Shown here: one piece after another, positions 1 to 64,000 of the stretch
How positions within the stretch are numbered: position 1 is the stretch's first letter
Layout of the letters: the number at the start of each line of letters is the position of its first letter
Assembly (NCBI RefSeq): GCF_017352215.1
Contig: NZ_CP071444.1
Coordinates: 186,001 to 250,000 of the forward strand
DNA: 64,000 bases
Direction of reading: 5' to 3'
DNA from: Alkalibacter rhizosphaerae
GTDB taxonomy: Bacteria > Bacillota > Clostridia > Eubacteriales > Alkalibacteraceae
Position numbers and translations under genes: made by a program
Notes under the pieces: model-generated
The model's input: only the letters and a program-made list of their open reading frames with translations
Told to the model about the DNA's origin: nothing
Databases searched by the model: none

Positions 1-2056
1 CGGAGACGATCTTGTGGCCAACGGTCATGAAATCCATTTCCGCCTTGGATTTTGTGCTTTGAAGTACTTCTTTCAGCCGCTGTTTCTCATCCATACGGGT
101 GCGCAGAAGCATTTCCTTCAGCAACTCGAACAACCGGGTAGTCTTTTCTTCCAGTACCCTTGCCTTTACCACCAGTTTTGGCCGGAAAACATCCAGGGCT
201 TTTGCATCCCCAAAAATGTCGATATCCAGGTCGATGCCTCCAGTATGCATTTCGATGGCATGGTTCAGTTTTACGTAATCGTAGGCATGGGTCCCCGCTT
301 CTCCGATATAGTGGGTCAATAAGGACAGATAACCCAGGTCCTCAACTGGGATGTGGTCCACATCGAAGTACAAACGAATGTAATTGATCCCGTTGGTGGC
401 AATGGGATGATGGATCCACTGTACCCCGTCTGCCTCTTCCACTTCCATGGGAATGGGTTCAATGGTCCTTCGAATGTCGGTGATGGGCAGTACGGGCATC
501 TTGTCGATGTCTTCCTGTGAATCCGGCGTATTCTGGACTTCCAGCAGATGGAGGGTATCCTTCTGCATCTGTTCCAGCGCTTCCTGTGAAAGACTGTTTT
601 TCAATTTTTCCAGCTCCAGGGCCACTTCTTCATCTTTCTTGGCGGACAAGCCTTTTTCCGGCAAGAGGACCACTGTAGCCACATGAGGGTTGTCCAATAA
701 ATGGGTCTGGATCAATTCTTCAAAATATCCATTGTCCGCTTCTGCCTTGATCCGGTCCAAATATCCTTGGAATTCGAGATGGATGCTTGGATCTTCACCG
801 TGAAGCCAGCTTTCCATGATCTCCATGTTATAGATCAAACCCTTGGGATAAGATCCGTGATCGGCTTCCCTTAATTTGAATTCGGTATAGTTGATGGCTC
901 CCTGGACCATGTCTTTGTCCAGTCCTTCCCGAACCAGAGATTCCAAAGTGTCCCGTATGGTCTTTTCGAAAAGGACCTCGTCCCCTTCATTGGCATTTTT
1001 CGCCAAGATGCTGACCACCGGCTGGAGGATGCTGCCGTCGTAATGGCCTTCCACGTCCTTGCAGATCCCCGTTTCCAGCAAGGCTTTGTTGATGGGCGAG
1101 GATGGGGCGTCGGAAAGGATATGGGTGAGCATGTCCAGCGCGAGATGCTTCTCCCCGTCGGTGCAGCGATGGGTGACAAAACTCATGGACAGGTAAGTCT
1201 TGTCCTTGGCTTCCTCCCCTTCTCCGATGGGATAGGTCTTCATCACTTTGATGGGTTTTTCAAAGGGAGGTTGGATCCCGATATCCCCGGCATCTTCTAT
1301 GGGTTCGAAATCCTTCAGGTAGGCCTCGTTCAAATAGGCCAGATGCTTCAGAACATCGCCGTTGCCATAGAGATAAATGTAGCTGTTGGACGGATGGTAA
1401 TAGGTCTTGTGGAATTGCAGGAAATCTTCATAGGTCAGCTTGGGAATGACTTCCGGATCTCCCCCCGATTCGTTGCCGTAGGCGGTCTCCGGAAAGAGGA
1501 TCTCCTGGATCCTGCGACCCAGGACGTCTTCCGGATTGGAAAAAGCGCCTTTCATCTCGTTGTAGACCACGCCATTGTAGGCGATGGGATCTTCCAGTTC
1601 TTCCAAATGATAGTGCCAGCCCTCCTGGTAGAAGATCTCCGGACTGTCGTAGATCCGCGGATAGAAGACCGCATCCAGATACACGTCCATCAGGTTCATG
1701 AAATCCCTCTCGTTCATGCTGGCCACAGGATACATGGTCTTGTCCGGGAAGGTCATGGCATTCAAAAACGTGTTCATGGAGCTTTTCATCAACTCCACAA
1801 AGGGTTCCTTCACCGGATATTTACGGGATCCGCAAAGGACGGAATGCTCCAAAATATGGGGCAGTCCTGTTGAATCGGCAGGAGGTGTTTTGAAGGTAAT
1901 GGAAAAAACCTTGTTTTCATCGTCGTTGGACAGGTAGAACAATCTTGCTCCCGTCTTCTCATGTTCAAACAAGAAACCGGTGGATCGATTCTCCTCGATC
2001 CAATTTTTTGAGATCAATACAAATCCTTCATATCGTTGCGCTGTTGTAAGTTCCAT
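1..2056 (-). CDS. M16C family zinc peptidase (presequence protease/falcilysin type), 3' end outside window
   Basis: Intracellular zinc metallopeptidase of the pitrilysin superfamily, subfamily M16C, whose members degrade unfolded peptides inside a closed chamber. About 685 residues of a protein expected to be near 970 are visible. The frame at the left window edge matches the frame of the start codon, so no net frameshift is seen. The inverted zinc motif HILEH is at about residues 67-71, inside the family block GLPHILEHSVLCGS. A second conserved acidic block, YNEMKGAFSNPE, lies roughly 80 residues later. The ATG at 2054-2056 has a GAGGAG ribosome site at suitable spacing. It starts 4 bases after the rarA stop, so it is the last visible gene of the methyltransferase-ltaE-rarA unit. 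The family assignment is firm; the substrate is unknown. Confidence 0.93.
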   Translation of the reverse strand, partial: MELTTAQRYEGFVLISKNWIEENRSTGFLFEHEKTGARLFYLSNDDENKVFSITFKTPPADSTGLPHILEHSVLCGSRKYPVKEPFVELMKSSMNTFLNAMTFPDKTMYPVASMNERDFMNLMDVYLDAVFYPRIYDSPEIFYQEGWHYHLEELEDPIAYNGVVYNEMKGAFSNPEDVLGRRIQEILFPETAYGNESGGDPEVIPKLTYEDFLQFHKTYYHPSNSYIYLYGNGDVLKHLAYLNEAYLKDFEPIEDAGDIGIQPPFEKPIKVMKTYPIGEGEEAKDKTYLSMSFVTHRCTDGEKHLALDMLTHILSDAPSSPINKALLETGICKDVEGHYDGSILQPVVSILAKNANEGDEVLFEKTIRDTLESLVREGLDKDMVQGAINYTEFKLREADHGSYPKGLIYNMEIMESWLHGEDPSIHLEFQGYLDRIKAEADNGYFEELIQTHLLDNPHVATVVLLPEKGLSAKKDEEVALELEKLKNSLSQEALEQMQKDTLHLLEVQNTPDSQEDIDKMPVLPITDIRRTIEPIPMEVEEADGVQWIHHPIATNGINYIRLYFDVDHIPVEDLGYLSLLTHYIGEAGTHAYDYVKLNHAIEMHTGGIDLDIDIFGDAKALDVFRPKLVVKARVLEEKTTRLFELLKEMLLRTRMDEKQRLKEVLQSTKSKAEMDFMTVGHKIVS

Positions 2057-2060
2057 GGCA

Positions 2061-3395
2061 TTACTCCTCGTCCTTGTATTTTGTTTCATGGAGATAATCG
2101 TATAGTTTCTTTTCATAGCCCAACTGGGTGGGATGGTAATATCGAACGTGCTCCATGCCTTCCGGCAGGTACTGTTGCTTGACGTAATGATTGTCGTAGT
2201 CATGGGGATACAGATAGCCTTTCCCATGGCCCATGGACTTTGCTCCTTTGTAGCTGGCATCCCGCAATGGCGGGGGAACGTCTCCCGAACGTTTGTTCTG
2301 TATGTCCGACAAAGCCCGGTTGATCCCCATATAAGATGCATTGCTCTTGGGTGCGCTGGCCAGGTAGGTCACCGCCTGTGCCAGATGGATCCTTGCTTCT
2401 GGCATGCCGATGATCTCCACGGCCCGAAAGACGTTGACGGCCACGTCCAAAGCCTGTGGATCCGCATTCCCCACATCTTCGGAGGCGGAGATGACGATGC
2501 GCCTGGCGATAAACTTGGGGTCTTCCCCTGCCCAAAGCATCTTCGCCATCCAATACAATGCTGCATCCGGATCGGAACCTCGAATGCTTTTGATAAAGGC
2601 GGAGGCATGATCGTAGTGGTTGTCTCCCTCCTTGTCGTACTGGACGACCCGCTTTTGTATGCATTCCACGGCAGTATCCACATCGATGAAAATGATCCCC
2701 TCGTCATTGGGTTGGGTCGTCAATACTGCAAGCTCCAATGCATTCAGGGCGTTTCTGGCATCTCCATCCGCCACTTTTGCCAAGTGGTCCAGCGCTTTCG
2801 GATCCGCCTGGACCTCCAATGATCCAAATCCCTTTTCTTCGTCTTTGATGGCCCTTTCCAACAAGGTCAAAATAGCGCTTTCGTCCAGTCGATGGAGGCG
2901 AAAGATCCGGGAACGGGAAACCAGGGGTCCGTTGACTTCAAAATAGGGGTTTTCCGTGGTGGCGCCTATGAGAATGACCAGACCTTCCTCGACGGAAGGC
3001 AAGAGAGCATCCTGCTGGCTTTTATTGAATCGATGGATCTCGTCGATGAACAGGATGGTGCGTTTTCCATAGAGCCCCAGATCTTCCCTGGCTTGTTCCA
3101 GGACTTGCCGAATATCCTTGACCCCGGATACTACTGCATTGAGTTGGACAAAGTTGGATTTGGTGGTGTTGGCAATGATCCTGGCCAAGGTGGTTTTCCC
3201 TGTGCCAGGCGGTCCATAAAGCAGGATGGAAGTGATCCGGTCGGCCTGAATCATTCGATACAATAGCTTGTCCTTGCCCAGGATGTGTTCCTGTCCCACG
3301 AAAGCTTCCAGGGTGTCCGGACGCATCCGGCTGGCCAGGGGACCCGTCGTTTTCAAATTTTCGTCCGCGTTTTGTCGAAAAAAGTTCTGCTGCAT
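2061..3395 (-). CDS. rarA: Replication-associated recombination protein RarA (MgsA), AAA+ ATPase
   Basis: Clamp-loader-like AAA+ ATPase that acts at stalled replication forks and single-strand DNA ends. The 444 residues show Walker [12 protein letters not shown] at about 61-71, Walker [11 protein letters not shown] at 114-123, sensor 1 (IGATTENP) and the C-terminal RarA tetramerisation region with the ASAPKSNA and GYLYPHDY blocks. Length is normal. The ATG has an AGGAGGG-type site upstream. It lies 23 bases after ltaE and 4 bases before the M16C peptidase, so the three are probably co-transcribed. Function in DNA repair comes from the family. Confidence 0.96.
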
Positions 3396-3418
3396 GGGCT
3401 CCCGCCCTCCTTCTCCTT

Positions 3419-4456
3419 CTAAGATTTCTTCATGATCTTAGCAAATACTTCCAACGTTTTATGGATGTCTTCTTCCGTTATGTAGTAATGAGTGACAAAG
3501 CGCAACCGTCTGGCGCCCATGGCATTGACCAAAACGCCTTCTTCCCGGGCCTGCTTCATCAAGTCTTCCAGATCCACCTCTTCATCGGTCACATCGCACA
3601 TGAGGATGTTTGTCTGGACAAAATCCACGTCGACGGACAAACCGTCCATGGCGTTGAGACCTTGTGCAAGAACCTTGGCATGGCGATGATCCTCTTCCAA
3701 TCTCCCCGTCATCTCCTGTAAGGCGATGATGCCGGCAGCTGCCAGGATCCCTCCCTGTCGTATGCCGCCGCCCAGCATTTTTCGTACTTTTCGGGCCCGG
3801 TCAATAAAATCTTCCGTTCCCGCCAACATGGACCCCACAGGAGCGCACAGCCCCTTGGACAAACAAAACATGACAGAGTCGGTATACTGGGTCAATTCTG
3901 ATACAGGAACTCCCAGGGCGGTGGCCGCATTGAAGATTCGGGCGCCGTCCAAATGGACCGGAATGTTTTTATGTTGGGCGAATTCATAAATGGCTTTCAT
4001 GGTGGGAACATCGGTGACGGTCCCACCCGCCTTGTTATGGGTGTTCTCCAGACAGATGAGGGCCGTTTCGGGGTAGTGGATGTCAACTCCCCGTACTGCT
4101 TTTTCAATGGTTTCTACAGATAGAACTCCCTTATTTGATGGGATCAAACGACTTTGCACGCCGCTGATGGCACCGATCCCTCCTGCCTCGTAGGTAAAAA
4201 TATGGCAATTTTCTTCCAGTATCACTTCGTTTCCATGATCGGTAAAGACATTGACGGCGATTTGATTGCCCATGGTCCCGCTTGGGACAAACAATGCTTT
4301 TTCTTTCCCCGTCATCTCCGCTGCCAGATCTTCCAGTGCGGTCAGTGTAGGATCTTCCATATATACGTCATCCCCTACCTGGGCATGGGCCATGGCCTCT
4401 CGCATGACCGGTGTGGGCTGGGTGATGGTATCGCTTCTAAAATCGATTGGTTTCAT
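3419..4456 (-). CDS. ltaE: Low-specificity L-threonine aldolase
   Basis: PLP-dependent fold-type I enzyme that splits L-threonine or allo-threonine into glycine and acetaldehyde. The 345 residues begin with the hallmark FRSDTITQPTPVM and GDDVYMEDPT. The PLP-contacting HLDGARI is at about 168-174, and the Schiff-base lysine is K201 in CLSKGLCAPVGS. The start ATG overlaps the methyltransferase stop by four bases (ATGA) and has an AGGAG site 8 bases upstream, so translation is likely coupled. Its closeness to glyA (two genes upstream) fits glycine metabolism, but a terminator and a promoter separate them. Confidence 0.95.
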   Translation of the reverse strand: MKPIDFRSDTITQPTPVMREAMAHAQVGDDVYMEDPTLTALEDLAAEMTGKEKALFVPSGTMGNQIAVNVFTDHGNEVILEENCHIFTYEAGGIGAISGVQSRLIPSNKGVLSVETIEKAVRGVDIHYPETALICLENTHNKAGGTVTDVPTMKAIYEFAQHKNIPVHLDGARIFNAATALGVPVSELTQYTDSVMFCLSKGLCAPVGSMLAGTEDFIDRARKVRKMLGGGIRQGGILAAAGIIALQEMTGRLEEDHRHAKVLAQGLNAMDGLSVDVDFVQTNILMCDVTDEEVDLEDLMKQAREEGVLVNAMGARRLRFVTHYYITEEDIHKTLEVFAKIMKKS

Positions 4457-6396
4457 ATTTTGATCTCCTTTCGCCGTTCAAGATGTGTTTTTTCTTCTTT
4501 CGTAATGGAAAAGTAATCATAGACCCATTGATTCAATTCCTTCCAACCTTCCTCACGACGGGAAGGATCTAAGGACGCGATCTGGTCGTGACAGCATTCC
4601 AATGCTTTGACTTCCTGCTGTCCCATAACGGGTATGATCAGCCGGCCCACCGTGTTTGGATAGTATTCGTAGAGATCTCCACCCAATTTTTTACCGAAGG
4701 TTTTAAAATAAAAATCATATAGTTGAGAATTGAGAAGGGCTATGACACTTTTGTTGGTGTGATGGTGGATCCCTCCGGCAGGTATGGTAAACCCATAGAT
4801 ATCGGCACTGTAAAAAGATCCGTTTTGGTCCAGTGCAAACCGGCTGGAGGAGGCTTTGTAGGGGTAAACCACCTTTTCCCCTTCAAAAAACAACCGATCC
4901 CTACCCCATTGCAGATGATGCCAGGCTCGCAAGCCCTTTTGGCATTCCCGGCGGTTTGCCAGACGATCCCGATAGGGTTCCAAGCGGTCCCTAACAGATG
5001 GAGTTTCCTCCAGATTGTCGATCCCATCCGTATGGAGAAGTCTTTTTTCAGACGTTACGATCTTAAAAGGTCGAACCTGACTGTTTTTGATCCACATCTT
5101 AATGAATTCTTGGGGAAAGAATGTTGCTTCCTCCTGATCCAGAATGAATGCTTTGTCCAAACCCGTGATGATCCCCTGGCGGGAACGCCAGATCTCCTTC
5201 AACATCAGAGATCTTTTGCTTTTTATTTTATCCACGATGGCTCGTTCCAAAGGTTCCAGCAACGTCCATCCTTCCAGCTGCAGATTAGCGTCATTGACCA
5301 TAAAGGGTTTGCTGAAGGATTCATTCTCTTCCTGGAATCGCCGGACTTCCACCCGTTGGGACACCGGTGTTTCCAGTGTTTTTTCCACTACTGTTATGGC
5401 CGGATCCACTTTCACTTCCGGTATGGGTCGCTGTCCGTAGTAGTCCAGGATCTTGCGGATCCGTCCATGTTCCAAAAGATATCGTCGCAAACCTGCAGCA
5501 TTTTGCGCTTCGAAATAATATCGAGATGTGATGAAAGCCAGCTTGCCGCCTTCCTTCAAGGTTGAAAGACCCTGCTGAAAAAAGCAATAGGCAAGATCCC
5601 CCTTGTCGTAGTAAACGACAGGATACCTTTCCTTCAGTTTCTGAAAATATCCTCGATCCAGCTGCTTGTGTCCTACATATGGAGGATTGCCAACTACCAG
5701 GTCCATTGCCGGCATATCTTCACCATCCAGAAGAAAGTCACCGCTGCGGATACCGGGAACCGGAATGTGGACAGGGTGATGGAGTTGGATCATGGTTGCT
5801 GTGACCCAGGCCGCCATTGGGTCCAGGTCCATGCCGTACAACTGATGCTCCAAGATTTCCCGATGGGCCAACAGATCGCTCCAACCCTTATTTCGATATT
5901 CATCACGCAACCGCTCATACCAAAAGCATAGTATGAAACCTGCCCCGCAAGCAGGGTCCAGGACCCTTCTTCCTTCCAGGACGGGTTCCTCCACCATGTC
6001 CCAAAGGATTTGGATCAGTTCCAATGGTGTATAAAAAACGCCGTGCTGCCTGTTTTTTTCCTTGTCCATTTCCATTTGAAAGGTTTCCCCCAGCAAAATC
6101 GGATCTGCATCCTGGAAACTGGGTGCCTGTTTGAAAAAATCAAGCAATAGGATCTTCTCGTTTTCATCGGGCAATATATCCTCCCATGGCGGTTCAGGGA
6201 TCGGTTTGCCCGTCCAACCTTCCATAATGTGATGGAGTCGGAAATCAAATACCAGAACTTCCGGCAGGATGGGATCCACATAGCCTTTGTCCATCAGCAT
6301 TTTGGACAAGACCGCCTTGACCATGGTCAGGGATCCTTTTTCGCTATTTAGCTTGTTCAAATATCCTTCGATGCACCTCTTGTGATCCTTCAACAA
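4453..6396 (-). CDS. CamA-like solitary N6-adenine DNA methyltransferase
   Basis: SAM-dependent DNA adenine methyltransferase of the Eco57I/TaqI-like class. Numbering from the TTG start, it has motif X GVFYTP (about 119-124), the SAM-binding DPACGAG (147-153) and catalytic NPPY (237-240), followed by a target-recognition region. Blocks QGIITGLDKAFIL (about 407-419), LANRREC and QWGRDRLFFE closely match, as I recall it, C. difficile CamA, an orphan enzyme methylating CAAAAA. Compared with CamA it carries roughly 90 extra N-terminal residues. No restriction endonuclease is nearby, so it appears solitary. Start choice: the ATG at 6415-6417 has no ribosome site and lies about 5 bases after the predicted transcription start. 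The TTG at 6394-6396 has GGAGG 7 bases upstream (647 aa). It heads an operon with ltaE. Confidence 0.85.
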   Translation of the reverse strand: MLKDHKRCIEGYLNKLNSEKGSLTMVKAVLSKMLMDKGYVDPILPEVLVFDFRLHHIMEGWTGKPIPEPPWEDILPDENEKILLLDFFKQAPSFQDADPILLGETFQMEMDKEKNRQHGVFYTPLELIQILWDMVEEPVLEGRRVLDPACGAGFILCFWYERLRDEYRNKGWSDLLAHREILEHQLYGMDLDPMAAWVTATMIQLHHPVHIPVPGIRSGDFLLDGEDMPAMDLVVGNPPYVGHKQLDRGYFQKLKERYPVVYYDKGDLAYCFFQQGLSTLKEGGKLAFITSRYYFEAQNAAGLRRYLLEHGRIRKILDYYGQRPIPEVKVDPAITVVEKTLETPVSQRVEVRRFQEENESFSKPFMVNDANLQLEGWTLLEPLERAIVDKIKSKRSLMLKEIWRSRQGIITGLDKAFILDQEEATFFPQEFIKMWIKNSQVRPFKIVTSEKRLLHTDGIDNLEETPSVRDRLEPYRDRLANRRECQKGLRAWHHLQWGRDRLFFEGEKVVYPYKASSSRFALDQNGSFYSADIYGFTIPAGGIHHHTNKSVIALLNSQLYDFYFKTFGKKLGGDLYEYYPNTVGRLIIPVMGQQEVKALECCHDQIASLDPSRREEGWKELNQWVYDYFSITKEEKTHLERRKEIKI

Positions 6397-6428
6397 ACCA
6401 ACGCCTCCAATGAACATTCTGACATTTA

Positions 6429-6457
6429 ATTATATCACTATTGTTGTTGCTTTAAAA
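6429..6457 (-). promoter_or_regulatory. Probable promoter of the methyltransferase-ltaE-rarA-M16 unit
   Basis: Reading the minus strand, TGATATAAT is an extended -10 (TATAAT at 6429-6434). A weak -35 (TTTTAA) lies 17 bases upstream. The -35 side touches the glyA terminator. Predicted transcription would begin near 6422, which favours the downstream TTG start of the methyltransferase. Confidence 0.5.
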
Positions 6458-6461
6458 GGTG

Positions 6462-6497
6462 AAAGCCCCATTCCTCGTGATGAGAAACAGGGCTTTT
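6462..6497 (-). terminator. Rho-independent terminator after glyA
   Basis: Inverted repeat AAAGCCC (6462-6468) and GGGCTTT (6490-6496) with a 21-base loop, 13 bases after the glyA stop. The minus-strand tail is T-rich but interrupted. The plus-strand side has five Ts, so it could also work in the other direction. Confidence 0.6.
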
Positions 6498-6508
6498 TCA
6501 TTATCGTT

Positions 6509-7741
6509 TCATTTGGCGTAGGCCGGGAACTCCTTGACCAGGTTTTCCACCTTTTTCATAGCTGCCTCATTGTCTTTTTTTACCAGGCAATCGTGGATGG
6601 CTTCTCCTACGAGGACCATCTGGGCTTCCTTCATGCCCCGTGCCGTAATGGCCGGTGTCCCCAATCGGATTCCGCTGGTGATGAATGGACTTTCCGGGTC
6701 AAATGGGATGGCATTCTTGTTTGCTGTTATGTGGACCTGATCCAACGCTTTTTCCGCAAATTTACCCGTCAGACCTACATTCCGAAGATCCAGCAGCATC
6801 AGATGATTGTCCGTTCCATTGGACAAGAGTTTGAACCCAAGATCCATCAATGTGTTGGCCAGCACGTTTGCATTGGCCGCCACTTGTTTTTGATATTGGG
6901 AAAACTCCGGCGTCAAGGCCTCTTTCAAGGCTACAGCTTTTGCAGCGATGATGTGCATCAACGGTCCACCCTGGCTTCCCGGGAAGATGGCTTTGTCAAT
7001 GGCCTTTCCCAGTTCCTTTCGGCAGAGGATGGCTCCTCCCCTGGGTCCTTTGAGGGTCTTGTGGGTGGTGGTGGTGACGATGTCCGCATGAGGGATCGGC
7101 GATGGATGGGCTCCACCGGCGATCAAACCGGCGATATGGGCCATGTCTACCATGAAAAGTGCGCCCACTTCTTTTGCCACTTTTGCGATCCGCTCGAAGT
7201 CGATGAATCGTGGATAGGCGCTTGCGCCGGCAACGATCATTTTCGGGTGGTGTTTTCGCGCCAGCATTTCCAGCTGCTCGTAATCCAAAATCTCCGTGTC
7301 TTTATTGATGCCATAGGAAATAAAATTATAATAGCTTCCCGACATGCTGACAGGACTGCCGTGGCTCAAATGACCGCCATGGGCCAGATCCATCCCCAGC
7401 ACCGTATCTCCGGGCTTTAAAAAGGCAAAGTAGACGGCCATGTTGGCCTGCACGCCGGAATGAGGCTGTACATTGGAGTATTCCGCTCCAAAAAGTTTTT
7501 CGATCCGCTCTTTGGCAATGGTTTCTACAACATCTACATATTCACAACCGCCATAGTAGCGTTTCCCGGGATACCCTTCTGCATATTTGTTGGTCAAATG
7601 GCTACCCATAACTTCAATGACTTCCTTGCTGACCAGGTTCTCGGAAGCGATCAGTTCCAGGTTGTTTTCCTGCCGGTACAACTCTTTTGCCATGGCATCG
7701 TAAATTTCGGGATCATAATCCTTGATAATAGAAAAACCCAA
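6509..7741 (-). CDS. glyA: Serine hydroxymethyltransferase GlyA
   Basis: PLP enzyme that converts serine and tetrahydrofolate into glycine and 5,10-methylene-THF, the main source of one-carbon units. The 410 residues contain NLELIASEN, the substrate loop [20 protein letters not shown] and the lysine motif [14 protein letters not shown]. Length is normal. The start codon is TTG at 7739-7741, with GGAGG 8 bases upstream. An ATG overlapping this ribosome site is out of frame. It follows the stop of the 67-aa membrane protein by 4 bases, so both are probably on one transcript. Confidence 0.97.
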
Positions 7742-7745
7742 TGTT

Positions 7746-7949
7746 TCATCCTCCTTGATTGTTATTGTCCGACATTCGATCCGAGATCCGCTGCAGGCTC
7801 AATGCAATGCTGCGAAAATAGGATTCCACCTTGTCCACCTGCTCTTTCATGTGGAGCAAAAAAAATACGGCAGACAGGAGTAAAAGAAATGTCATGATGG
7901 GATTTAACAGTGTGGTGATACCCGACAAGCGTACGATAAAATTGTCCAT
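7746..7949 (-). CDS. Small single-pass membrane protein of unknown function
   Basis: 67 residues. Residues about 12-33 ([20 protein letters not shown]) form one hydrophobic segment, followed by a charged amphipathic stretch with heptad character ([18 protein letters not shown]) and a short polar tail. I do not recognise the family. It looks real because of a near-perfect ribosome site (GGAGGTG, 5 bases before ATG) and tight coupling to glyA (stop 4 bases before the TTG start). An overlapping ORF in another frame uses an ATG just before the ribosome site and is judged a shadow. A weak -10-like GATAAT is at 7977-7982. Confidence 0.7.
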
Positions 7950-7994
7950 AATTCACCTCCATGTAAATCATAAGGTATTATCTCATATTTATGC

Positions 7995-8028
7995 AAAAAA
8001 AAGAAGCAAAACAAGAATGTTTTTCCTC
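7995..8028 (-). terminator. Terminator ending the rimP-tcdA operon
   Basis: Imperfect inverted repeat (GAGGAAAAAC and GTTTTGCTTC on the minus strand, positions 8019-8028 and 8003-8012), followed on the minus strand by eight Ts (7995-8002). It lies about 25 bases after the tcdA stop and before the 67-aa ORF. Confidence 0.6.
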
Positions 8029-8051
8029 TTTTTTTTAAAAACGTACGTATA

Positions 8052-8816
8052 TTAGCGAATCAGATCTTTCACGACTTCCCCGGCTAGGATCAAGCCCATG
8101 ACGGAGGTCACAAAAGAAATGCTGCCTGGCGTCTGTCTTTTCGGTTTGATGACCAATTGGTTTTCCGGACGATCCACCAGATTGGTTTCACAGTGTTCTT
8201 CCAAATCCAGGGGGGTGATGGGCGTTTCCCTGGAATATACCACTTTCAACTTTTTGACCCCTCTTTTTTTCAGTTCCCTGCGCATGACTTTGGCCAGGGG
8301 ACAAACGGAGGTTTTGTGGATATCGCTGACTTCAAATTGGGTGGGATCCAGCTTGTTGCCTGCTCCCATGGCACTGATGATGGGGATGTTTCTCTCCTTT
8401 GCCTGCATGATCAAATGAAGTTTTCCAGTCACCGTATCGATGGCATCGATGATGTAGTCCCAGTCCCCTTCCAATACTTCTTCTGCATTTTCCGGAGTAT
8501 ACATCACTTTTTGGGTCCACACCTGAGCCCTGGGATTGATTTCCAGGATCCGTTCCTTCATCACATCCACTTTGGCCTTGCCGATGGTTTTTCGAGTGGC
8601 GTGAAGTTGACGGTTCAAATTGGTGCTGCAGACCACATCTGCATCCACCAATAAAAATTCTTCCACTCCGGAACGAACAAGACCTTCCACGGCAAAACTT
8701 CCAACGCCGCCGATCCCAAATACGGCTACCCTGGCCTTTCCCAGTTTTTCCATGGCTTCACCGCCCAACAGCATCTGGGTGCGAACAAATTCTTCCGAAA
8801 CAACGGTGTTTTTCAT
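8052..8816 (-). CDS. tcdA: tRNA threonylcarbamoyladenosine dehydratase TcdA (CsdL/YgdL family)
   Basis: E1-like (ThiF/MoeB/HesA fold) ATP-dependent enzyme that cyclises t6A37 to ct6A in ANN-decoding tRNAs. The 254 residues have the nucleotide-binding GIGGVGSFAVEGL at about 34-46, the acidic VDAD at 57-60, the family block NLNRQLHATRKTIG, and ISAMGAGNKLDPT near the middle. The start ATG overlaps the ribF stop by four bases, so it is the last gene of the long translation operon. ThiF or MoeB roles are less likely because there are no partner genes and the TcdA-specific blocks are present. Confidence 0.92.
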   Translation of the reverse strand: MKNTVVSEEFVRTQMLLGGEAMEKLGKARVAVFGIGGVGSFAVEGLVRSGVEEFLLVDADVVCSTNLNRQLHATRKTIGKAKVDVMKERILEINPRAQVWTQKVMYTPENAEEVLEGDWDYIIDAIDTVTGKLHLIMQAKERNIPIISAMGAGNKLDPTQFEVSDIHKTSVCPLAKVMRRELKKRGVKKLKVVYSRETPITPLDLEEHCETNLVDRPENQLVIKPKRQTPGSISFVTSVMGLILAGEVVKDLIR

Positions 8817-9751
8817 CGAATGGACCTGCCTTTCACATATTTTTCCCGAATCATGGCAATGTCGCTTTGAATTTGTGCGATCAGCGCATCTACAGAGTCG
8901 AATTTACGTTCTTTCCGTATCTTCTTGTGGAAAAACAGCTGGACCGTATTGCCATATATGTCCCGATCAAAATCATAAATGAAAGTTTCGATGCTGAAAG
9001 GATGATTTTCGAAAGTGGGATTGTGCCCTACATTGGTGAGCCCGTGATACATCTCCCCTTCCACTTCGATGGTGGTGTAGTAGACGCCTGCATCCGGCAA
9101 GATATGATTTTCTGCGATCTTTATGTTTGCTGTCGGTATGTGGAATTGCCTTCCCAGCCCCTTGCCCCGGATCACTTTCCCCAGTACGGAAAAATCCCGG
9201 CCAAGGTATTTTGCCACTCGGTCCACTTTTCCATTGACGATAAGGTTTCGGATAAATGTGGAACTGACCACCTGGCCTTCTTTGTCTACAATGGGATCCA
9301 CCACCTTCACGTCGTATCCCAATTCTTTCGACCAACTTTCCAGCATTTTGGAATTACCAGTACCTTTTTTTCCGAAGTTGTAATTGAAGCCTACAACGAT
9401 GCCCTTGGCCTTGAGTCGATCCACCAATATTTTCTTTACAAAATCTCTAGGTTCCAGATTCATGACTTCATCCGTGAACTCCATGAAGACAACCTGGTCG
9501 ATCCCCATTTCTTGCAGAATCCGCAATTTTTCTTCATTGCTGGTGATCAGTTTGGGTGCATATTTAGGAAAAACTTTGGTGAGGGGATGTTGTTTGAAAG
9601 TCAACACGCAACTTTTCCAGCCGTTGTCGCCAGCCATTCGGATCATCTCTTCCATCAAATGTCGATGGCCCAGATGGATGCCGTCAAAAAAACCCAAGGC
9701 GATGGCAGTCGGCTGGTTTTGGGACGCATCTCTCCAATCGATTATTTCCAT
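8813..9751 (-). CDS. ribF: Bifunctional riboflavin kinase/FAD synthetase RibF
   Basis: Makes FMN from riboflavin and then FAD. The N-terminal nucleotidyltransferase domain has ALGFFDGIHLGHR at about 18-30. The C-terminal flavokinase domain has GKGLGRQFHIPTANI and GLTNVGHNPTFE. Length of 312 aa is typical. Start choice: the ATG at 9749-9751 has AAGGAG 8 bases upstream. The ATG at 9755-9757 would leave only about 2 bases and overlaps the truB stop. The truB-ribF pairing is widely conserved in Firmicutes. Confidence 0.95.
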   Translation of the reverse strand: MEIIDWRDASQNQPTAIALGFFDGIHLGHRHLMEEMIRMAGDNGWKSCVLTFKQHPLTKVFPKYAPKLITSNEEKLRILQEMGIDQVVFMEFTDEVMNLEPRDFVKKILVDRLKAKGIVVGFNYNFGKKGTGNSKMLESWSKELGYDVKVVDPIVDKEGQVVSSTFIRNLIVNGKVDRVAKYLGRDFSVLGKVIRGKGLGRQFHIPTANIKIAENHILPDAGVYYTTIEVEGEMYHGLTNVGHNPTFENHPFSIETFIYDFDRDIYGNTVQLFFHKKIRKERKFDSVDALIAQIQSDIAMIREKYVKGRSIR

Positions 9752-9753
9752 GG

Positions 9754-10659
9754 TCATTTCTCCTTGCTGAATATGAATTTGGGTTTGATTTTTTTCCAGT
9801 TTCCATCCAGAAAAATTTCACCCACTCCGTAAAATACACCCTGGCACAACAATTGAACCAGTTCTCCCGGTCTTCGATCATCCAGGGTGCCCTGGATGTT
9901 TCGGCCATAGAGCACGACGCCGTTTACCAGATATTTTTTGGATGCTTCTGCGATCTCCACCGTTTCCATATGGGAAAGGGCTTTCTCCATGGGAATGAGA
10001 ATCTTTTGAATATCCTCCAGATCCATTTCCAGCAGATCATTCAGGAGAATGGAATCTTCCACCCGAAAAGGACCGCTTTGCAGTCGTTCCAGTGCGCTCA
10101 TGTGGGCCCCGCAACCCAACATTTCCCCCAAATCGTAAATCAAGGACCGAATATAGGTGCCTTTTGAACAGGAAACGATCAGATCCACTTCCGGAAGATC
10201 CACACGAACGACCTCCAGTTGGTGGATGGTCACTTTTCTGGCTGGAATATCCAACGTGATCCCTTCCCTGGCATATTCATATAGCTTTTTCCCGTCTTTC
10301 TTCAACGCGGAATACATGGGAGGCACCTGGTCGATAACGCCCAAAAAAGAGGCGGTCGCCTCTTTTATTTGTTGTTGTGTCACATGGACCGGGCGAAGGG
10401 TCAATACTTCTCCTTCCCGGTCGTAGGTATCGGTGGTGGCCCCCAAGGTCATGGTGGCCCCATACGTCTTATCCTTGTCCAGTAAAAAACCGGAGATCCT
10501 GGTGGCCTGTCCTATACAGATCGGCAGCACTCCTTGGGCCATAGGGTCCAGGGTGCCGCCATGACCTACTTTTTTTATGCCGCATTTTTTTCGGATCTTA
10601 TGGACCACGTCGTGAGAAGTCATTCCCGCATTTTTGTAAATGTTCAATAAACCGTTCAT
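9754..10659 (-). CDS. truB: tRNA pseudouridine(55) synthase TruB
   Basis: Makes the T-loop pseudouridine at position 55 of tRNAs. The catalytic aspartate is D38 in GHGGTLDPMAQGVLP. Further family blocks are KTYGATMTLGATTDTYD and CSKGTYIRSLIYDLG. The 301 residues include a C-terminal PUA-like portion. GGAG precedes the ATG by 5 bases. It lies 8 bases after nrnA and just before ribF within the rimP operon. Confidence 0.96.
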   Translation of the reverse strand: MNGLLNIYKNAGMTSHDVVHKIRKKCGIKKVGHGGTLDPMAQGVLPICIGQATRISGFLLDKDKTYGATMTLGATTDTYDREGEVLTLRPVHVTQQQIKEATASFLGVIDQVPPMYSALKKDGKKLYEYAREGITLDIPARKVTIHQLEVVRVDLPEVDLIVSCSKGTYIRSLIYDLGEMLGCGAHMSALERLQSGPFRVEDSILLNDLLEMDLEDIQKILIPMEKALSHMETVEIAEASKKYLVNGVVLYGRNIQGTLDDRRPGELVQLLCQGVFYGVGEIFLDGNWKKIKPKFIFSKEK

Positions 10660-10667
10660 GTCGCTCC

Positions 10668-11618
10668 TTATATCGTCAACAACGGATCCAGTCGATCCAT
10701 CAGCTGTTCAAATGTCACATCCCGGACCGTACACCCAGCCGCTTTGGCATGGCCGCCTCCGTCAAAATGAACGGCTACGACGCTGACATCGAAGGTGGTG
10801 TTGCTGCGCAGGGAAACCTTGAATACGTTGGCGTTGGTTTCCTTGATCAACAATGCTACTTCAACACCGATGATGTCCCGGGCGTAGTTGATGATCCCTT
10901 CCATATCCGTATCGTCCACAAACTGCTTCATGTCTTCATTGGTCAAGTGGATCAAAGCCACTTTCCCCTCCTTGATCAGGCGGATCTTTCCAAGTGCGAA
11001 TCCAATGATCTGCACCTTCTCGAAAGACAACTCATCAAAGAGCTTTTTGCTGATCTCCCAGTAAGGATTGGGAAACCGGTATAGCTTGCCCGCGATCTCA
11101 TGGGTTTTATAGGTCACATTGCTGTACTTGAAATTTCCCGTGTCCGAAACGATCCCGGTATAAATGGCCAGAGCCATCTCGTCATCCATTTCCACCAGCA
11201 GTTGTTGGATCAGATCATAGACGATCTCCGCAGTGGCACTGGCATGAACGTCCACAAAGTTGATGTTTCCGTACCCCACATTGCTTACATGATGATCCAC
11301 GTTGACGCGGACCCGGCATTTTTCCATCAACTTGCTGTCGTAGAGATGATCCGGATCGGAGGAATCCAAAAATAAACCTACCTGAAATGTTTGTTCCAGG
11401 TCGGCATTATCCAAGGCATTCAATTCTGTTAAAAAGGAAAACTTGGTGGAGCTTGGCTTTTCAAAAGCGTAAGTCACCTGTTTTCCCATTTTTTTTAAAG
11501 CAAGTCCCAGGGCGATGCTGGAACCTAAAGCATCGCCGTCGGGGGATTTGTGGGTGCTGATGAGAAACGTATCATTGGACCGTATGGTCGTCAGAACATT
11601 ATTCATCCCCATGGTCAT
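10668..11618 (-). CDS. nrnA: Bifunctional oligoribonuclease/PAP phosphatase NrnA (DHH family)
   Basis: DHH-DHHA1 phosphoesterase that degrades nano-RNA and 3'-phosphoadenosine 5'-phosphate. Motifs: SPDGDALGSS at about 25-34, NVDHHVSN at about 110, and the C-terminal DHHA1 glycine block FDGGGHAKAAGC. Length of 316 aa is normal. Three in-frame ATGs lie close together (residues 1, 3 and 5). The first has AGGA about 7 bases upstream and overlaps rbfA by 20 bases. The third would still overlap rbfA slightly. The rbfA-nrnA-truB order is common in Gram-positives. Confidence 0.92.
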   Translation of the reverse strand: MTMGMNNVLTTIRSNDTFLISTHKSPDGDALGSSIALGLALKKMGKQVTYAFEKPSSTKFSFLTELNALDNADLEQTFQVGLFLDSSDPDHLYDSKLMEKCRVRVNVDHHVSNVGYGNINFVDVHASATAEIVYDLIQQLLVEMDDEMALAIYTGIVSDTGNFKYSNVTYKTHEIAGKLYRFPNPYWEISKKLFDELSFEKVQIIGFALGKIRLIKEGKVALIHLTNEDMKQFVDDTDMEGIINYARDIIGVEVALLIKETNANVFKVSLRSNTTFDVSVVAVHFDGGGHAKAAGCTVRDVTFEQLMDRLDPLLTI

Positions 11619-11973
11619 CGGATCCTTTGCTGTTTTTGTTCAGATCCCGAAGGATCTCATCGATGTGGGCTCCATATTCGAGGGAATCATCCAGTTGGAA
11701 CAGCAGTTCCGGCGTATAATGGGTCTTCAGTTTTTTACCCACGCTTTTACGCATAAATCCGGCTGCTTTGTTCAAAATGTCGATGACCTGCTGCTTTTTT
11801 TCATCCGTATCGTACACGCTGATGTACACTTTCGCATAGCGCAGATCTCCGGTGGTATCTACTTTCAGTACGCTGACCAGATCCGTCAATCTGGGGTCTT
11901 TCAACCCGAAACGGATCTGATGACTTACTTCATGTTTGATGGTTTCATTGATTCGATTGATTCGGTTGGACAT
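11599..11973 (-). CDS. rbfA: Ribosome-binding factor RbfA
   Basis: Small KH-fold factor for late 30S maturation that acts near 16S helix 1. The 124 residues contain the typical N-terminus RINRINETIKHEVSHQI, the LVSVLKVDTTGDLRYAKVYISV core and a LLFQLDDSLEYGAHIDEIL C-terminal block. GCAGGTG precedes the ATG. It lies 19 bases after infB and its end overlaps nrnA. Confidence 0.95.
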   Translation of the reverse strand: MSNRINRINETIKHEVSHQIRFGLKDPRLTDLVSVLKVDTTGDLRYAKVYISVYDTDEKKQQVIDILNKAAGFMRKSVGKKLKTHYTPELLFQLDDSLEYGAHIDEILRDLNKNSKGSDDHGDE

Positions 11974-11992
11974 GGTTTTTCACCTGCATTCC

Positions 11993-14227
11993 TTATGTTC
12001 TTGCCACTTCTTCCATGGTAAAGGCTTCCAAGATGTCGCCTTCCTTGATGTCGTTGAAACGTTCCACACCGATACCGCATTCGTAGCCTTGGGCCACTTC
12101 CTTGGCATCGTCCTTGAATCGTTTCAGAGAGTCCAGTTTCCCTTCGAAGATGACGACGTCGTCTCGTATGACGCGGATGCTGCTGTTTCGACTGATCTTT
12201 CCGTTGGTCACATAGCAACCGGCGATGGTTCCCGCGTTGGGCACTTTGAAAGTCTGGCGAACTTCTGCGGTACCAAGGACCACTTCCTTGAATTCCGGAG
12301 CCAGCATTCCCTTCATTGCTTTTTCGATGCTTTCAATGGCGTCGTAAATGACCCTGTACAGTCGAATGTCTACGGATTCCCGCTCGGCTGCTGCCGTTAC
12401 GTTGTTGTTGGGTCGAACGTTGAAGCCGATGATGATCCCGTTGGATGCCGCTGCCAGCATGACGTCCGATTCGGAAATGCCGCCGGCGCCTGCATGGATG
12501 ATGTTGACCCGTACTTCTTCGTTGCTGAGTTTCTCCAAAGACTGCCTCAATGCTTCTACTGAGCCCTGGACATCTCCTTTGATGATGATGTTGATGTCCT
12601 GTACTTCCCCTTGCTTGATTTGGTTGTACAGATCGTCCAGCGACAATGGGGCGCTTTTTTTGACTCGTTGATCCTTGATATAGCTTTTTCGCTTTTCTGC
12701 AATTTGTCGGGCCGTTTTATCGTCGGTAACGGCATAGAACTCTTCTCCCGCTTCCGGCACTTCGTTAAGACCCAAGATCTCCACTGGAGTGGACGGACCT
12801 GCCGTCTTTACTTTTTTCCCTTTGTCGTTGATCATGGCCCGAATCTTTCCGTAGGCGATGCCGGATACCACTGGATCTCCAACTTTCAAGGTCCCTGCAT
12901 TGATCAATACCGTGGATACAGGGCCTCTGCCCTTGTCCAGTTTTGCTTCCAATACTGTTCCCTTTGCCAATCGGTCGGGATTGGCTTTCAGTTCCTGCAC
13001 TTCCGATACCAGCAGGATCATCTCCAGCAAAGTATCCAGGCCTTCCTGAGTTTTTGCGGAAACGGGAACACAGATGGTGTCTCCACCCCATTCTTCCGCC
13101 ACCAGGTTGTATTCCGTCAGTTCTTGTTTGACACGGTCCGGATTTGCTTCCGGCTTGTCGATCTTGTTGATGGCAACGATGATGGGAACCTTGGCTGCTT
13201 TTGCGTGATTGATGGCTTCTACGGTCTGAGGCATGACGCCATCGTCTGCGGCTACCACCAAAACGGCGATATCCGTGATGCTGGCTCCCCGATAACGCAT
13301 GGCCGTAAAGGCTTCGTGACCCGGCGTGTCGATGAATGTGATGTTTTCTCCATTGGCTTTCACCGTATAGGCACCGATGTGCTGGGTGATCCCTCCGGCC
13401 TCTTTTTCTGCGACACCGGTTTTTCGAATGGCATCCAGCAAGGAGGTTTTTCCATGGTCGACATGACCCATGACGGTGATGACCGGTGCTCGATGGATTT
13501 TTTTGCTCTCGTCTTCTTCCACGTCCTCCACCTGGCTCAGGATCTCTGCTACTTCTTCTTCCACGTCTTCCAGTTCAATGACTACATCCAGCTCGGTGGC
13601 TACGACTTCCGCCGTTTCGTAGTCGATTTCCTGGTTGATGGAAGCCATGATGCCCAATCCAATGAGTTTTTTGATGATCTCTGTGGACGGTACGTTGATT
13701 TTGGCCGCGAAATCACCTACCGTTAAAGACGTGGGTATTGGAATGATATCCACTTCGGTTCCATCGTCTTGACGTTTTTTCTTATAGATGGCTCTGCTTT
13801 TCTTTTCTTTCTTACTGTTGTCGATGGCAACAGGCGTAATGACCCTTTTTTTCTTGTTGGTCTTTCGATTGTCTCTTTTGCCGTCTTTTTTCGGCGGTCC
13901 GGATGGTGCTTTCTTCTCTGTTGTTGCGGCTGGAGTACTGCCGGAAGCATTCCCGGTGGTTTTCTTGACCGGTCCTTTGCCCGATGTCTTCGGCGCTTCT
14001 TTCTTCTCGGCAGGCGCGACTTTCTTCTCTATAGGTTTTTCTTCCTCTTTTGCCGCGACAGCTACACCGTCCTGCTTGAAATTGTTACGGAAATACTTCT
14101 CCTGTTGTTCCGTCAATGCGCTCATGTGGTTCTTGACCGGAATGTCCATGGACTGCAGGATCACAACCAATTCCTTGCTGTTGATGTTCAATTCCTTTGC
14201 CAGATCATATACTCTTGATTTGCTCAT
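11993..14227 (-). CDS. infB: Translation initiation factor IF-2
   Basis: GTPase that brings initiator fMet-tRNA to the 30S subunit. The 744 residues have an N-terminal IF2_N helix domain, a Lys/Ala/Pro-rich linker (about 55-150), G1 GHVDHGKT at 254-261, [17 protein letters not shown] and the C1/C2 domains. The ATG overlaps the ylxQ stop by four bases and has a GGGGGAG site. Order nusA-rnpM-ylxQ-infB-rbfA is the canonical Firmicute cluster. Confidence 0.98.
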
Positions 14228-14553
14228 AAAACTCCCCCTGTTTCTATGGTATTCTCATGCAGTTTTATCAGGTTTTCGCTTTGGTTTTTGTCTTTGAATC
14301 CCAATACGGCAGCTTGGTCCCTGCCGATGGCTTTCCCCAATACTTCTTTCGTTCCGGCTATTCGCATGGGTATGGACAATTCTTTGCAGAATCGTTCGTA
14401 TTTGTTCCGGATCCGAATGGAGGTGTCTGTCGCCACCACTACCAGTCGAAGGGTCCCACGATTCAATTCCTTTTCCACCATGTGATCTCCGGACACAACA
14501 GCACCGGATTTCTTGGCGATCCCTATAAAACGGTAAAATTTATTTTCTTCCAT
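14224..14553 (-). CDS. L7Ae-family ribosomal protein YlxQ
   Basis: Small RNA-binding protein of the L7Ae/L30e/S12e/Gadd45 family (109 aa). The N-terminus [22 protein letters not shown] fits the kink-turn binding fold, with [14 protein letters not shown] near the C-terminus. It sits between rnpM and infB and overlaps both (14 and 4 bases), as in B. subtilis ylxQ. Its molecular role is unclear; the placement suggests RNA or ribosome binding. Confidence 0.9.
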
Positions 14554-14806
14554 TTTTTATCTCTTCCATAACTCTGATTTTATCTTCTTCGGCCACATCG
14601 GTCTTAAATGCCCGATTCAGTGCATTTTTCTTTAGAATGCCCTCGATACAGGCATCTTCTCCACATAAATAGGCACCTCGCCCGTTTGCTTTTCCTGTAG
14701 GATCGAAAAAGATCCGACCTTCCTTGTTTTTTACAACACGGACCAGATTTCTTTTATCGATCTTGTTGCCGCAAACGATGCAGGTTCTTTGCGGTATTTT
14801 CTTCAT
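14540..14806 (-). CDS. rnpM: YlxR family protein (RNase P modulator RnpM)
   Basis: DUF448 protein of 88 residues with RTCIVCGNKIDKRNLVRVV near the N-terminus and GRGAYLCGEDACIEGILKK in the middle. In B. subtilis this family was reported to bind and modulate RNase P RNA. GGAGG precedes the ATG. It sits between nusA and ylxQ, and its end overlaps ylxQ. Confidence 0.92.
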   Translation of the reverse strand: MKKIPQRTCIVCGNKIDKRNLVRVVKNKEGRIFFDPTGKANGRGAYLCGEDACIEGILKKNALNRAFKTDVAEEDKIRVMEEIKNGRK

Positions 14807-14818
14807 AACAAACCTCCA

Positions 14819-15907
14819 TCAAAGCTCGAGATCGTCCAACAATTCTTCTGCAGCCGTTTGGACTTGTGCCATGTTTTCCGCCTGGGTCTTGCTCTTGATG
14901 TCGATCTTCCACCCCGTCAACTTGGCTGCCAATCTTGCGTTTTGTCCTTCTTTTCCAATAGCCAGGGACAATTGGTAATCGTCCACCACCACCAAAGCGG
15001 ATTTCTCCATTTCATTGATGTCCACCCGCAATACCTTGGCAGGTGACAGGGAGCTGGCAATGTATTCTTTGGGATCGTCGCTCCATTTGATGATGTCGAT
15101 CTTTTCCCCATGAAGTTCGTCCACGATATTTTGTACCCGGATCCCTTTCGGTCCCACGCAGGAACCTACCGGATCCACGTTGGCATCCAGGGCAAACACG
15201 GCGATCTTCGTTCTGGACCCTGCTTCTCTGGAAATGGATTTGATCACGACGGTACCGTCGTAGATCTCCGGCACTTCGCTTTCGAAAAGGCGTTTCACCA
15301 AACCCGGATGGGTCCTGGAAACCAAGATCTGCGGTCCTTTTGTGGTTTTTTTCACTTCCAGCAAATACACTTTGATCCGCTTGTTTTGTTCGTATTCTTC
15401 GCCTTGGACCTGCTCTGTAGGAAGCATGATCCCTTCCGTTTTTCCCAGATCGATAAAAACGTTGTTTTTTTCCTTGCGTTGAATGACCCCGTTGATGATT
15501 TCGTCTTCCCGCTCGATAAACTGGTTGAAGATAATGTTTCTTTCCGCTTCCTTGATTCGCTGGACCACCAGTTGTTTTGCATTCTGTGCGGCGATCCGTC
15601 CAAAGTTTTTCGGTTTGATCTCGATTTCTGCGACATCACCGATCTCATACTCGCCATGGATCTGTCTAGCATCCTCCAGGCCGATCTGAGTCACTGGATC
15701 CTCTACGTCTTCCACGATGTCTTTCAACGCATGGACGTCGATCTCCCCTGTCTCCCGATCGATGTTGATCTTGATGTTGTGGGCGCTGCCGTAATTTTTT
15801 TTGTAGGCACTGGCGATTGCCGCCTCAATGGCATCGATCAATTCCTCTTTGTCGATTCCTTTTTCTTTCTCTACGGAATCCAATGCCATGATAAATTCCT
15901 TGTTCAT
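14819..15907 (-). CDS. nusA: Transcription termination/antitermination protein NusA
   Basis: Binds RNA polymerase and nascent RNA and influences pausing, intrinsic termination and antitermination. The 362 residues hold the N-terminal RNAP-binding domain, an S1 domain (around GVIQRKEKNNVFIDLGKTEG), and KH1 and KH2 regions (VGSCVGPKGIRVQ and LAIGKEGQNARLAAKLTG). The C-terminal acidic repeats of E. coli NusA are absent, as usual in Firmicutes. It is second in the operon after rimP. GGAGGG precedes the ATG by about 11 bases. Confidence 0.97.
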   Translation of the reverse strand: MNKEFIMALDSVEKEKGIDKEELIDAIEAAIASAYKKNYGSAHNIKINIDRETGEIDVHALKDIVEDVEDPVTQIGLEDARQIHGEYEIGDVAEIEIKPKNFGRIAAQNAKQLVVQRIKEAERNIIFNQFIEREDEIINGVIQRKEKNNVFIDLGKTEGIMLPTEQVQGEEYEQNKRIKVYLLEVKKTTKGPQILVSRTHPGLVKRLFESEVPEIYDGTVVIKSISREAGSRTKIAVFALDANVDPVGSCVGPKGIRVQNIVDELHGEKIDIIKWSDDPKEYIASSLSPAKVLRVDINEMEKSALVVVDDYQLSLAIGKEGQNARLAAKLTGWKIDIKSKTQAENMAQVQTAAEELLDDLEL

Positions 15908-15930
15908 ATTGTTATTAACCCTCCGATTCC

Positions 15931-16395
15931 TTAAAATTCAAAATAAAGTTTTGCATTTGCCACATTTTTAAAGGGGATCTCCAATGTTTTACCATCCGGC
16001 AATTCCAATATCAGCACATCCTCCGCCAGACCCTTGTTGATTCCTTTGTATTTCTTGCTGCCTTCCAATGATGTATACAGGCTTACTTCGATTTCTCGAT
16101 CCATGTAACGCTCAAAGTCTGCCACTTTTTTTAACGGTCGATCCAACCCCGGCGATGATACCTCCAAAAAGTAACTGTTGGCGATGGGGTCTGCTTCGTC
16201 CAAAAGAACATTGATGCGACTGCTAAAGGTTTGGCAATCTTCCAAAGTCACGCCACCTTCCTTGTCGATGTAAAAACGCAGATACCAGTTCTGGCCTTCC
16301 TTGATGTATTCTACATCCACCAGTTCGTAGCCCAATGCGTCTGCTAGCGGCAACGCGATGTCACGAACCAACCCTTCCGTATTTCTTTTGGTCAT
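15931..16395 (-). CDS. rimP: Ribosome maturation factor RimP
   Basis: Assembly factor for the 30S subunit. The 154 residues contain GYELVDVEYIKEGQNWYLRFYID, the DEADPIANSYFLEVSSPGLDRPL signature and a C-terminal SH3-like domain ending in PFKNVANAKLYFEF. AGGAGGG lies 6 bases before the ATG. It is the first gene of the ten-gene operon, 77 bases downstream of a consensus promoter. Confidence 0.96.
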   Translation of the reverse strand: MTKRNTEGLVRDIALPLADALGYELVDVEYIKEGQNWYLRFYIDKEGGVTLEDCQTFSSRINVLLDEADPIANSYFLEVSSPGLDRPLKKVADFERYMDREIEVSLYTSLEGSKKYKGINKGLAEDVLILELPDGKTLEIPFKNVANAKLYFEF

Positions 16396-16410
16396 GTCTA
16401 CCCTCCTGAT

Positions 16411-16442
16411 TTAAACAAGAAAGAGCGGGTTTATCCCACTCT
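16411..16442 (-). promoter_or_regulatory. Leader hairpin before rimP (attenuator or terminator-like)
   Basis: Inverted repeat AGAGTGGG (minus strand, 16442-16435) and CCCGCTCT (16429-16422) with a 5-base loop, followed by a T-rich CTTTCTTGTTT. It lies about 20 bases inside the predicted rimP transcript and before the ribosome site. It may serve as terminator of the upstream transporter operon, or as an attenuator of rimP-nusA-infB. Confidence 0.55.
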
Positions 16443-16471
16443 TCGCAAAGTTCACTCAAATTGTTGTTAAC

Positions 16472-16500
16472 ATCATACCATACTTTTAAACATTTTTCAA
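16472..16500 (-). promoter_or_regulatory. Promoter of the rimP-nusA-infB operon
   Basis: On the minus strand, TTGAAA (16495-16500) and TATGAT (16472-16477) are separated by exactly 17 bases. This is a near-consensus housekeeping sigma promoter, just downstream of the MBL hydrolase stop. Confidence 0.75.
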
Positions 16501-16517
16501 GGGGATGGGCCTATCTG

Positions 16518-17273
16518 CTACAAGATAAACTCGGAGACCATATCCGGTGTGACTATGGGTCCGTCGTACTTGGAACCGGCACGAATGCGCATGAAGGGAA
16601 TGTCGCCGTCGCTTGGCAGATGATACAGGCACAATTTCCCCACACCAGCTGCTGCGGCTGTCATTCCCGCTTCAATATCCGACATGTGCCCCCTCCCCGT
16701 AGAGTGACGTGTTCCCAAACTGACGGTGGCTTCACAAATCAGCAGGTCCGCTCCCTTTATGAAGTCTATATGAGATTCATCATAGGAAGAATCCGTATAG
16801 AAGACGACGGATCTTCCATTCCGTTCGATCCGGAATGCATAACATTCAATGGTGTGGTTGACTTTTTTCACGGTCACTTTTGCTCCGGCGATCTCCAGTT
16901 CCATCCCGTCCTCCAACACCCTGGTATCGGAATAGGGGTACTGGATGGCCTTCCACATGATGGCTGGAGAGTTGGGTGCATAGACGATCATCTTGCTGCT
17001 TCTAGTGCCCACCCGGTTGGCATGGTTGATGGCATAACAAAGACAGCCGATGTCTCCCATGTGATCGTAATGAAGATGACTCAACAATACGCCTTGGAAC
17101 TGTTCCGACAAGTTTCCATGTTCAAAATACTTGGCCAGGACGCCACTGCCCAAGTCGATAAGAAATTTCCCTTCACTGGTGGTGATGAGCACCCCGCTGG
17201 TAGCTCCTCCTGGCTGGGGAAATGCTCCCCAATAGCCCAATATATCCACTTTTAATGTAAAATCCTTAGTCAT
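16518..17273 (-). CDS. MBL-fold metallo-hydrolase linked to an ABC importer
   Basis: Metallo-beta-lactamase-fold hydrolase of the RNase Z-like/PhnP-like group (251 aa). Zinc motif SHLHYDHMGD has H66, H68, D70 and H71. Later candidate ligands are in VVFYTDSSYD, and in RGHMSDIEAG near residue 210. The N-terminus GYWGAFPQPGGATSGVLI is typical of phosphodiesterase-like MBL proteins. The ATG overlaps the end of the transporter ATPase gene by 8 bases, so it is translated with the importer. That context suggests it processes the imported compound, for example a phosphodiester or cyclic phosphate. This is inference; a role in tRNA 3' processing is less likely. Confidence 0.8.
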   Translation of the reverse strand: MTKDFTLKVDILGYWGAFPQPGGATSGVLITTSEGKFLIDLGSGVLAKYFEHGNLSEQFQGVLLSHLHYDHMGDIGCLCYAINHANRVGTRSSKMIVYAPNSPAIMWKAIQYPYSDTRVLEDGMELEIAGAKVTVKKVNHTIECYAFRIERNGRSVVFYTDSSYDESHIDFIKGADLLICEATVSLGTRHSTGRGHMSDIEAGMTAAAAGVGKLCLYHLPSDGDIPFMRIRAGSKYDGPIVTPDMVSEFIL

Positions 17274-18345
17274 CCAACCACACTGCCTTTTCTATCCCGA
17301 TTTCTATGACGCTGCCTTCCGGTTTTTCAAAGTCCACCTCCATGAGCATCCGGATCAAGTCTTCTTCTTCACAACCATCCACTTGGAGGTAATATTCGAT
17401 TTGACTGCCCTGATAAAGGTTTCTTCTTACGATGGCCTTGAGTCCGGAACCGGCTTCATCCTCGATATGCTGTGCCCGGACTGCTGCGTATCCTTCCGTC
17501 TGGTCGCTGTCCTTGAAAGGTACTTTCATGGTGTAGCGGTCACAAACACGGATGGTCATCATATTATTCTCGTCCGGCTCTTGGCCCGCCTCTTTCGTCG
17601 CGGGCAAAATATTGGCCGTTCCTATGAACTGGGCCACGAATCGATTGATGGGATACTCGTAGAGTTCTTTCGGGGACGCATATTGTTCCAGGATCCCATC
17701 CCGGATCACAGCCACCTTGTCCGACATGGTCATGGCCTCGATCTGGTCGTGGGTGACGTTGATGATGGTGATCCCCTGATTCATTTGGATCTCCTTGATC
17801 TCACCCCGCATTTCTTCCCGAAGTGCGGCATCCAGGTTGGACAGGGGTTCGTCCAGCAAGAGGAGCTTGGGCTTTAAAATCAGGGCCCGAGCCAAGGCGA
17901 CCCGTTGCTGTTGTCCTCCGGAGAGTTCATGGGCCATCCGCTTCTCCAGACCTTCCAGATGAACCACCCGCAACACCCGGTTGACTTCCGCTTCCAGGAC
18001 CCGCTTGTCCGTCTTTCGAATTTTAAGGGGGTATCCAACGTTGTCGAAGACATTCATGTGGGGCCAGACGGCATAGGATTGGAAGACCATGCCGATGTTG
18101 CGATTTTCCGGAGTCACTTCCGAAATCCCGTTTTCGATATCCACCAGAGTCCGTTCATCCAAGTCGATCCGTCCTCCCGTGGGTGTGATGAACCCTGCGA
18201 TCATGCGAAGGATGGTGGTTTTCCCGCATCCGGATGGTCCGACAATGGTGGTGAGTTGACCGTTTTCCACGTCCAGGGTCATCTTATTGACGACGGTATT
18301 GTCGCCGTATTTTTTCGTTAAATTTTGAATTTGCAGTTTTGCCAT
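17266..18345 (-). CDS. ABC transporter ATP-binding protein (FbpC/PotA type)
   Basis: Cytoplasmic ATPase subunit of an importer. Counted from the ATG at 18343-18345 (359 aa), it has Walker A GPSGCGKTT at 36-44, the LSGGQQQR signature near 134, Walker B LLLLDEPLS and the H-loop VTHDQIEAM, followed by a C-terminal TOBE-type domain. The longer ORF (17 extra residues) is rejected because GGGAGG lies just before this ATG and the extension is not family-like. It is the third gene in an operon of binding protein, permease, ATPase and MBL hydrolase. Candidate substrates are ferric iron, phosphonates, sugar phosphates or polyamines. Confidence 0.93.
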   Translation of the reverse strand: MAKLQIQNLTKKYGDNTVVNKMTLDVENGQLTTIVGPSGCGKTTILRMIAGFITPTGGRIDLDERTLVDIENGISEVTPENRNIGMVFQSYAVWPHMNVFDNVGYPLKIRKTDKRVLEAEVNRVLRVVHLEGLEKRMAHELSGGQQQRVALARALILKPKLLLLDEPLSNLDAALREEMRGEIKEIQMNQGITIINVTHDQIEAMTMSDKVAVIRDGILEQYASPKELYEYPINRFVAQFIGTANILPATKEAGQEPDENNMMTIRVCDRYTMKVPFKDSDQTEGYAAVRAQHIEDEAGSGLKAIVRRNLYQGSQIEYYLQVDGCEEEDLIRMLMEVDFEKPEGSVIEIGIEKAVWLDD

Positions 18346-18361
18346 GTGTATCCTCCCTTTC

Positions 18362-20065
18362 TCAAACGGTTTCTCTTTCGGTGCTGATGACGGCATTGAT
18401 CAGCATGACCAGAATGATCATGACGATGGCAATGGATGCCGTCAGAAGAATCCTGCCCTCTTCCTTAGCGGAATAAACGATGGTACCAATGGTCTCGTTG
18501 CTGACGGACCAAAGCAGCGACGACAGGGAGATCTCTGAAAGGGTCGGCGCCACTACCAGGAAAAAGGATCCGATCAAGCTGGATTTCAACAGTGGCAGCA
18601 TGACGTCCCGAAAAGAACGCAAGTGGGATGCGCCGGATATTCGAGCCGCCTCTTCCAGGGAAGGATCGATCTGACTGATGGCCCCGGAGATGTTGTTGTA
18701 CCCAAGATTCATAAAGCGGGCGATATAGGCTACCAGAAGGATCCAAATGGTATTATACAGCCGGAACCCCAGAAAGGGAAACGGTTGGGAAAAAGACAAG
18801 ATCATGGCCAATGCGATAATGGTGCCTGGAACGGCATAGGGCAATGTCACCATGGTTTGCATGAACCGAATACCCCGAACGCCCTTTACCCCGCCTCGAA
18901 TGGCGATATAGGAAACGATCAGGGTGGTGATTGTGATGACCGCTCCGCTGGTCACTGCCAAAAACATGCTGTTGGTAAAAGCCCGTTTGATATTTTGGAT
19001 CTGCAACAGCTGGCTGAAATTTCGGAATGTGAGATTTTCCAGACCAAAAGGCAAACCGTAGATTTTCGTAAGGGATGTGGTCAATGTGGCAAATATAGGA
19101 GCCAGGGTGGTAACGGCAAAAATCAATGCAAGTATGGAAAATAATACCACTTTCGTTTTTTTGCCAAGTTTCGTTGGTTCCACCGCTGCACTTTTCCCGC
19201 TGACCACCACAAATTTATTGGTTTTCAGTACCCGGTTGTACATCCACAACCCCACCAATCCGAATAAGGCAAGAAAAAGGGAGTAAGCGGATGCGATCTG
19301 CAGATTGTTTGCCATGTCCGTACGATTGACCAGATAATAGATCTGGGTGGTCATCAAATTGATCCGGTTGGGTGCTCCCAAAATGGAGGATACGCCAAAG
19401 TCTGCCAAAATAAACATAAAGGTCAGCAACATGGCTCCCACAATGGATGGTGTGATCAACGGCAATGTAATATCACGAAGGGTCCTCCAGGGAGATGCGC
19501 CGGAGATCCTGGCTGCTTCCTCCACCGATGCGCTGATCTTCTTCATGGTCGGCAATACGACGATGAAGGATACGGCATATCGGTACATGGTCATGACGAA
19601 GATCATGCCTCCGATGCTGTAGACGTTGAACAGGGGTTGACTCAAGTTAAAGATGCTCATGGCCGCCTTGTTGAAATACCCAACGGGTCCCAATAAAAAG
19701 GTCCATGCAATAGCGCCTATAAAAGGTGGAATAAAGTACGGAATGGACAAGAGTCGTCTCCAGTACTTTTTCCCGGGCACATCGGTCCGTACGACGGCCC
19801 ATGCCAGAAACACCCCAAGGACCGTAGACAAGAATGTGGATGTCAATACCACTTTGAAGGAATTGGTCATGCTGCGCAAAATGGTCTTGTCCGTAAAGAC
19901 AGTAACGTAATTTTGCAGGCCATATCCGTCTCCTACGATAAAACTGTTGATGATCAGTCGAATGGAAGGGTACACGACGGCAAACAGCAAAAACAGCACC
20001 ACTCCCCACCAAATAAAGGTGGGACCAATGGCGCGCTGATCCTTGGTGTTTCGTCCTTTGGTCAT
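18362..20065 (-). CDS. ABC transporter permease, fused double-domain (FbpB/ThiP type)
   Basis: Integral membrane protein of 567 residues with two fused permease halves, each with about six transmembrane segments. The EAA loop appears twice, as EEAARISGASPWRTLRDITLPL in the first half and EEAARISGASHLRSFRDVMLPL in the second (each spans 22 residues, quoted across the loop). This architecture is typical of iron(III), thiamine and 2-aminoethylphosphonate importers. Start choice: the ATG at 20063-20065 has AGGAGAGGT upstream. The longer ORF adds 13 polar residues. It follows the binding-protein gene after a strong hairpin, so it is probably expressed at a lower level. Confidence 0.92.
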   Translation of the reverse strand: MTKGRNTKDQRAIGPTFIWWGVVLFLLFAVVYPSIRLIINSFIVGDGYGLQNYVTVFTDKTILRSMTNSFKVVLTSTFLSTVLGVFLAWAVVRTDVPGKKYWRRLLSIPYFIPPFIGAIAWTFLLGPVGYFNKAAMSIFNLSQPLFNVYSIGGMIFVMTMYRYAVSFIVVLPTMKKISASVEEAARISGASPWRTLRDITLPLITPSIVGAMLLTFMFILADFGVSSILGAPNRINLMTTQIYYLVNRTDMANNLQIASAYSLFLALFGLVGLWMYNRVLKTNKFVVVSGKSAAVEPTKLGKKTKVVLFSILALIFAVTTLAPIFATLTTSLTKIYGLPFGLENLTFRNFSQLLQIQNIKRAFTNSMFLAVTSGAVITITTLIVSYIAIRGGVKGVRGIRFMQTMVTLPYAVPGTIIALAMILSFSQPFPFLGFRLYNTIWILLVAYIARFMNLGYNNISGAISQIDPSLEEAARISGASHLRSFRDVMLPLLKSSLIGSFFLVVAPTLSEISLSSLLWSVSNETIGTIVYSAKEEGRILLTASIAIVMIILVMLINAVISTERETV

Positions 20066-20120
20066 CTCATCACTACCTCTCCTGCGATTTGTTTCTTTCT
20101 GCATTTGATGAAATAGAATA

Positions 20121-20148
20121 CAGAATGCTGCTTGGAAGCAGCATTCTG
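20121..20148 (-). terminator. Perfect hairpin between binding protein and permease genes
   Basis: Two perfect 13-base arms, CAGAATGCTGCTT and AAGCAGCATTCTG, around GG. The minus-strand tail (TATTCTATTT) is only partly T-rich. Placement 30 bases after the binding-protein stop fits a partial terminator or mRNA-stabilising stem that raises binding-protein output over the permease. Confidence 0.65.
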
Positions 20149-20178
20149 CCTGAATTTTTTATGTTTTGCGTTGCCGGA

Positions 20179-21222
20179 TTACTCGGCTCCGAACAGTCGA
20201 ACATACTCTTGGCGTACCGCGTCGGAATTTTCCACGTAGAATTCCAGATCAAAAGGCATGACCTCGATCTCGTCGATGGTGGGAACATCGGTCCCTTCCG
20301 CCGCTGCGCTGTTCATGGGCACATATCCCTGGTCTACAAAGAGTTTTTGGTTGTCCGTCGTAAACATGAAATCCACCAAAGCTTTGGCTGCTTCCACGTT
20401 TTCCTCTTCAATGGTGTTCATGATGCAAAGAGGAGTCGGTACCATGACGGCGCCGGAAGCCGGATAGATGTAATCAACAGGTGATCCGTCTTTCTTGGCA
20501 TTTCTCGGCAGATAATCGATGACGACCACTGCTTCGTATTCGCCGGATGCTACTTTTGTCGACAAGGTTCCATTGGATTGTTCCATTTTTGCATCAATGG
20601 CTTTCAACTTGTTGTACCATTCCCAACCCACCAGATCTTCATTTTGAATGTGGGCCATCAAGGTAGTGAACGCTCCACCGGAGTAGTTGGGATTTGCCAG
20701 TGCAACGACACCCCGATAATCTTCTGTAGTGATATCATCCCAGTCTTTTGGAGGATCTGTGACTTTCGTCGTGTTGTAGGCGATTGCTGCGTAAATGGCT
20801 CGAACTTCGTGTCCCATACCGTCGTTGTATTTGTAGTCGTCCGGCAGGTCTGCTGCTGCATCTGGAGAATAGTGCATGATCAAGTCTTGCTCGTCCAGGT
20901 TGTACATGTACCCGATGTCGGCAAACCAAATCAGGTCCGCATCCGTACCACCGGCCTGCAATTCCGTATCCAGTTTTGCTTTTACATCGCCGGTACCGGA
21001 ACGGAACAACTCATAGGTCACACCCGGATTGGCGGCAATGAAAGCCTCCAACATTTCCGTGACAAGATCCTGAGGTTCTGAAGTGTATATGACCAGATGA
21101 CCGGTCAAACCTTCTTCTCCGCCACCTCCGTCGCCATTGTCACCATTGTCTCCACCGCTGGAACAGGCAACCAGGCCAAAGGCCAACATCAGCACCAAAA
21201 GCAGTGCTACCATTTTTTTCAT
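20179..21222 (-). CDS. Extracellular solute-binding lipoprotein (FbpA/AEP-binding type)
   Basis: Membrane-anchored substrate-binding protein of the importer. The signal peptide has the lipobox LVAC (C20), followed by a Ser/Gly/Asp/Asn-rich linker. The mature part starts with GHLVIYTSEPQDLVTEML, the usual start of the ferric-iron/phosphonate/sugar-phosphate binding-protein family, and has GTGDVKAKLDTE and LIWFADIGYMYNL. The length is 347 aa. The ATG has AAGGAGG 6 bases upstream and a TTGACA-type promoter lies just behind. I cannot assign the ligand: the classic ferric tyrosine pair is not obvious. Confidence 0.9.
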   Translation of the reverse strand: MKKMVALLLVLMLAFGLVACSSGGDNGDNGDGGGGEEGLTGHLVIYTSEPQDLVTEMLEAFIAANPGVTYELFRSGTGDVKAKLDTELQAGGTDADLIWFADIGYMYNLDEQDLIMHYSPDAAADLPDDYKYNDGMGHEVRAIYAAIAYNTTKVTDPPKDWDDITTEDYRGVVALANPNYSGGAFTTLMAHIQNEDLVGWEWYNKLKAIDAKMEQSNGTLSTKVASGEYEAVVVIDYLPRNAKKDGSPVDYIYPASGAVMVPTPLCIMNTIEEENVEAAKALVDFMFTTDNQKLFVDQGYVPMNSAAAEGTDVPTIDEIEVMPFDLEFYVENSDAVRQEYVRLFGAE

Positions 21223-21261
21223 TTCTGTACCTCCTTGTTTTGAATTTCCCTACTTACCTTT

Positions 21262-21290
21262 AGAATAAGCTTCCAACAAGGCATTGTCAA
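21262..21290 (-). promoter_or_regulatory. Promoter of the importer/MBL operon
   Basis: Minus-strand TTGACA (21285-21290) and TATTCT (21262-21267) with a 17-base spacer, about 40 bases before the binding-protein ATG. No clear operator (Fur or CodY type) was recognised beside it. Confidence 0.75.
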
Positions 21291-21325
21291 CAAAATAGTC
21301 TGCGCTAAATAAATGACATACCCTA

Positions 21326-21354
21326 TTGCAAGAATACCCAAAAAACAATAAAAT
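21326..21354 (+). promoter_or_regulatory. Promoter of mgtC
   Basis: Plus-strand TTGCAA (21326-21331) and TAAAAT (21349-21354) with a 17-base spacer. It is divergent from the importer promoter. The transcript would start near 21361, which rules out an upstream start of the coding region. The roughly 58-base leader can form a stem between ACCCTT and AAGGGT. Confidence 0.65.
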
Positions 21355-21418
21355 AAACAAAACCCTTATTTGGGATTTCGGCATGGGAAAAAAGGGTATA
21401 GAAAGACCGGGTGATGAT

Positions 21419-22117
21419 ATGTATCTGGAAAGTTTGGAATTTTTTCGAGAATTGAATCTATTCACGGTGATCTTGCGTTTGTTTTTAGCCATGGTCCTTG
21501 GAGGCGGATTGGGTCTGGAGCGCACAAGAAAAAGAATGCCTGCAGGTTTTCGTACCTATCTTGTGGTTTGCGTGGGATCCGCCATGGCCATGATGACCGG
21601 ACAGTACCTGAAAGACTATATGGGCTTGGAGGATTCCTCCAGGATCGCCGCCCAAGTCATCAGTGGGATCGGTTTTCTTGGTGCCGGCACCATTGTCTTT
21701 ACCAATCGCAATCAGGTTCGTGGATTGACTACTGCAGCCGGATTGTGGACCGTGGGTGCCATGGGGATCGCTGTTGGCAGCGGATTTTACACGGGGGCTT
21801 TCGTCGGATTTATATTTGTATTTTTCGCTTTACGGGCCTTGAGCAATTTCGAGCAATACTACTTTAAAAGATCAAAAGTCCTGTTTTTGTATGCGGAGTT
21901 GACGGACATTACCAATCTGTCCAACATGCTCCAATACGCCAGGACCCATTGGATGAAGATCCACGATCTGGAAGTGTACAACAACAAGCATGCTTCAGAA
22001 AAGCTGGTCTCCGTCACTCTGACCCTGACCATCGAGGACGACACGCCAAAGGAAGAGATCCTACACCAGCTGCAGGGTCTCGACGGTGTGATCCATGTGG
22101 AAGAAGCCAGGATCTAA
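21419..22117 (+). CDS. MgtC/SapB family membrane protein
   Basis: Small polytopic membrane protein with about four to five hydrophobic segments and a C-terminal soluble ACT-like domain (KVLFLYAELTDITNLSNML onward). Family blocks are LGGGLGLERTRKRMPAGFRTYLVV, quoted as the GLERTR and AGFRTYLVVCVG motifs, and GIGFLGAGTIVF. In Salmonella MgtC acts in Mg-limited growth and on the F-ATPase; many Firmicute members have no known role. Start choice: the ATG at 21419 (232 aa) has GGGTG upstream, and the longer ORF begins inside the promoter. It stands alone on the plus strand. Confidence 0.88.
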   Translation: MYLESLEFFRELNLFTVILRLFLAMVLGGGLGLERTRKRMPAGFRTYLVVCVGSAMAMMTGQYLKDYMGLEDSSRIAAQVISGIGFLGAGTIVFTNRNQVRGLTTAAGLWTVGAMGIAVGSGFYTGAFVGFIFVFFALRALSNFEQYYFKRSKVLFLYAELTDITNLSNMLQYARTHWMKIHDLEVYNNKHASEKLVSVTLTLTIEDDTPKEEILHQLQGLDGVIHVEEARI

Positions 22118-22148
22118 AAAAGAAGGGAGCAACCTCCCCTCTTTTTTT
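22118..22148. terminator. Bidirectional terminator between mgtC and the PHP gene
   Basis: Stem GAAGGGAG (22122-22129) with CTCCCCTC (22134-22141) and a CAAC loop. Seven Ts follow on the plus strand, and on the minus strand a T-rich tail. It serves both convergent genes. Confidence 0.8.
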
Positions 22149-22164
22149 ATTTGCTTCTAATTAT

Positions 22165-23010
22165 TTACCTTGCAAGTTTTTCCTTCATTTTTTTCACAAA
22201 TTCATATGGGACCCTCAGTGCGCCATAACCGGTCCCCAATTCCAGATTTTTTTTCATTCGTCCATGAAAATCACTGCCTCCCGTCTGCAAGACCCCCAGT
22301 TTGTTGGCCAACTCCGCCGTTGTCTTTGACCAAAATTCGTCGTATTCCGAATAGACGGTCTCCAACCCGTCAGCACCCAAGGCAATGATCTTCTCCGCGA
22401 TCTCCAGACTATGATCGGGACTTTTGGGGTCGATCTGGTGGAGATGGGCGACAAAGATCAGCCCCCCTGCCTGATGGACCATGTCGATGCACTCTTCCAC
22501 ACTCAACACTTCCTTCATGACATATCCGGGGGTTCCTTTGACCAGGTACCGATCAAGGGCGTCTCTCAAGTTGGTGGCATATCCTTTGGCAATAAGGACT
22601 TCTGCGATGTGACCTCTGGCGATCTGTTTCCCCTCTTCTGCTGCAGGCAGATCCTCTTTTGTAATAGGGATACCTGCATCCTGTAGTTTTTTTATCATTT
22701 TTTCATTACGAGTAGCTCGGGACATGGCCATGTCTGCGATCCTTTTTAAAAGTTTTTCGTCCTTGTGGTCCACAAACAATCCCAACAAATGAACATCCCG
22801 CTGATCCAGGTTGGAACTGATCTCCACTCCGGGAATGACTTCCAATCCGACTTTTTTACCATGGACTAGAGCCCGCTCCACACCGGCAACGGTGTCGTGG
22901 TCCGTTACGGCCAGGGCTGCCAGCTCACTTTTCTTTGCCAGATCCACCAGTTCTTCCGGTTGTAAGGAACCATCGGAAGCAGTAGTATGGGCATGCAAGT
23001 CTGCAAACAT
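22165..23010 (-). CDS. PHP-domain phosphoesterase (RNase AM/TrpH-like)
   Basis: Polymerase-and-histidinol-phosphatase fold enzyme of 281 residues related to YciV/TrpH, whose members hydrolyse 3',5'-nucleotide bisphosphates or trim RNA 5' ends. It starts with metal motif ADLHAHTTASDG, then AVTDHDTVAG and GVEISSN, and ends with GGSDFHG. Start choice: the ATG at 23008-23010 with AAAGGAGG upstream. The longer ORF adds 47 residues with no family resemblance and overlaps polC. It lies 13 bases after polC, so it is probably co-transcribed with it. Confidence 0.9.
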   Translation of the reverse strand: MFADLHAHTTASDGSLQPEELVDLAKKSELAALAVTDHDTVAGVERALVHGKKVGLEVIPGVEISSNLDQRDVHLLGLFVDHKDEKLLKRIADMAMSRATRNEKMIKKLQDAGIPITKEDLPAAEEGKQIARGHIAEVLIAKGYATNLRDALDRYLVKGTPGYVMKEVLSVEECIDMVHQAGGLIFVAHLHQIDPKSPDHSLEIAEKIIALGADGLETVYSEYDEFWSKTTAELANKLGVLQTGGSDFHGRMKKNLELGTGYGALRVPYEFVKKMKEKLAR

Positions 23011-23023
23011 GATTTGACCTCCT

Positions 23024-26000
23024 TTAAAACAACGATATTTGATTGGACAAGGGCAAGTTGTTGATGGTTCCGTGTTTGATAAGTACTTCAATATTTGTCT
23101 TGCTGATTCTCGTTCTGCTTTGAAGATCTTCGATGGATATAAATTCCCCATTATTTTGGGAATCGTAAATGCTTTGTGCCGCCTTCAAGCCGATGCCTTC
23201 CAACGCATTGAAGGGTGGCAGCAATTTCCCGTCCTGTATTTGAAACTTTCCGTAATGGGATTCGTATAAGTTCACCGGCAAGAAATCATACCCCCTGCAA
23301 AGCATTTCCAAGATCAACTCCAAGACTGTAAGGGTGGTTTTTTCCTTGGCTGTCGCATTGTTTCCGTTGTCTTTGATCTCCTTGATCCGCTTTCGCACGG
23401 CGTCTTTTCCTTGAACCGCCAGATGTGCATCAAAATCGTCCGCCCGGACGGTAAAATAGGTGGCATAGTATGCCAAAGGGTGATGGACCTTAAAATAAGC
23501 GATCCGGTAGGCCATGGTGACATATGCCACGGCATGGGCCTTGGGGAACATGTATTTGATCTTGTTGCAGCTGTCGATGTACCATTGAGGGACTTCCTTT
23601 TCCTTCATTAGTGCCACATCGTCGTCGTTGAGTCCCTTCCCTTTTCGAACCTTTTCCATGATGCTGAACGCTCGATTGCTGGGCAATCCCTTGTGGATCA
23701 GATAAACCATGATGTCGTCCCGGGTACTGATGAGTTCGTTGATGGTGGCGGTCTTGTTGACGATCAGATCCTGTGCGTTGTTCAACCAGACATCCGTTCC
23801 GTGGGAAAATCCGGATATTCGGATCAGATCCGCAAAGGCTGTCGGCTTGATGTCCAGAAGCATTTCCCGTACAAAACCCGTTCCAAATTCCGGGACACCG
23901 TACGTCCCAACGGTGCTGCCAATGTTGTCATCCTTCAGGTCCAAGGCTTTTGTCGACGTAAACAAGCTCATGGTTTCCACATCATCCAAAGGAATGGAAG
24001 TAGCATCCACTCCGGTCAAGTCTTCCAGCATGCGGATCATGGTGGGATCGTCATGTCCTAAAATATCCAGCTTCAGTAGTCTGCCGCTGATGGAATGATA
24101 GTCGAAATGGGTGGTGACGGTCTCGGTGTTCACGTCGTCCGCCGGTTTCTGGATGGGACAAAAATCGTAAATGTCCTTGTCCGATGGAACGACCATGATC
24201 CCTCCCGGGTGCTGACCTGTCGTTTTTTTGATGCCGGTACAACCTTTCACCAATCGATCGATCTCTGCATTGGTCACCAGAAGTCCGTTTTCTTCCAGAT
24301 AGTTTTTCACGTAGCCGAAAGCTGTTTTTTCTGCAAGGGTCGAAATGGTCCCTGCACGAAACACATTTCCCGTCCCAAACAATTCTTCCGTGTATTTATG
24401 GGCCACATTCTGATACTCTCCGGAGAAGTTCAAGTCAATATCCGGTTCTTTGTCCCCTTCAAACCCCAGAAATACTTCAAAAGGAATGTCGAAGCCGTCT
24501 TTCTCATAAGGTGTACCGCATTTGGGACAGTTTTTTTCCGGCAGGTCCGGTCCCGACCCAACCGTCGCACTGTCGAAAAACTCGTTGTTTTTGCATTTGG
24601 GACAAACGTAATGGGGTGGCAGCGGGTTGACCTCGGTGATCCCGGAAAAGGTGGCCGCCAGAGAACTGCCCACAGACCCCCTGGAACCTACAAGGTATCC
24701 ATCGTCCATGGATTTTTTGACCAGTTTGTGGGCAACCAGGTACAATACGGAGTATCCGTTATTGATGATCGAGTCCAATTCCCGCCATACTCGTTTCTCC
24801 ACCAACTCGGGTAGAGGGTCTCCATACTTTTCTTTGGCCGCTTCCAACACCATGTTTCTGATCTCTTCATCAGAACCTTCGATCTTTGGAGGAAATGTAC
24901 CGTCTGGGATCGGAAGGATCTCTTCTACGGAATCGGCGATGCGGTTGGTGCTGTCCACAACGATCTCCATGGCTTTGTCCACGCCCAGATAAGAAAATTC
25001 TTCCAACATTTCTTCCGTTGTTCGATAATACAACGGCGGCTGTTTGTTGAAATCATCGTATTTTTGACCGCATTGCAGGACTTTTCGGTAACACTCGTCT
25101 TCCGGCTCCACAAAATGAACATCTCCAGTTGCCACCACCGGCTTGTTGTGTTCTTCTCCCAGGGCCACGATCCGCTTGTTGATCCCTTTCAACTCTTCTT
25201 CGTTGGATACGATCCCTTTGTCCAATAAAAAGCTGTTGTTTCCCAATGGTTGTACTTCCAAAAAATCATAGAAGGAAACGATATTGTCCAGATCTTCCTT
25301 GGATCGATCGTTTAACATGGCGGTAAACAGCTCACCACTCTCACAAGCGGTCCCCAGGATCAATCCTTCCCGATACCGGTTGAGCAGGCTTTTGGGGATC
25401 CTTGGGCGCCTGTAGAAATATCGCAGATGAGCCAGGGATACCAGTTTGTACAGGTTCTTCAACCCGGTCTGGTTTTTCACCAGGATCAAAATATGATGAG
25501 TGTCCATTTTTTTGATGGCCGTTTCCGAATCGTACAATTCATTCAGCTCGGATGTGGTTTGGGCGCCTTTTTCCCGGCTTCGGGCAACCAGATGCATAAA
25601 TACTTTTGCAGTGGCAATGGCATCATCGCTGGCCCGATGGTGATTGGTCAGGTCCACTTTAAAGTATCGGCTAAGTGTCTTCAGATTGAAACGACTCAGA
25701 TCCGTCAGAAGGTTACGCGCCAGGGCCAGTGTATCGATGACGGAGAATTCTTGCTGCATGTCCAGTTTTCTGCAATAGGCTTCTATGAAAGACATGTCGA
25801 ATCGTGCGTTGTGGGCCACCAAGGTGGCCCCCCCAACGAAATCCAAAAATTCTATCATGACTTCCTTGATGCCTCGGGCGTTTCGTACCATATTGTCGGA
25901 AATTCCTGTGATCTCCGTGATCCGTACCGGCACTTTCCCTTCCGGGCGCACAAAGGATTGGTACGTTTCGATGATCTGGTTGTTGTTGATCTTTGCAGCG

Positions 26001-27181
26001 CCGATCTCGATGATCTCGCTGTTTTTTGCCGATAACCCAGTTGTCTCTATGTCGAATACCACGAATGTTCCGTCAAGTGCCTCGTCCCGATCCCCCCATT
26101 TTGGAAGGTTGTCGTCATGAACGAGATATCCTTCCATGCCGTAGATCACCTTGATGCCCAGATCCTTCGCCAGCTCCATGGCTTCCGGATAGGCTTGCAA
26201 AACCCCATGGTCTGTAATGGCAACGGAAGTATGTCCGAATTCTTTTGCTTTTTTCACAAGATTCGCCACTTTCGCCACACTGTCCATGGCACTGTATTGG
26301 GTATGGGCATGGAGTTCCACTCTTTTTTTCTCCATATCGTCCACTCGGGGCTGGACGAAATGAGTTTCCAGAGATTGCACGGCCAAAATATTTTCTTTGG
26401 CGAAGGTGTCGAACTGTATTTTGCCTTTGACTTTGACCCATCCATCCTCTTCGATTCCGGACAAAACTTTTTTCGTTTTCTCTTCGTTGAGAAACAACTT
26501 GCATGTGACAGAAGATGTATGGTCCGTCAAATGAAAGGACACAATGGTCAAATTGTTCCGAATGGCTTTGCTGGTTATGGAAAAGATCTTCCCCAGGATC
26601 ACCACATCTGTTTCTGCTTCCAAAGAGGCGACCGGTGTAGGTTCTCCTTTGATGACCCGCCCCAGCAAAAGGGCATTTGGCCTGTTCTTGCCTTTTTCTG
26701 CCTTGGGCGGAACCGTGGGAGCTGTAAAAGCTGCCAGTTTTGCATCTTCGATCTCCTTTGACACTTCCTCCATGTCTTCCAAGGCAAAAAAATCAAAATC
26801 CATCTTCTTGCCGTAGGTTGTTTCAAACCATGTGGAAAGACGCGAACCGATCCGTTCCTTCTCAAAGAGAGACAGGTCCGAGGAAGAAATGAGAGGTATG
26901 GAGACCCGGCACCCTTCTTCCTTCCAGCCGTTCTTCGTCAAAAGAACACTGGCGTGGGTCTGGCGGATCCACTGTTTGACGGCATCCCGTCGTTCTTCGT
27001 CCCATTCAAAGATCTGCTTGTCCATACAAACCAATTCCAGTGCTACTTGCTGGCGGAGAGCCTGGCTCAAATTTGCATGCAAACGGTCCAGGTCAAGATC
27101 CTTCCTTGGCTTGATATACAATGTCCAAAGTTCCTTTTCCGTGTGGACTTCCACTTTTTCTATGTGAATATTCTCAGCCAT
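23024..27181 (-). CDS. polC: DNA polymerase III alpha subunit, PolC type
   Basis: Replicative polymerase of Gram-positive bacteria with built-in proofreading. From the ATG at 27179-27181 it has 1385 residues. Order: N-terminal domain, OB fold (about 170-280), PHP domain starting ELHAHTQYSAMD (about 288), DnaQ-like 3'-5' exonuclease with FVVFDIETTGLS (about 373-384), the rest of PHP, then the catalytic core (PDIDLNFSGEYQ, GTISTLAEKTAFG) and a C-terminal helix-hairpin-helix region. AGAGGT lies just before this ATG. Another in-frame ATG 48 bases upstream has a weaker site. Confidence 0.97.
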   Translation of the reverse strand: MAENIHIEKVEVHTEKELWTLYIKPRKDLDLDRLHANLSQALRQQVALELVCMDKQIFEWDEERRDAVKQWIRQTHASVLLTKNGWKEEGCRVSIPLISSSDLSLFEKERIGSRLSTWFETTYGKKMDFDFFALEDMEEVSKEIEDAKLAAFTAPTVPPKAEKGKNRPNALLLGRVIKGEPTPVASLEAETDVVILGKIFSITSKAIRNNLTIVSFHLTDHTSSVTCKLFLNEEKTKKVLSGIEEDGWVKVKGKIQFDTFAKENILAVQSLETHFVQPRVDDMEKKRVELHAHTQYSAMDSVAKVANLVKKAKEFGHTSVAITDHGVLQAYPEAMELAKDLGIKVIYGMEGYLVHDDNLPKWGDRDEALDGTFVVFDIETTGLSAKNSEIIEIGAAKINNNQIIETYQSFVRPEGKVPVRITEITGISDNMVRNARGIKEVMIEFLDFVGGATLVAHNARFDMSFIEAYCRKLDMQQEFSVIDTLALARNLLTDLSRFNLKTLSRYFKVDLTNHHRASDDAIATAKVFMHLVARSREKGAQTTSELNELYDSETAIKKMDTHHILILVKNQTGLKNLYKLVSLAHLRYFYRRPRIPKSLLNRYREGLILGTACESGELFTAMLNDRSKEDLDNIVSFYDFLEVQPLGNNSFLLDKGIVSNEEELKGINKRIVALGEEHNKPVVATGDVHFVEPEDECYRKVLQCGQKYDDFNKQPPLYYRTTEEMLEEFSYLGVDKAMEIVVDSTNRIADSVEEILPIPDGTFPPKIEGSDEEIRNMVLEAAKEKYGDPLPELVEKRVWRELDSIINNGYSVLYLVAHKLVKKSMDDGYLVGSRGSVGSSLAATFSGITEVNPLPPHYVCPKCKNNEFFDSATVGSGPDLPEKNCPKCGTPYEKDGFDIPFEVFLGFEGDKEPDIDLNFSGEYQNVAHKYTEELFGTGNVFRAGTISTLAEKTAFGYVKNYLEENGLLVTNAEIDRLVKGCTGIKKTTGQHPGGIMVVPSDKDIYDFCPIQKPADDVNTETVTTHFDYHSISGRLLKLDILGHDDPTMIRMLEDLTGVDATSIPLDDVETMSLFTSTKALDLKDDNIGSTVGTYGVPEFGTGFVREMLLDIKPTAFADLIRISGFSHGTDVWLNNAQDLIVNKTATINELISTRDDIMVYLIHKGLPSNRAFSIMEKVRKGKGLNDDDVALMKEKEVPQWYIDSCNKIKYMFPKAHAVAYVTMAYRIAYFKVHHPLAYYATYFTVRADDFDAHLAVQGKDAVRKRIKEIKDNGNNATAKEKTTLTVLELILEMLCRGYDFLPVNLYESHYGKFQIQDGKLLPPFNALEGIGLKAAQSIYDSQNNGEFISIEDLQSRTRISKTNIEVLIKHGTINNLPLSNQISLF

Positions 27182-27269
27182 AATGACCTCTTTAAAAGAG
27201 TTCATCATGATTTTCATTTCTCGTGTCATTTATACCCTGTCCTTTGCTTTTCATTTTTCCAAAAGCGAA

Positions 27270-27301
27270 GAAAAGTCCGATTAATCTTCATTATTCGGAC
27301 T
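27270..27301 (-). terminator. Terminator overlapping the end of ispG
   Basis: Minus-strand stem AGTCCGA (27301-27295) and TCGGACT (27280-27274) followed by TTTCTT. The first arm includes the last ispG codons. It separates ispG from polC. Confidence 0.7.
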
Positions 27302-28358
27302 TGAATGCGTTGATTTCTTCGATTAGTTCTTCCATGATGCGTTCTTCCGGTATGCTGCGTACAACAACGCCTTTTTTAAATAAAATGGCTTTGCCGTCCC
27401 CTCCGGCAATACCGATGTCTGCATCCCTTGCTTCACCCGGTCCATTGACAGCACATCCCATAATGGCGACTTTTACTTTTTTGTTGATCCCCGCTGTTAC
27501 TCTTTCCACATCTTTTGCCAATTTGATCAAGTCGATCTTGCATCGTGCACAAGTAGGACAAGAGACGAATTCGATATCCGGTTTGTTGTAAAGATCAAGG
27601 GACTTGAGCACTTCCTTGGCAACGCTGATCTCGTCCACCGTATCAGAAGTCAAGGAGACCCGAAGGGTATCCCCGATGCCCATGTTTAAAATGATCCCCA
27701 GACCAACGGAAGACTTGACGGTCCCCCGAAAGGAGGTTCCCGCTTCCGTGATCCCAATATGGGTGGGATAATCGTATTCTTCAGCAAAAAGTCGATAAGA
27801 TTCTACACTGGTTTTCACGTCGGAAGCTTTGATGGAAACAATGATGTCCGTGAAGTCCATGTCTTCCAATATTCGGATATGTTCCCTGGCGCTTTCCATC
27901 AATACCCTTGCATCGACTTTCCCCTGGTATTTATCCAACAATTCTTTTCCTACGGAACCAGCATTTACCCCGATCCGTATGGGAACCTTTCGCTCTTTTG
28001 CTTCTTTGACAACTTCCATGACCCGCTCCCGGCTGCCGATATTCCCCGGATTGATGCGAAGCTTGTCCACTCCTGCCTGAAGGGAGGCAATGGCCAACCG
28101 GTAGTCCATTTGAATATCCGCCACAAGGGGTACGGTCACTCGTTTTTTTATTTCTTTCAATGCCAAAGCACTGTCCAGGTCCGGGATCGCCACCCGGACG
28201 ATATCGCAGCCCGCTTCTACAAAGGTGCGGATCTGCCCTACGGTAGCTGCTACGTCCCTGGTATCGGTAGTGGTCATGCTTTGTATGGCTATGGGATTCC
28301 CATTCCCTATTTTTAAATTCCCAATGGAAATTTCTTTCGTTTGGTATCGGGTGTTCAA
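27291..28358 (-). CDS. ispG: 4-hydroxy-3-methylbut-2-enyl-diphosphate synthase IspG (GcpE)
   Basis: Iron-sulfur enzyme of the MEP pathway that converts MEcPP to HMBPP. The 355 residues include the TIM-barrel part (NPIAIQSMTTTDTRD, PLVADIQMDYRLA) and the 4Fe-4S cysteines in SCPTCARCKID and the conserved MGCAVNGPGEA. The start codon is TTG (28356-28358) with GAGGTGATGAG just upstream. No ATG fits. It lies 34 bases after rseP and is followed by a terminator. Confidence 0.96.
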   Translation of the reverse strand: MNTRYQTKEISIGNLKIGNGNPIAIQSMTTTDTRDVAATVGQIRTFVEAGCDIVRVAIPDLDSALALKEIKKRVTVPLVADIQMDYRLAIASLQAGVDKLRINPGNIGSRERVMEVVKEAKERKVPIRIGVNAGSVGKELLDKYQGKVDARVLMESAREHIRILEDMDFTDIIVSIKASDVKTSVESYRLFAEEYDYPTHIGITEAGTSFRGTVKSSVGLGIILNMGIGDTLRVSLTSDTVDEISVAKEVLKSLDLYNKPDIEFVSCPTCARCKIDLIKLAKDVERVTAGINKKVKVAIMGCAVNGPGEARDADIGIAGGDGKAILFKKGVVVRSIPEERIMEELIEEINAFKSE

Positions 28359-28392
28359 CTCATCACCTCATCATTGATATTCGTTCATAGTA

Positions 28393-29397
28393 CTAGTTTA
28401 ACCTTAAAATATCATTATACGCAATAAAAATTGCCAAAATCATCAATAAAGCAAAACCGATGAGATGGATCATGCCTTCCTTTTCCGGATTCACCGGAGA
28501 TCCTTTGATCCATTCGATAAATATGAATATGATCCGGCTTCCATCCAAAGCCGGTATGGGCAACAGATTGAAAATGGCAAGATTCAAGCTGATGACTGCC
28601 GCCAGGTTCATCAACGCCACTGCACCATATTGTGCCGTTTCTCCCACGACGGAGACGATGCCGATAGGCCCCATTAAATCGTCTGTGGAAGCCCGTCCCG
28701 TGACCAACTGGCCGATGGTGTCCACCATCATGACGGCGTAAAGAACCGTCTGTCGTACCCCTTCTCCAATGGAAGAGAAAAACCCGCTTTCTCTTGCCGG
28801 TGCGACTCCGATGCGATAACGCCCGGATCCCTCATCGTAACGTGATGTGATCTGCGCGGAAAAATGGGTCTCTTCCCGCTGGTAGACCACATTATAGGTT
28901 TCTTCTTTGTCGTCGGAGATGCTGGCATTGATCTCATCCCAGGTAGATACGGTATTCCCGTCGATGGAAACGATCTGGTCTCCAGACCGGATGCCTGCTT
29001 CAAATGCCGGATAATTCGCTTCCACTTCCGCCAAAGTAGTAGTCGGTGTCCCGATCATGAAGAACACCAAGGACAACAATATCACCGTGCCAAAAATATT
29101 CATGATGGCTCCGGCGGCAAGAATGAAGATCCGGGATGATTTCCCCTTGGCATTGAAACTGCCCTCGGAAAAATCGTCTTCGTCTTCTCCCCGCATCTTG
29201 CAAAACCCGCCAATAGGTAAAGCCCGTAAAGAAAACTTGGTTCGTTTCCCTTGTCGTGCATAAACGACGGGACCCATGCCAATGGCAAATTCCAGAACGT
29301 CTACCTTGCTGATCCTGGCAGCCAGAAAATGTCCGAATTCGTGGATCACGATCAAAAATCCAAATATGAAAATCGACAAAACGATGGTTGTTAACAA
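28393..29397 (-). CDS. rseP: RIP zinc metalloprotease RseP (RasP/SpoIVFB-type site-2 protease)
   Basis: Intramembrane site-2 protease (334 aa) that cleaves anti-sigma factors and leftover signal peptides. HEFGH is at residues 19-23 within the first transmembrane segment, a PDZ domain lies around ANYPAFEAGIRSGDQIVSIDG (quoted as EAGIRSGDQIVSIDG), and the third catalytic motif NLLPIPALDGSR lies in a C-terminal segment. The start codon is TTG (29395-29397) with GAGGTG 4-6 bases upstream. It sits between cdsA and ispG; dxr, which often lies here, is absent. Confidence 0.95.
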   Translation of the reverse strand: MLTTIVLSIFIFGFLIVIHEFGHFLAARISKVDVLEFAIGMGPVVYARQGKRTKFSLRALPIGGFCKMRGEDEDDFSEGSFNAKGKSSRIFILAAGAIMNIFGTVILLSLVFFMIGTPTTTLAEVEANYPAFEAGIRSGDQIVSIDGNTVSTWDEINASISDDKEETYNVVYQREETHFSAQITSRYDEGSGRYRIGVAPARESGFFSSIGEGVRQTVLYAVMMVDTIGQLVTGRASTDDLMGPIGIVSVVGETAQYGAVALMNLAAVISLNLAIFNLLPIPALDGSRIIFIFIEWIKGSPVNPEKEGMIHLIGFALLMILAIFIAYNDILRLN

Positions 29398-29414
29398 AAA
29401 ATCACCTCATGTGG

Positions 29415-30212
29415 CTATATCAATGCCATGATCATATAATAGATTGCCGGAGCTGCAAAAATCACACTGTCAAACCGATCCAGCATGCCGCCATGGCCCG
29501 GCAGCAGATTTCCGAAATCCTTGATGCCAAATTGACGCTTGATCATGGATGCGGCCAGGTCTCCCAACTGGGACACCAAACTGGCAACAAAAGCTATTAT
29601 ACCATACTTTGCCAAAGATAAGCCAACCCCACTGGACGCTTCAAAAAAATAACCAAAGACCATGGTCAGAAGGACTGCCGCCACTACGCCGCCAACGGAT
29701 CCTTCCACGGATTTTTTCGGACTGATCGTCGGTGACAGCCGGTGTTTTCCAAACCGCATGCCGACAAAATAAGCAAAAGTGTCCGTTCCAAAACTGATGA
29801 TGAAGATCAGCCAGATCAGCATGTTTCCATGATCCATTTGATCCAGCAGCAGCAGATGTCCCAGAAAAAAAGGAATATACAGTAGCCCGTATACACCAAA
29901 TACCGTATTGAAGATGTTCACATTCCCTTTGAATACATCCCTGCCGACCAATAATGCAACCGACAAAACCAACAGGCCAAAAACCCATTGGGCGTCGAAA
30001 TAAAATGCCGCCAACATCAATAGACCCAAGAGGATCTCCAACCAAAAATTCATGGAAATATCGTAATTTCCGTTTACAGATTTCACATACTCGTAAAGGG
30101 CCATGGATGCGACCAGACTGATAGCCGCGTACAAGACCGGTCCTCCCAGTATGATCACTGCAGCAAGCACCGGTATGCCTATTATTCCCGTCCATATCCT
30201 TTTGCTCATCAT
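29415..30212 (-). CDS. cdsA: Phosphatidate cytidylyltransferase CdsA
   Basis: Multi-pass membrane enzyme (265 aa) making CDP-diacylglycerol from phosphatidate and CTP, the branch point for phospholipid synthesis. Family blocks are the DTFAYFVGMRFGKH stretch, SPKKSVEGSVGG and the C-terminal signature LPGHGGMLDRFDSVIFAAP. Two adjacent ATGs exist at the start. The first overlaps the uppS stop, and both lie behind GGAGGGG. Translation is coupled to uppS. Confidence 0.95.
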   Translation of the reverse strand: MMSKRIWTGIIGIPVLAAVIILGGPVLYAAISLVASMALYEYVKSVNGNYDISMNFWLEILLGLLMLAAFYFDAQWVFGLLVLSVALLVGRDVFKGNVNIFNTVFGVYGLLYIPFFLGHLLLLDQMDHGNMLIWLIFIISFGTDTFAYFVGMRFGKHRLSPTISPKKSVEGSVGGVVAAVLLTMVFGYFFEASSGVGLSLAKYGIIAFVASLVSQLGDLAASMIKRQFGIKDFGNLLPGHGGMLDRFDSVIFAAPAIYYMIMALI

Positions 30213-30922
30213 ACCCCTCCAAATCGCCTTTTACGGCTGCAATAGTCATCCAACGCTTCTTTGAAAACTTCTTCTGTAAAATCCGGCCACAACACGGATG
30301 TGAACCACAACTCCGAGTAGGCGCATTGCCAGATCAGAAAGTTGCTAAGACGTAATTCGCCGCTGGTTCGAATGATCAGATCCGGGTCGGGTATGTCTTT
30401 TGTATAGAGAGATTTCTGCAAAACTCTCTCATCGATCTCTTCCGGTTGAAGTTGTCCCTCTTTCACCTTTTCTGCCAGGGATCGAACAGCATCCAACACT
30501 TCCAGACGCCCTCCATAGTTTACAGCCACGTTGAGGATCATCCCTTTGTTGTCTTTCGTCAGTGTTTCCGCTTCTTCGATCAGGTGGACCAATGACGGCG
30601 CCAGAACATCCCGTCGGCCGATGATGCACAAGCGGACTTGGTTTTCATGCAAGCTTTGGACTTCTTTTTTCAAATAATCGCCAAAGAGCTTCATCAACCC
30701 GTTTACTTCCGCTTTTGGTCTCTTCCAATTTTCTGTAGAAAAAGCATACAAGGTCAACACCTTGATCCCCCATTGGGATGCAAGTGTCACCACATTTCGA
30801 ATGGTTTCAACTCCGGCCTTGTGCCCGTATAACCTCGGTTTATTTTTTGATTTTGCCCATCTGCCGTTGCCATCCATAATAATGGCCACATGAGCCGGCA
30901 GGGTTTTCCAATCCGTTTTCAT
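30209..30922 (-). CDS. uppS: Undecaprenyl diphosphate synthase UppS
   Basis: Cis-prenyltransferase making the C55 lipid carrier for peptidoglycan. The 237 residues have AIIMDGNGRWA (catalytic D17), LTLYAFSTENWKRP and the C-terminal RTSGELRLSNFLIWQ plus YSELWFTSVLWPDF. Start choice: the ATG at 30920-30922 with GGGAGG upstream. The 27-residue longer ORF runs back towards the frr terminator and is rejected. It heads the uppS-cdsA-rseP-ispG unit, all envelope-lipid functions. Confidence 0.96.
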   Translation of the reverse strand: MKTDWKTLPAHVAIIMDGNGRWAKSKNKPRLYGHKAGVETIRNVVTLASQWGIKVLTLYAFSTENWKRPKAEVNGLMKLFGDYLKKEVQSLHENQVRLCIIGRRDVLAPSLVHLIEEAETLTKDNKGMILNVAVNYGGRLEVLDAVRSLAEKVKEGQLQPEEIDERVLQKSLYTKDIPDPDLIIRTSGELRLSNFLIWQCAYSELWFTSVLWPDFTEEVFKEALDDYCSRKRRFGGV

Positions 30923-30992
30923 GGATGACCTCCCTGTTGTTCTTGATGTGTCCTGATGATTTTCATGTAAAGATATTATATAACAGATGGAA

Positions 30993-31020
30993 GAGAAAAA
31001 CACCCATGCGGGTGTTTTTT
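30993..31020 (-). terminator. Terminator after frr
   Basis: Stem AACACCC and GGGTGTT around a 4-base loop, flanked by A and T runs on both strands, so it could act in both directions. It abuts the frr stop codon. Confidence 0.85.
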
Positions 31021-32327
<1,307 letters not shown>

Positions 32328-32370
32328 TCATTATTTGAAGTGGTAATTTGTTTCCTTTCAAATGTGCGAC

Positions 32371-32395
32371 AAAAAAGGACACGATTAGGTGTCCT
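32371..32395 (-). terminator. Terminator after tsf
   Basis: Minus-strand stem AGGACAC (32395-32389) and GTGTCCT (32382-32376) with a 6-base loop and six Ts. It lies within 10 bases of the tsf stop. Confidence 0.85.
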
Positions 32396-32400
32396 CTTTC

Positions 32401-33048
32401 TTATTGGTTCATTTGCTTGGCAACTTCTTCTGCAAAATTCTCTTCTTTTTTCTCCAAACCTTCGCCCATTTGGTATCTGGTGAAACGTCGAACTTTGATG
32501 TTCTCACCGATCTTTGCGATTTTTTCGCTGACGATCTGAGCAATGGTCTTGTCTGGATCTTTGACAAAAGACTGTTCCATCAGACAAATTTCCTGATAGA
32601 ATTTGCTGATTCGGCCTTCCACCATTTTTTCAACGATTTTTTCCGGTTTGCCTTCATTCAAAGCCTGTGCTTTCAATATGGCCTTTTCTTTTTCAACAAC
32701 GTCATCCGGTACGTCTTCCTTGTTCAGGTAAAGGGGATTTGTTGCAGCGATGTGCATGGCGATGCCGCGAACCATGTTTTTGAAGTCGTCGGTTTTTGCC
32801 ACGAAATCCGTTTCACAGTTTACTTCCACCAATACGCCGATTTTTCCACCCATGTGGATATAGGATTCAACAACACCTTCTGCAGCGATCCGGCCTGCTT
32901 TTTTTGAAGCGGCAGCCAATCCTTTTTCACGAAGAAATTCGATTGCCTTGTCCATGTTGTCGTTGTTTGCTTCCAATGCTTTTTTGCAGTCCATCATGCC
33001 TGCACCGGTTATTTGTCTCAATTCTTTTACTAATTGTGCACTTGCCAT
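32401..33048 (-). CDS. tsf: Elongation factor Ts (short form)
   Basis: Nucleotide exchange factor for EF-Tu. From the ATG at 33046-33048 it has 215 residues: the UBA-like N-terminal domain ([18 protein letters not shown]) and one core subdomain with the [10 protein letters not shown] block, then the C-terminal helical module. B. subtilis and E. coli forms are near 290 residues, so this is the shortened type known from several Clostridia and Thermus. The 61-residue longer ORF covers the rpsB-tsf spacer and is rejected. AAGGAGG precedes the ATG. Confidence 0.95.
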
Positions 33049-33145
33049 AGTACGACCTCCTTCATTTATCCGGACAATGCCTTTGCCCGTATTCTCATGA
33101 AAATGGAAGAAGGAGGGCAACTCCCCGTCTTCTTCCAGTCTCTTT

Positions 33146-33886
33146 CTATGCTTCGACTTCTTCTGTTTTTTCCGTTTCTGTTGTTTCCTCGGCTTCCATT
33201 TGAACGCCTTGTCTTCCTTCCAACACGGCATTTGCCATGGCTTCGGACAACAGGTTTACTGCACGGATGGCGTCGTCGTTTCCTGGAATAAGATAGTCGA
33301 TCTCATCCGGGTCACAGTTGGTATCGACGATCCCGATGATCGGAATACCCAATTTTCTTGCTTCCAAAATGGCGATCCGTTCTTTTCTTGGATCTACGAC
33401 AAACAATGCACCCGGCAAAGTTTTCATGTGCTTGATCCCACCCAGGAATTTTTCAAGCTTTTCCCGCTCGTTTTTCAACTGGATGACTTCTTTTTTCGGC
33501 AATACATCAAATGTTCCGTCGTTTTCCATTTCTTCCAACTTGTGCAATCGCTTGATCCGCTTGCTGATGGTTTCGAAGTTGGTCAATGTTCCTCCCAACC
33601 ATCGATGGTTCACGTAAAAGCTTTCACTTCTTGTTGCGTGATTTTTGATGGCATCTTGTGCCTGTTTTTTGGTTCCGACGAAAAGGATCTCTTTTCCCTC
33701 TTCCACCAATTCACGAACAAATTCATAAGCTTTGTCGATCAAACCTACCGTCTGTTGCAAGTCGATGATGTAGATCCCGTTTCGCTCGGTAAAGATATAC
33801 GGAGCCATCTTGGGGTTCCATCTTCTTGTTTGGTGTCCAAAATGTACACCTGCTTCCAGCAATTGTTTCATTGATACATAAGACAT
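33146..33886 (-). CDS. rpsB: 30S ribosomal protein S2
   Basis: Primary sequence of S2 is clear over 246 residues: [58 protein letters not shown] and [19 protein letters not shown]. The ATG at 33884-33886 has GAGGAGG upstream. The 33-residue longer ORF lies in the leader. It heads the rpsB-tsf operon with its own promoter and a leader hairpin. Confidence 0.98.
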
Positions 33887-33926
33887 TGCTACACCTCCTC
33901 TGGTTTTTCCTCCATCTTTTTCGACT

Positions 33927-33958
33927 GAAAACCCCACCCGTTGGGCACCTGGGCTTTC
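33927..33958 (-). promoter_or_regulatory. rpsB leader hairpin
   Basis: Minus-strand arms GAAAGCCC (33958-33951) and GGGGTTTTC (33935-33927) enclose an inner CCC-AAC-GGG stem. It is placed between the promoter and the ribosome site. It could be an autoregulatory S2 leader or attenuator; no known family is claimed. Confidence 0.45.
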
Positions 33959-33990
33959 ATCCAAAGATGTGTGTTTTGTGCGCAATGATT

Positions 33991-34019
33991 AGTTTACCAT
34001 AGGCGCAGTGCTTTATCAA
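33991..34019 (-). promoter_or_regulatory. Promoter of rpsB-tsf
   Basis: Minus-strand TTGATA (34014-34019) and TAAACT (33991-33996) with a 17-base spacer, in the gap after codY. The leader would be about 98 bases. Confidence 0.6.
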
Positions 34020-34030
34020 TTCTTTTCTTC

Positions 34031-34819
34031 TTATTTTTCGTTGTTTTTTTCCAGTTCATCGGTCAGTTTGGGATTGAGTACGCGAATGAAAGTACCTTTC
34101 ATACCCAAAGACCGTGTTTCGATAACACCGGCACTTTCAAGCTTGCGCAAGGCATTGACGATGACGCTTCGTGTGATCCCGACCCGATCGGCGATCTTGC
34201 TGGCCACCAACAAGCCTTCGTCTCCGTCCAGTTCGCGGAAGATATGGTTCACCGCTTCCATCTCGGAGTAGGACAAGGTACCTATGGCCATTTGCACCAC
34301 ATTCTTTTCCCTTGCTTCCCTTTCCAGCGTTAAATTTTTCAAACGCATCATTTCCATTCCAACCACTGTAGCAGATACTTCTCCAAGGATGAGGTCCTGG
34401 GTGGTGAATTCCTTCCCAAACCGGGCCAAGACCAAAGTCCCCAAGCGTTCACCGGCACCATTGATGGGCACAAATGTGGAATATCTGTTCTTGAAGAGAC
34501 ATTCCTCGCTGTGATCGTAAACGCAGCAAGGGTCGTCATCGATCCGATTGGAGATGGTTTCCTTGATCTCCCCTAATTCTTTGCTGAACTCCTCCGGAAA
34601 TTTGGTTCCCTGTTCCTGCAGGGTCTTGATGTTCAATTCACATTCAAAATCCTTAAAAAACGAATATCCAAGCAGATCCCCATCATTGCTGGCTATATAG
34701 ACATTGCAGCTCATCACTTCATTGAGAGTGTTGCTCAAATTTGAAAAGGGGCGCTCCGTTCCTCTTGGATCCTGCAATACCTTGTTTACTTTTCTTATTT
34801 TTTCCAATAAGGTCAACAT
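34031..34819 (-). CDS. codY: GTP-sensing global transcription regulator CodY
   Basis: Repressor/activator responding to branched-chain amino acids and GTP, controlling nutrient-limitation genes in Firmicutes. The 262 residues have the N-terminal GAF domain and a C-terminal winged helix-turn-helix with SKIADRVGITRSVIVNALRK at about residues 206-225. Length is normal. The ATG has GGGAG upstream. It lies 11 bases after hslU, so it is the last gene of hslV-hslU-codY, matching the B. subtilis clpQ-clpY-codY arrangement. A near-consensus CodY box sits at this operon's promoter. Confidence 0.96.
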   Translation of the reverse strand: MLTLLEKIRKVNKVLQDPRGTERPFSNLSNTLNEVMSCNVYIASNDGDLLGYSFFKDFECELNIKTLQEQGTKFPEEFSKELGEIKETISNRIDDDPCCVYDHSEECLFKNRYSTFVPINGAGERLGTLVLARFGKEFTTQDLILGEVSATVVGMEMMRLKNLTLEREAREKNVVQMAIGTLSYSEMEAVNHIFRELDGDEGLLVASKIADRVGITRSVIVNALRKLESAGVIETRSLGMKGTFIRVLNPKLTDELEKNNEK

Positions 34820-34830
34820 GCTTTTCTCCC

Positions 34831-36237
34831 TTATAAAATGTATTTTTTTAGATCTCGTTCTTTTTCTTGTGCCGCAAATATTCGTTCCACATATGTCCGG
34901 TCGATTTGAAAGGATTCCTGATCGTAATCCGGAGCGTGGTATGATATTTCTTCCATCAGGGTCTCGATGACGGTATGAAGTCGTCTTGCACCGATGTTTT
35001 CCTGCTGCTCGTTCATATACACTGCTACGTCGGCGATCTTCTCGATGGCCTCCTCGGAAAACTCCAGTCTTACTCCTTCCGTTTCCAAAAGCAGTTGATA
35101 TTGTTTGATGATGGCGTTCTCCGGCTGGGTCAAAATCTTGATGAAATCCTCTGCATAGAGACTGTCCAGTTTCACCGTGACAGGGAACCGGCCCTGAAGT
35201 TCCGGTATCAGGTCCGACACCTTGCTGACGTGAAAGGCACCGGCTCCGATAAAGAGGATGTGGTCTGTATTTACGGGTCCATACTTGGTGTTGACGGTGG
35301 AACCTTCCACGATGGGAAGAATGTCCCGTTGAACTCCTTCTCTGGAAACATCCGCTCCAGACCGGTTAGCGCCTCCTGCAATTTTATCGATCTCATCCAG
35401 GAACACGATGCCGTTTTGCTCGGCTTCCCGAAGACCTTCCGTGATGACCGCATCCATGTCGATAAGATCCTGGGCTTCCTGCTGGACCAAAATTTCACGG
35501 GCTTCCTTCACGGACACTTTTCGTTTCTTCATTTTTTTGGGGATCAAGCCCCCAAACAGGTCGCTCATATTGAAGGAAGAATCGTCCCCGGGCATGCCTC
35601 CCCCCATCATGGCCATAGGAGCAGATGCAGAATCCTCTACTTCCACTTCCACCATGGTCTCTTCCAGGTCCCCCCGGTCCAAAGCTGCAGTGATTCGTTC
35701 CCGTTTTTGGAGCATGCCTTCTTCTTCTTCTGCATTGGTTTCTTCCTTTGGAGTATCTTCAGATGGTTTATTGTTTTGAAACAAATAGTCGAATGGTGTT
35801 TTCAGTTTTTTCCCTTGTCCCGGGCCTGGAGCCAGCAGATCGATCAGTCGCTGTCTGGCATTTGTTTCCGCCTTGTCGAGAACCTGTTCCATGTGGTTTT
35901 CTTTGACGTTTCGAATGGAAACGTTGACCAGATCCCGAATGATGGATTCAACGTCTCTTCCCACGTATCCTACTTCCGTAAATTTGGTGGCCTCCACTTT
36001 GACAAATGGAGCATCTACCAGTTTGGCCAGTCTTCTGGCGATCTCCGTTTTCCCAACACCGGTAGGACCCATCAATATGATGTTTTTGGGTGTGATCTCA
36101 CTTTGGATCTCATCCGGCAATTTTGATCGCCGATATCGGTTGCGAAGGGCGACAGCCACCTTTTTTTTCGCTTCCTGTTGTCCGATGATGTACCGGTCCA
36201 GTTGGGCTACGATATCCCTGGGGGTTCGATTCGTCAT
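34831..36237 (-). CDS. hslU: HslU (ClpY), ATPase of the HslUV protease
   Basis: AAA+ unfoldase that feeds substrates to HslV. The 468 residues have Walker [10 protein letters not shown] at 57-65, an inserted I domain (about 110-240, acidic and methionine/glycine-rich), Walker [12 protein letters not shown], sensor motifs and the C-terminal tail (ERDLKKYIL) that docks into HslV. The ATG overlaps the hslV stop by four bases. Confidence 0.97.
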
Positions 36238-36782
36238 AACGGCTTCACCTCCTCCAACAATTCCACGTGTACGTTTTCATTGGTATATACACAGATCCGT
36301 GCCGCTATGGCCAAAGATTTTCTGGCGATCTCTTCCGCAGAAAGCGTCTCTTGTTCAATAAGTGCCAATCCTGCAGACAGGGCATAATTGCCTCCAGAAC
36401 CGATGGCTGCAACTTGTTCATCCGGCTCGATGACTTCTCCGCTGCCGGAGATCAACAACAGGTTGTCTCGGTCCATGACCAGAAGCAATGCCTCCAAATT
36501 TCGTAGTATTTTGTCGCTTCTCCATTCCTTGGCCAATTCGACAGCGGCTCGCTGCAGGTTCCCGCTGAACTGGTCCAGATACGCTTCGAATTTGTCACTT
36601 AGCGTAAACGCATCTGCAACGGATCCGGCAAACCCGACCATTACTTCGTCATTGTATATTTTCTTTACTTTTTTTGCCTTGTTTTTCATGATGGTGCTTT
36701 CTCCGAAGGTCACTTGGCCGTCGCCGGCCATGGCAGCCTGACCACCCTTTCGAACTGCTACTATCGTCGTTGCATGGTACAT
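36234..36782 (-). CDS. hslV: HslV (ClpQ), peptidase of the HslUV protease
   Basis: Proteasome-like N-terminal nucleophile peptidase (182 aa). It begins [20 protein letters not shown], so the catalytic threonine is probably T5, exposed after removal of a four-residue propeptide, unlike B. subtilis ClpQ which uses serine. AGDGQVTFG and [11 protein letters not shown] are family blocks. GGGGTG lies before the ATG. First gene of the hslV-hslU-codY operon. Confidence 0.96.
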
Positions 36783-36830
36783 ATCTTCACCCCATTTTCC
36801 CTTGTTTGAAAATTTTGATGGAACAATTCA

Positions 36831-36859
36831 AGAGTAACACAGCCGTCTTTTTAATTCAA
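36831..36859 (-). promoter_or_regulatory. Candidate promoter of hslV-hslU-codY
   Basis: Minus-strand TTGAAT (36854-36859) and TACTCT (36831-36836) with a 17-base spacer. The -10 is weak (3 of 6), which would fit a regulated promoter. Confidence 0.45.
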
Positions 36860-36862
36860 TTT

Positions 36863-36877
36863 ATTTTTCAGAATATT
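36863..36877. promoter_or_regulatory. Candidate CodY-binding box
   Basis: ATTTTTCAGAATATT matches the 15-base CodY consensus AATTTTCWGAAAATT at 13 positions. It lies 4 bases upstream of the predicted -35 of the operon that encodes CodY itself, consistent with feedback control. The position and match are read directly; binding is inferred. Confidence 0.6.
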
Positions 36878-36904
36878 TTGTTATTTAAAACAATTTAAAG
36901 AAAC

Positions 36905-36931
36905 AAGAAAATCCTGGGGTTTCCCCCAGGA
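36905..36931 (-). terminator. Terminator after topA
   Basis: Minus-strand stem TCCTGGGG (36931-36924) and CCCCAGGA (36919-36912) with a GAAA-type loop followed by TTTTCTTG. It lies about 12 bases after the topA stop. Confidence 0.85.
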
Positions 36932-36942
36932 AGAGATCGTTG

Positions 36943-39042
36943 TTATTCCTTTTTCTTGACAAAGTCACACTCGTCATTGGAGCAATAGATCTTTGTCATT
37001 TTACTGTAGCCCTTTTGCAAAAGCAAAGAAGAACATTTTGGACACTTTTCATCTTTTACCGGCTTGTCCCATACCATGAAATTGCAGTCCGGGTAATTGG
37101 TACATCCGTAAAAGATCCGGCCCTTTTTTGACTTTTTCTGTACGATGCTTCCGTCTTCACATTCCGGACATGGGATCCCCAGATCTTCCACGATAGTCTT
37201 TGTGTTTCGACATTCCGGGAAACCGGGACATGCCAGAAACTTTCCATACCGGCCGTTTTTGATGACCATCATCCGGCCGCATTTATCACATTGGACATCG
37301 GATACCGGATCTTCAATGACGATTTTTTCCATCACTTTTTCCGCATGCTTCAGGTCTTTTTCGAAATCCTTGTAAAAATGGCCGATGATTTCCTGCCAAC
37401 GGGTCCCTCCGTCGGCGATCTTATCCAAGGTAGCCTCCATATCCGCTGTAAAATCATAATCCACGATGCTCTTGAAATACTCCTCCATCAGCTCCGTGAT
37501 CATGATGCCCAATTCTGTGGGCTGGAATTTCTTGTCGACGCTTTCCACATAACCTCGAGCACGTATGGTTTGGATCGTTGGAGAGTAGGTGGACGGGCGC
37601 CCGATCCCTTTTTCTTCCATGGTCTTTACCAAAGTTGCTTCCGTATATCTGGGTGGTGGTTGGGTAAATTTCTGTTCCTTGTCGAATTTCTTCATATATA
37701 AAGGATCGTTTGCTGCCAGCTCCGGTATTTTTCCTTTGCTTTTTGATCCTTCCGCTTCATCTTCTTCGTCCTCTCCCAAATCATAGGTCTTCATGAATCC
37801 CTTGAAAACCAATTGAGAATCTGACGCCTTGAATCCATAAATGTCGCACTGCATGTCTACAGAGGTGGTATCATAGACCCCGTTGGCCATCTGGCTGGCC
37901 ACAAATCGATCCCAGATCAACTTATAGAGACGATACTGGTCTCTTTTTAGAGAATCCTTCACCGTTCGAGGATCCAGCATGACGTCGGTGGCTCGAATGG
38001 CTTCGTGGGCGTCCTGTATGTTTTTCCCCTTGTTCTTTACGGCGGCGCCTCCCAGATACTCCTTGCCAAAAGTCTGTTCGATGTAGTTTCTCGCCTGATT
38101 TCTCGCTTCATCGGAGATTCGGATGGAATCGGTTCGCATATATGTGATCAAACCGATGCTGCCCCGACCGGTCACATTCAGACCTTCATACAACTGCTGG
38201 GCAATGCTCATGGTCTTTTTCGTCGTAAAATTCAATTTTTTAAAGGCTTCCTGCTGCAGGGTACTGGTGGTAAAGGGATTTGGAGGCTTTCGATTCTTTT
38301 TGCCCTTTTTCACATCCACTACCAACAACGGATGGGTTTTTACCGCTTCCAGGATCTTGTTGACTTCCTCTTCGGAAGCAATATCCTTTTTCTTTCCCTT
38401 GATCCCATGATATCTTGCTGTAAAGGTATCTCCTTGATCCTGCTGCTTGCCCACTTCCAGTTGAAGGGTCCAATACTCTTTGCTGACAAAATCCAGGATC
38501 TCTTTTTCCCGGTCTACGATCATGCGGGTTGCCACGGATTGGACACGACCTGCACTCAGTCCTTTTTTTATTTTTTTCCAAAGGAGTGGACTGATGCTGT
38601 ATCCCACCAAACGGTCCAAGATCCGTCGTGCCTGCTGTGCGTCTACAAGATCTTGATGGATCTCTCGTTGATTTTTTATAGCGTTTCGCACGGCATTCTT
38701 CGTGATCTCGTGAAACTCGATCCTTCCCGACTTTTCCTTGGTCAGGTTCAGGTAATTGGCAATATGCCAGCTAATGGCTTCCCCTTCCCGGTCAGGGTCC
38801 GTTGCCAACAAGACAAGATCGGCTTTTTTTGCCTCACTTTTCATTTTCTTTAAAATATCGCCTTTTCCACGAATCGTCACGTAGCTGGGTTCGAAATCAT
38901 TTTCCAGATCGATCCCCAGTTTGCTCTTCGGCAGATCTCGCACGTGTCCCATGGTGGCTTGCACGGTGTAACCTTTCGGAAGATATTTGTTTATTGTTTT
39001 CGCTTTTGCGGGAGATTCCACAATTACCAGCGTTTTTGCCAT
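36943..39042 (-). CDS. topA: DNA topoisomerase I (TopA)
   Basis: Type IA topoisomerase that relaxes negative supercoils. The 699 residues start with the Toprim domain (LVIVESPAKAKTINKYL, LATDPDREGEAISWH) and contain the active-site tyrosine in GLITYMRTDSIRIS. The C-terminus has three four-cysteine zinc ribbons (CDKCGRMM..., CPECEDGS..., CPKCSSLL...). Length is typical of Firmicutes. GAGGTG precedes the ATG, and a promoter with consensus -10 lies in the gap after dprA. Confidence 0.97.
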   Translation of the reverse strand: MAKTLVIVESPAKAKTINKYLPKGYTVQATMGHVRDLPKSKLGIDLENDFEPSYVTIRGKGDILKKMKSEAKKADLVLLATDPDREGEAISWHIANYLNLTKEKSGRIEFHEITKNAVRNAIKNQREIHQDLVDAQQARRILDRLVGYSISPLLWKKIKKGLSAGRVQSVATRMIVDREKEILDFVSKEYWTLQLEVGKQQDQGDTFTARYHGIKGKKKDIASEEEVNKILEAVKTHPLLVVDVKKGKKNRKPPNPFTTSTLQQEAFKKLNFTTKKTMSIAQQLYEGLNVTGRGSIGLITYMRTDSIRISDEARNQARNYIEQTFGKEYLGGAAVKNKGKNIQDAHEAIRATDVMLDPRTVKDSLKRDQYRLYKLIWDRFVASQMANGVYDTTSVDMQCDIYGFKASDSQLVFKGFMKTYDLGEDEEDEAEGSKSKGKIPELAANDPLYMKKFDKEQKFTQPPPRYTEATLVKTMEEKGIGRPSTYSPTIQTIRARGYVESVDKKFQPTELGIMITELMEEYFKSIVDYDFTADMEATLDKIADGGTRWQEIIGHFYKDFEKDLKHAEKVMEKIVIEDPVSDVQCDKCGRMMVIKNGRYGKFLACPGFPECRNTKTIVEDLGIPCPECEDGSIVQKKSKKGRIFYGCTNYPDCNFMVWDKPVKDEKCPKCSSLLLQKGYSKMTKIYCSNDECDFVKKKE

Positions 39043-39073
39043 TTCATCACCTCAAATTATTTAACAGTTGTAA

Positions 39074-39102
39074 ATTATAACAGAAAGAATGAAACTATTC
39101 AA
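39074..39102 (-). promoter_or_regulatory. Promoter of topA
   Basis: Minus-strand TTGAAT (39097-39102) and TATAAT (39074-39079) with a 17-base spacer, 32 bases before the topA ATG. Confidence 0.7.
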
Positions 39103-39123
39103 CCAAGCTCTTATCTTCCTGTC

Positions 39124-40188
39124 TCATGGCGCCATCATGGTGTAGCGTCCGGCACTACCTGTGATAATCCCCTTTAATTCCAAATTTGTCAAGTGAAAAA
39201 ACAAATCAGAGATGGAAATTTCTGTGCTATCGATCAAAGAATCCACCGTATCCACCCCAGATCTGATCGCGTCGCAGATGGACTTTTCTTCCTTCGCCAA
39301 CGCTTTCGACTCAAAGACATCCAACTTTTCCGGAATGAAAAACATGGGTGCCATGTCTTCCAAAATATCGTTGGCTTCCAAGACCATTTTCGCTCCGTCT
39401 CGAAGTAGCAGGTTGGATCCCAAGGTATTGCTGCGTTGCAGATCGCCAGGAAATGCATATACTTCCCTGCCTTGCTCCATTGCGTGTTTTGCTGTAATGA
39501 GGGACCCGCTTTTCTTTTCCGCCTCCGCCACTAAAACTCCCATGCTCAGTCCGCTGATGATTCGATTGCGCTGGGGGAAATTTCTTGGCAGCGGAGGCGT
39601 GCCAAAATCGAATTCAGAAAACACGGTGCCTCCCTCATCCAGGATGGCATCCAAGATCCTCCGGTTTTCTTTCGGATAACAATGATCCAACCCGCATCCC
39701 ATGACGGCAGTCGTTTTCCCTCCCACATCCAAGGCCGCCTGATGAGCCTGTGCATCGATGCCCAAAGCCATCCCGCTGACAATGTTCAACCCGGCATATG
39801 CCAGGTCTCCTACGATCCTTCTGGTGTTCTTCCTGGCGGAAAGACTTGCTTTCCGTGCTCCAACCACGGCGAAGGTTTCATCAAAATCTTCCTCGTCATA
39901 AGTTCCCTTGTAAAGCAAGAACAAGGGCGCCTGGGGGATTTGGGATAAATGCATGGGGTAATCGTCATCCATGATGGTCATCATCGAAACTCCATGTTTT
40001 TGAAGATCTTCTAAAAACCGATCCGGCCAGCAATCGGATGGATCTTTTTTTATACCGAAAAAGCAGCCCTCCAAAAATGCATCATACACCGCTTTGGCGG
40101 TCCCATGCTCCCGCATGATCCGATACTTCTGATCCAGGGTCCAATCTTTTTGGGAGCCCAACCAACAAAGTGCCAAACGTTCGTCCAT
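39124..40188 (-). CDS. dprA: DNA processing protein DprA (Smf)
   Basis: Loads RecA on incoming single-stranded DNA during natural transformation, but is also present in many species not known to be competent. The 354 residues have the Rossmann-like core with AVVGARKASL, IVSGMALGIDAQAHQAAL, GCGLDHCYPKENRRI and NFPQRNRIISGLS, plus a C-terminal winged-helix-like domain (from about 290). Divergent from comM across a 152-base AT-rich gap in which I see no convincing promoter. Confidence 0.95.
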   Translation of the reverse strand: MDERLALCWLGSQKDWTLDQKYRIMREHGTAKAVYDAFLEGCFFGIKKDPSDCWPDRFLEDLQKHGVSMMTIMDDDYPMHLSQIPQAPLFLLYKGTYDEEDFDETFAVVGARKASLSARKNTRRIVGDLAYAGLNIVSGMALGIDAQAHQAALDVGGKTTAVMGCGLDHCYPKENRRILDAILDEGGTVFSEFDFGTPPLPRNFPQRNRIISGLSMGVLVAEAEKKSGSLITAKHAMEQGREVYAFPGDLQRSNTLGSNLLLRDGAKMVLEANDILEDMAPMFFIPEKLDVFESKALAKEEKSICDAIRSGVDTVDSLIDSTEISISDLFFHLTNLELKGIITGSAGRYTMMAP

Positions 40189-40340
40189 TCCACCACATCC
40201 ATTTCATATTTATTATGCTAAATATGATAACACAAAAAATAATCTTTGACTAAATATTTTTTCACTATTTTCATGTTATATTTCTAAAAATAATAAATGA
40301 ATATCTTATAATCCGTCGTATATTATAGTGAGGTGATATT

Positions 40341-41870
40341 ATGTTGACTACCGTTTACAGCAGCTGCATCAAAGGTGTGCAAGGACATCCCGTTCAGGTG
40401 GAAGTGGATGTAACCAATGGTCTTCCCACTTTTGCCCTGGTAGGATTGCCGGATGCAGCCGTCAAAGAATCCAAAGACAGGGTCTATTCCGCCATAAAAA
40501 ATGTCGGATATCCCTTTCCCATGCAACGCATTACCATCAATCTGGCTCCGGCAGACATCAAGAAGGAGGGGCCCATATACGACCTGCCCATTGCCTTGGG
40601 TCTTCTACAGTCCTGCAAGCTTCTTGTTCCAACGTTTGATCTGAAAAAGCACATGTTTATCGGCGAACTTTCCCTTTCGGGAAATATTGGGGCGGTCCGA
40701 GGGATCTTGCCCATGGTTTTATGCGCCAGGGATCAGGGGTTTTCCCATATAGTGGTACCAAGAGAAAATGCCTCGGAAGCCTCCATGGTGAAAGGGATCA
40801 AGGTCCTGGCGATGGCTCATTTATCAGAAGTGGCCGACTACTTGCTCGGTTCTTTTCATCCAATCCCCGTTTCCGATACGGGCAGGATCCTGTTGAATAG
40901 ACAGCCAGACCCTTCCGGAGATTTCGCAGATGTACAGGGACATCATCAAGTCAAGCGGGGTTTGGAAGTGGCGGCAGCCGGTTTTCACAACGTGTTGATG
41001 ATCGGGCCGCCTGGATCTGGAAAGACAATGCTGGCAAAACAATTCCCCACCATCCTTCCTCCCCTCACTATGGAAGAAGCCCTGGAAGTGACGAAACTCC
41101 ACTCCATCGCAGGAGCTTTGCCCCTGGGCACACTTATGACACAACGACCTTTTCGCAGTCCCCATCATACCATCACCAAATCAGGATTGGCCGGCGGCGG
41201 TGCCGTGCCGAGACCTGGTGAGATCACACTTGCACATTTAGGTGTATTGTTCCTGGATGAAATGAGTGAATTCAACCGAGCTTGCCTGGAGATCCTTCGC
41301 CAACCATTGGAGGACAAGTGCATACATTTGACTAGGGGAAACATCCAAACCACCTTTCCTTCCTTCTTTTTGCTGATTGGATCCATCAATCCCTGTCCTT
41401 GCGGCTACTTCGGGGATGAGATCCATCCCTGCACCTGCACCGACCGGCAACGACACCAATATCGCCAAAAAATATCCGGACCTCTTTTGGACCGGATGGA
41501 CATTCAAATGGAAGTTCGTAGCATGGATTACGAAGACATGGTTCAAAAAAAGTCGGTGCCGGATTCTTCGACCATCCGTAAAAAAGTGGAAGTTGCCAGA
41601 CAGATCCAACTGGATCGCTTTTCAAAAGAATCTTACGGATACAACGCTTTGATCCCGGCAGGAGACATCGATCGGTTTTGCAGCGCCTCCCCTTCTGCGA
41701 CACACCTGCTGGAGATCGCATTCCGACGATTTAAAATGAGTGGCAGAAGCTATCATCGCCTGCTGCGCATGGCCAGGACCATCGCCGATCTGGACGGCTC
41801 TCATCGGATCGAAGAAGGACATATGGCGCAAAGTCTTCAGTACCGGCGGATGGACCGGGAACTGCTTTAA
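40341..41870 (+). CDS. comM: YifB/ComM family Mg-chelatase-like AAA+ ATPase
   Basis: AAA+ helicase-like protein; the Vibrio and Haemophilus homologue ComM promotes branch migration during transformation. The 509 residues have an N-terminal Lon-like fold domain (FALVGLPDAAVKESKDRV), Walker A GPPGSGKT at 222-229, Walker B LFLDEMSEF, INPCPCGYFGD and the C-terminal Mg_chelatase_C region. GAGGTG lies before the ATG. One of three plus-strand genes, divergent from dprA, which links both to DNA uptake or recombination. Confidence 0.93.
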   Translation: MLTTVYSSCIKGVQGHPVQVEVDVTNGLPTFALVGLPDAAVKESKDRVYSAIKNVGYPFPMQRITINLAPADIKKEGPIYDLPIALGLLQSCKLLVPTFDLKKHMFIGELSLSGNIGAVRGILPMVLCARDQGFSHIVVPRENASEASMVKGIKVLAMAHLSEVADYLLGSFHPIPVSDTGRILLNRQPDPSGDFADVQGHHQVKRGLEVAAAGFHNVLMIGPPGSGKTMLAKQFPTILPPLTMEEALEVTKLHSIAGALPLGTLMTQRPFRSPHHTITKSGLAGGGAVPRPGEITLAHLGVLFLDEMSEFNRACLEILRQPLEDKCIHLTRGNIQTTFPSFFLLIGSINPCPCGYFGDEIHPCTCTDRQRHQYRQKISGPLLDRMDIQMEVRSMDYEDMVQKKSVPDSSTIRKKVEVARQIQLDRFSKESYGYNALIPAGDIDRFCSASPSATHLLEIAFRRFKMSGRSYHRLLRMARTIADLDGSHRIEEGHMAQSLQYRRMDRELL

Positions 41871-41873
41871 AAA

Positions 41874-41893
41874 AACCTCGCCTAAGCGAGGTT
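41874..41893. terminator. Bidirectional terminator between comM and yraN
   Basis: AACCTCGC and GCGAGGTT around CTAA. The minus strand has a run of seven Ts after the stem, so it best serves the minus-strand operon ending with yraN, and it also follows comM directly. Confidence 0.8.
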
Positions 41894-41899
41894 CTTGCA

Positions 41900-42253
41900 C
41901 TAAAACATTTGATATGGGAAGGCATTTTCAATGTGATGGATGCCTTCTTTTTCCACTTCCACCACATCAAATCGTACATTCATTTCTACGGATCCGTACT
42001 TTGTCAGGTAGAACATGGCGGTCTTTTGGATGTGACGCTGTTTTTTCCACCCGACAGCTTCGCAGGGTCGTCCAAAATTTCTGTTGTTTCTTGTTTTGAC
42101 TTCAATAAAAACAAGATCTTCCCCTTGGGTGGCAACAATATCCACTTCTCCATGGCGACATCGAAAATTTTGTGCCACAATGGTGTACCCTTTATTTTTT
42201 AAATACCCGCAGGCCTCTTCTTCTCCTGCTTTGCCGATTTTGATCCGGTCCAT
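41900..42253 (-). CDS. YraN family putative endonuclease (UPF0102)
   Basis: 117-residue protein with the nuclease-like core GxxGE-AxxYL and RHGEVDIVATQGEDLVFIEVKTR (acidic and E-x-K residues of the Holliday-junction-resolvase fold, quoted as HGEVDIVA and VFIEVKTR). Biochemical function is not established. It follows rnhB by 17 bases, a pairing common in bacteria, and ends the rplS/lepB-side cluster at a terminator. Confidence 0.9.
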   Translation of the reverse strand: MDRIKIGKAGEEEACGYLKNKGYTIVAQNFRCRHGEVDIVATQGEDLVFIEVKTRNNRNFGRPCEAVGWKKQRHIQKTAMFYLTKYGSVEMNVRFDVVEVEKEGIHHIENAFPYQMF

Positions 42254-42270
42254 GATCCACCATCCCTACT

Positions 42271-43044
42271 TTAGAGAAAATTGGTGCAAAAACTTCGTCG
42301 ATGTATGGGGGACAAGCCATATTTTTGAATGGCTTCCACATGTTCTTTCGTTCCGTATCCCTTGTTGGAATCAAAATGATACATTGGATAGATTTCGTGG
42401 TATGCTTCCATGATACGGTCCCGATGAACCTTTGCCACAATGCTGGCTGCTGCTATGGAATAGCAACGGGCATCTCCTTTTATGATGGCTCTTTGCTCCA
42501 GATCCAGACCTTTCAACTCCATGGCATCCACCAAAATCAAATCCGGTTTTCTTTCCATTTGATCCAATGCCAGATGCATGCTTTTTTTTGTCGCTTGAAG
42601 AATATTGATGCGGTCTATTTCTGTATTTTCCACCAACCCGATCCCAACGGATAGGGCATTTTTCAACAATGTCTCGTAGAGTTTTTCCCGGGTGGTTTCG
42701 TTGAGTTTTTTCGAGTCATTGACTTTTTCCACCATGGAATCTTCCGGCAATAGGATGGCGCAACTGACAACGGGTCCCGCAAGGGGTCCTCGACCGACCT
42801 CATCCATTCCTCCCACCAGACGAAACCCATGGGTGCGGAAATTTTCTTCCATCTTTTTCATTTCCAACAGCCTGTCCGCTTCCAGTCGGGCACTTTTAAT
42901 ACGATGCTCCAACGTGTTGGCGATTTGCCGGACACCGGCCCGTTCATCCAAAGACAAGGTTTCGATCCAGGACGGATATTCGCCCGGATCGACGGATTCC
43001 ATCAGCTCCTTGATCTCTTTGATCGATTTTTGACTTATTCCCAT
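42271..43044 (-). CDS. rnhB: Ribonuclease HII
   Basis: Removes RNA from RNA-DNA hybrids, including single ribonucleotides in DNA. The 257 residues have an N-terminal extension of about 75 residues typical of Gram-positives, then GGMDEVGRGPLAGPVV with the catalytic D81-E82 pair, DSKKLNETTR and a later ILVDAME plus SIVAKVHRDR. The start overlaps rbgA by 10 bases. Confidence 0.96.
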   Translation of the reverse strand: MGISQKSIKEIKELMESVDPGEYPSWIETLSLDERAGVRQIANTLEHRIKSARLEADRLLEMKKMEENFRTHGFRLVGGMDEVGRGPLAGPVVSCAILLPEDSMVEKVNDSKKLNETTREKLYETLLKNALSVGIGLVENTEIDRINILQATKKSMHLALDQMERKPDLILVDAMELKGLDLEQRAIIKGDARCYSIAAASIVAKVHRDRIMEAYHEIYPMYHFDSNKGYGTKEHVEAIQKYGLSPIHRRSFCTNFL

Positions 43045-43898
43045 GTGAAATCCTCCGGTTTTTCAAAGGATACATTGGCGAAAATGTTCTTTTTCATTTC
43101 ATCCATCAGCATCGCGGAAGTTCTGGCGTAATCTACTTCGCCACCTTTTGAAAGGAGCATTCGCTTTCTGGCAATGGTTTCCATCACTTCGAGATCGGTA
43201 CTCTCCTTCTGCGGAGAAACTCCATAACGATCTTTCAACTCTTCCAGGTAATTTTGTCGCAAAAAGCCGATCAGGCGAAGTGCCGCCTCCTCCCGGTCAT
43301 AGATGGTGTCCTTGATGGACCCGATCCATGCAAGTTTCAATCCTATGGCATCATCTTCAAATTTCGGCCATAAAATACCCGGTGTATCCAACAAGAGAAC
43401 GTCTTTTCCGACTTTGATCCATTGATTGGCCTTTGTGACTCCAGGTTTGTTTCCTGTTTTTGCCGTCGCTTTTCCGCTGATCGCATTGATCAATGTGGAT
43501 TTCCCCACATTGGGAATGCCCAGGACCAGACAACGGATTTGCCGGTTCATTCGCCCTTTTTTCCGATCTCGTTCCAGCTTGGGTTCCATGACCTTCTTGA
43601 TAGCGGCCACCAGATCCTTGATCCCTTTTCCTGCAAGAGAATTGACAAAAACATAAGGCTGCCCCATTTTTTTGTAATGAGCCTCCCAAAGTTTATTGAC
43701 TGCAGGATCTGCCAGATCTGCCTTGTTCAAGACCACGATTTTTTTCTTGCTGCCCAGCAGTTGATCGACTTCAGGGTTTGTGCTGCTTACAGGGACCCTG
43801 GCGTCCACCAGCTCCACTGCCAGGTCGATCAATTTTAAACTTTCCCTAATTTCCCGTTTGGCCTTGGCCATATGACCGGGGTACCATTGAATATCCAT
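43035..43898 (-). CDS. rbgA: Ribosome biogenesis GTPase RbgA (YlqF)
   Basis: Circularly permuted GTPase required for late 50S assembly in Firmicutes. Order of motifs confirms the permutation: NKAD at 58-61 comes before G1 GIPNVGKST at 127-135 and DTPGILWP. The N-terminal WYPGHMAKAKREI is the family hallmark. Length of 287 aa is normal. It lies between lepB and rnhB, as in B. subtilis. Confidence 0.96.
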   Translation of the reverse strand: MDIQWYPGHMAKAKREIRESLKLIDLAVELVDARVPVSSTNPEVDQLLGSKKKIVVLNKADLADPAVNKLWEAHYKKMGQPYVFVNSLAGKGIKDLVAAIKKVMEPKLERDRKKGRMNRQIRCLVLGIPNVGKSTLINAISGKATAKTGNKPGVTKANQWIKVGKDVLLLDTPGILWPKFEDDAIGLKLAWIGSIKDTIYDREEAALRLIGFLRQNYLEELKDRYGVSPQKESTDLEVMETIARKRMLLSKGGEVDYARTSAMLMDEMKKNIFANVSFEKPEDFTWE

Positions 43899-43906
43899 TT
43901 TTACAC

Positions 43907-44443
43907 CTACTCTATTCTTCCCAATCGGTCAAAGGGATAGATCCGAAGAAATACTTTGCCCACGATGTCGTCTTTTTTAATGAAACCCACATCGGCAAAC
44001 CGACTGTCCCTGCTGTTGTCCCGGTTGTCTCCGAGAACAAAATACATGCCTTCAGGCACGGTGGAGGCCGGATAATCGGCATATGTGGATCCATCGGTAT
44101 ATGTTTCTTCCACGGCCGAGCCATTGACATAAAGTACGCTGTCTTTGATTTCCACCGTGTCTCCCCCCACTCCAACTACTCTTTTGACAAACTCCACTCC
44201 TTGGGAATAGTGAAGGATGATGATCTCATTGACGTCCGGTTCCTGAAAATAGTATTGCACTTTTGCTACGACCAGGCGGTCCCCATCGTTCAATGTAGGG
44301 TTCATGGAACTGCCCTCCACCAAAACAAATTCAAATATGAAAAGTTTTATAAACAAAGCCAATACGATGGCAATGACCGCCGACTCCAGCCATTCTCGCC
44401 ATTCGCTTTTTTGTTTTTTCAATTTGACACCTTCATTGTCCAT
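43907..44443 (-). CDS. lepB: Signal peptidase I
   Basis: Membrane-anchored serine protease removing signal peptides. One N-terminal transmembrane segment at about 21-40 follows a lysine-rich cytoplasmic tail. The catalytic serine is S46 in EGSSMNPTL and the general-base lysine is K87 in FVKRVVGVGGD, with FVLGDNRDNSRDSR downstream. The 178-aa length is usual for Gram-positives. A -10-like TATAAT on the minus strand at 44483-44488 lacks a good -35. Confidence 0.95.
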   Translation of the reverse strand: MDNEGVKLKKQKSEWREWLESAVIAIVLALFIKLFIFEFVLVEGSSMNPTLNDGDRLVVAKVQYYFQEPDVNEIIILHYSQGVEFVKRVVGVGGDTVEIKDSVLYVNGSAVEETYTDGSTYADYPASTVPEGMYFVLGDNRDNSRDSRFADVGFIKKDDIVGKVFLRIYPFDRLGRIE

Positions 44444-44512
44444 GGTTGCTCATCTCCGTATTGTTGCTTGTAGTACTCGTTTATTATACCTTTTTTTCGA
44501 ATCAAAGTATAC

Positions 44513-44539
44513 AAAACGGGACTGTTGACCAGTCCCGTT
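44513..44539 (-). terminator. Terminator after rplS
   Basis: Minus-strand stem AACGGGACTG (44539-44530) with CAGTCCCGTT (44524-44515) and a 5-base loop, followed by a short TTTG tail. It lies just after the rplS stop. Confidence 0.75.
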
Positions 44540-44542
44540 CGA

Positions 44543-44884
44543 TTACATTTTTTCTTTGATTTTGGCCGATTTGCCAACACGCTCTCGCAAGTAGAACAGT
44601 TTTGCTCGTCGAACCTTACCTTTTCTAGATACTTCGATTTTTTCCACTCTTGGGGAATGCAGGGGGAAAGTTCTTTCCACACCAACTCCAGAAGAGATCT
44701 TTCGCACCGTGAAGGTTTCACGAATGCCTCCGTTTTGCCGCTTCATGACAGTTCCCTCGAAAATCTGGATCCGTTCTCGTTTACCTTCCACTACTTTCAC
44801 GTGAACTTTAACGGTATCACCAACATTAAAGGTCGGTACTTCTTGTTTCAATTGCTCTCGTTCAATTTCTCTTAAAATGTTCAT
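44543..44884 (-). CDS. rplS: 50S ribosomal protein L19
   Basis: 113 residues with the L19 signatures [40 protein letters not shown] and [27 protein letters not shown] precedes the ATG. It has its own promoter and leader, separating it from trmD upstream, and ends at a terminator. Confidence 0.98.
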
Positions 44885-44943
44885 GTTTTACCTCCTCTCT
44901 TTTTGGACGTTCATGCCTTTAGCAGAGGACCGCCTGAGATAAC
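44885..44943 (-). ncRNA. rplS 5' leader, candidate L19 leader element
   Basis: About 60 bases between the promoter and the L19 start. It contains GGTCCTCTGC and GGCATGAACGTCC, and the CCTCT segment can pair with AGAGG of the ribosome site, so it could hide the site. An L19 leader is known in Rfam for low-G+C Gram-positives; my match is from memory and unverified. Confidence 0.4.
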
Positions 44944-44949
44944 TTCAAT

Positions 44950-44978
44950 ATTATAACACAAAGATATTGCGTACACAA
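44950..44978 (-). promoter_or_regulatory. Promoter of rplS
   Basis: Minus-strand TTGTGT (44973-44978) and TATAAT (44950-44955), 17-base spacer, with TG two bases before the -10 (extended -10). A short ATATTG/CAATAT repeat overlaps the -35 right after the trmD stop. Confidence 0.65.
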
Positions 44979-44981
44979 TAT

Positions 44982-45680
44982 TTATTCTTTTCCTTTTTCA
45001 TACTTTTCATACAAGTCCGGTCGTTTCTCCCTTGTTTCCTCCAAGGATCGTTGATGACGCCATTGGTCGATATCCTTGTGATTGCCTCCCAATAGCACTT
45101 CCGGAACAGGAATCCCTTCGTATTCTCTCGGCCTGGTGTATTGGGGATACTCCAGAAGATGACTGGAAAATGATTCGTTGTCTGCACTTTCTGCATTGCC
45201 CAATACCCCATCCAGCAACCTGGATACAGAATCCACCAGGGCCATTGCCGGGATCTCTCCTCCCGTCAAAACGTAGTCTCCCATGGACAACTCCATATCG
45301 ACAAAGAGATCCAGCACCCGCTGGTCCACCCCTTCGTAATGGCCGCAAAGAAGGATAAGGTCTTGACGTGTTGCTGCAAGGTCAATGCAGATCTGCTGAT
45401 CGTATACTTTTCCTTTCGGTGTAAAGTAGATCACTTTCCCGTTTTGGACCCTGTTCTTTGCTTCCTTGATGGCATCGGCAATGGGTTGGGGCGTCATGAC
45501 CATGCCAGGTCCCCCTCCAAAAGGATAATCATCCGTCTTTTTATGTTTGTTCTCGGAAAAATCTCGAATATTGAGTACTTCCACTTCCACACAGCCTTTA
45601 TCCATGGCTCTTTTGACGATACTGGTATCCAGGAAACCTTGAAATATTTCCGGCACAACACTCAATATGACGAATTTCAT
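44982..45680 (-). CDS. trmD: tRNA (guanine(37)-N1)-methyltransferase TrmD
   Basis: SPOUT-class methyltransferase that prevents +1 frameshifting. The 232 residues have YPFGGGPGMVMTPQPI, LLCGHYEGVDQRVLD and the knot region GDYVLTGGEIPAMALVDSV. C-terminal domain with YPQYTRPREYEGIPVP is present. The start overlaps the rimM stop by four bases. Confidence 0.97.
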   Translation of the reverse strand: MKFVILSVVPEIFQGFLDTSIVKRAMDKGCVEVEVLNIRDFSENKHKKTDDYPFGGGPGMVMTPQPIADAIKEAKNRVQNGKVIYFTPKGKVYDQQICIDLAATRQDLILLCGHYEGVDQRVLDLFVDMELSMGDYVLTGGEIPAMALVDSVSRLLDGVLGNAESADNESFSSHLLEYPQYTRPREYEGIPVPEVLLGGNHKDIDQWRHQRSLEETREKRPDLYEKYEKGKE

Positions 45681-46186
45681 AGATCTCTCAATCCTTCCGG
45701 CACAAACACATCCATTCGATTGGCTTCCAAATCCACGTTCAAAATATTTTCCTTGGTAGCAGGGAGCATCAGATCCTTTTGTTCTTCTTCAATGATGTAC
45801 AAGTCGGCAGCTCCATGCTGCAGCACTTCCTTCAGGCGACCGATCCTCTCTCCATTTTCAAATACGTCCATGTCAATAAGGTCTACTATGTAATACCGGT
45901 CTTCTTCCAGCTCTATGCCTTGTTCCCGCGGAATGACGATTTGTCCATTGCGGAGTTCATCCGCCTGATTTTTGCTGGTGATCCCCTCCAAGGTCAACAG
46001 GACCATGTTCTTGTGGTAGCGGACGTGTTGAATGGCATAGGTTTGTTCTTTGCCGTTCATTCGTACGGTCGCTTGCTCCAATAAGTCAAAACGGGTCATG
46101 TCGTCCGTCAGGGCCTGCACCTTCATCTCTCCGCGAACACCGTGGGGAGAGGTGATCTTTCCGATGATCAGTTTGTCTTGCTTCAT
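45677..46186 (-). CDS. rimM: Ribosome maturation factor RimM
   Basis: 30S assembly factor that binds S19. The 169 residues begin LIIGKITSPHGVRGEMKVQ and end in a PRC-barrel domain (YYIVDLIDMDVFENGERIGR, then MLPATKENILNVDLEANRM). It is tightly coupled to trmD. A strong hairpin separates it from khpA. Confidence 0.96.
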   Translation of the reverse strand: MKQDKLIIGKITSPHGVRGEMKVQALTDDMTRFDLLEQATVRMNGKEQTYAIQHVRYHKNMVLLTLEGITSKNQADELRNGQIVIPREQGIELEEDRYYIVDLIDMDVFENGERIGRLKEVLQHGAADLYIIEEEQKDLMLPATKENILNVDLEANRMDVFVPEGLRDL

Positions 46187-46214
46187 GAATCCAACCTCTT
46201 TCTTCCAAGAAATA

Positions 46215-46242
46215 AAACAAGTCAGGTTACCCTGACTTGTTT
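46215..46242 (-). terminator. Hairpin between khpA and rimM, probable partial terminator
   Basis: Perfect 12-base arms AAACAAGTCAGG (46215-46226) and CCTGACTTGTTT (46231-46242) around four bases, minus-strand tail TATTTCTT. It overlaps the khpA stop codon. No promoter is visible before rimM, so some read-through is expected. Confidence 0.7.
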
Positions 46243-46471
46243 ATTGGATGATTTCCAGAATAACTTTAATGTTGTCTTTTGTAGCCGCTGCTTTGAGAAC
46301 GGTTCGGATGGCTTTGGCGATCCTGCCTTGCTTGCCAATCACTTTTCCCATATCTTCAGGAGCAACATGCAATTCCAACACAATGGTATGATCTTTTGTC
46401 GTTTGGACAACTTCCACTTGTTCCGGGAAATCTACCAGGTTTTTTGCCAATACTTCTACTAATTCTTTCAA
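46241..46471 (-). CDS. khpA: KH-domain RNA-binding protein KhpA (YlqC)
   Basis: Single KH domain protein of 76 residues with VIGKQGRIAKAIRTVLKAAA containing the GKQG loop. In Gram-positives it pairs with KhpB (Jag) and binds small and messenger RNAs. Start choice: TTG at 46469-46471 with GGAGG 7 bases upstream. The ATG at 46510 would overlap the end of rpsP and has no ribosome site. Confidence 0.9.
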   Translation of the reverse strand: MKELVEVLAKNLVDFPEQVEVVQTTKDHTIVLELHVAPEDMGKVIGKQGRIAKAIRTVLKAAATKDNIKVILEIIQ

Positions 46472-46493
46472 AAAGACACCTCCGGCAACTTGC

Positions 46494-46739
46494 TTACTCC
46501 ATGATTCCATTCTTTTTGAACAATGCTTTCACCGTATCGGAAGGTTGTGCACCATCAGCCAACCATTTTTTTGCTCTTTCCTCTTCGATCTTTACTTCAT
46601 TCGGTTCCGTCAACGGGTTGAAATATCCGATCTCTTCGATAAACTTGCCGTCTCTCGGAGATCTGGAATCTGCAACGACGATTCTGTAAAAAGGTTTTTT
46701 CTTTGCACCAATTCGCTTTAGTCTGATTCGTACTGCCAT
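46494..46739 (-). CDS. rpsP: 30S ribosomal protein S16
   Basis: 81 residues, starting with [20 protein letters not shown] and containing [20 protein letters not shown], both universal S16 blocks. AGGAGG precedes the ATG. It follows ffh by 17 bases, the usual ffh-rpsP-khpA-rimM-trmD order. Confidence 0.98.
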
Positions 46740-46756
46740 GTTTTCACCTCCTTTTA

Positions 46757-48091
46757 TTACATGAATGGAAATTTCATTTTCCCATGTTTCTTATTATTTA
46801 AACCACTCAACTGCTTCATCATTTTTTTGGATTGTTCAAAGCCTTTAAGCAATTTATTAACGTCCTGTACTCGCGTTCCGGAACCTGCCGCAATTCGCTT
46901 TCGGCGGCTGGCATTGATGATGTTTGGCTGGATCCGTTCATTTTTGGTCATGGAATTGATGATCGCTTCCGATCGTGCAAATTCCTTGTCGTCAAAATCC
47001 ATGCCTTTCAACGCCTTTTTGTTGGCACCGGGCATCATGTCGATGATGTCCTTGAAGGATCCCATGCTCTTCATCTGCAGCAACTGTTCCTTGAAATCTT
47101 CCAAGGTGTATGTCTGCTTGCGGAATTTATCCATTTGTTCTTTTGCTTTTTCTTCATCAAAGTCTGCCTGGGCTTTTTCGATAAAGCTCAATACGTCGCC
47201 CATACCCAATATGCGGGAGGCCATCCGATCCGGATAAAAGATCTCAAGATCCGTCAGTTTTTCGCCCATACCGGCAAATAAAATGGGCTTCCCGGTGACG
47301 GCAGACACCGATAATGCAGCACCGCCTCGTGTATCTCCATCCAATTTGGTCAATATGACACCGGTCAAGTCGATTTTTTCGTTGAAGGTTTCTGCCACTT
47401 GAACTGCTTCCTGTCCTGTCATGGCATCGATGTTGAGGACGATGTGGTCCGGAGCTACTTCTTCCTTTATTTTCGCCAGTTCTTCCATCAATGTCTCGTC
47501 GATCTGCAGACGACCGGCGGTATCGTAAAGAACCACATCAAAAAAATGCTCTCTTGCAAAACGGAAGCCGTCTTTGGCGATCTGTACCGGATCTTTGCTG
47601 GTTTCATCGGAGTATACCTCCGCATCCACCTGTTTCCCGACGACTTGCAATTGTTTGACGGCTGCCGGACGATAGACGTCACAGGCAACCAGTAAAACTT
47701 TTTTCCCGTCTTTTTTCATGTGGTTGGCCAGTTTTCCTGCCGTGGTGGTTTTTCCGGCACCTTGCAGTCCCACCAACATCAAACCGGTCAGTCCTTTGGA
47801 TGCATAATCCAACTTCACCGGTTTCTCCCCAAGGAGACGGGTCATCTCGTCTTTGACGATCTTAATGACCTGCTGTCCCGGGGTCAAGCTTTTCAGCACT
47901 TCCGCTCCCATGGACCGTTCATTGATATCGGCAACAAATTTTTTGACGACCTTGAAGTTGACATCTGCTTCCAACAAGGCCAATTTTATTTCCCTGGTGG
48001 CTTCCTTTATATCTTTTTCCGTTAGTTTTCCTTTGCCGCGAAGCTTTTTGAACGTATCTTGCAGCTTCCCGCTCAATCCTTCAAATGCCAT
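46757..48091 (-). CDS. ffh: Signal recognition particle GTPase Ffh
   Basis: SRP54 homologue that targets membrane proteins to FtsY and the translocon. The 444 residues have the N domain, G domain with [12 protein letters not shown] at 108-119, DTAGRLQID and [10 protein letters not shown], and a methionine-rich M domain (about 300-444) for signal-sequence and SRP RNA binding. It follows ylxM by 12 bases. No SRP RNA gene is seen in the window. Confidence 0.97.
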
Positions 48092-48103
48092 GGTAAACCT
48101 CCA

Positions 48104-48460
48104 TTACGCTTCTTCCATCAATCGTGTCAACTGTTTTCGAACCTGCATCAAAGATCCTTTGGCGTTTTCATCGTCCATTCGGGCCATAACCTCATCCAAT
48201 CCTTTTACACTATCCTGGAGGAGGGTCTGTTGTCTTTGGTATTTGTCCACCAACCCCAGTTTTTCATCAAAACTGTGCAAGAGTTCTTTGGCGCGGATCA
48301 ATTGATCTCGAACACCTTGCCTGGTGATGCCCATTTTCTCTCCAATTTCGGAAAGGGAATAATTCAAGTTGTAATAGTATTCGATGGCTTCTCTTTGCTT
48401 GTCCGTCAGAAAAGACCCATAGAAGTCATACAACAGGGATATTTCCACAAACTCTTCCAT
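48104..48460 (-). CDS. YlxM family helix-turn-helix protein (UPF0122)
   Basis: 118 residues with a sigma-70 region-4-like helix-turn-helix (NLNYSLSEIGEKMGITRQGV at about 29-48), followed by a helical C-terminal part. Streptococcal YlxM was reported to act with SRP components. It lies directly before ffh in most Firmicutes. A consensus promoter sits right behind it. Confidence 0.92.
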   Translation of the reverse strand: MEEFVEISLLYDFYGSFLTDKQREAIEYYYNLNYSLSEIGEKMGITRQGVRDQLIRAKELLHSFDEKLGLVDKYQRQQTLLQDSVKGLDEVMARMDDENAKGSLMQVRKQLTRLMEEA

Positions 48461-48472
48461 TTCCTCACCTAC

Positions 48473-48496
48473 CTGTAAAGCTTTTTACCTTTACAG
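48473..48496 (-). promoter_or_regulatory. Stem at the 5' end of the ylxM-ffh transcript
   Basis: CTGTAAAG (48473-48480) and CTTTACAG (48489-48496) with an 8-base loop. The stem would begin at about +1 of the transcript and end just before the AGGTGAGG ribosome site, fitting an mRNA-stabilising or control element. Confidence 0.5.
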
Positions 48497-48500
48497 TAGA

Positions 48501-48529
48501 ATTTTAAATGAGATCGGTCCTTCTGTCAA
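48501..48529 (-). promoter_or_regulatory. Promoter of the ylxM-ffh-rpsP operon
   Basis: Minus-strand TTGACA (48524-48529, full consensus) and TAAAAT (48501-48506) with a 17-base spacer, directly after the ftsY stop. Confidence 0.8.
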
Positions 48530-48533
48530 GTCT

Positions 48534-49442
48534 TTATTCGAATAAAATTGCCGAAAAATCTGCCGGTTCAAAAACCTGGATATCATCCAGTCCTTCTCCC
48601 ACCCCTACGTAACGTACAGGTATGTCGTACATGTATTTGATGGGGATCACGATGCCGCCTTTGGCACTGCCGTCCAGCTTGGTCAAAATAATTCCATTCA
48701 GATTGGTCACTTCGTGAAACACCTGGGCTTGATTTACCGCATTGCTTCCACTGGTGGCATCTAAAACAAGATATCGATACACGTGAAAATGTCCAGCGTT
48801 GTTTTCTATGATCTTGTTCATCTTCGCCAGTTCTTTCATCAAATTGTCTTTGTTGTGAAGACGCCCCGCCGTATCACACAGCAAAACATCCACTTGTTTT
48901 GTCTTGGCGGCCTGCAGTGCGTCATAAAGGACAGAGGAAGGGTCTGCCCCCTGGGCATTTTTGATGATAGGCACTCCTACACGTCCTGCCCAAGTTTCCA
49001 GTTGCTCTACAGCAGCGGCACGAAAAGTGTCCCCCGCAGCAAGCATGACGCTTTTGCCCTGATTTTTGAACATTTTTGCCAGTTTGGCGATGGAAGTGGT
49101 TTTTCCAACACCATTGACGCCTACGATAAGAAATACAGCCGGTGTTTCCAGCTCTTCTTTCCCCTCTTCCGTCAACATGTCCCGAACAACTCTCTTGATG
49201 GCCTTTTTGACTTCCTGTTTGTCCGTGATGTTTTCGGTGGTCATGATCTCCCGGGTCTTCTCGACGATTCGTTGCGTGCTTTCGTAACCGATGTCGGAAA
49301 GGATCAGGATCTCTTCCAGTTCTTCAAAGAAGTCTTCGTCATAAACACCGGAATAGTTGATGAGTTGATCGATTTTTCCGGAGAAGCTTTTTTTTGTTTT
49401 CTCCAGACTCTTTTTTAATTTATCAAAAATATTCTCTCCCAT
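48534..49442 (-). CDS. ftsY: Signal recognition particle receptor FtsY
   Basis: GTPase receptor for Ffh. The 302 residues have a short N-terminal region without the long acidic A domain, as in most Firmicutes, then NG domain with GVNGVGKTTSIAKLA from 108, DTAGRLHNKDN and TKLDGSAKGG. It starts behind AGGAGG 9 bases after smc, matching the rnc-smc-ftsY order. Confidence 0.97.
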   Translation of the reverse strand: MGENIFDKLKKSLEKTKKSFSGKIDQLINYSGVYDEDFFEELEEILILSDIGYESTQRIVEKTREIMTTENITDKQEVKKAIKRVVRDMLTEEGKEELETPAVFLIVGVNGVGKTTSIAKLAKMFKNQGKSVMLAAGDTFRAAAVEQLETWAGRVGVPIIKNAQGADPSSVLYDALQAAKTKQVDVLLCDTAGRLHNKDNLMKELAKMNKIIENNAGHFHVYRYLVLDATSGSNAVNQAQVFHEVTNLNGIILTKLDGSAKGGIVIPIKYMYDIPVRYVGVGEGLDDIQVFEPADFSAILFE

Positions 49443-49451
49443 TGGTTCCTC

Positions 49452-52400
49452 CTATACGATATCGGACAACTGTACCGACAGCATTTTCGATACGCCGTCT
49501 CTCCCCATGGTCACGCCGTACAAACGGTCTGCTGTTTCCATGGTCCCCTTTCGATGGGTAATGGTAATAAACTGGTTTTCTTTGTTCAATTGGGCCAGAA
49601 AATGTGCAAAACGATCCACATTGCTGTCATCCAATGCAGCGTCGATCTCGTCGAGGACGCAAAAGGGTGCCGGCTTGATGCGGATGATGGCAAAGAGTAG
49701 GGCGATGGCTGTCAGGGATTTTTCTCCGCCAGACAACAACGTGATGTTTTTCAGTTTCTTCCCTGGGGGTTGGGCCACGATCTCGATGCCTGTGTCCAAA
49801 ATATCTTCATCGTCCACGATCAGCAGTCCCGCATTCCCGCCATTGAAGAGGCGTTTGAATGTCTGGTTGAACTGGGCCTGGATCAGTGTGAACTGCTCTA
49901 CAAATTGAACCTGGATGTCTTTGCTGATGTCCTTGATCATGGTCTTCAATTCTTCTCTGGCTTTCAACAAGTCTTCCCGCTGTTCCGTTAAAAATGCATG
50001 CCTGTCGTGAACTTCCTTGTATTGATCGATGGCTGCCAGGTTGATGTTTCCAAGACCTTTGATCTTGTCTTTCAACGCTTTGGCATTTTTCATTTCCAGT
50101 TCCATATTCTCTACCGGATAGCGGTATTCTTTTGCCATAAGGTAAGTCATCTGATAGTCTTCAAATATGTTCTCTGAAAGGTGTTCTTTTTCCAGCTCGT
50201 TGGCGTTGATCTTTACATCCAGCTTTCCAATGGTTTCGTTCAACAACATTTGTTCGTGATTGTACCCTTTCAGTTGGCTTTCCAGATAATCGAATCGTTG
50301 ATTCTTCTCTTTCCGTTTCTTTTGTTTTTCTGCCAGATCCTCTTTGAATCGTGCAATTTGAGATTCTGCATCGTTCATGAAATCAGACTTGTTGAGGATG
50401 CCTTCCTCCCCTTGCTGGATCATTTCCTTTAGTTCCAGGATCTGCTGATCCTTTCGATGGTTTTGTTCTCGGGCCTCTTCCAGCCGCATTTTTTCGTTCA
50501 TTTCCTGCTGTTCCATACCCCGATACTGGGTCTCCAGGCGGGCAGCTTCGATGCGTCGACTGTTCAAACGTTCCGTGCAATCTCTCAACTGATTTTCCAT
50601 ATCATCGTCTTGCTCGGATTCATCCTGTACAGGTTGATGTTGAAGATCTTCCTGGATCTTTTTTCTGGTTCCATCCATTTCTCGGATCTTCTCTTGCAAG
50701 GATCTTATTTTGTCTTGATTATCTTCCATGCTTTTTTCATGCTTCTCCATCCGTTGTCGAATGGATGCCTGGTCTTTATCCAAAGATTCCAATCCCTGAT
50801 CGATAAGTCGAAGTTCTGTCATCACGTTGTGCACCTTGGCCTGACGGTCTTTTATTTCGACCTCCAGGTCCTGGATCTCCCGATCGGCCAGATCCAGCTG
50901 TTGTTCCACCTGTTTCCATTCTTCCGTCATTTCCAGGATGTTTTGTTTCAATGATTCGATTCGGTTGTTTCGCTGTAAAAGAAGATTGTTCTTGTTGAAG
51001 GTTCCTCCGACGATGGCTCCACCCGGATGGAACACTTCTCCCTTCCGGGTAACGATCTTTCCCCGGTAATTATTCTTCCTGCTCCATTCCAAACCGGTTT
51101 CCAGATCGTCGACGATCAGGGTCTTGCCCAAAATCTGCGAAAAAATGCCTTCGTACTCGGAATCAAAGGAAATCAAATCGATGGCAAGCCCCAACACACC
51201 GCTCTTGGAAGTCATGTTGGATGGTAGGACCTCCCTCTTCCCCTTTACCGCGTTCAAAGGCAGGAAGGTGGCTCTGCCCCATTTTTTCTCATTGAGCAGT
51301 CCGATGCATTTTTGGGCCATTCGATCATTGTCCACTACGATATGTTGAAAGGAACCTCCCATGGCGGTTTCGATGGCAATGGCATATTCAGGATCAACTT
51401 TCAGCAAGTTGCCGGCTATGTCCCGCATGCCTTCCATGCCTTTTGGGTCCCGTTGCTTGTGGGACAACAGATTTTTTACACTGCGATAATAGCCTTTGGC
51501 ATCCTGGTCTTCTTCCAACATATGCAATTTCGATTTTTCCGAAGCAAGATTGTTGTTGAGCAGGCTTCTCCTGGATGACAGCTGGCTTCGCTGTTCTCTC
51601 CGTTCTTTTTGCTGATTTCGCTGTTCTTCCAGTTCCGTTTCTTTAAGACGCAAAACCTCTTCCCATTCTTTTTTCTGTTGAAGGGCTTTCTCCTTGCGTT
51701 GTACCAGAACCTCCACTTCACTCTCCATGGACTGGTATTCGTCTTTCAATGTTTCGATCCGGTCTCCTGCATATTCCACGTTGCTTTTGGCTAGGGCGGT
51801 TTCCTGGTCGAGTTTTTGCAGTGTTTCCTGCATCTTTTGCATTTCCCATTCTCGACTTCTATTTTCCATCCGTTTGATCCGGATCGCTTCTTCCAACGTT
51901 TCTTTTTCCGTCAGGCTTTCTTCCACCAAAAGGCGGATCTGATCCCACTTTTTCTTATGTTCTTCCTTCTCGTTGGAGTTTTGCTCCAGTAAGGAAGTCA
52001 ACTCTTGGATCTTCTTTTGGGATTCCGCTTTCTCTTCTTCGTATTGGCGAATTCGGTCTGCGGCATTTTTCATGTTTGTTCTGGATACTTGGATCTCCGT
52101 GTTGAACCGTTCTGTACGCTGGCTCAGGTCCAGCATGGTCTCGTTGATTTCGTCGATTTCCGCTTCCAGTATCCCGGTCTCCCGTCGAAGAGCCTGATAA
52201 GTGTTGTCCGCCTCTTCTGTTTGCCGTTTCTTCTCTTCCAGCTGGATCTGGCTTTCCCGGTGCTGCTGGGTAAGATCGTTTAGCTGGGCATCCAGCTGCT
52301 CCGTTCGATTGACAAAGACGTTCAATTGGATTTTCTTCAGTTCTTCCGCATGCTCCAAATAGATCTGTGCTTTTTTTCGTTGTCTTTTCAACGGTCCCAA

Positions 52401-53003
52401 TTGCTTTTCCAGTTCCGTTACAATGTCCGTCACCCGGTGGATGTTGTCAACCGTACGCTCCAATTTTCGTTCCGATTCCTGTTTTCGATTTTTAAATTTT
52501 ACGATCCCTGCCGCTTCATCAAACAAATGACGAATATCCTGTGGATTGCTACTGACAATGGAATCGATCTTCCCCTGACCTATAATGGAATATCCTTCTT
52601 TTCCCAAGCCCGTATCGGCAAAAAGCTCCTGAATGTCTTTGAGGCGACAAGGAGTTTTATTGATCAAATATTCGCTTTCTCCAGATCGATACAACCGTCT
52701 GGTGACGCTGATCTCATCGTATTCCAACGCCAAGACACCTTGGCTGTTGTCTAATACCAGGGTCACTTCCGCATAGCCCAAGGGTTTTCTCGCAATGGTT
52801 CCGGCAAAAATGACATCTTCCATTTTAGAGCCTCGCAGGGACTTGATCTTTTGCTCTCCAAGCACCCATTTGATGGCATCTGCTATATTGCTTTTCCCGC
52901 TGCCGTTGGGACCGACTACTGCTGTGATCCCTCGATCGAAATCCAATTCGATCCGATCCGCAAAGGATTTGAAACCGTATATTTCAATTCTTTTAAGATA
53001 CAA
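49452..53003 (-). CDS. smc: Chromosome partition protein SMC
   Basis: Condensin ATPase with ScpAB. About 1183 residues: N-terminal Walker A GPNGSGKS at 31-38, a long coiled coil, the hinge (about 500-670, with RGKIVTRKGEVFHPGGAIVG part of it), a second coiled coil, then the ABC signature LSGGEKSLTAIALLFAI and the DEIDAALD Walker B. Start choice: TTG at 53001-53003 gives LYLKRIEIYGFKSF, aligning with MFLKRL of B. subtilis, and has AAGGA about 10 bases upstream. The GTG at 53010-53012 overlaps the upstream stop and lies inside the ribosome site. Confidence 0.96.
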   Translation of the reverse strand: MYLKRIEIYGFKSFADRIELDFDRGITAVVGPNGSGKSNIADAIKWVLGEQKIKSLRGSKMEDVIFAGTIARKPLGYAEVTLVLDNSQGVLALEYDEISVTRRLYRSGESEYLINKTPCRLKDIQELFADTGLGKEGYSIIGQGKIDSIVSSNPQDIRHLFDEAAGIVKFKNRKQESERKLERTVDNIHRVTDIVTELEKQLGPLKRQRKKAQIYLEHAEELKKIQLNVFVNRTEQLDAQLNDLTQQHRESQIQLEEKKRQTEEADNTYQALRRETGILEAEIDEINETMLDLSQRTERFNTEIQVSRTNMKNAADRIRQYEEEKAESQKKIQELTSLLEQNSNEKEEHKKKWDQIRLLVEESLTEKETLEEAIRIKRMENRSREWEMQKMQETLQKLDQETALAKSNVEYAGDRIETLKDEYQSMESEVEVLVQRKEKALQQKKEWEEVLRLKETELEEQRNQQKERREQRSQLSSRRSLLNNNLASEKSKLHMLEEDQDAKGYYRSVKNLLSHKQRDPKGMEGMRDIAGNLLKVDPEYAIAIETAMGGSFQHIVVDNDRMAQKCIGLLNEKKWGRATFLPLNAVKGKREVLPSNMTSKSGVLGLAIDLISFDSEYEGIFSQILGKTLIVDDLETGLEWSRKNNYRGKIVTRKGEVFHPGGAIVGGTFNKNNLLLQRNNRIESLKQNILEMTEEWKQVEQQLDLADREIQDLEVEIKDRQAKVHNVMTELRLIDQGLESLDKDQASIRQRMEKHEKSMEDNQDKIRSLQEKIREMDGTRKKIQEDLQHQPVQDESEQDDDMENQLRDCTERLNSRRIEAARLETQYRGMEQQEMNEKMRLEEAREQNHRKDQQILELKEMIQQGEEGILNKSDFMNDAESQIARFKEDLAEKQKKRKEKNQRFDYLESQLKGYNHEQMLLNETIGKLDVKINANELEKEHLSENIFEDYQMTYLMAKEYRYPVENMELEMKNAKALKDKIKGLGNINLAAIDQYKEVHDRHAFLTEQREDLLKAREELKTMIKDISKDIQVQFVEQFTLIQAQFNQTFKRLFNGGNAGLLIVDDEDILDTGIEIVAQPPGKKLKNITLLSGGEKSLTAIALLFAIIRIKPAPFCVLDEIDAALDDSNVDRFAHFLAQLNKENQFITITHRKGTMETADRLYGVTMGRDGVSKMLSVQLSDIV

Positions 53004-53008
53004 TAAGG

Positions 53009-54100
53009 TCACTTCCTTGTATTGAATTTCCGTTGATAGAATGCTTCCATCCTGTGCAAATGGGATTTCATCTGCAGCCGATGTCTCTCCCCGTTCCGAT
53101 CCAATAAAACATCGTCTCCCAGGTCCTCCTGCTGGACCAGTCGGAGGATCACCCCTGTTTCCTCCAACAATTCCTTCACGACGAAAGACTTGTTTCCTAT
53201 GATTTTCGAATGGATCTTTTTCTCGGCTCCAACAATTATGGTTTCTCCTTCTACGTTTTTGTCCAAGATAAACTCTTTCAACAGATCTTTGTAGATGGAC
53301 GAAACCACCATTTCCCCAAATGCCGGGTGGAACGGTCCTGCTATCAGGGAATCCGCTTGCTGCAAGGATTCAGAAGCATGCAATCCCATTCGAATGATGG
53401 GGATCTTCCGGTTCGTAAACATGGCGTATGGGATCTTGGTCCATTCCACAGCTTCCCGAATCTCCAATGGTCGGTATTCTCCCCTTTGATACCATGATTC
53501 CAGCAGGGTGTCTGCCAAAACCAGACAAGGATAGATCCGGATGCTGCCAGGATCCCCTTTCAGCAACTGCCAAGTGGTGGCATAAAGCTTCTCTTCACTG
53601 TCTCCGGGCAACCCAACCATCATCTGATAGCCGTGGCCGATGTTGGCTTTTTTCAATTCTTCCACCCCACGTTGGATCGTCAAAACGTCGTAATGGCGCC
53701 CGGCCAGGGACAACACGACCGGATCGGTGGACTGCACTCCGATTTCTACGTAGTCAACGCCGTACTTCGAAAGGAGCTGTACATTTTCCCTGGTCAGATA
53801 ATCCGGCCTTGTGGAGATCCGAATCCGCTGGATAAACCCTTTCCGTCGGGCCTCTTCGGCCAACTGCAACAGGCGTATTTGCCGCTCTTTTTGAATGGCT
53901 GTGAAGCTTCCTCCATAATACGCCAGAGTGTAAGTGGGGTGACTTGTGGAATTGCTGCTGCGATACCGCCCAATGGTCTCCTTGATCTCTTCTTCATCCG
54001 GACTGGACACAGCACCTGCGATTTTTTTCTGATTGCAAAATGAACAATCATGTGGGCACCCTTCGTGGGGAATAAAAATGGGGATGATCTTATGCTTCAT
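53009..54100 (-). CDS. Radical SAM protein of the Elp3/YhcC type, function unknown
   Basis: 363 residues with the radical SAM cluster motif CPHDCSFC at the N-terminus (C-x3-C-x2-C), SYYGGSFTA-like AYYGGSFTAIQ and GVQSTD, then a C-terminal domain. It resembles Elp3-like radical SAM proteins but lacks an acetyltransferase domain. Start choice: the ATG at 54098-54100, 11 bases inside the rnc 3' end, gives MKHKIIPIFIPHEGCPHDC. The 26-residue longer ORF is basic and unlike the family. Translation is probably coupled to rnc. Its position between rnc and smc is repeated in several Clostridia, to my recollection. Substrate unknown. Confidence 0.85.
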   Translation of the reverse strand: MKHKIIPIFIPHEGCPHDCSFCNQKKIAGAVSSPDEEEIKETIGRYRSSNSTSHPTYTLAYYGGSFTAIQKERQIRLLQLAEEARRKGFIQRIRISTRPDYLTRENVQLLSKYGVDYVEIGVQSTDPVVLSLAGRHYDVLTIQRGVEELKKANIGHGYQMMVGLPGDSEEKLYATTWQLLKGDPGSIRIYPCLVLADTLLESWYQRGEYRPLEIREAVEWTKIPYAMFTNRKIPIIRMGLHASESLQQADSLIAGPFHPAFGEMVVSSIYKDLLKEFILDKNVEGETIIVGAEKKIHSKIIGNKSFVVKELLEETGVILRLVQQEDLGDDVLLDRNGERHRLQMKSHLHRMEAFYQRKFNTRK

Positions 54101-54788
54101 ATAGAACGCCCAAGTCAACCAGCCCGTGATAGGCGGCTTCCTGTTCCGCTTCCTTTTTGTTGCTTCCTTTTCCCACACCGATCACAACACCATTATAATA
54201 CAAATGCACATGAAAAATCTTGTTGTGTTCGGGCCCGGTTTCCTTTTCGATGGTGTATTCCAGGGTCGATTCCGGTTTTTGTTGTGCGATCTCCTGCAGT
54301 TTTGTTTTGTAGTCAAGGATCAAGTTCCCCTCTGCTGCATGGAGGATCGTCTCCTCCAAGAGTTGCAGGATCATGGATCTTGCCGGCGACAAACCGCCAT
54401 CCAGATACACTGCACCAACAATGGCTTCAAAAGTATTAGCTAAAATAGATTTTCTTTCCCGTCCTCCGGTATTTTCTTCTCCCTTTCCCATGTTCATGTA
54501 ACTGCCAAACCGGTGTTTGGCAGACGCTTTGGCCAAGGAGTCCGTGCAAACTATTTTAGCTCTTACCTTTGTTAGTTCCCCTTCCGTTTTGTCCGGGTAG
54601 TTTCGATACAAGAAATCGCTGGTCACCAGTTCCAACACTGCATCCCCTAGAAATTCCAACCGTTCGTTGTTTTTCAGGTGAGATTTTTCGTTGATGTAAG
54701 AACTGTGGGTCAATGCATTTTCCAGCAGCTTCTCGTTTCGAAAGGAATAGCCGATGGAATTTTCCAATTTTGACAAGTCCAATTGCAT
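54090..54788 (-). CDS. rnc: Ribonuclease III
   Basis: Double-strand-specific endoribonuclease for rRNA and mRNA processing. The 232 residues have the signature NNERLEFLGDAVLELVTSDF with catalytic acidic residues, and a C-terminal double-strand RNA-binding domain (about 155-230). Start choice: ATG at 54786-54788 with AAGGA upstream. The longer ORF adds 14 residues. It follows acpP, as in many Firmicutes. Confidence 0.96.
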   Translation of the reverse strand: MQLDLSKLENSIGYSFRNEKLLENALTHSSYINEKSHLKNNERLEFLGDAVLELVTSDFLYRNYPDKTEGELTKVRAKIVCTDSLAKASAKHRFGSYMNMGKGEENTGGRERKSILANTFEAIVGAVYLDGGLSPARSMILQLLEETILHAAEGNLILDYKTKLQEIAQQKPESTLEYTIEKETGPEHNKIFHVHLYYNGVVIGVGKGSNKKEAEQEAAYHGLVDLGVLYEA

Positions 54789-54873
54789 CCCTCTTTCCTT
54801 CTGATAAAAGGACAAAAGAATCCGAAGCATGCGCTTGAGATTCTCGTCCTTTTAATGTACCTGTGGTACTTGA

Positions 54874-55101
54874 TTATAGTTTGTCCAAATAATCTACAAC
54901 ATCTTCAATGGTTCTCATGCCTTCCAACTCTTCTTCGTTGATTTCCAAGTTGAACTCATCTTCAATGGACATAATCAATTCTGCCACATCGAGAGAATCG
55001 GCACCCAAATCCTCCATAAAATCCGCACTGGGAGTGATGTCGTCTTCGCTTACATCCAGATGCTCTAAAATGATTTTTTTGATTTTATCAAATGTATCCA
55101 T
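54874..55101 (-). CDS. acpP: Acyl carrier protein
   Basis: 75-residue acidic carrier of growing fatty-acid chains. The phosphopantetheine attachment serine is S36 in DLGADSLDVAELIM. AGGAGG precedes the ATG. It sits between plsX and rnc. The fabD and fabG genes usually found between plsX and acpP are absent here. Confidence 0.97.
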   Translation of the reverse strand: MDTFDKIKKIILEHLDVSEDDITPSADFMEDLGADSLDVAELIMSIEDEFNLEINEEELEGMRTIEDVVDYLDKL

Positions 55102-55137
55102 GTCACACCTCCTACTACTTACTATTATGCGCGAAAT

Positions 55138-56133
55138 CTATTGGATTTCAACTATTTTATTGGATATTTTCTCTAAAACTTTTTTTTCTTGAAAAACGAT
55201 CCCCTGGCGTATGGCATTGTAGAAAGCTTTTGCATCGGAACTGCCATGGGCTTTGATGATCCCGGACTTGATGCCAAGGAGGGGTGCGCCGCCATATTCC
55301 TTATAATCGAATTTGGTTTTGAACTTTTTCAATGCCGGTTTCAACAACATGGCACCCATGGTGGACCGTAGATTTTCCGTCATGGCCGTTTTCAACGCCC
55401 CCATGATGTAACCGCTCAAACCTTCCGTCAATTTCAATATGATATTGCCTGTAAACCCGTCACACACCAAAATATCCGCTTCTGATGTCACCAGGTCCCG
55501 GCTTTCCACGTTTCCTATGAAGTGGAGACCAGATGTTTCCAGCAAGGCATATGTTTCTTTATAGAGTTCATTCCCCTTGTTGGCTTCCGTTCCTATATTG
55601 ATCAAGCCTACTTTCGGATCTGGTATGTCCAGGATGTTTTGTGCATAAACAGACGCCATCATGGCAAATTGGACTAAATAAGAGGCTTTGCAGTCTGCAT
55701 TGGCACCTACATCCAACAACAGCGTTGGCGTTGCTTTTCCGGACGGCAGCGCTACGGTCAGCGCCGGTCTCTGGATCCCTTTGATCCGTCCCAGCAACAA
55801 TGTGCCTCCGGCAAGCAAGGCGCCTGTACTTCCGGCAGACACCAAAATGGCATCCGGTTCTTCCTTCAACAACCGCATACCCACCACCATGGAAGAATCT
55901 TTCTTTTGTCGAATGACCCTTGCCGGTTCGTCTTCATTTTTCACTACTTCAGAGGCGTGCACGATTTCAATAAGCCCTTCTACGGACCCATGCTTGACCA
56001 ATTCCTGTTCCAGAAGTTCCTGGTTGCCGATCAAGTGGATCTTTCGATCGAAATCCCTGGCTGCTAAAACAGCCCCTTTCACGATTTCGGCAGGTGCGTG
56101 GTCTCCACCCATGGCATCGACATAAATTTTCAT
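55138..56133 (-). CDS. plsX: Phosphate acyltransferase PlsX
   Basis: Converts acyl-ACP to acyl-phosphate, the first step of phospholipid synthesis in Firmicutes. The 331 residues start VDAMGGDHAPAEIVKGAV and include SAGSTGALLAGG, LLLDVGANADCK and VCDGFTGNIILKLTEG. GAGGTG precedes the ATG. No fapR gene lies upstream, unlike in Bacillus; rpmF and yceD take that place. Confidence 0.96.
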   Translation of the reverse strand: MKIYVDAMGGDHAPAEIVKGAVLAARDFDRKIHLIGNQELLEQELVKHGSVEGLIEIVHASEVVKNEDEPARVIRQKKDSSMVVGMRLLKEEPDAILVSAGSTGALLAGGTLLLGRIKGIQRPALTVALPSGKATPTLLLDVGANADCKASYLVQFAMMASVYAQNILDIPDPKVGLINIGTEANKGNELYKETYALLETSGLHFIGNVESRDLVTSEADILVCDGFTGNIILKLTEGLSGYIMGALKTAMTENLRSTMGAMLLKPALKKFKTKFDYKEYGGAPLLGIKSGIIKAHGSSDAKAFYNAIRQGIVFQEKKVLEKISNKIVEIQ

Positions 56134-56183
56134 GATATCTCACCTCATCGCTAATTTTAAAAAAAGAAATGCATAAAAGAAAT

Positions 56184-56202
56184 GGCAGAGATGAACTCTG
56201 CC
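56184..56202 (-). terminator. Terminator-like hairpin after rpmF
   Basis: GGCAGAG and CTCTGCC around ATGAA, with a T-rich minus-strand tail. It lies 5 bases after the rpmF stop and before plsX. Confidence 0.65.
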
Positions 56203-56206
56203 TAAA

Positions 56207-56386
56207 TTACGCTTCGACGGATATGACTTCTTTGTCTTTGTAAGTTCCACAAGATTTGCACACTCTGTGAGGAAGCTTCGCCTCACCACATTTAGGGCAA
56301 GTACTGATTCCCGGAACGGTCAACTTGTAATGGGTCCTTCTTTTATCTCTTCTCGATTTTGATGTCTTACGCTTTGGTACAGCCAT
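56207..56386 (-). CDS. rpmF: 50S ribosomal protein L32
   Basis: 59 residues, [20 protein letters not shown] at the start, then a four-cysteine zinc ribbon CPKC (30-33) and CKSC (43-46). This is the zinc-binding (C+) form of L32. The ATG at 56384-56386 has AGGAGG upstream. The yceD-rpmF-plsX order is widely conserved. Confidence 0.97.
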
Positions 56387-56397
56387 GTTTACACCTC

Positions 56398-56877
56398 CTA
56401 TTCGTCCTCATTTAATAAATTGCTCAGAACAGATAAACGAGGATCAAATTGTTCTGATTCACAGGTACAGTCGACTTCATTTCGGTCTTTGCCGCAAACA
56501 GGGCAAAGGCCTTTGCAGTCTTCCCTGCAAAGCGTCTTCGTTGGCAACTGTACAAGAATATTATCCCGTATCAATTCTGTTAAGTCAAGCTGTTCGCTTT
56601 TGTTCTTTTGTTCTTCCGTCAACTCCATCTCTTCCGTGAAGGACAACTCCAGGATCGAAACGAATTTTTTGGTGCATCGACTGCATTCCTGCTCCACTTC
56701 TGCACGGGTCGTCAAATCGAAGACCAGTCCGTCCGTAGTGTTGGCGACGAAGCCTTTTACTTGGATGGGCGACCGTTGTTGAAACCCGTCCCCGCTGATG
56801 TAATCATCCTCGATCGTTGCGTCGATTTCCAAAATTGTTTGTTGCCCATGAATTAGATCTGAAATATCGATCTTCAA
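56398..56877 (-). CDS. YceD family protein (DUF177)
   Basis: Conserved protein found next to rpmF in most bacteria, linked to 23S rRNA or 50S biogenesis in plants and bacteria. It contains CSRCTKKF, and [21 protein letters not shown] with conserved cysteines. Start choice: TTG at 56875-56877 (159 aa) with GAGGTGG about 7 bases upstream. The GTG three codons earlier lies inside that ribosome site. It follows ackA by about 38 bases. Confidence 0.92.
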
Positions 56878-56915
56878 AAGAACCACCTCATAACTTGCAA
56901 AGGTTATTATAACTG

Positions 56916-58135
56916 CTAAACGAGCGCTTTGTCAAGTGCCAACCCCTGTACGATTTTTCGAGTATCTCTGGCAATGGCAAGCTCTTCATCCGTAGGAATG
57001 ACCAGGACCTTCACCTTGGATCCAGGAGTGGAAATCATATTCTCCTGACCGCGGATCTTGTTTTTTTCATCGTCGATCTCGATCCCCAGGTAACTCAAGC
57101 CCTCGCATATGGCTTTTCGATTGCTGCCGGAGTTTTCTCCCAATCCTGCAGTAAAGACGATGGCATCCACTCCGTTCATGGCCGCCACATAACTTCCTAT
57201 GGACGTTTTCACCTTGTAATTGAAAACGTCAATTGCTAGCAGGGCTCTTTCATTGCCATTTTCTGCTGCACTTTCGATGTCCCGAAAATCGGAGCTGACA
57301 CCGGATATTCCCAAAACACCGGATTCTTTATTCAGCACTTCGTACACTGCGTCGGTGCTCATGTTTTCCTTTTCCATTAAAAAAGTGACGATGGATGGGT
57401 CAATGCTTCCACAACGGGTCCCCATTGCCAACCCTCCAACGGAGTGAAACCCATGGTGGTATCGATGGATCTTCCGTGTTCCACTGCAGAAATGCTGGCG
57501 CCGTTTCCCAAGTGGCAGGTGATGATCTTCATGTCGTCGATGTTTTTTCCCAAAAACATGGCCGCCCGCTCGGAGACAAACTTGTGGGACGTGCCGTGGA
57601 AACCGTACTTCCGGACTTTGTATTTCTCATAATATTCATAAGGCAAGGGATACATGTAGGCTTCCTTTGGCATGGTTTGATGAAAAGCGGTATCAAAAAC
57701 CGCAATTTGAGGAACGCCCGGCAACAATGCGGAACATGCATTGATTCCCGTAATATTGGCGGGATTGTGCAAAGGCGCCAATTCGATGCACTTTTCCAAA
57801 GCCGTCATTACCTGTTCGTCGATCAGAACTGATTCCGAATAGTACTCTCCGCCGTGAACGATCCGGTGCCCTACCGCATTTATTTCATCCAGGGATTCGA
57901 TGACACCATATTTTGCTTCCGTCAATGCGGTCATGACCAGATTCAACGCCGCTTTATGATCCGGAATGTTTTCCTTTTGAACGATCTTATGTTTTCCAGC
58001 AGGACTATGTGTAAAAATGCCTGCCTCCAGACCGATTTTTTCCACTAGTCCTTTTGCCAAAACAGTCTCGGTATCAGCCTCGATCAGTTGGTATTTAAGG
58101 GAAGAACTTCCGCAATTGATCACCAGTAAGTTCAT
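56916..58135 (-). pseudogene. ackA: Acetate kinase AckA, interrupted by a one-base deletion
   Basis: Makes ATP and acetate from acetyl phosphate. The N-terminal ORF (57377-58135) starts [20 protein letters not shown], has [11 protein letters not shown] and [10 protein letters not shown], and runs correctly to GFTPLEG, then reads into WQWGP and stops. The C-terminal ORF (56916 to about 57431) continues the family sequence from [15 protein letters not shown] to the end. Homologues read TPLEGLAMGTRSG, so one T is missing in GGTTTGG (plus-strand A near 57430-57431). Together the two parts give about 400 residues, the normal length. It could be a sequencing error; otherwise the gene is broken. pta is not next to it. 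Confidence 0.92.
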
Positions 58136-58154
58136 TAGAACATCTCCTAACTAA

Positions 58155-58195
58155 ATATTGTATAGTTATCATTTTAACATAAGGTTATAGACATG
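58155..58195 (-). promoter_or_regulatory. Weak candidate promoter of ackA
   Basis: Minus-strand TTGCAT, about 16 bases, TAAAAT in the AT-rich gap upstream of ackA. The rest of this 266-base gap holds AT-rich sequence, the tmcAL promoter and an inverted repeat, and no gene. Confidence 0.35.
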
Positions 58196-58302
58196 CAATC
58201 AAAAAAACACATTTATTTTCCTTGTATTTTTTGATTATGCAAACGATTTCGTTAAAAAAATACGCTTTTTTGCAATATTCAATTTGATTTTTTAAAATTG
58301 TA

Positions 58303-58331
58303 TTCAATAAACACACTATTTTCGTTATATT
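58303..58331 (+). promoter_or_regulatory. Promoter of tmcAL
   Basis: Plus-strand TTCAAT (58303-58308) and TATATT (58326-58331) with a 17-base spacer, about 70 bases before the ATG. Confidence 0.55.
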
Positions 58332-58357
58332 ATTAACGTTTAATGCGATTGCCACCT

Positions 58358-58385
58358 TCCCTTTCATCTAGTATGATGAAAGGGA
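58358..58385 (+). promoter_or_regulatory. Inverted repeat in the tmcAL leader
   Basis: Perfect 11-base arms TCCCTTTCATC and GATGAAAGGGA around TAGTAT, between the promoter and the GGAGG ribosome site. No T-run follows on either strand, so a leader stem or operator is more likely than a terminator. Confidence 0.55.
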
Positions 58386-58401
58386 GATTGGAGGAATCGA
58401 T

Positions 58402-59628
58402 ATGAAGGTATTGGGAATCATTGCAGAATACAACCCTTTCCACAACGGTCACCTGCATCATCTGAATGAAAGCAAATCCAGATCCCAGTGCACCCACACC
58501 ATCGCCGTCATGAGCGGTCATTTTCTGCAACGGGGCGAACCGGCATTGATGGACAAATGGTCTCGGGCGCGCAGCGCTGTACACAACGGGATCGATCTGG
58601 TCCTGGAATTGCCCTTTGCCTTCAGTTGCCAAAGTGCAGAACCTTTTGCCTATGGCGGCATACGGATCCTTCAAGACCTGAATGTTGTGGACACCATCGC
58701 CTTCGGAAGTGAAACCAACGACCTGACCCGCATGATGGATGTGGCCGCAAAACTGGCATATGAAACACCGGAATTCAAGTCCTCCTTGCATAGGTATTTA
58801 AAAGAAGGCCTTTCCTATCCAAAAGCCAGGGAACTGGCCTTAAAAGCCAATTTCAAGGGTTTGAACCTGCCTGCAAGCTCTAACGACATTCTTGGGATCG
58901 AATACTTGAAATGGTTGATTCGATTGGACAGCAGTATCAAACCACTGCTGATCCCTCGATACAAGGTGGACTACCACAGCACCTCGCCGAAAGACGACAT
59001 GGCCAGCGCCACCTACCTTCGCAATCAGGTATGGCAGGAAGGATTTTCCTGGGAAGATCTGATGAAATACATCCCAAAAGAAACCCTTCTTGAAATGGAG
59101 CGCTACCTCCAAGAGAACAAGTTCAACCGACTGGATCAATATCTGGACAACATCCGGCTTGATCTTATGCGGACCTCTGCAGTATCTCTGCTGCAATACA
59201 GTGAGATCAAGGAAGGATTGGAAAACAAATTGAGAGAAAGCATCTACCGTGCCGGCAGCGTAGCCGACCTGATCCACAGCACCCAATCCAAAAGGTATAC
59301 CTATACTCGGATCTCCAGGATCCTGTGCCATCTCCTACACCATTACGACATGGTGAAACACTTGACGTACTTTGTTGACAGGGATTTCACACCCTATATT
59401 CGCGTTTTGGCATTCAACAACAAGGGTCGACGTCTGCTTCGTTCCATTCGGGCAAAAACAGACAACCCCATCATCACTAATGTAGGACGGTCCAAAAGGC
59501 TCCTCAACAAAGACCAGGAGGCCTGTTTGGATGTGGACATCCTTTCCAGCAACCTTTACTTCACGAAAACCAATCCGGAACGGATCCAGGAGGATTATTA
59601 CCGCAATCCTGAATACGTGGATATATGA
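58402..59628 (+). CDS. tmcAL: tRNA(Met) cytidine acetate ligase TmcAL (YlbM)
   Basis: Nucleotidyltransferase-like enzyme that activates acetate and forms N4-acetylcytidine at the wobble position of elongator tRNA-Met. The 408 residues start MKVLGIIAEYNPFHNGHLHH (HxGH-type motif at 14-17) and have MSGHFLQRGEPALMDKWSRA and ELPFAFSCQSAEPFAYGGI. TTGGAGG precedes the ATG. One of three plus-strand genes, divergent from ackA. Confidence 0.94.
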   Translation: MKVLGIIAEYNPFHNGHLHHLNESKSRSQCTHTIAVMSGHFLQRGEPALMDKWSRARSAVHNGIDLVLELPFAFSCQSAEPFAYGGIRILQDLNVVDTIAFGSETNDLTRMMDVAAKLAYETPEFKSSLHRYLKEGLSYPKARELALKANFKGLNLPASSNDILGIEYLKWLIRLDSSIKPLLIPRYKVDYHSTSPKDDMASATYLRNQVWQEGFSWEDLMKYIPKETLLEMERYLQENKFNRLDQYLDNIRLDLMRTSAVSLLQYSEIKEGLENKLRESIYRAGSVADLIHSTQSKRYTYTRISRILCHLLHHYDMVKHLTYFVDRDFTPYIRVLAFNNKGRRLLRSIRAKTDNPIITNVGRSKRLLNKDQEACLDVDILSSNLYFTKTNPERIQEDYYRNPEYVDI

Positions 59629-59641
59629 AGATATGAATGCA

Positions 59642-59678
59642 AAACTCCATCCGCCATATTCTCTGACGGATGGAGTTT
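59642..59678. terminator. Bidirectional terminator between tmcAL and the coiled-coil gene
   Basis: 12-base arms AAACTCCATCCG (59642-59653) and CGGATGGAGTTT (59667-59678) with a 13-base loop, between two convergent genes. T-rich tails are short on both strands. Confidence 0.75.
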
Positions 59679-60122
59679 CTAATTTCCTCGCAGTTGTTTT
59701 CGATTGTTCTCCAGCGTGTCGGAAACATCTTTCAGTTGCCGCTGCAGGTCTCTCAAGACAGTGTCTGCATATTCGGTGGTGGATTTTCGAATTTCCCGGG
59801 ATATTTCTTCCGCTTTCTTTCGAATTTCCTGTGCTTCCTGATAAGCAGACTGGGTGATCTGGTTTTCATCCACCATGGCCCGGATCTTCGATTCTGCATC
59901 GTTGAGGATCTTCTCCGATTCCTTTTGGGCTTCCATCAATATTTTCTTTCGTTCTTCTTTGATCCACTGGGCCTGTTTGATTTCATCCGGCAACGACAAC
60001 ATGATCTCCTGTATGATCTCCAGGGCCTCCTCCGTATTGACCATCACCTTGGATGAAAAAGGCACATGGGTCCCTTCGCTTAAGATGTTTTCCAGTTCGT
60101 TGAGCAGTGCGATGATTTTCAT
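59679..60122 (-). CDS. Coiled-coil protein of unknown function downstream of coaD
   Basis: 147 residues from the ATG at 60120-60122. An N-terminal helix (MKIIALLNELENILSEG), then a long charged helical region (about 50-140) rich in Glu, Lys, Gln and Arg, resembling ATP synthase b/DivIVA-like coiled coils. It has no membrane segment. Clostridial homologues after coaD are often named ATPase, without a nucleotide-binding motif here. Possible roles in cell division or envelope scaffolding are guesses. Its ATG overlaps the 3' part of coaD. Confidence 0.75.
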   Translation of the reverse strand: MKIIALLNELENILSEGTHVPFSSKVMVNTEEALEIIQEIMLSLPDEIKQAQWIKEERKKILMEAQKESEKILNDAESKIRAMVDENQITQSAYQEAQEIRKKAEEISREIRKSTTEYADTVLRDLQRQLKDVSDTLENNRKQLRGN

Positions 60123-60606
60123 GGATTTCCCCCTTGTACTTTGTTTTGATGGTATCCATTGTTTCTGGCGGTACCATCTCTTCCACATTTCCCTGAAATT
60201 TAATAACTTCCCGGACCATGGTGGAGTTGATGTAGGAATAGTTGATGTCGGTCATGAGAAAGACGATCTCGATGTCCGGATCCAGCCGCTTGTTCATGGC
60301 GGCCATTTGAAATTCATATTCAAAATCACTTAGAGCACGCAATCCCCGCAAAACGAAACCATACTTGTTTTCCTTCAAGTAATTGACCAGCAATCCACCG
60401 AAGGAATCCACCGTCACATTGGAAAGATGGCTCGTTGCCTTTCGGATCATATCCATGCGTTCTTCCGTTGAAAAAAAAGGTTTTTTGGTGGAATTCTCCA
60501 AAATGGATACCACCAGGCCGTCGAACATGCGGGCTCCCCGCTCAATAACGTCCAAATGTCCTTTTGTGATGGGGTCAAAACTCCCCGGGTATACAGCTAT
60601 CTTCAT
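59983..60606 (-). CDS. coaD: Phosphopantetheine adenylyltransferase CoaD, with an abnormal 3' extension
   Basis: Penultimate enzyme of CoA synthesis. The first about 160 residues are normal: YPGSFDPITKGHLD with TKGH at 14-17, and INYSYINSTMVREV. The frame then runs on for about 44 residues, unlike the family and out of frame with the next gene. The run of five Gs (plus strand near 60127) would give an ordinary stop (TGA overlapping the next ATG) if it held six Gs, ending CoaD at about 163 residues. So a one-base deletion or sequencing error is likely. The start overlaps the rsmD stop by four bases. Confidence 0.9.
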   Translation of the reverse strand: MKIAVYPGSFDPITKGHLDVIERGARMFDGLVVSILENSTKKPFFSTEERMDMIRKATSHLSNVTVDSFGGLLVNYLKENKYGFVLRGLRALSDFEYEFQMAAMNKRLDPDIEIVFLMTDINYSYINSTMVREVIKFQGNVEEMVPPETMDTIKTKYKGEIHENHRTAQRTGKHLKRRDPCAFFIQGDGQYGGGPGDHTGDHVVVAG

Positions 60607-61166
60607 GTCATCACCTTTTTTCTTAAAAATAGGACTCCCGTCCTGCCATATTTTCTTTCGTCGATTTGATCCAGAAATGATTCATCATATACAGGAGCAT
60701 GGGAATAGTCAAACTCCAATAGTATGATGCCATCGTCCGTCAGCAGATCCATGTCCACAATAGACTCCAGCAATTTATCCTGACCTTCCATGGCATAGGG
60801 TGGATCCAAATATATGAAATCTGCCTGGATCTTCTTTCTTTTCAATGCTTCCAAAGCGGTTTTATGATCGGCTTGCCCAATGGAATACTTGTCTCGGGGC
60901 AATCCGCAATGCTCCAGATTCTTTTGGGTCAGTTGGATGCTGTCCCTGCTTGCGTCGAAGAAATAAACCATTTCACTTCCCCTGCTGAGTGCCTCGATGC
61001 CCATGGCTCCGCTTCCGCAAAAAAGGTCCACAAAAATGCATCCCCTCAGTTGGAAAGACAGAATATTGAAAATGGATTCCTTCACCCGGTCCGACGTAGG
61101 CCGTATGGCGGCGTCCTTCGGTGAAAACAGTTTTTTTCCTTTGGCTGATCCGCTGATCACACGCAT
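60603..61166 (-). CDS. rsmD: 16S rRNA (guanine(966)-N(2))-methyltransferase RsmD
   Basis: 187-residue SAM-dependent methyltransferase. Family blocks RVISGSAKGKKLFSP, RPTSDRVKESIFNIL, VDLFCGSGAMGIEALSRG and the catalytic DPPY (about 121-124). It follows recG by 12 bases and overlaps coaD, the conserved recG-rsmD-coaD order. Confidence 0.96.
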   Translation of the reverse strand: MRVISGSAKGKKLFSPKDAAIRPTSDRVKESIFNILSFQLRGCIFVDLFCGSGAMGIEALSRGSEMVYFFDASRDSIQLTQKNLEHCGLPRDKYSIGQADHKTALEALKRKKIQADFIYLDPPYAMEGQDKLLESIVDMDLLTDDGIILLEFDYSHAPVYDESFLDQIDERKYGRTGVLFLRKKVMT

Positions 61167-61178
61167 TTTTCTCCTCCG

Positions 61179-63206
61179 TTAGTCTAAAAAGTCCAGTTTG
61201 CTTTGGAATGTTTCCAGCAACTTCTCCATAGGTTTTTGATCCGGCCATTGCTGCAGTTGTTCCAACAATGTTTTCGCCGTTTCTACCTCCTCCTGATCCT
61301 TTTTCAGATCCGTCAGGGAAAAGTTGGGCAGTCCATGTTGCTTGAAACCAAAGTAATCACCAGGTCCTCGAAGATCAAAATCCTTGTTGGATATATAAAA
61401 CCCGTCATTGCTTTCCGTCAATACCTGCAGTCGTTCCATGGTCTTTTCATTTTCCGTATCAGTTGCAAGTATGCACCAGGATTCCTGATCCCCTCGGCCG
61501 ACCCGGCCCCGCAACTGATGGAGTGTAGCCAGGCCAAAGCGCTCTGCATTCAGTACAAGGATCACCGTGGCATTGGGTACATCGATGCCTACTTCCACCA
61601 CGGTGGTGGAAAAGAGCACGTCTATTTCCCCGTCTGCAAATTTTTTCATGATGGATTCCTTGTCATCCCGCTTCATTCGTCCATGGACCAAACCTGTCTG
61701 CAGATCTCGGAAAAGGCCCTTTCTCATTTTTTCATAAATTTCTTCCGCAGCAAATCCTTCCTCTTCTCCTTGTTCGATCTCCGGTGACACGACAAAGATC
61801 TGCCTTCCCTTTGCTGCTTCCTTCTGAATGAAGGCAAAGACTTTTTTCAATCGGTGATTGCCTACTACATGGGTCTGTATGGGTCGACGTCCCTGGGGCA
61901 TGGTCTCGATTTGGGAGACATCCAAATCACCATAAAGCACATGAGCCATGGTTCTTGGGATGGGAGTGGCGCTCATGACCAGGGAATGGGGTCTGCTTCC
62001 CTTTTCCGTCAAACGTTTTCGCTGCTCCACACCAAAACGGTGTTGTTCGTCGGTGATCACCAGGCCGAGTCGGGCAAAAGTCAGATCCGGTTGGATCAGA
62101 GCGTGGGTGCCAACAACGACATGGGCCTCGTGGTTTCTGATCTGCTCATAGACGTTATCTTTTTGCTTTTTGTTCATGCCGCCCTTCACAAGGACGACAC
62201 GGACGCCAAAGTCCTTTAAAAATCCTTTCAAGGTCTTTTCATGCTGTACCGCCAATAGCTCCGTGGGAGCCATCAATACAGACTGGTAGCCTTGAAGATG
62301 AAACAGATACTGAGCGAGAGCCGCCACTACTGTCTTTCCGCTGCCCACGTCGCCCTGCACCAGACGGTTGATTCGGATCCCCGTCCTTGCATCCTGTTGT
62401 ATGTCCGACAATACAGACTGCTGCCCTTCCGTTAGTGAAAAAGGCAGACTGTTTTCCAGCGCCTTCATTTTTACTTCTGTTTCCTCATCCCAAACGACGG
62501 GAATATCGGTGGTATTGTTGCTCTTCATCCGGGCAAATCCGGCAAGCACTTCCAGCAGCTCGTCCACTACCAGCCGTCTTCTCCCTTGTAGAAGGGTCTC
62601 CATGCTGTCCGGACGATGAATGGCTCGTATGGCTTCCTGTCGGCTCCAAAGCCCATGCTGTTGCCTCAATTCATCTGGCAAAAGATCTTCGATAAAATCT
62701 GCCATTTCCAGGGCAGATTCCACCGCTTTTCTCAGATCCCGCTGGTACAATCCCCGGGTCAAAGGATAAATGGCTGCAAATCGCTGTTCCAGCAGATCTT
62801 CCGCCTTATCCACGTATTCCGGGTTCTCCAGATTGTATGTCCCATATCCCCAACGAAATTTCCCATGAAAATAATAGGTGACATGAGGCTTCAAGGCATT
62901 TTTTATGAATGGTGTATTGAAGAAAGTCACACGAAATCGCTGGGTCTCTCCCTGACACTCGAAAGTGGTGATGGAGAGTTTGGAACGGACTTTCCTCTGG
63001 GAGGCGGGACCCAGGATCATTCCCTGGACAACTACTTTTGTACCAGGCTGGGCTTTTGACAAATCTTCTACGTAAACTCGTTCTTCATAATCACGGGGAA
63101 AAAAAAGAAGCAGATCTTCCATATTGAATATTTTCAACTTGTGAAAAAGTGCTTCCTTTTTTTCTCCGATCCCTTTCAAGATCCGAATGGTTTCATAGGG
63201 GTTCAT
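61179..63206 (-). CDS. recG: ATP-dependent DNA helicase RecG
   Basis: Fork-remodelling helicase (675 aa). The wedge domain with an OB fold comes first (about 50-160), followed by helicase motif I GDVGSGKTVVA, the DEQH box ITDEQHRFG, TATPIPRT-like SATPIPRTMA and motif VI QLRGRVGRGDQESWC. Length is normal. It starts 1 base after the fakA stop. Confidence 0.97.
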   Translation of the reverse strand: MNPYETIRILKGIGEKKEALFHKLKIFNMEDLLLFFPRDYEERVYVEDLSKAQPGTKVVVQGMILGPASQRKVRSKLSITTFECQGETQRFRVTFFNTPFIKNALKPHVTYYFHGKFRWGYGTYNLENPEYVDKAEDLLEQRFAAIYPLTRGLYQRDLRKAVESALEMADFIEDLLPDELRQQHGLWSRQEAIRAIHRPDSMETLLQGRRRLVVDELLEVLAGFARMKSNNTTDIPVVWDEETEVKMKALENSLPFSLTEGQQSVLSDIQQDARTGIRINRLVQGDVGSGKTVVAALAQYLFHLQGYQSVLMAPTELLAVQHEKTLKGFLKDFGVRVVLVKGGMNKKQKDNVYEQIRNHEAHVVVGTHALIQPDLTFARLGLVITDEQHRFGVEQRKRLTEKGSRPHSLVMSATPIPRTMAHVLYGDLDVSQIETMPQGRRPIQTHVVGNHRLKKVFAFIQKEAAKGRQIFVVSPEIEQGEEEGFAAEEIYEKMRKGLFRDLQTGLVHGRMKRDDKESIMKKFADGEIDVLFSTTVVEVGIDVPNATVILVLNAERFGLATLHQLRGRVGRGDQESWCILATDTENEKTMERLQVLTESNDGFYISNKDFDLRGPGDYFGFKQHGLPNFSLTDLKKDQEEVETAKTLLEQLQQWPDQKPMEKLLETFQSKLDFLD

Positions 63207-63207
63207 T

Positions 63208-64000
63208 TTACTCTACAGACACGATGTAATAATACAACGGTTGTCCGCCGTAATGCAATTCTACATCCAAATCGTCATATCGCGTTTCCACTTTTTCCGA
63301 AAGTACACTCGCCTCATCTTCCGGAACGTCTTCTCCATAATAAATGGACAGCAATTCACTGTTTTCGTCCACCATGGATTCCAGCAGCTCTTCACAGATC
63401 ACCGCCGGATCCGAACCGACGCACTGGATCTCTCCGTTGTAGATCCCAATGACATCGTCTTTTTTGATATCTTTTCCGTTGATGGTGGTGTCCCGTACGG
63501 CAAAAGTCACCTGTCCCGTTTTGACTTGTTCCATGGATCGGGTCATGGCTTCCAGATTCTGATCCGGCTCCGATTCCGGGTCAAAACCCAGCAAGGCCGT
63601 GATCCCTTGCGGAATGGTTTTGGTGGGTATCACCACAACATTTTTTTCACTCAATTCTTTGGACTGATTTGCCGCTAGGATGATATTGCTGTTGTTGGGC
63701 AGTACGATGATATTTTCCGCATGGATCTGATCCATTCTGCTGAGAAAATCTTGTGTGCTGGGGTTCATGGTCTGTCCGCCCAGGACAACCTCGTCCACTC
63801 CCAGGTCCATAAACAAATTTTTCATTCCCTCGCCGGCAGCAACGGCAATGACCCCATATTTCTTCAATTTTTCCGCCACTTTAGGTTTTGCCGCTCCAGC
63901 CTTGGCGATCACCTGCTCCCTCATATTGTCGATCTTGATCCGGGTCAAGGATCCGATTTTCAATGCTGCAGCCATGGCTTTATCAGGATCGTCCGTGTGC
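63208..64000 (-). CDS. Fatty acid kinase catalytic subunit FakA-like (YloV/DAK2 domain), N-terminus outside window
   Basis: C-terminal 263 residues of a FakA/YloV protein. The frame is open to the window edge (HTDDPDKAM, then AAALKIGSLTRIKIDNMREQ), as in family members where HTDDPG precedes the middle domain. Blocks AVAAGEGMKNLFMDLGVDEV, QTMNPSTQDF and LPNNSNIILAANQ match. With FakB it phosphorylates free fatty acids for lipid synthesis. It is the first visible gene of the fakA-recG-rsmD-coaD unit; the order fakA-recG is conserved in Firmicutes. Confidence 0.9.
   Translation of the reverse strand, partial: HTDDPDKAMAAALKIGSLTRIKIDNMREQVIAKAGAAKPKVAEKLKKYGVIAVAAGEGMKNLFMDLGVDEVVLGGQTMNPSTQDFLSRMDQIHAENIIVLPNNSNIILAANQSKELSEKNVVVIPTKTIPQGITALLGFDPESEPDQNLEAMTRSMEQVKTGQVTFAVRDTTINGKDIKKDDVIGIYNGEIQCVGSDPAVICEELLESMVDENSELLSIYYGEDVPEDEASVLSEKVETRYDDLDVELHYGGQPLYYYIVSVE

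Follow-up and report, generated by a model that had tools for sequence, protein, structure and literature searches.

The closest well-described system is CamA of C. difficile (CD2758, PDB 7LNI/7LT5), a DNA adenine methyltransferase with a proven role in sporulation and colonisation. Its motif is CAAAAA, the residues that read this sequence have been listed by Zhou et al. 2021 (PMC8187626), and its effect on infection fitness is largely independent of sporulation (PMC13395437). CamA has been called “rare among other bacteria” (PMC8187626), and a paper of July 2026 calls it specific to C. difficile (PMC13395437). A motif that differs from that of CamA by an additional R has been reported for A. 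woodii, in which Awo_c14460 produces CAAAA(m6A)R at 98.9% of 5576 sites; the cloned gene confers this mark on E. coli as well (Jensen et al. 2019, PMC6700114). CAAAAAR methylation has also been described in E. limosum B2 (methyltransferase M5595_07210, PMC9503626), and a lone methyltransferase with the same motif in C. pasteurianum (PMC5027557). Earlier authors, drawing a comparison with C. difficile, noted that CAAAAAR recurs in A. woodii, E. limosum and several species of Clostridium (PMC10745947). M.BseCI, M.TaqI, MmeI and PglX/BrxX are gamma-class enzymes with TaqI-like recognition domains that share the general fold of the protein described here, but they have other recognition sequences, belong to restriction or BREX systems and score far lower.

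The camA-family gene analysed here lies in a stretch of 64,000 nucleotides of Alkalibacter rhizosphaerae DNA, referred to below as the window. Its product is 33% identical to C. difficile CamA and resembles it in fold, in catalytic motif, in most base contacts and in being solitary. CamA differs in lacking an N-terminal helical domain and in having other neighbours, and its sporulation role has no obvious counterpart in A. rhizosphaerae, which is without spoIVA and spo0A. Awo_c14460 is 35% identical and comes from the same order; it shares the length class with the N-terminal extension, the residues at all 15 contact positions and the rarA neighbour. The E. limosum enzyme, also of the same order, is about 36% identical, and the same contacts occur in its close relative G027/L171. 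For these comparisons we used homologues that we take to be Awo_c14460, whose gene is located some 41% of the way along the chromosome, and, by a similar assumption, the E. limosum enzyme; the two are 49.5% identical, which agrees with their published “similarity” of 48.9%. We consider it likely that the Alkalibacter protein is an orthologue of CamA, an ancient clostridial CAAAAAR methylase that provides an epigenetic signal in vegetative cells rather than serving sporulation or restriction.

The reading frame is intact on the minus strand and comprises 654 codons from the ATG at 6417 or 647 from the TTG at 6396, the latter being the better predicted start (Table 1); residue numbers below follow the ATG version. 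The distance from glyA to the camA start is approximately 90–110 bp. The camA stop and the ltaE start overlap in an ATGA at 4453–4456 and a gap of 23 bp separates ltaE from rarA, an arrangement in which a shared camA-ltaE-rarA transcript is plausible. Promoter-like sites found by consensus matching in the camA region were no more numerous than in shuffled sequences, and no Rfam family matched the window at the gathering cut-off.

Table 1. Features of the camA locus, in window coordinates; residue equivalences refer to C. difficile CamA
Feature	Coordinates	Strand	Remarks
camA-family solitary N6-adenine DNA methyltransferase	4453..6396	-	TTG start 6396, 647 aa; alternative ATG 6417, 654 aa
GGAGG ribosome-binding site for TTG 6396	6404..6408	-	7 nt before TTG; read from sequence
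Promoter-like TTTAAA-16-TATAAT	6429..6456	-	TG before second hexamer; directly upstream of camA; consensus match only
Terminator-like inverted repeat AAAGCCC...GGGCTTT, imperfect	6462..6496	-	Between glyA and camA; long loop; not called by scanner; read from sequence
glyA, serine hydroxymethyltransferase	6509..7741	-	Upstream neighbour
ltaE-like threonine aldolase (Beta_elim_lyase)	3419..4456	-	Start overlaps camA stop
rarA (MgsA), AAA+ ATPase	2061..3395	-	Conserved camA neighbour across most of host order
N-terminal all-helical extension	6106..6396	-	Residues 8-104 of ATG version; absent from C. difficile CamA
Catalytic NPPYVGHK	5665..5688	-	Residues 244-251; motif IV NPPY (244-247) and H250/K251
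QGII (414-417)	5167..5178	-	Q414 = CamA Q346, I417 = I349; contacts to A3:T3
NRREC (488-492)	4942..4956	-	R490 = CamA R425; reads G of C1:G1
QWGR (503-506)	4900..4911	-	Q503/W504/R506 = CamA Q438/W439/R441
YPYK (518-521)	4855..4866	-	Y520/K521 = CamA Y455/K456; T5 contact and wedge
SAD (537-539)	4801..4809	-	S537/A538 = CamA S472/A473
GGDLYEYYPN region (579-588)	4654..4683	-	G579, L582 in place of CamA S514, I517; Y586 = Y521

Sequence and fold both place the protein next to CamA. Pfam recognised Eco57I, N6_Mtase and TaqI_C in the product, and a phmmer search of all PDB chains returned C. difficile CamA (7lni/8cxz) as the best relative, with 290 bits and an E value of 3.6e-85 over residues 105–609, ahead of M.BseCI at 66 bits. 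An AlphaFold2 model, built on an alignment of 52 sequences drawn exclusively from family loci gathered in this analysis, had a mean pLDDT of 91.5 and a pTM of 0.89. When this model was compared with the PDB by Foldseek, CamA again came first (E 2.5e-47, TM up to 0.85 by target length), with BseCI behind it (E 6.3e-30, TM up to 0.79). By its motif IV and its TaqI-like C-terminal recognition domain, the protein has the predicted make-up of a gamma-class N6-adenine methylase. The initial annotation had drawn attention to three CamA-like target-recognition blocks and to some 90 extra N-terminal residues, and it was right on both counts: the blocks are present at residues 414–427, 486–492 and 503–512, and residue 105 of the Alkalibacter protein is paired with CamA residue 7 in the alignment. 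The first 104 residues form a helical domain in the model, and this extension is common to nearly all members in the host order (Eubacteriales).

CamA-like enzymes proved to be widespread. At a limit of E <= 1e-40, camA was present in 46 of the 61 genomes sampled from the host order and in 38 of the 48 good ones, a tally that at 43/48 would include weak matches to other methylases. Among genomes assigned to families from their CamA-like scores together with named loci in the same clades, the gene occurred in 51/60 good genomes of Peptostreptococcaceae (19/22 genera) and in 85/135 sampled genomes of Clostridiaceae (30/42 genera). A class-wide sample of Clostridia contained it in 45 of 382 genomes, and the family is therefore not universal in the class. 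An alignment-based pattern scan with one genome per species yielded 234 loci, 80 of which were kept, from Eubacteriaceae, Clostridiaceae, Thermohalobacteraceae and Halanaerobiales. Nearly all genomes have a single copy. This distribution contradicts the descriptions of CamA as rare among other bacteria and as specific to C. difficile, and with them the initial annotation, which had regarded it as nearly restricted to that species. Our literature search, which could not reach most subscription papers, found none that unites these enzymes as one CamA family. The gene is absent from particular lineages, namely G458-G461, G416, G462, G292 and G184 in Peptostreptococcaceae and groups g10, g13 and most of g20 in the host order, and such lineages offer natural knock-outs for the comparison of CAAAAAR sites.

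The relationships within the family follow those of the hosts. In a 43-row IQ-TREE phylogeny with bootstraps, which is unrooted as it has no outgroup, the host order formed one clade (100/99), as did the Peptostreptococcaceae including CamA (100/99), and eight labels required seven changes, which is the minimum. A 72-row tree agreed, with a value of 99 for the host order. The tree follows taxonomy and shows vertical inheritance with losses; C. difficile CamA and the Alkalibacter protein are both members of a single family that has been passed down vertically within the class Clostridia. The suggestion of a second, chromosomally fixed lineage thus stands as regards chromosomal fixation and falls as regards a separate lineage.

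The surroundings of camA differ between families. In Clostridiaceae, 34 of the 43 loci that extend far enough have spoIIAA-spoIIAB-sigF downstream of camA in the same orientation; the operon is the immediate neighbour in 16 (89–437 bp), and a divergent pdaA flanks the opposite side in 21. Representative SpoIIAA, SpoIIAB, SigF and PdaA proteins score above the NCBIfam cut-offs. The neighbours in Peptostreptococcaceae are ptsH-ptsI, and one family of the host order has unrelated neighbours. Within the host family, the spore former Alkalibaculum sporogenes, which has spoIVA, carries the string camA-rarA-M16C-dacF-U32-mutS2-dcd-x-iscS-thiI, at the far end of which, some 15 kb away from camA, lies spoIIAA-spoIIAB-sigF-spoVA (dacF, U32, mutS2, dcd, iscS and thiI were named from sequence by eye). 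A. rhizosphaerae and two congeners keep most of this string, and the spoIIA operon is missing from its place.

In the complete A. rhizosphaerae genome spoIVA was absent and no spo0A was found over the cut-off, the matches being to the receiver domain and far below it. The organism appears unable to make spores, and the part that CamA plays in C. difficile sporulation is consequently inapplicable here. Co-occurrence of camA with sporulation within the host order was considered and rejected: the gene is kept in 35 of 43 relatives without spoIVA, against 11 of 18 with it (Fisher p 0.11). The conserved use of the enzyme in this order is accordingly not sporulation. Control of spoIIE by CAAAAA was likewise rejected as an ancestral feature, as the motif exceeds its control upstream of spoIIE in Peptostreptococcaceae (2.6 vs 1.7 per 300 bp, mostly in close relatives) and does not in Clostridiaceae (0.68 vs 1.2 per 300 bp). 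No excess of CAAAAA was seen near spoIIAA in Clostridiaceae (22 vs 18) or near camA itself across all loci (84 vs 90).

Related copies across much of Clostridia, together with a host that seemingly does not sporulate, point to an old and widespread enzyme with a job besides sporulation. In the mechanism we propose, the TaqI-like target-recognition domain would read the asymmetric sequence CAAAAA(R), the last A of CAAAAA would be flipped into the NPPY pocket and methylated there, in a SAM-dependent manner and on one strand, and the mark would alter how proteins bind to promoters or to sites elsewhere. The sporulation role in C. difficile would then be one lineage’s use of an older enzyme. By analogy with C. 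difficile and with what is generally known of orphan methylases, the probable task of the Alkalibacter enzyme is, on balance, epigenetic regulation in vegetative cells. With a little less assurance, we also favour a wider history in which CamA-type CAAAAAR methylation was an ancestral mark of much of Clostridia, was linked to the sigma-F operon in Clostridiaceae, was kept with changed targets after the loss of sporulation, and became tied to spoIIE secondarily in the C. difficile family. The linkage to the sigma-F operon in Clostridiaceae independently hints at the reason for which the enzyme acquired its influence on sporulation. If this reading is true, the original function could be tested in organisms that are safe and tractable, for example A. 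woodii or E. limosum, which are without spoIVA and in which the motif has already been measured, and inhibitors of CamA, which has been proposed as a C. difficile-specific drug target, may also affect many gut and environmental Clostridia.

An enzyme with the same motif might instead have a conserved job in replication or DNA repair together with RarA, a replication-fork AAA+ ATPase, and not in gene regulation. The attraction of this idea is that rarA follows camA, directly or past ltaE, in 36 of 50 loci of the host order and that camA and ltaE overlap in A. rhizosphaerae. Linkage to rarA is, however, no evidence of shared function, and in other families the gene has different company (the spoIIA operon, ptsH-ptsI or unrelated genes), so that we regard a replication or repair role as unlikely.

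The product of camA is very probably solitary and not part of restriction. As the initial annotation had stated, the region is a housekeeping one and no restriction partner accompanies the gene: the flanking genes are housekeeping on both sides, and no nuclease gene was recognised in approximately 8 kb upstream, within the window, or in approximately 20 kb downstream, reaching past it. No fused nuclease or extra domain was found in the product by Pfam, and no BREX cluster among the neighbours. The other adenine-methylase-like genes of the genome, named by eye, are a type I HsdM-HsdS pair, PrmC and a TrmN6-like gene. CAAAAAR is neither enriched nor avoided to any notable degree genome-wide, with 2577 sites against 2850 for the reversed control.

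It nevertheless bears on a possible defence role, with the nuclease distant or unrecognised, that camA diverges fast relative to its neighbours: identity within the genus is only 39–40%, against 55–85% for neighbouring genes (60–85% for glyA, rarA, M16C and ltaE), which is unusual for a fixed housekeeping regulator. Within the genus the target-recognition domain is the best conserved part (48–52%, against 38% for the catalytic domain), and a slowly changing recognition domain fits a fixed sequence specificity. In restriction systems the pattern is usually the reverse, the recognition domain not being the slowest-evolving part. Its profile similarity to methylases of type II/IIG and BREX systems could also be taken to favour defence, yet the NCBIfam PglX profiles gave 22–78 bits on the product against cut-offs of 400–900. 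A type I system does exist elsewhere in the genome, but it has its own HsdM/HsdS. Some distant members are longer, at about 950 aa in Orenia (L074) and Halonatronum (L125), with a C-terminal extension of some 290 residues that has no Pfam match; a fused nuclease in the long members was considered and rejected, their extra parts having no Pfam nuclease match. Long open frames of 773–968 aa also occur in Peptostreptococcaceae G475-G480. Vertical inheritance and order-wide fixation are untypical of restriction, as is the incomplete methylation in E. limosum, at 37% of sites (PMC9503626), and a defence role is accordingly very unlikely.

The residues that would read the DNA are strongly conserved. 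An alignment with CamA showed 13 of its 15 base-contact residues to be identical in the Alkalibacter protein, and the homology includes the target-recognition region; the equivalent positions are given in Table 1, to which H250/K251 are to be added as the counterparts of the CamA minor-groove contacts H171/K172. All residues reading C1 to A4 are identical, and the two differences, S514G and I517L, are located at the A5:T6 contact. Across 114 members the CamA residue is kept in 85% of cases in contact columns, compared with 37% for the average CamA column, and none of 20,000 random column sets was as conserved. Three further substitutions relative to CamA, Y30F, F253I and S62A, line the SAM/adenine pocket and are all shared with the A. 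woodii and E. limosum homologues. Because these orthologues, for which CAAAAAR has been published, carry the same residues at all 15 contact positions, we predict with high confidence that the Alkalibacter enzyme methylates A6 of CAAAAAR. That the enzyme has the CamA fold but reads some other sequence, as the two differing contacts and the 61% of aligned target-recognition residues that differ from CamA might suggest, is highly improbable, since the contact differences are all common to orthologues reported as CAAAAAR, the C1-to-A4 readers are identical and no region is better conserved than the recognition domain.

The pair G/L at 579/582, in place of CamA S514 and I517, accompanies CAAAAAR in A. 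woodii, in E. limosum and, as judged from C. ragsdalei, in the C. ljungdahlii group, and the S514/I517 pair accompanies CAAAAA in C. difficile. This is a hint that positions 579 and 582 are candidate determinants of the extra R.

Three CAAAAAR sites are found at 58200–58272, in the intergenic sequence upstream of the acetate kinase gene ackA, and one of them, inside a GTTTTTTTG tract, has the same spacing to the start in the three relatives G001, G002 and G003. The cluster is a possible regulatory lead; since the GTTTTTTTG tract also satisfies the reversed control, the conserved site is perhaps a promoter element only. The ackA gene itself (56916–58135, minus strand) is split by a frameshift after about residue 240 into two overlapping frames, which reflects either a genuine disruption or an indel introduced in assembly, and the open frame of this region is longer in the 14 relatives searched.
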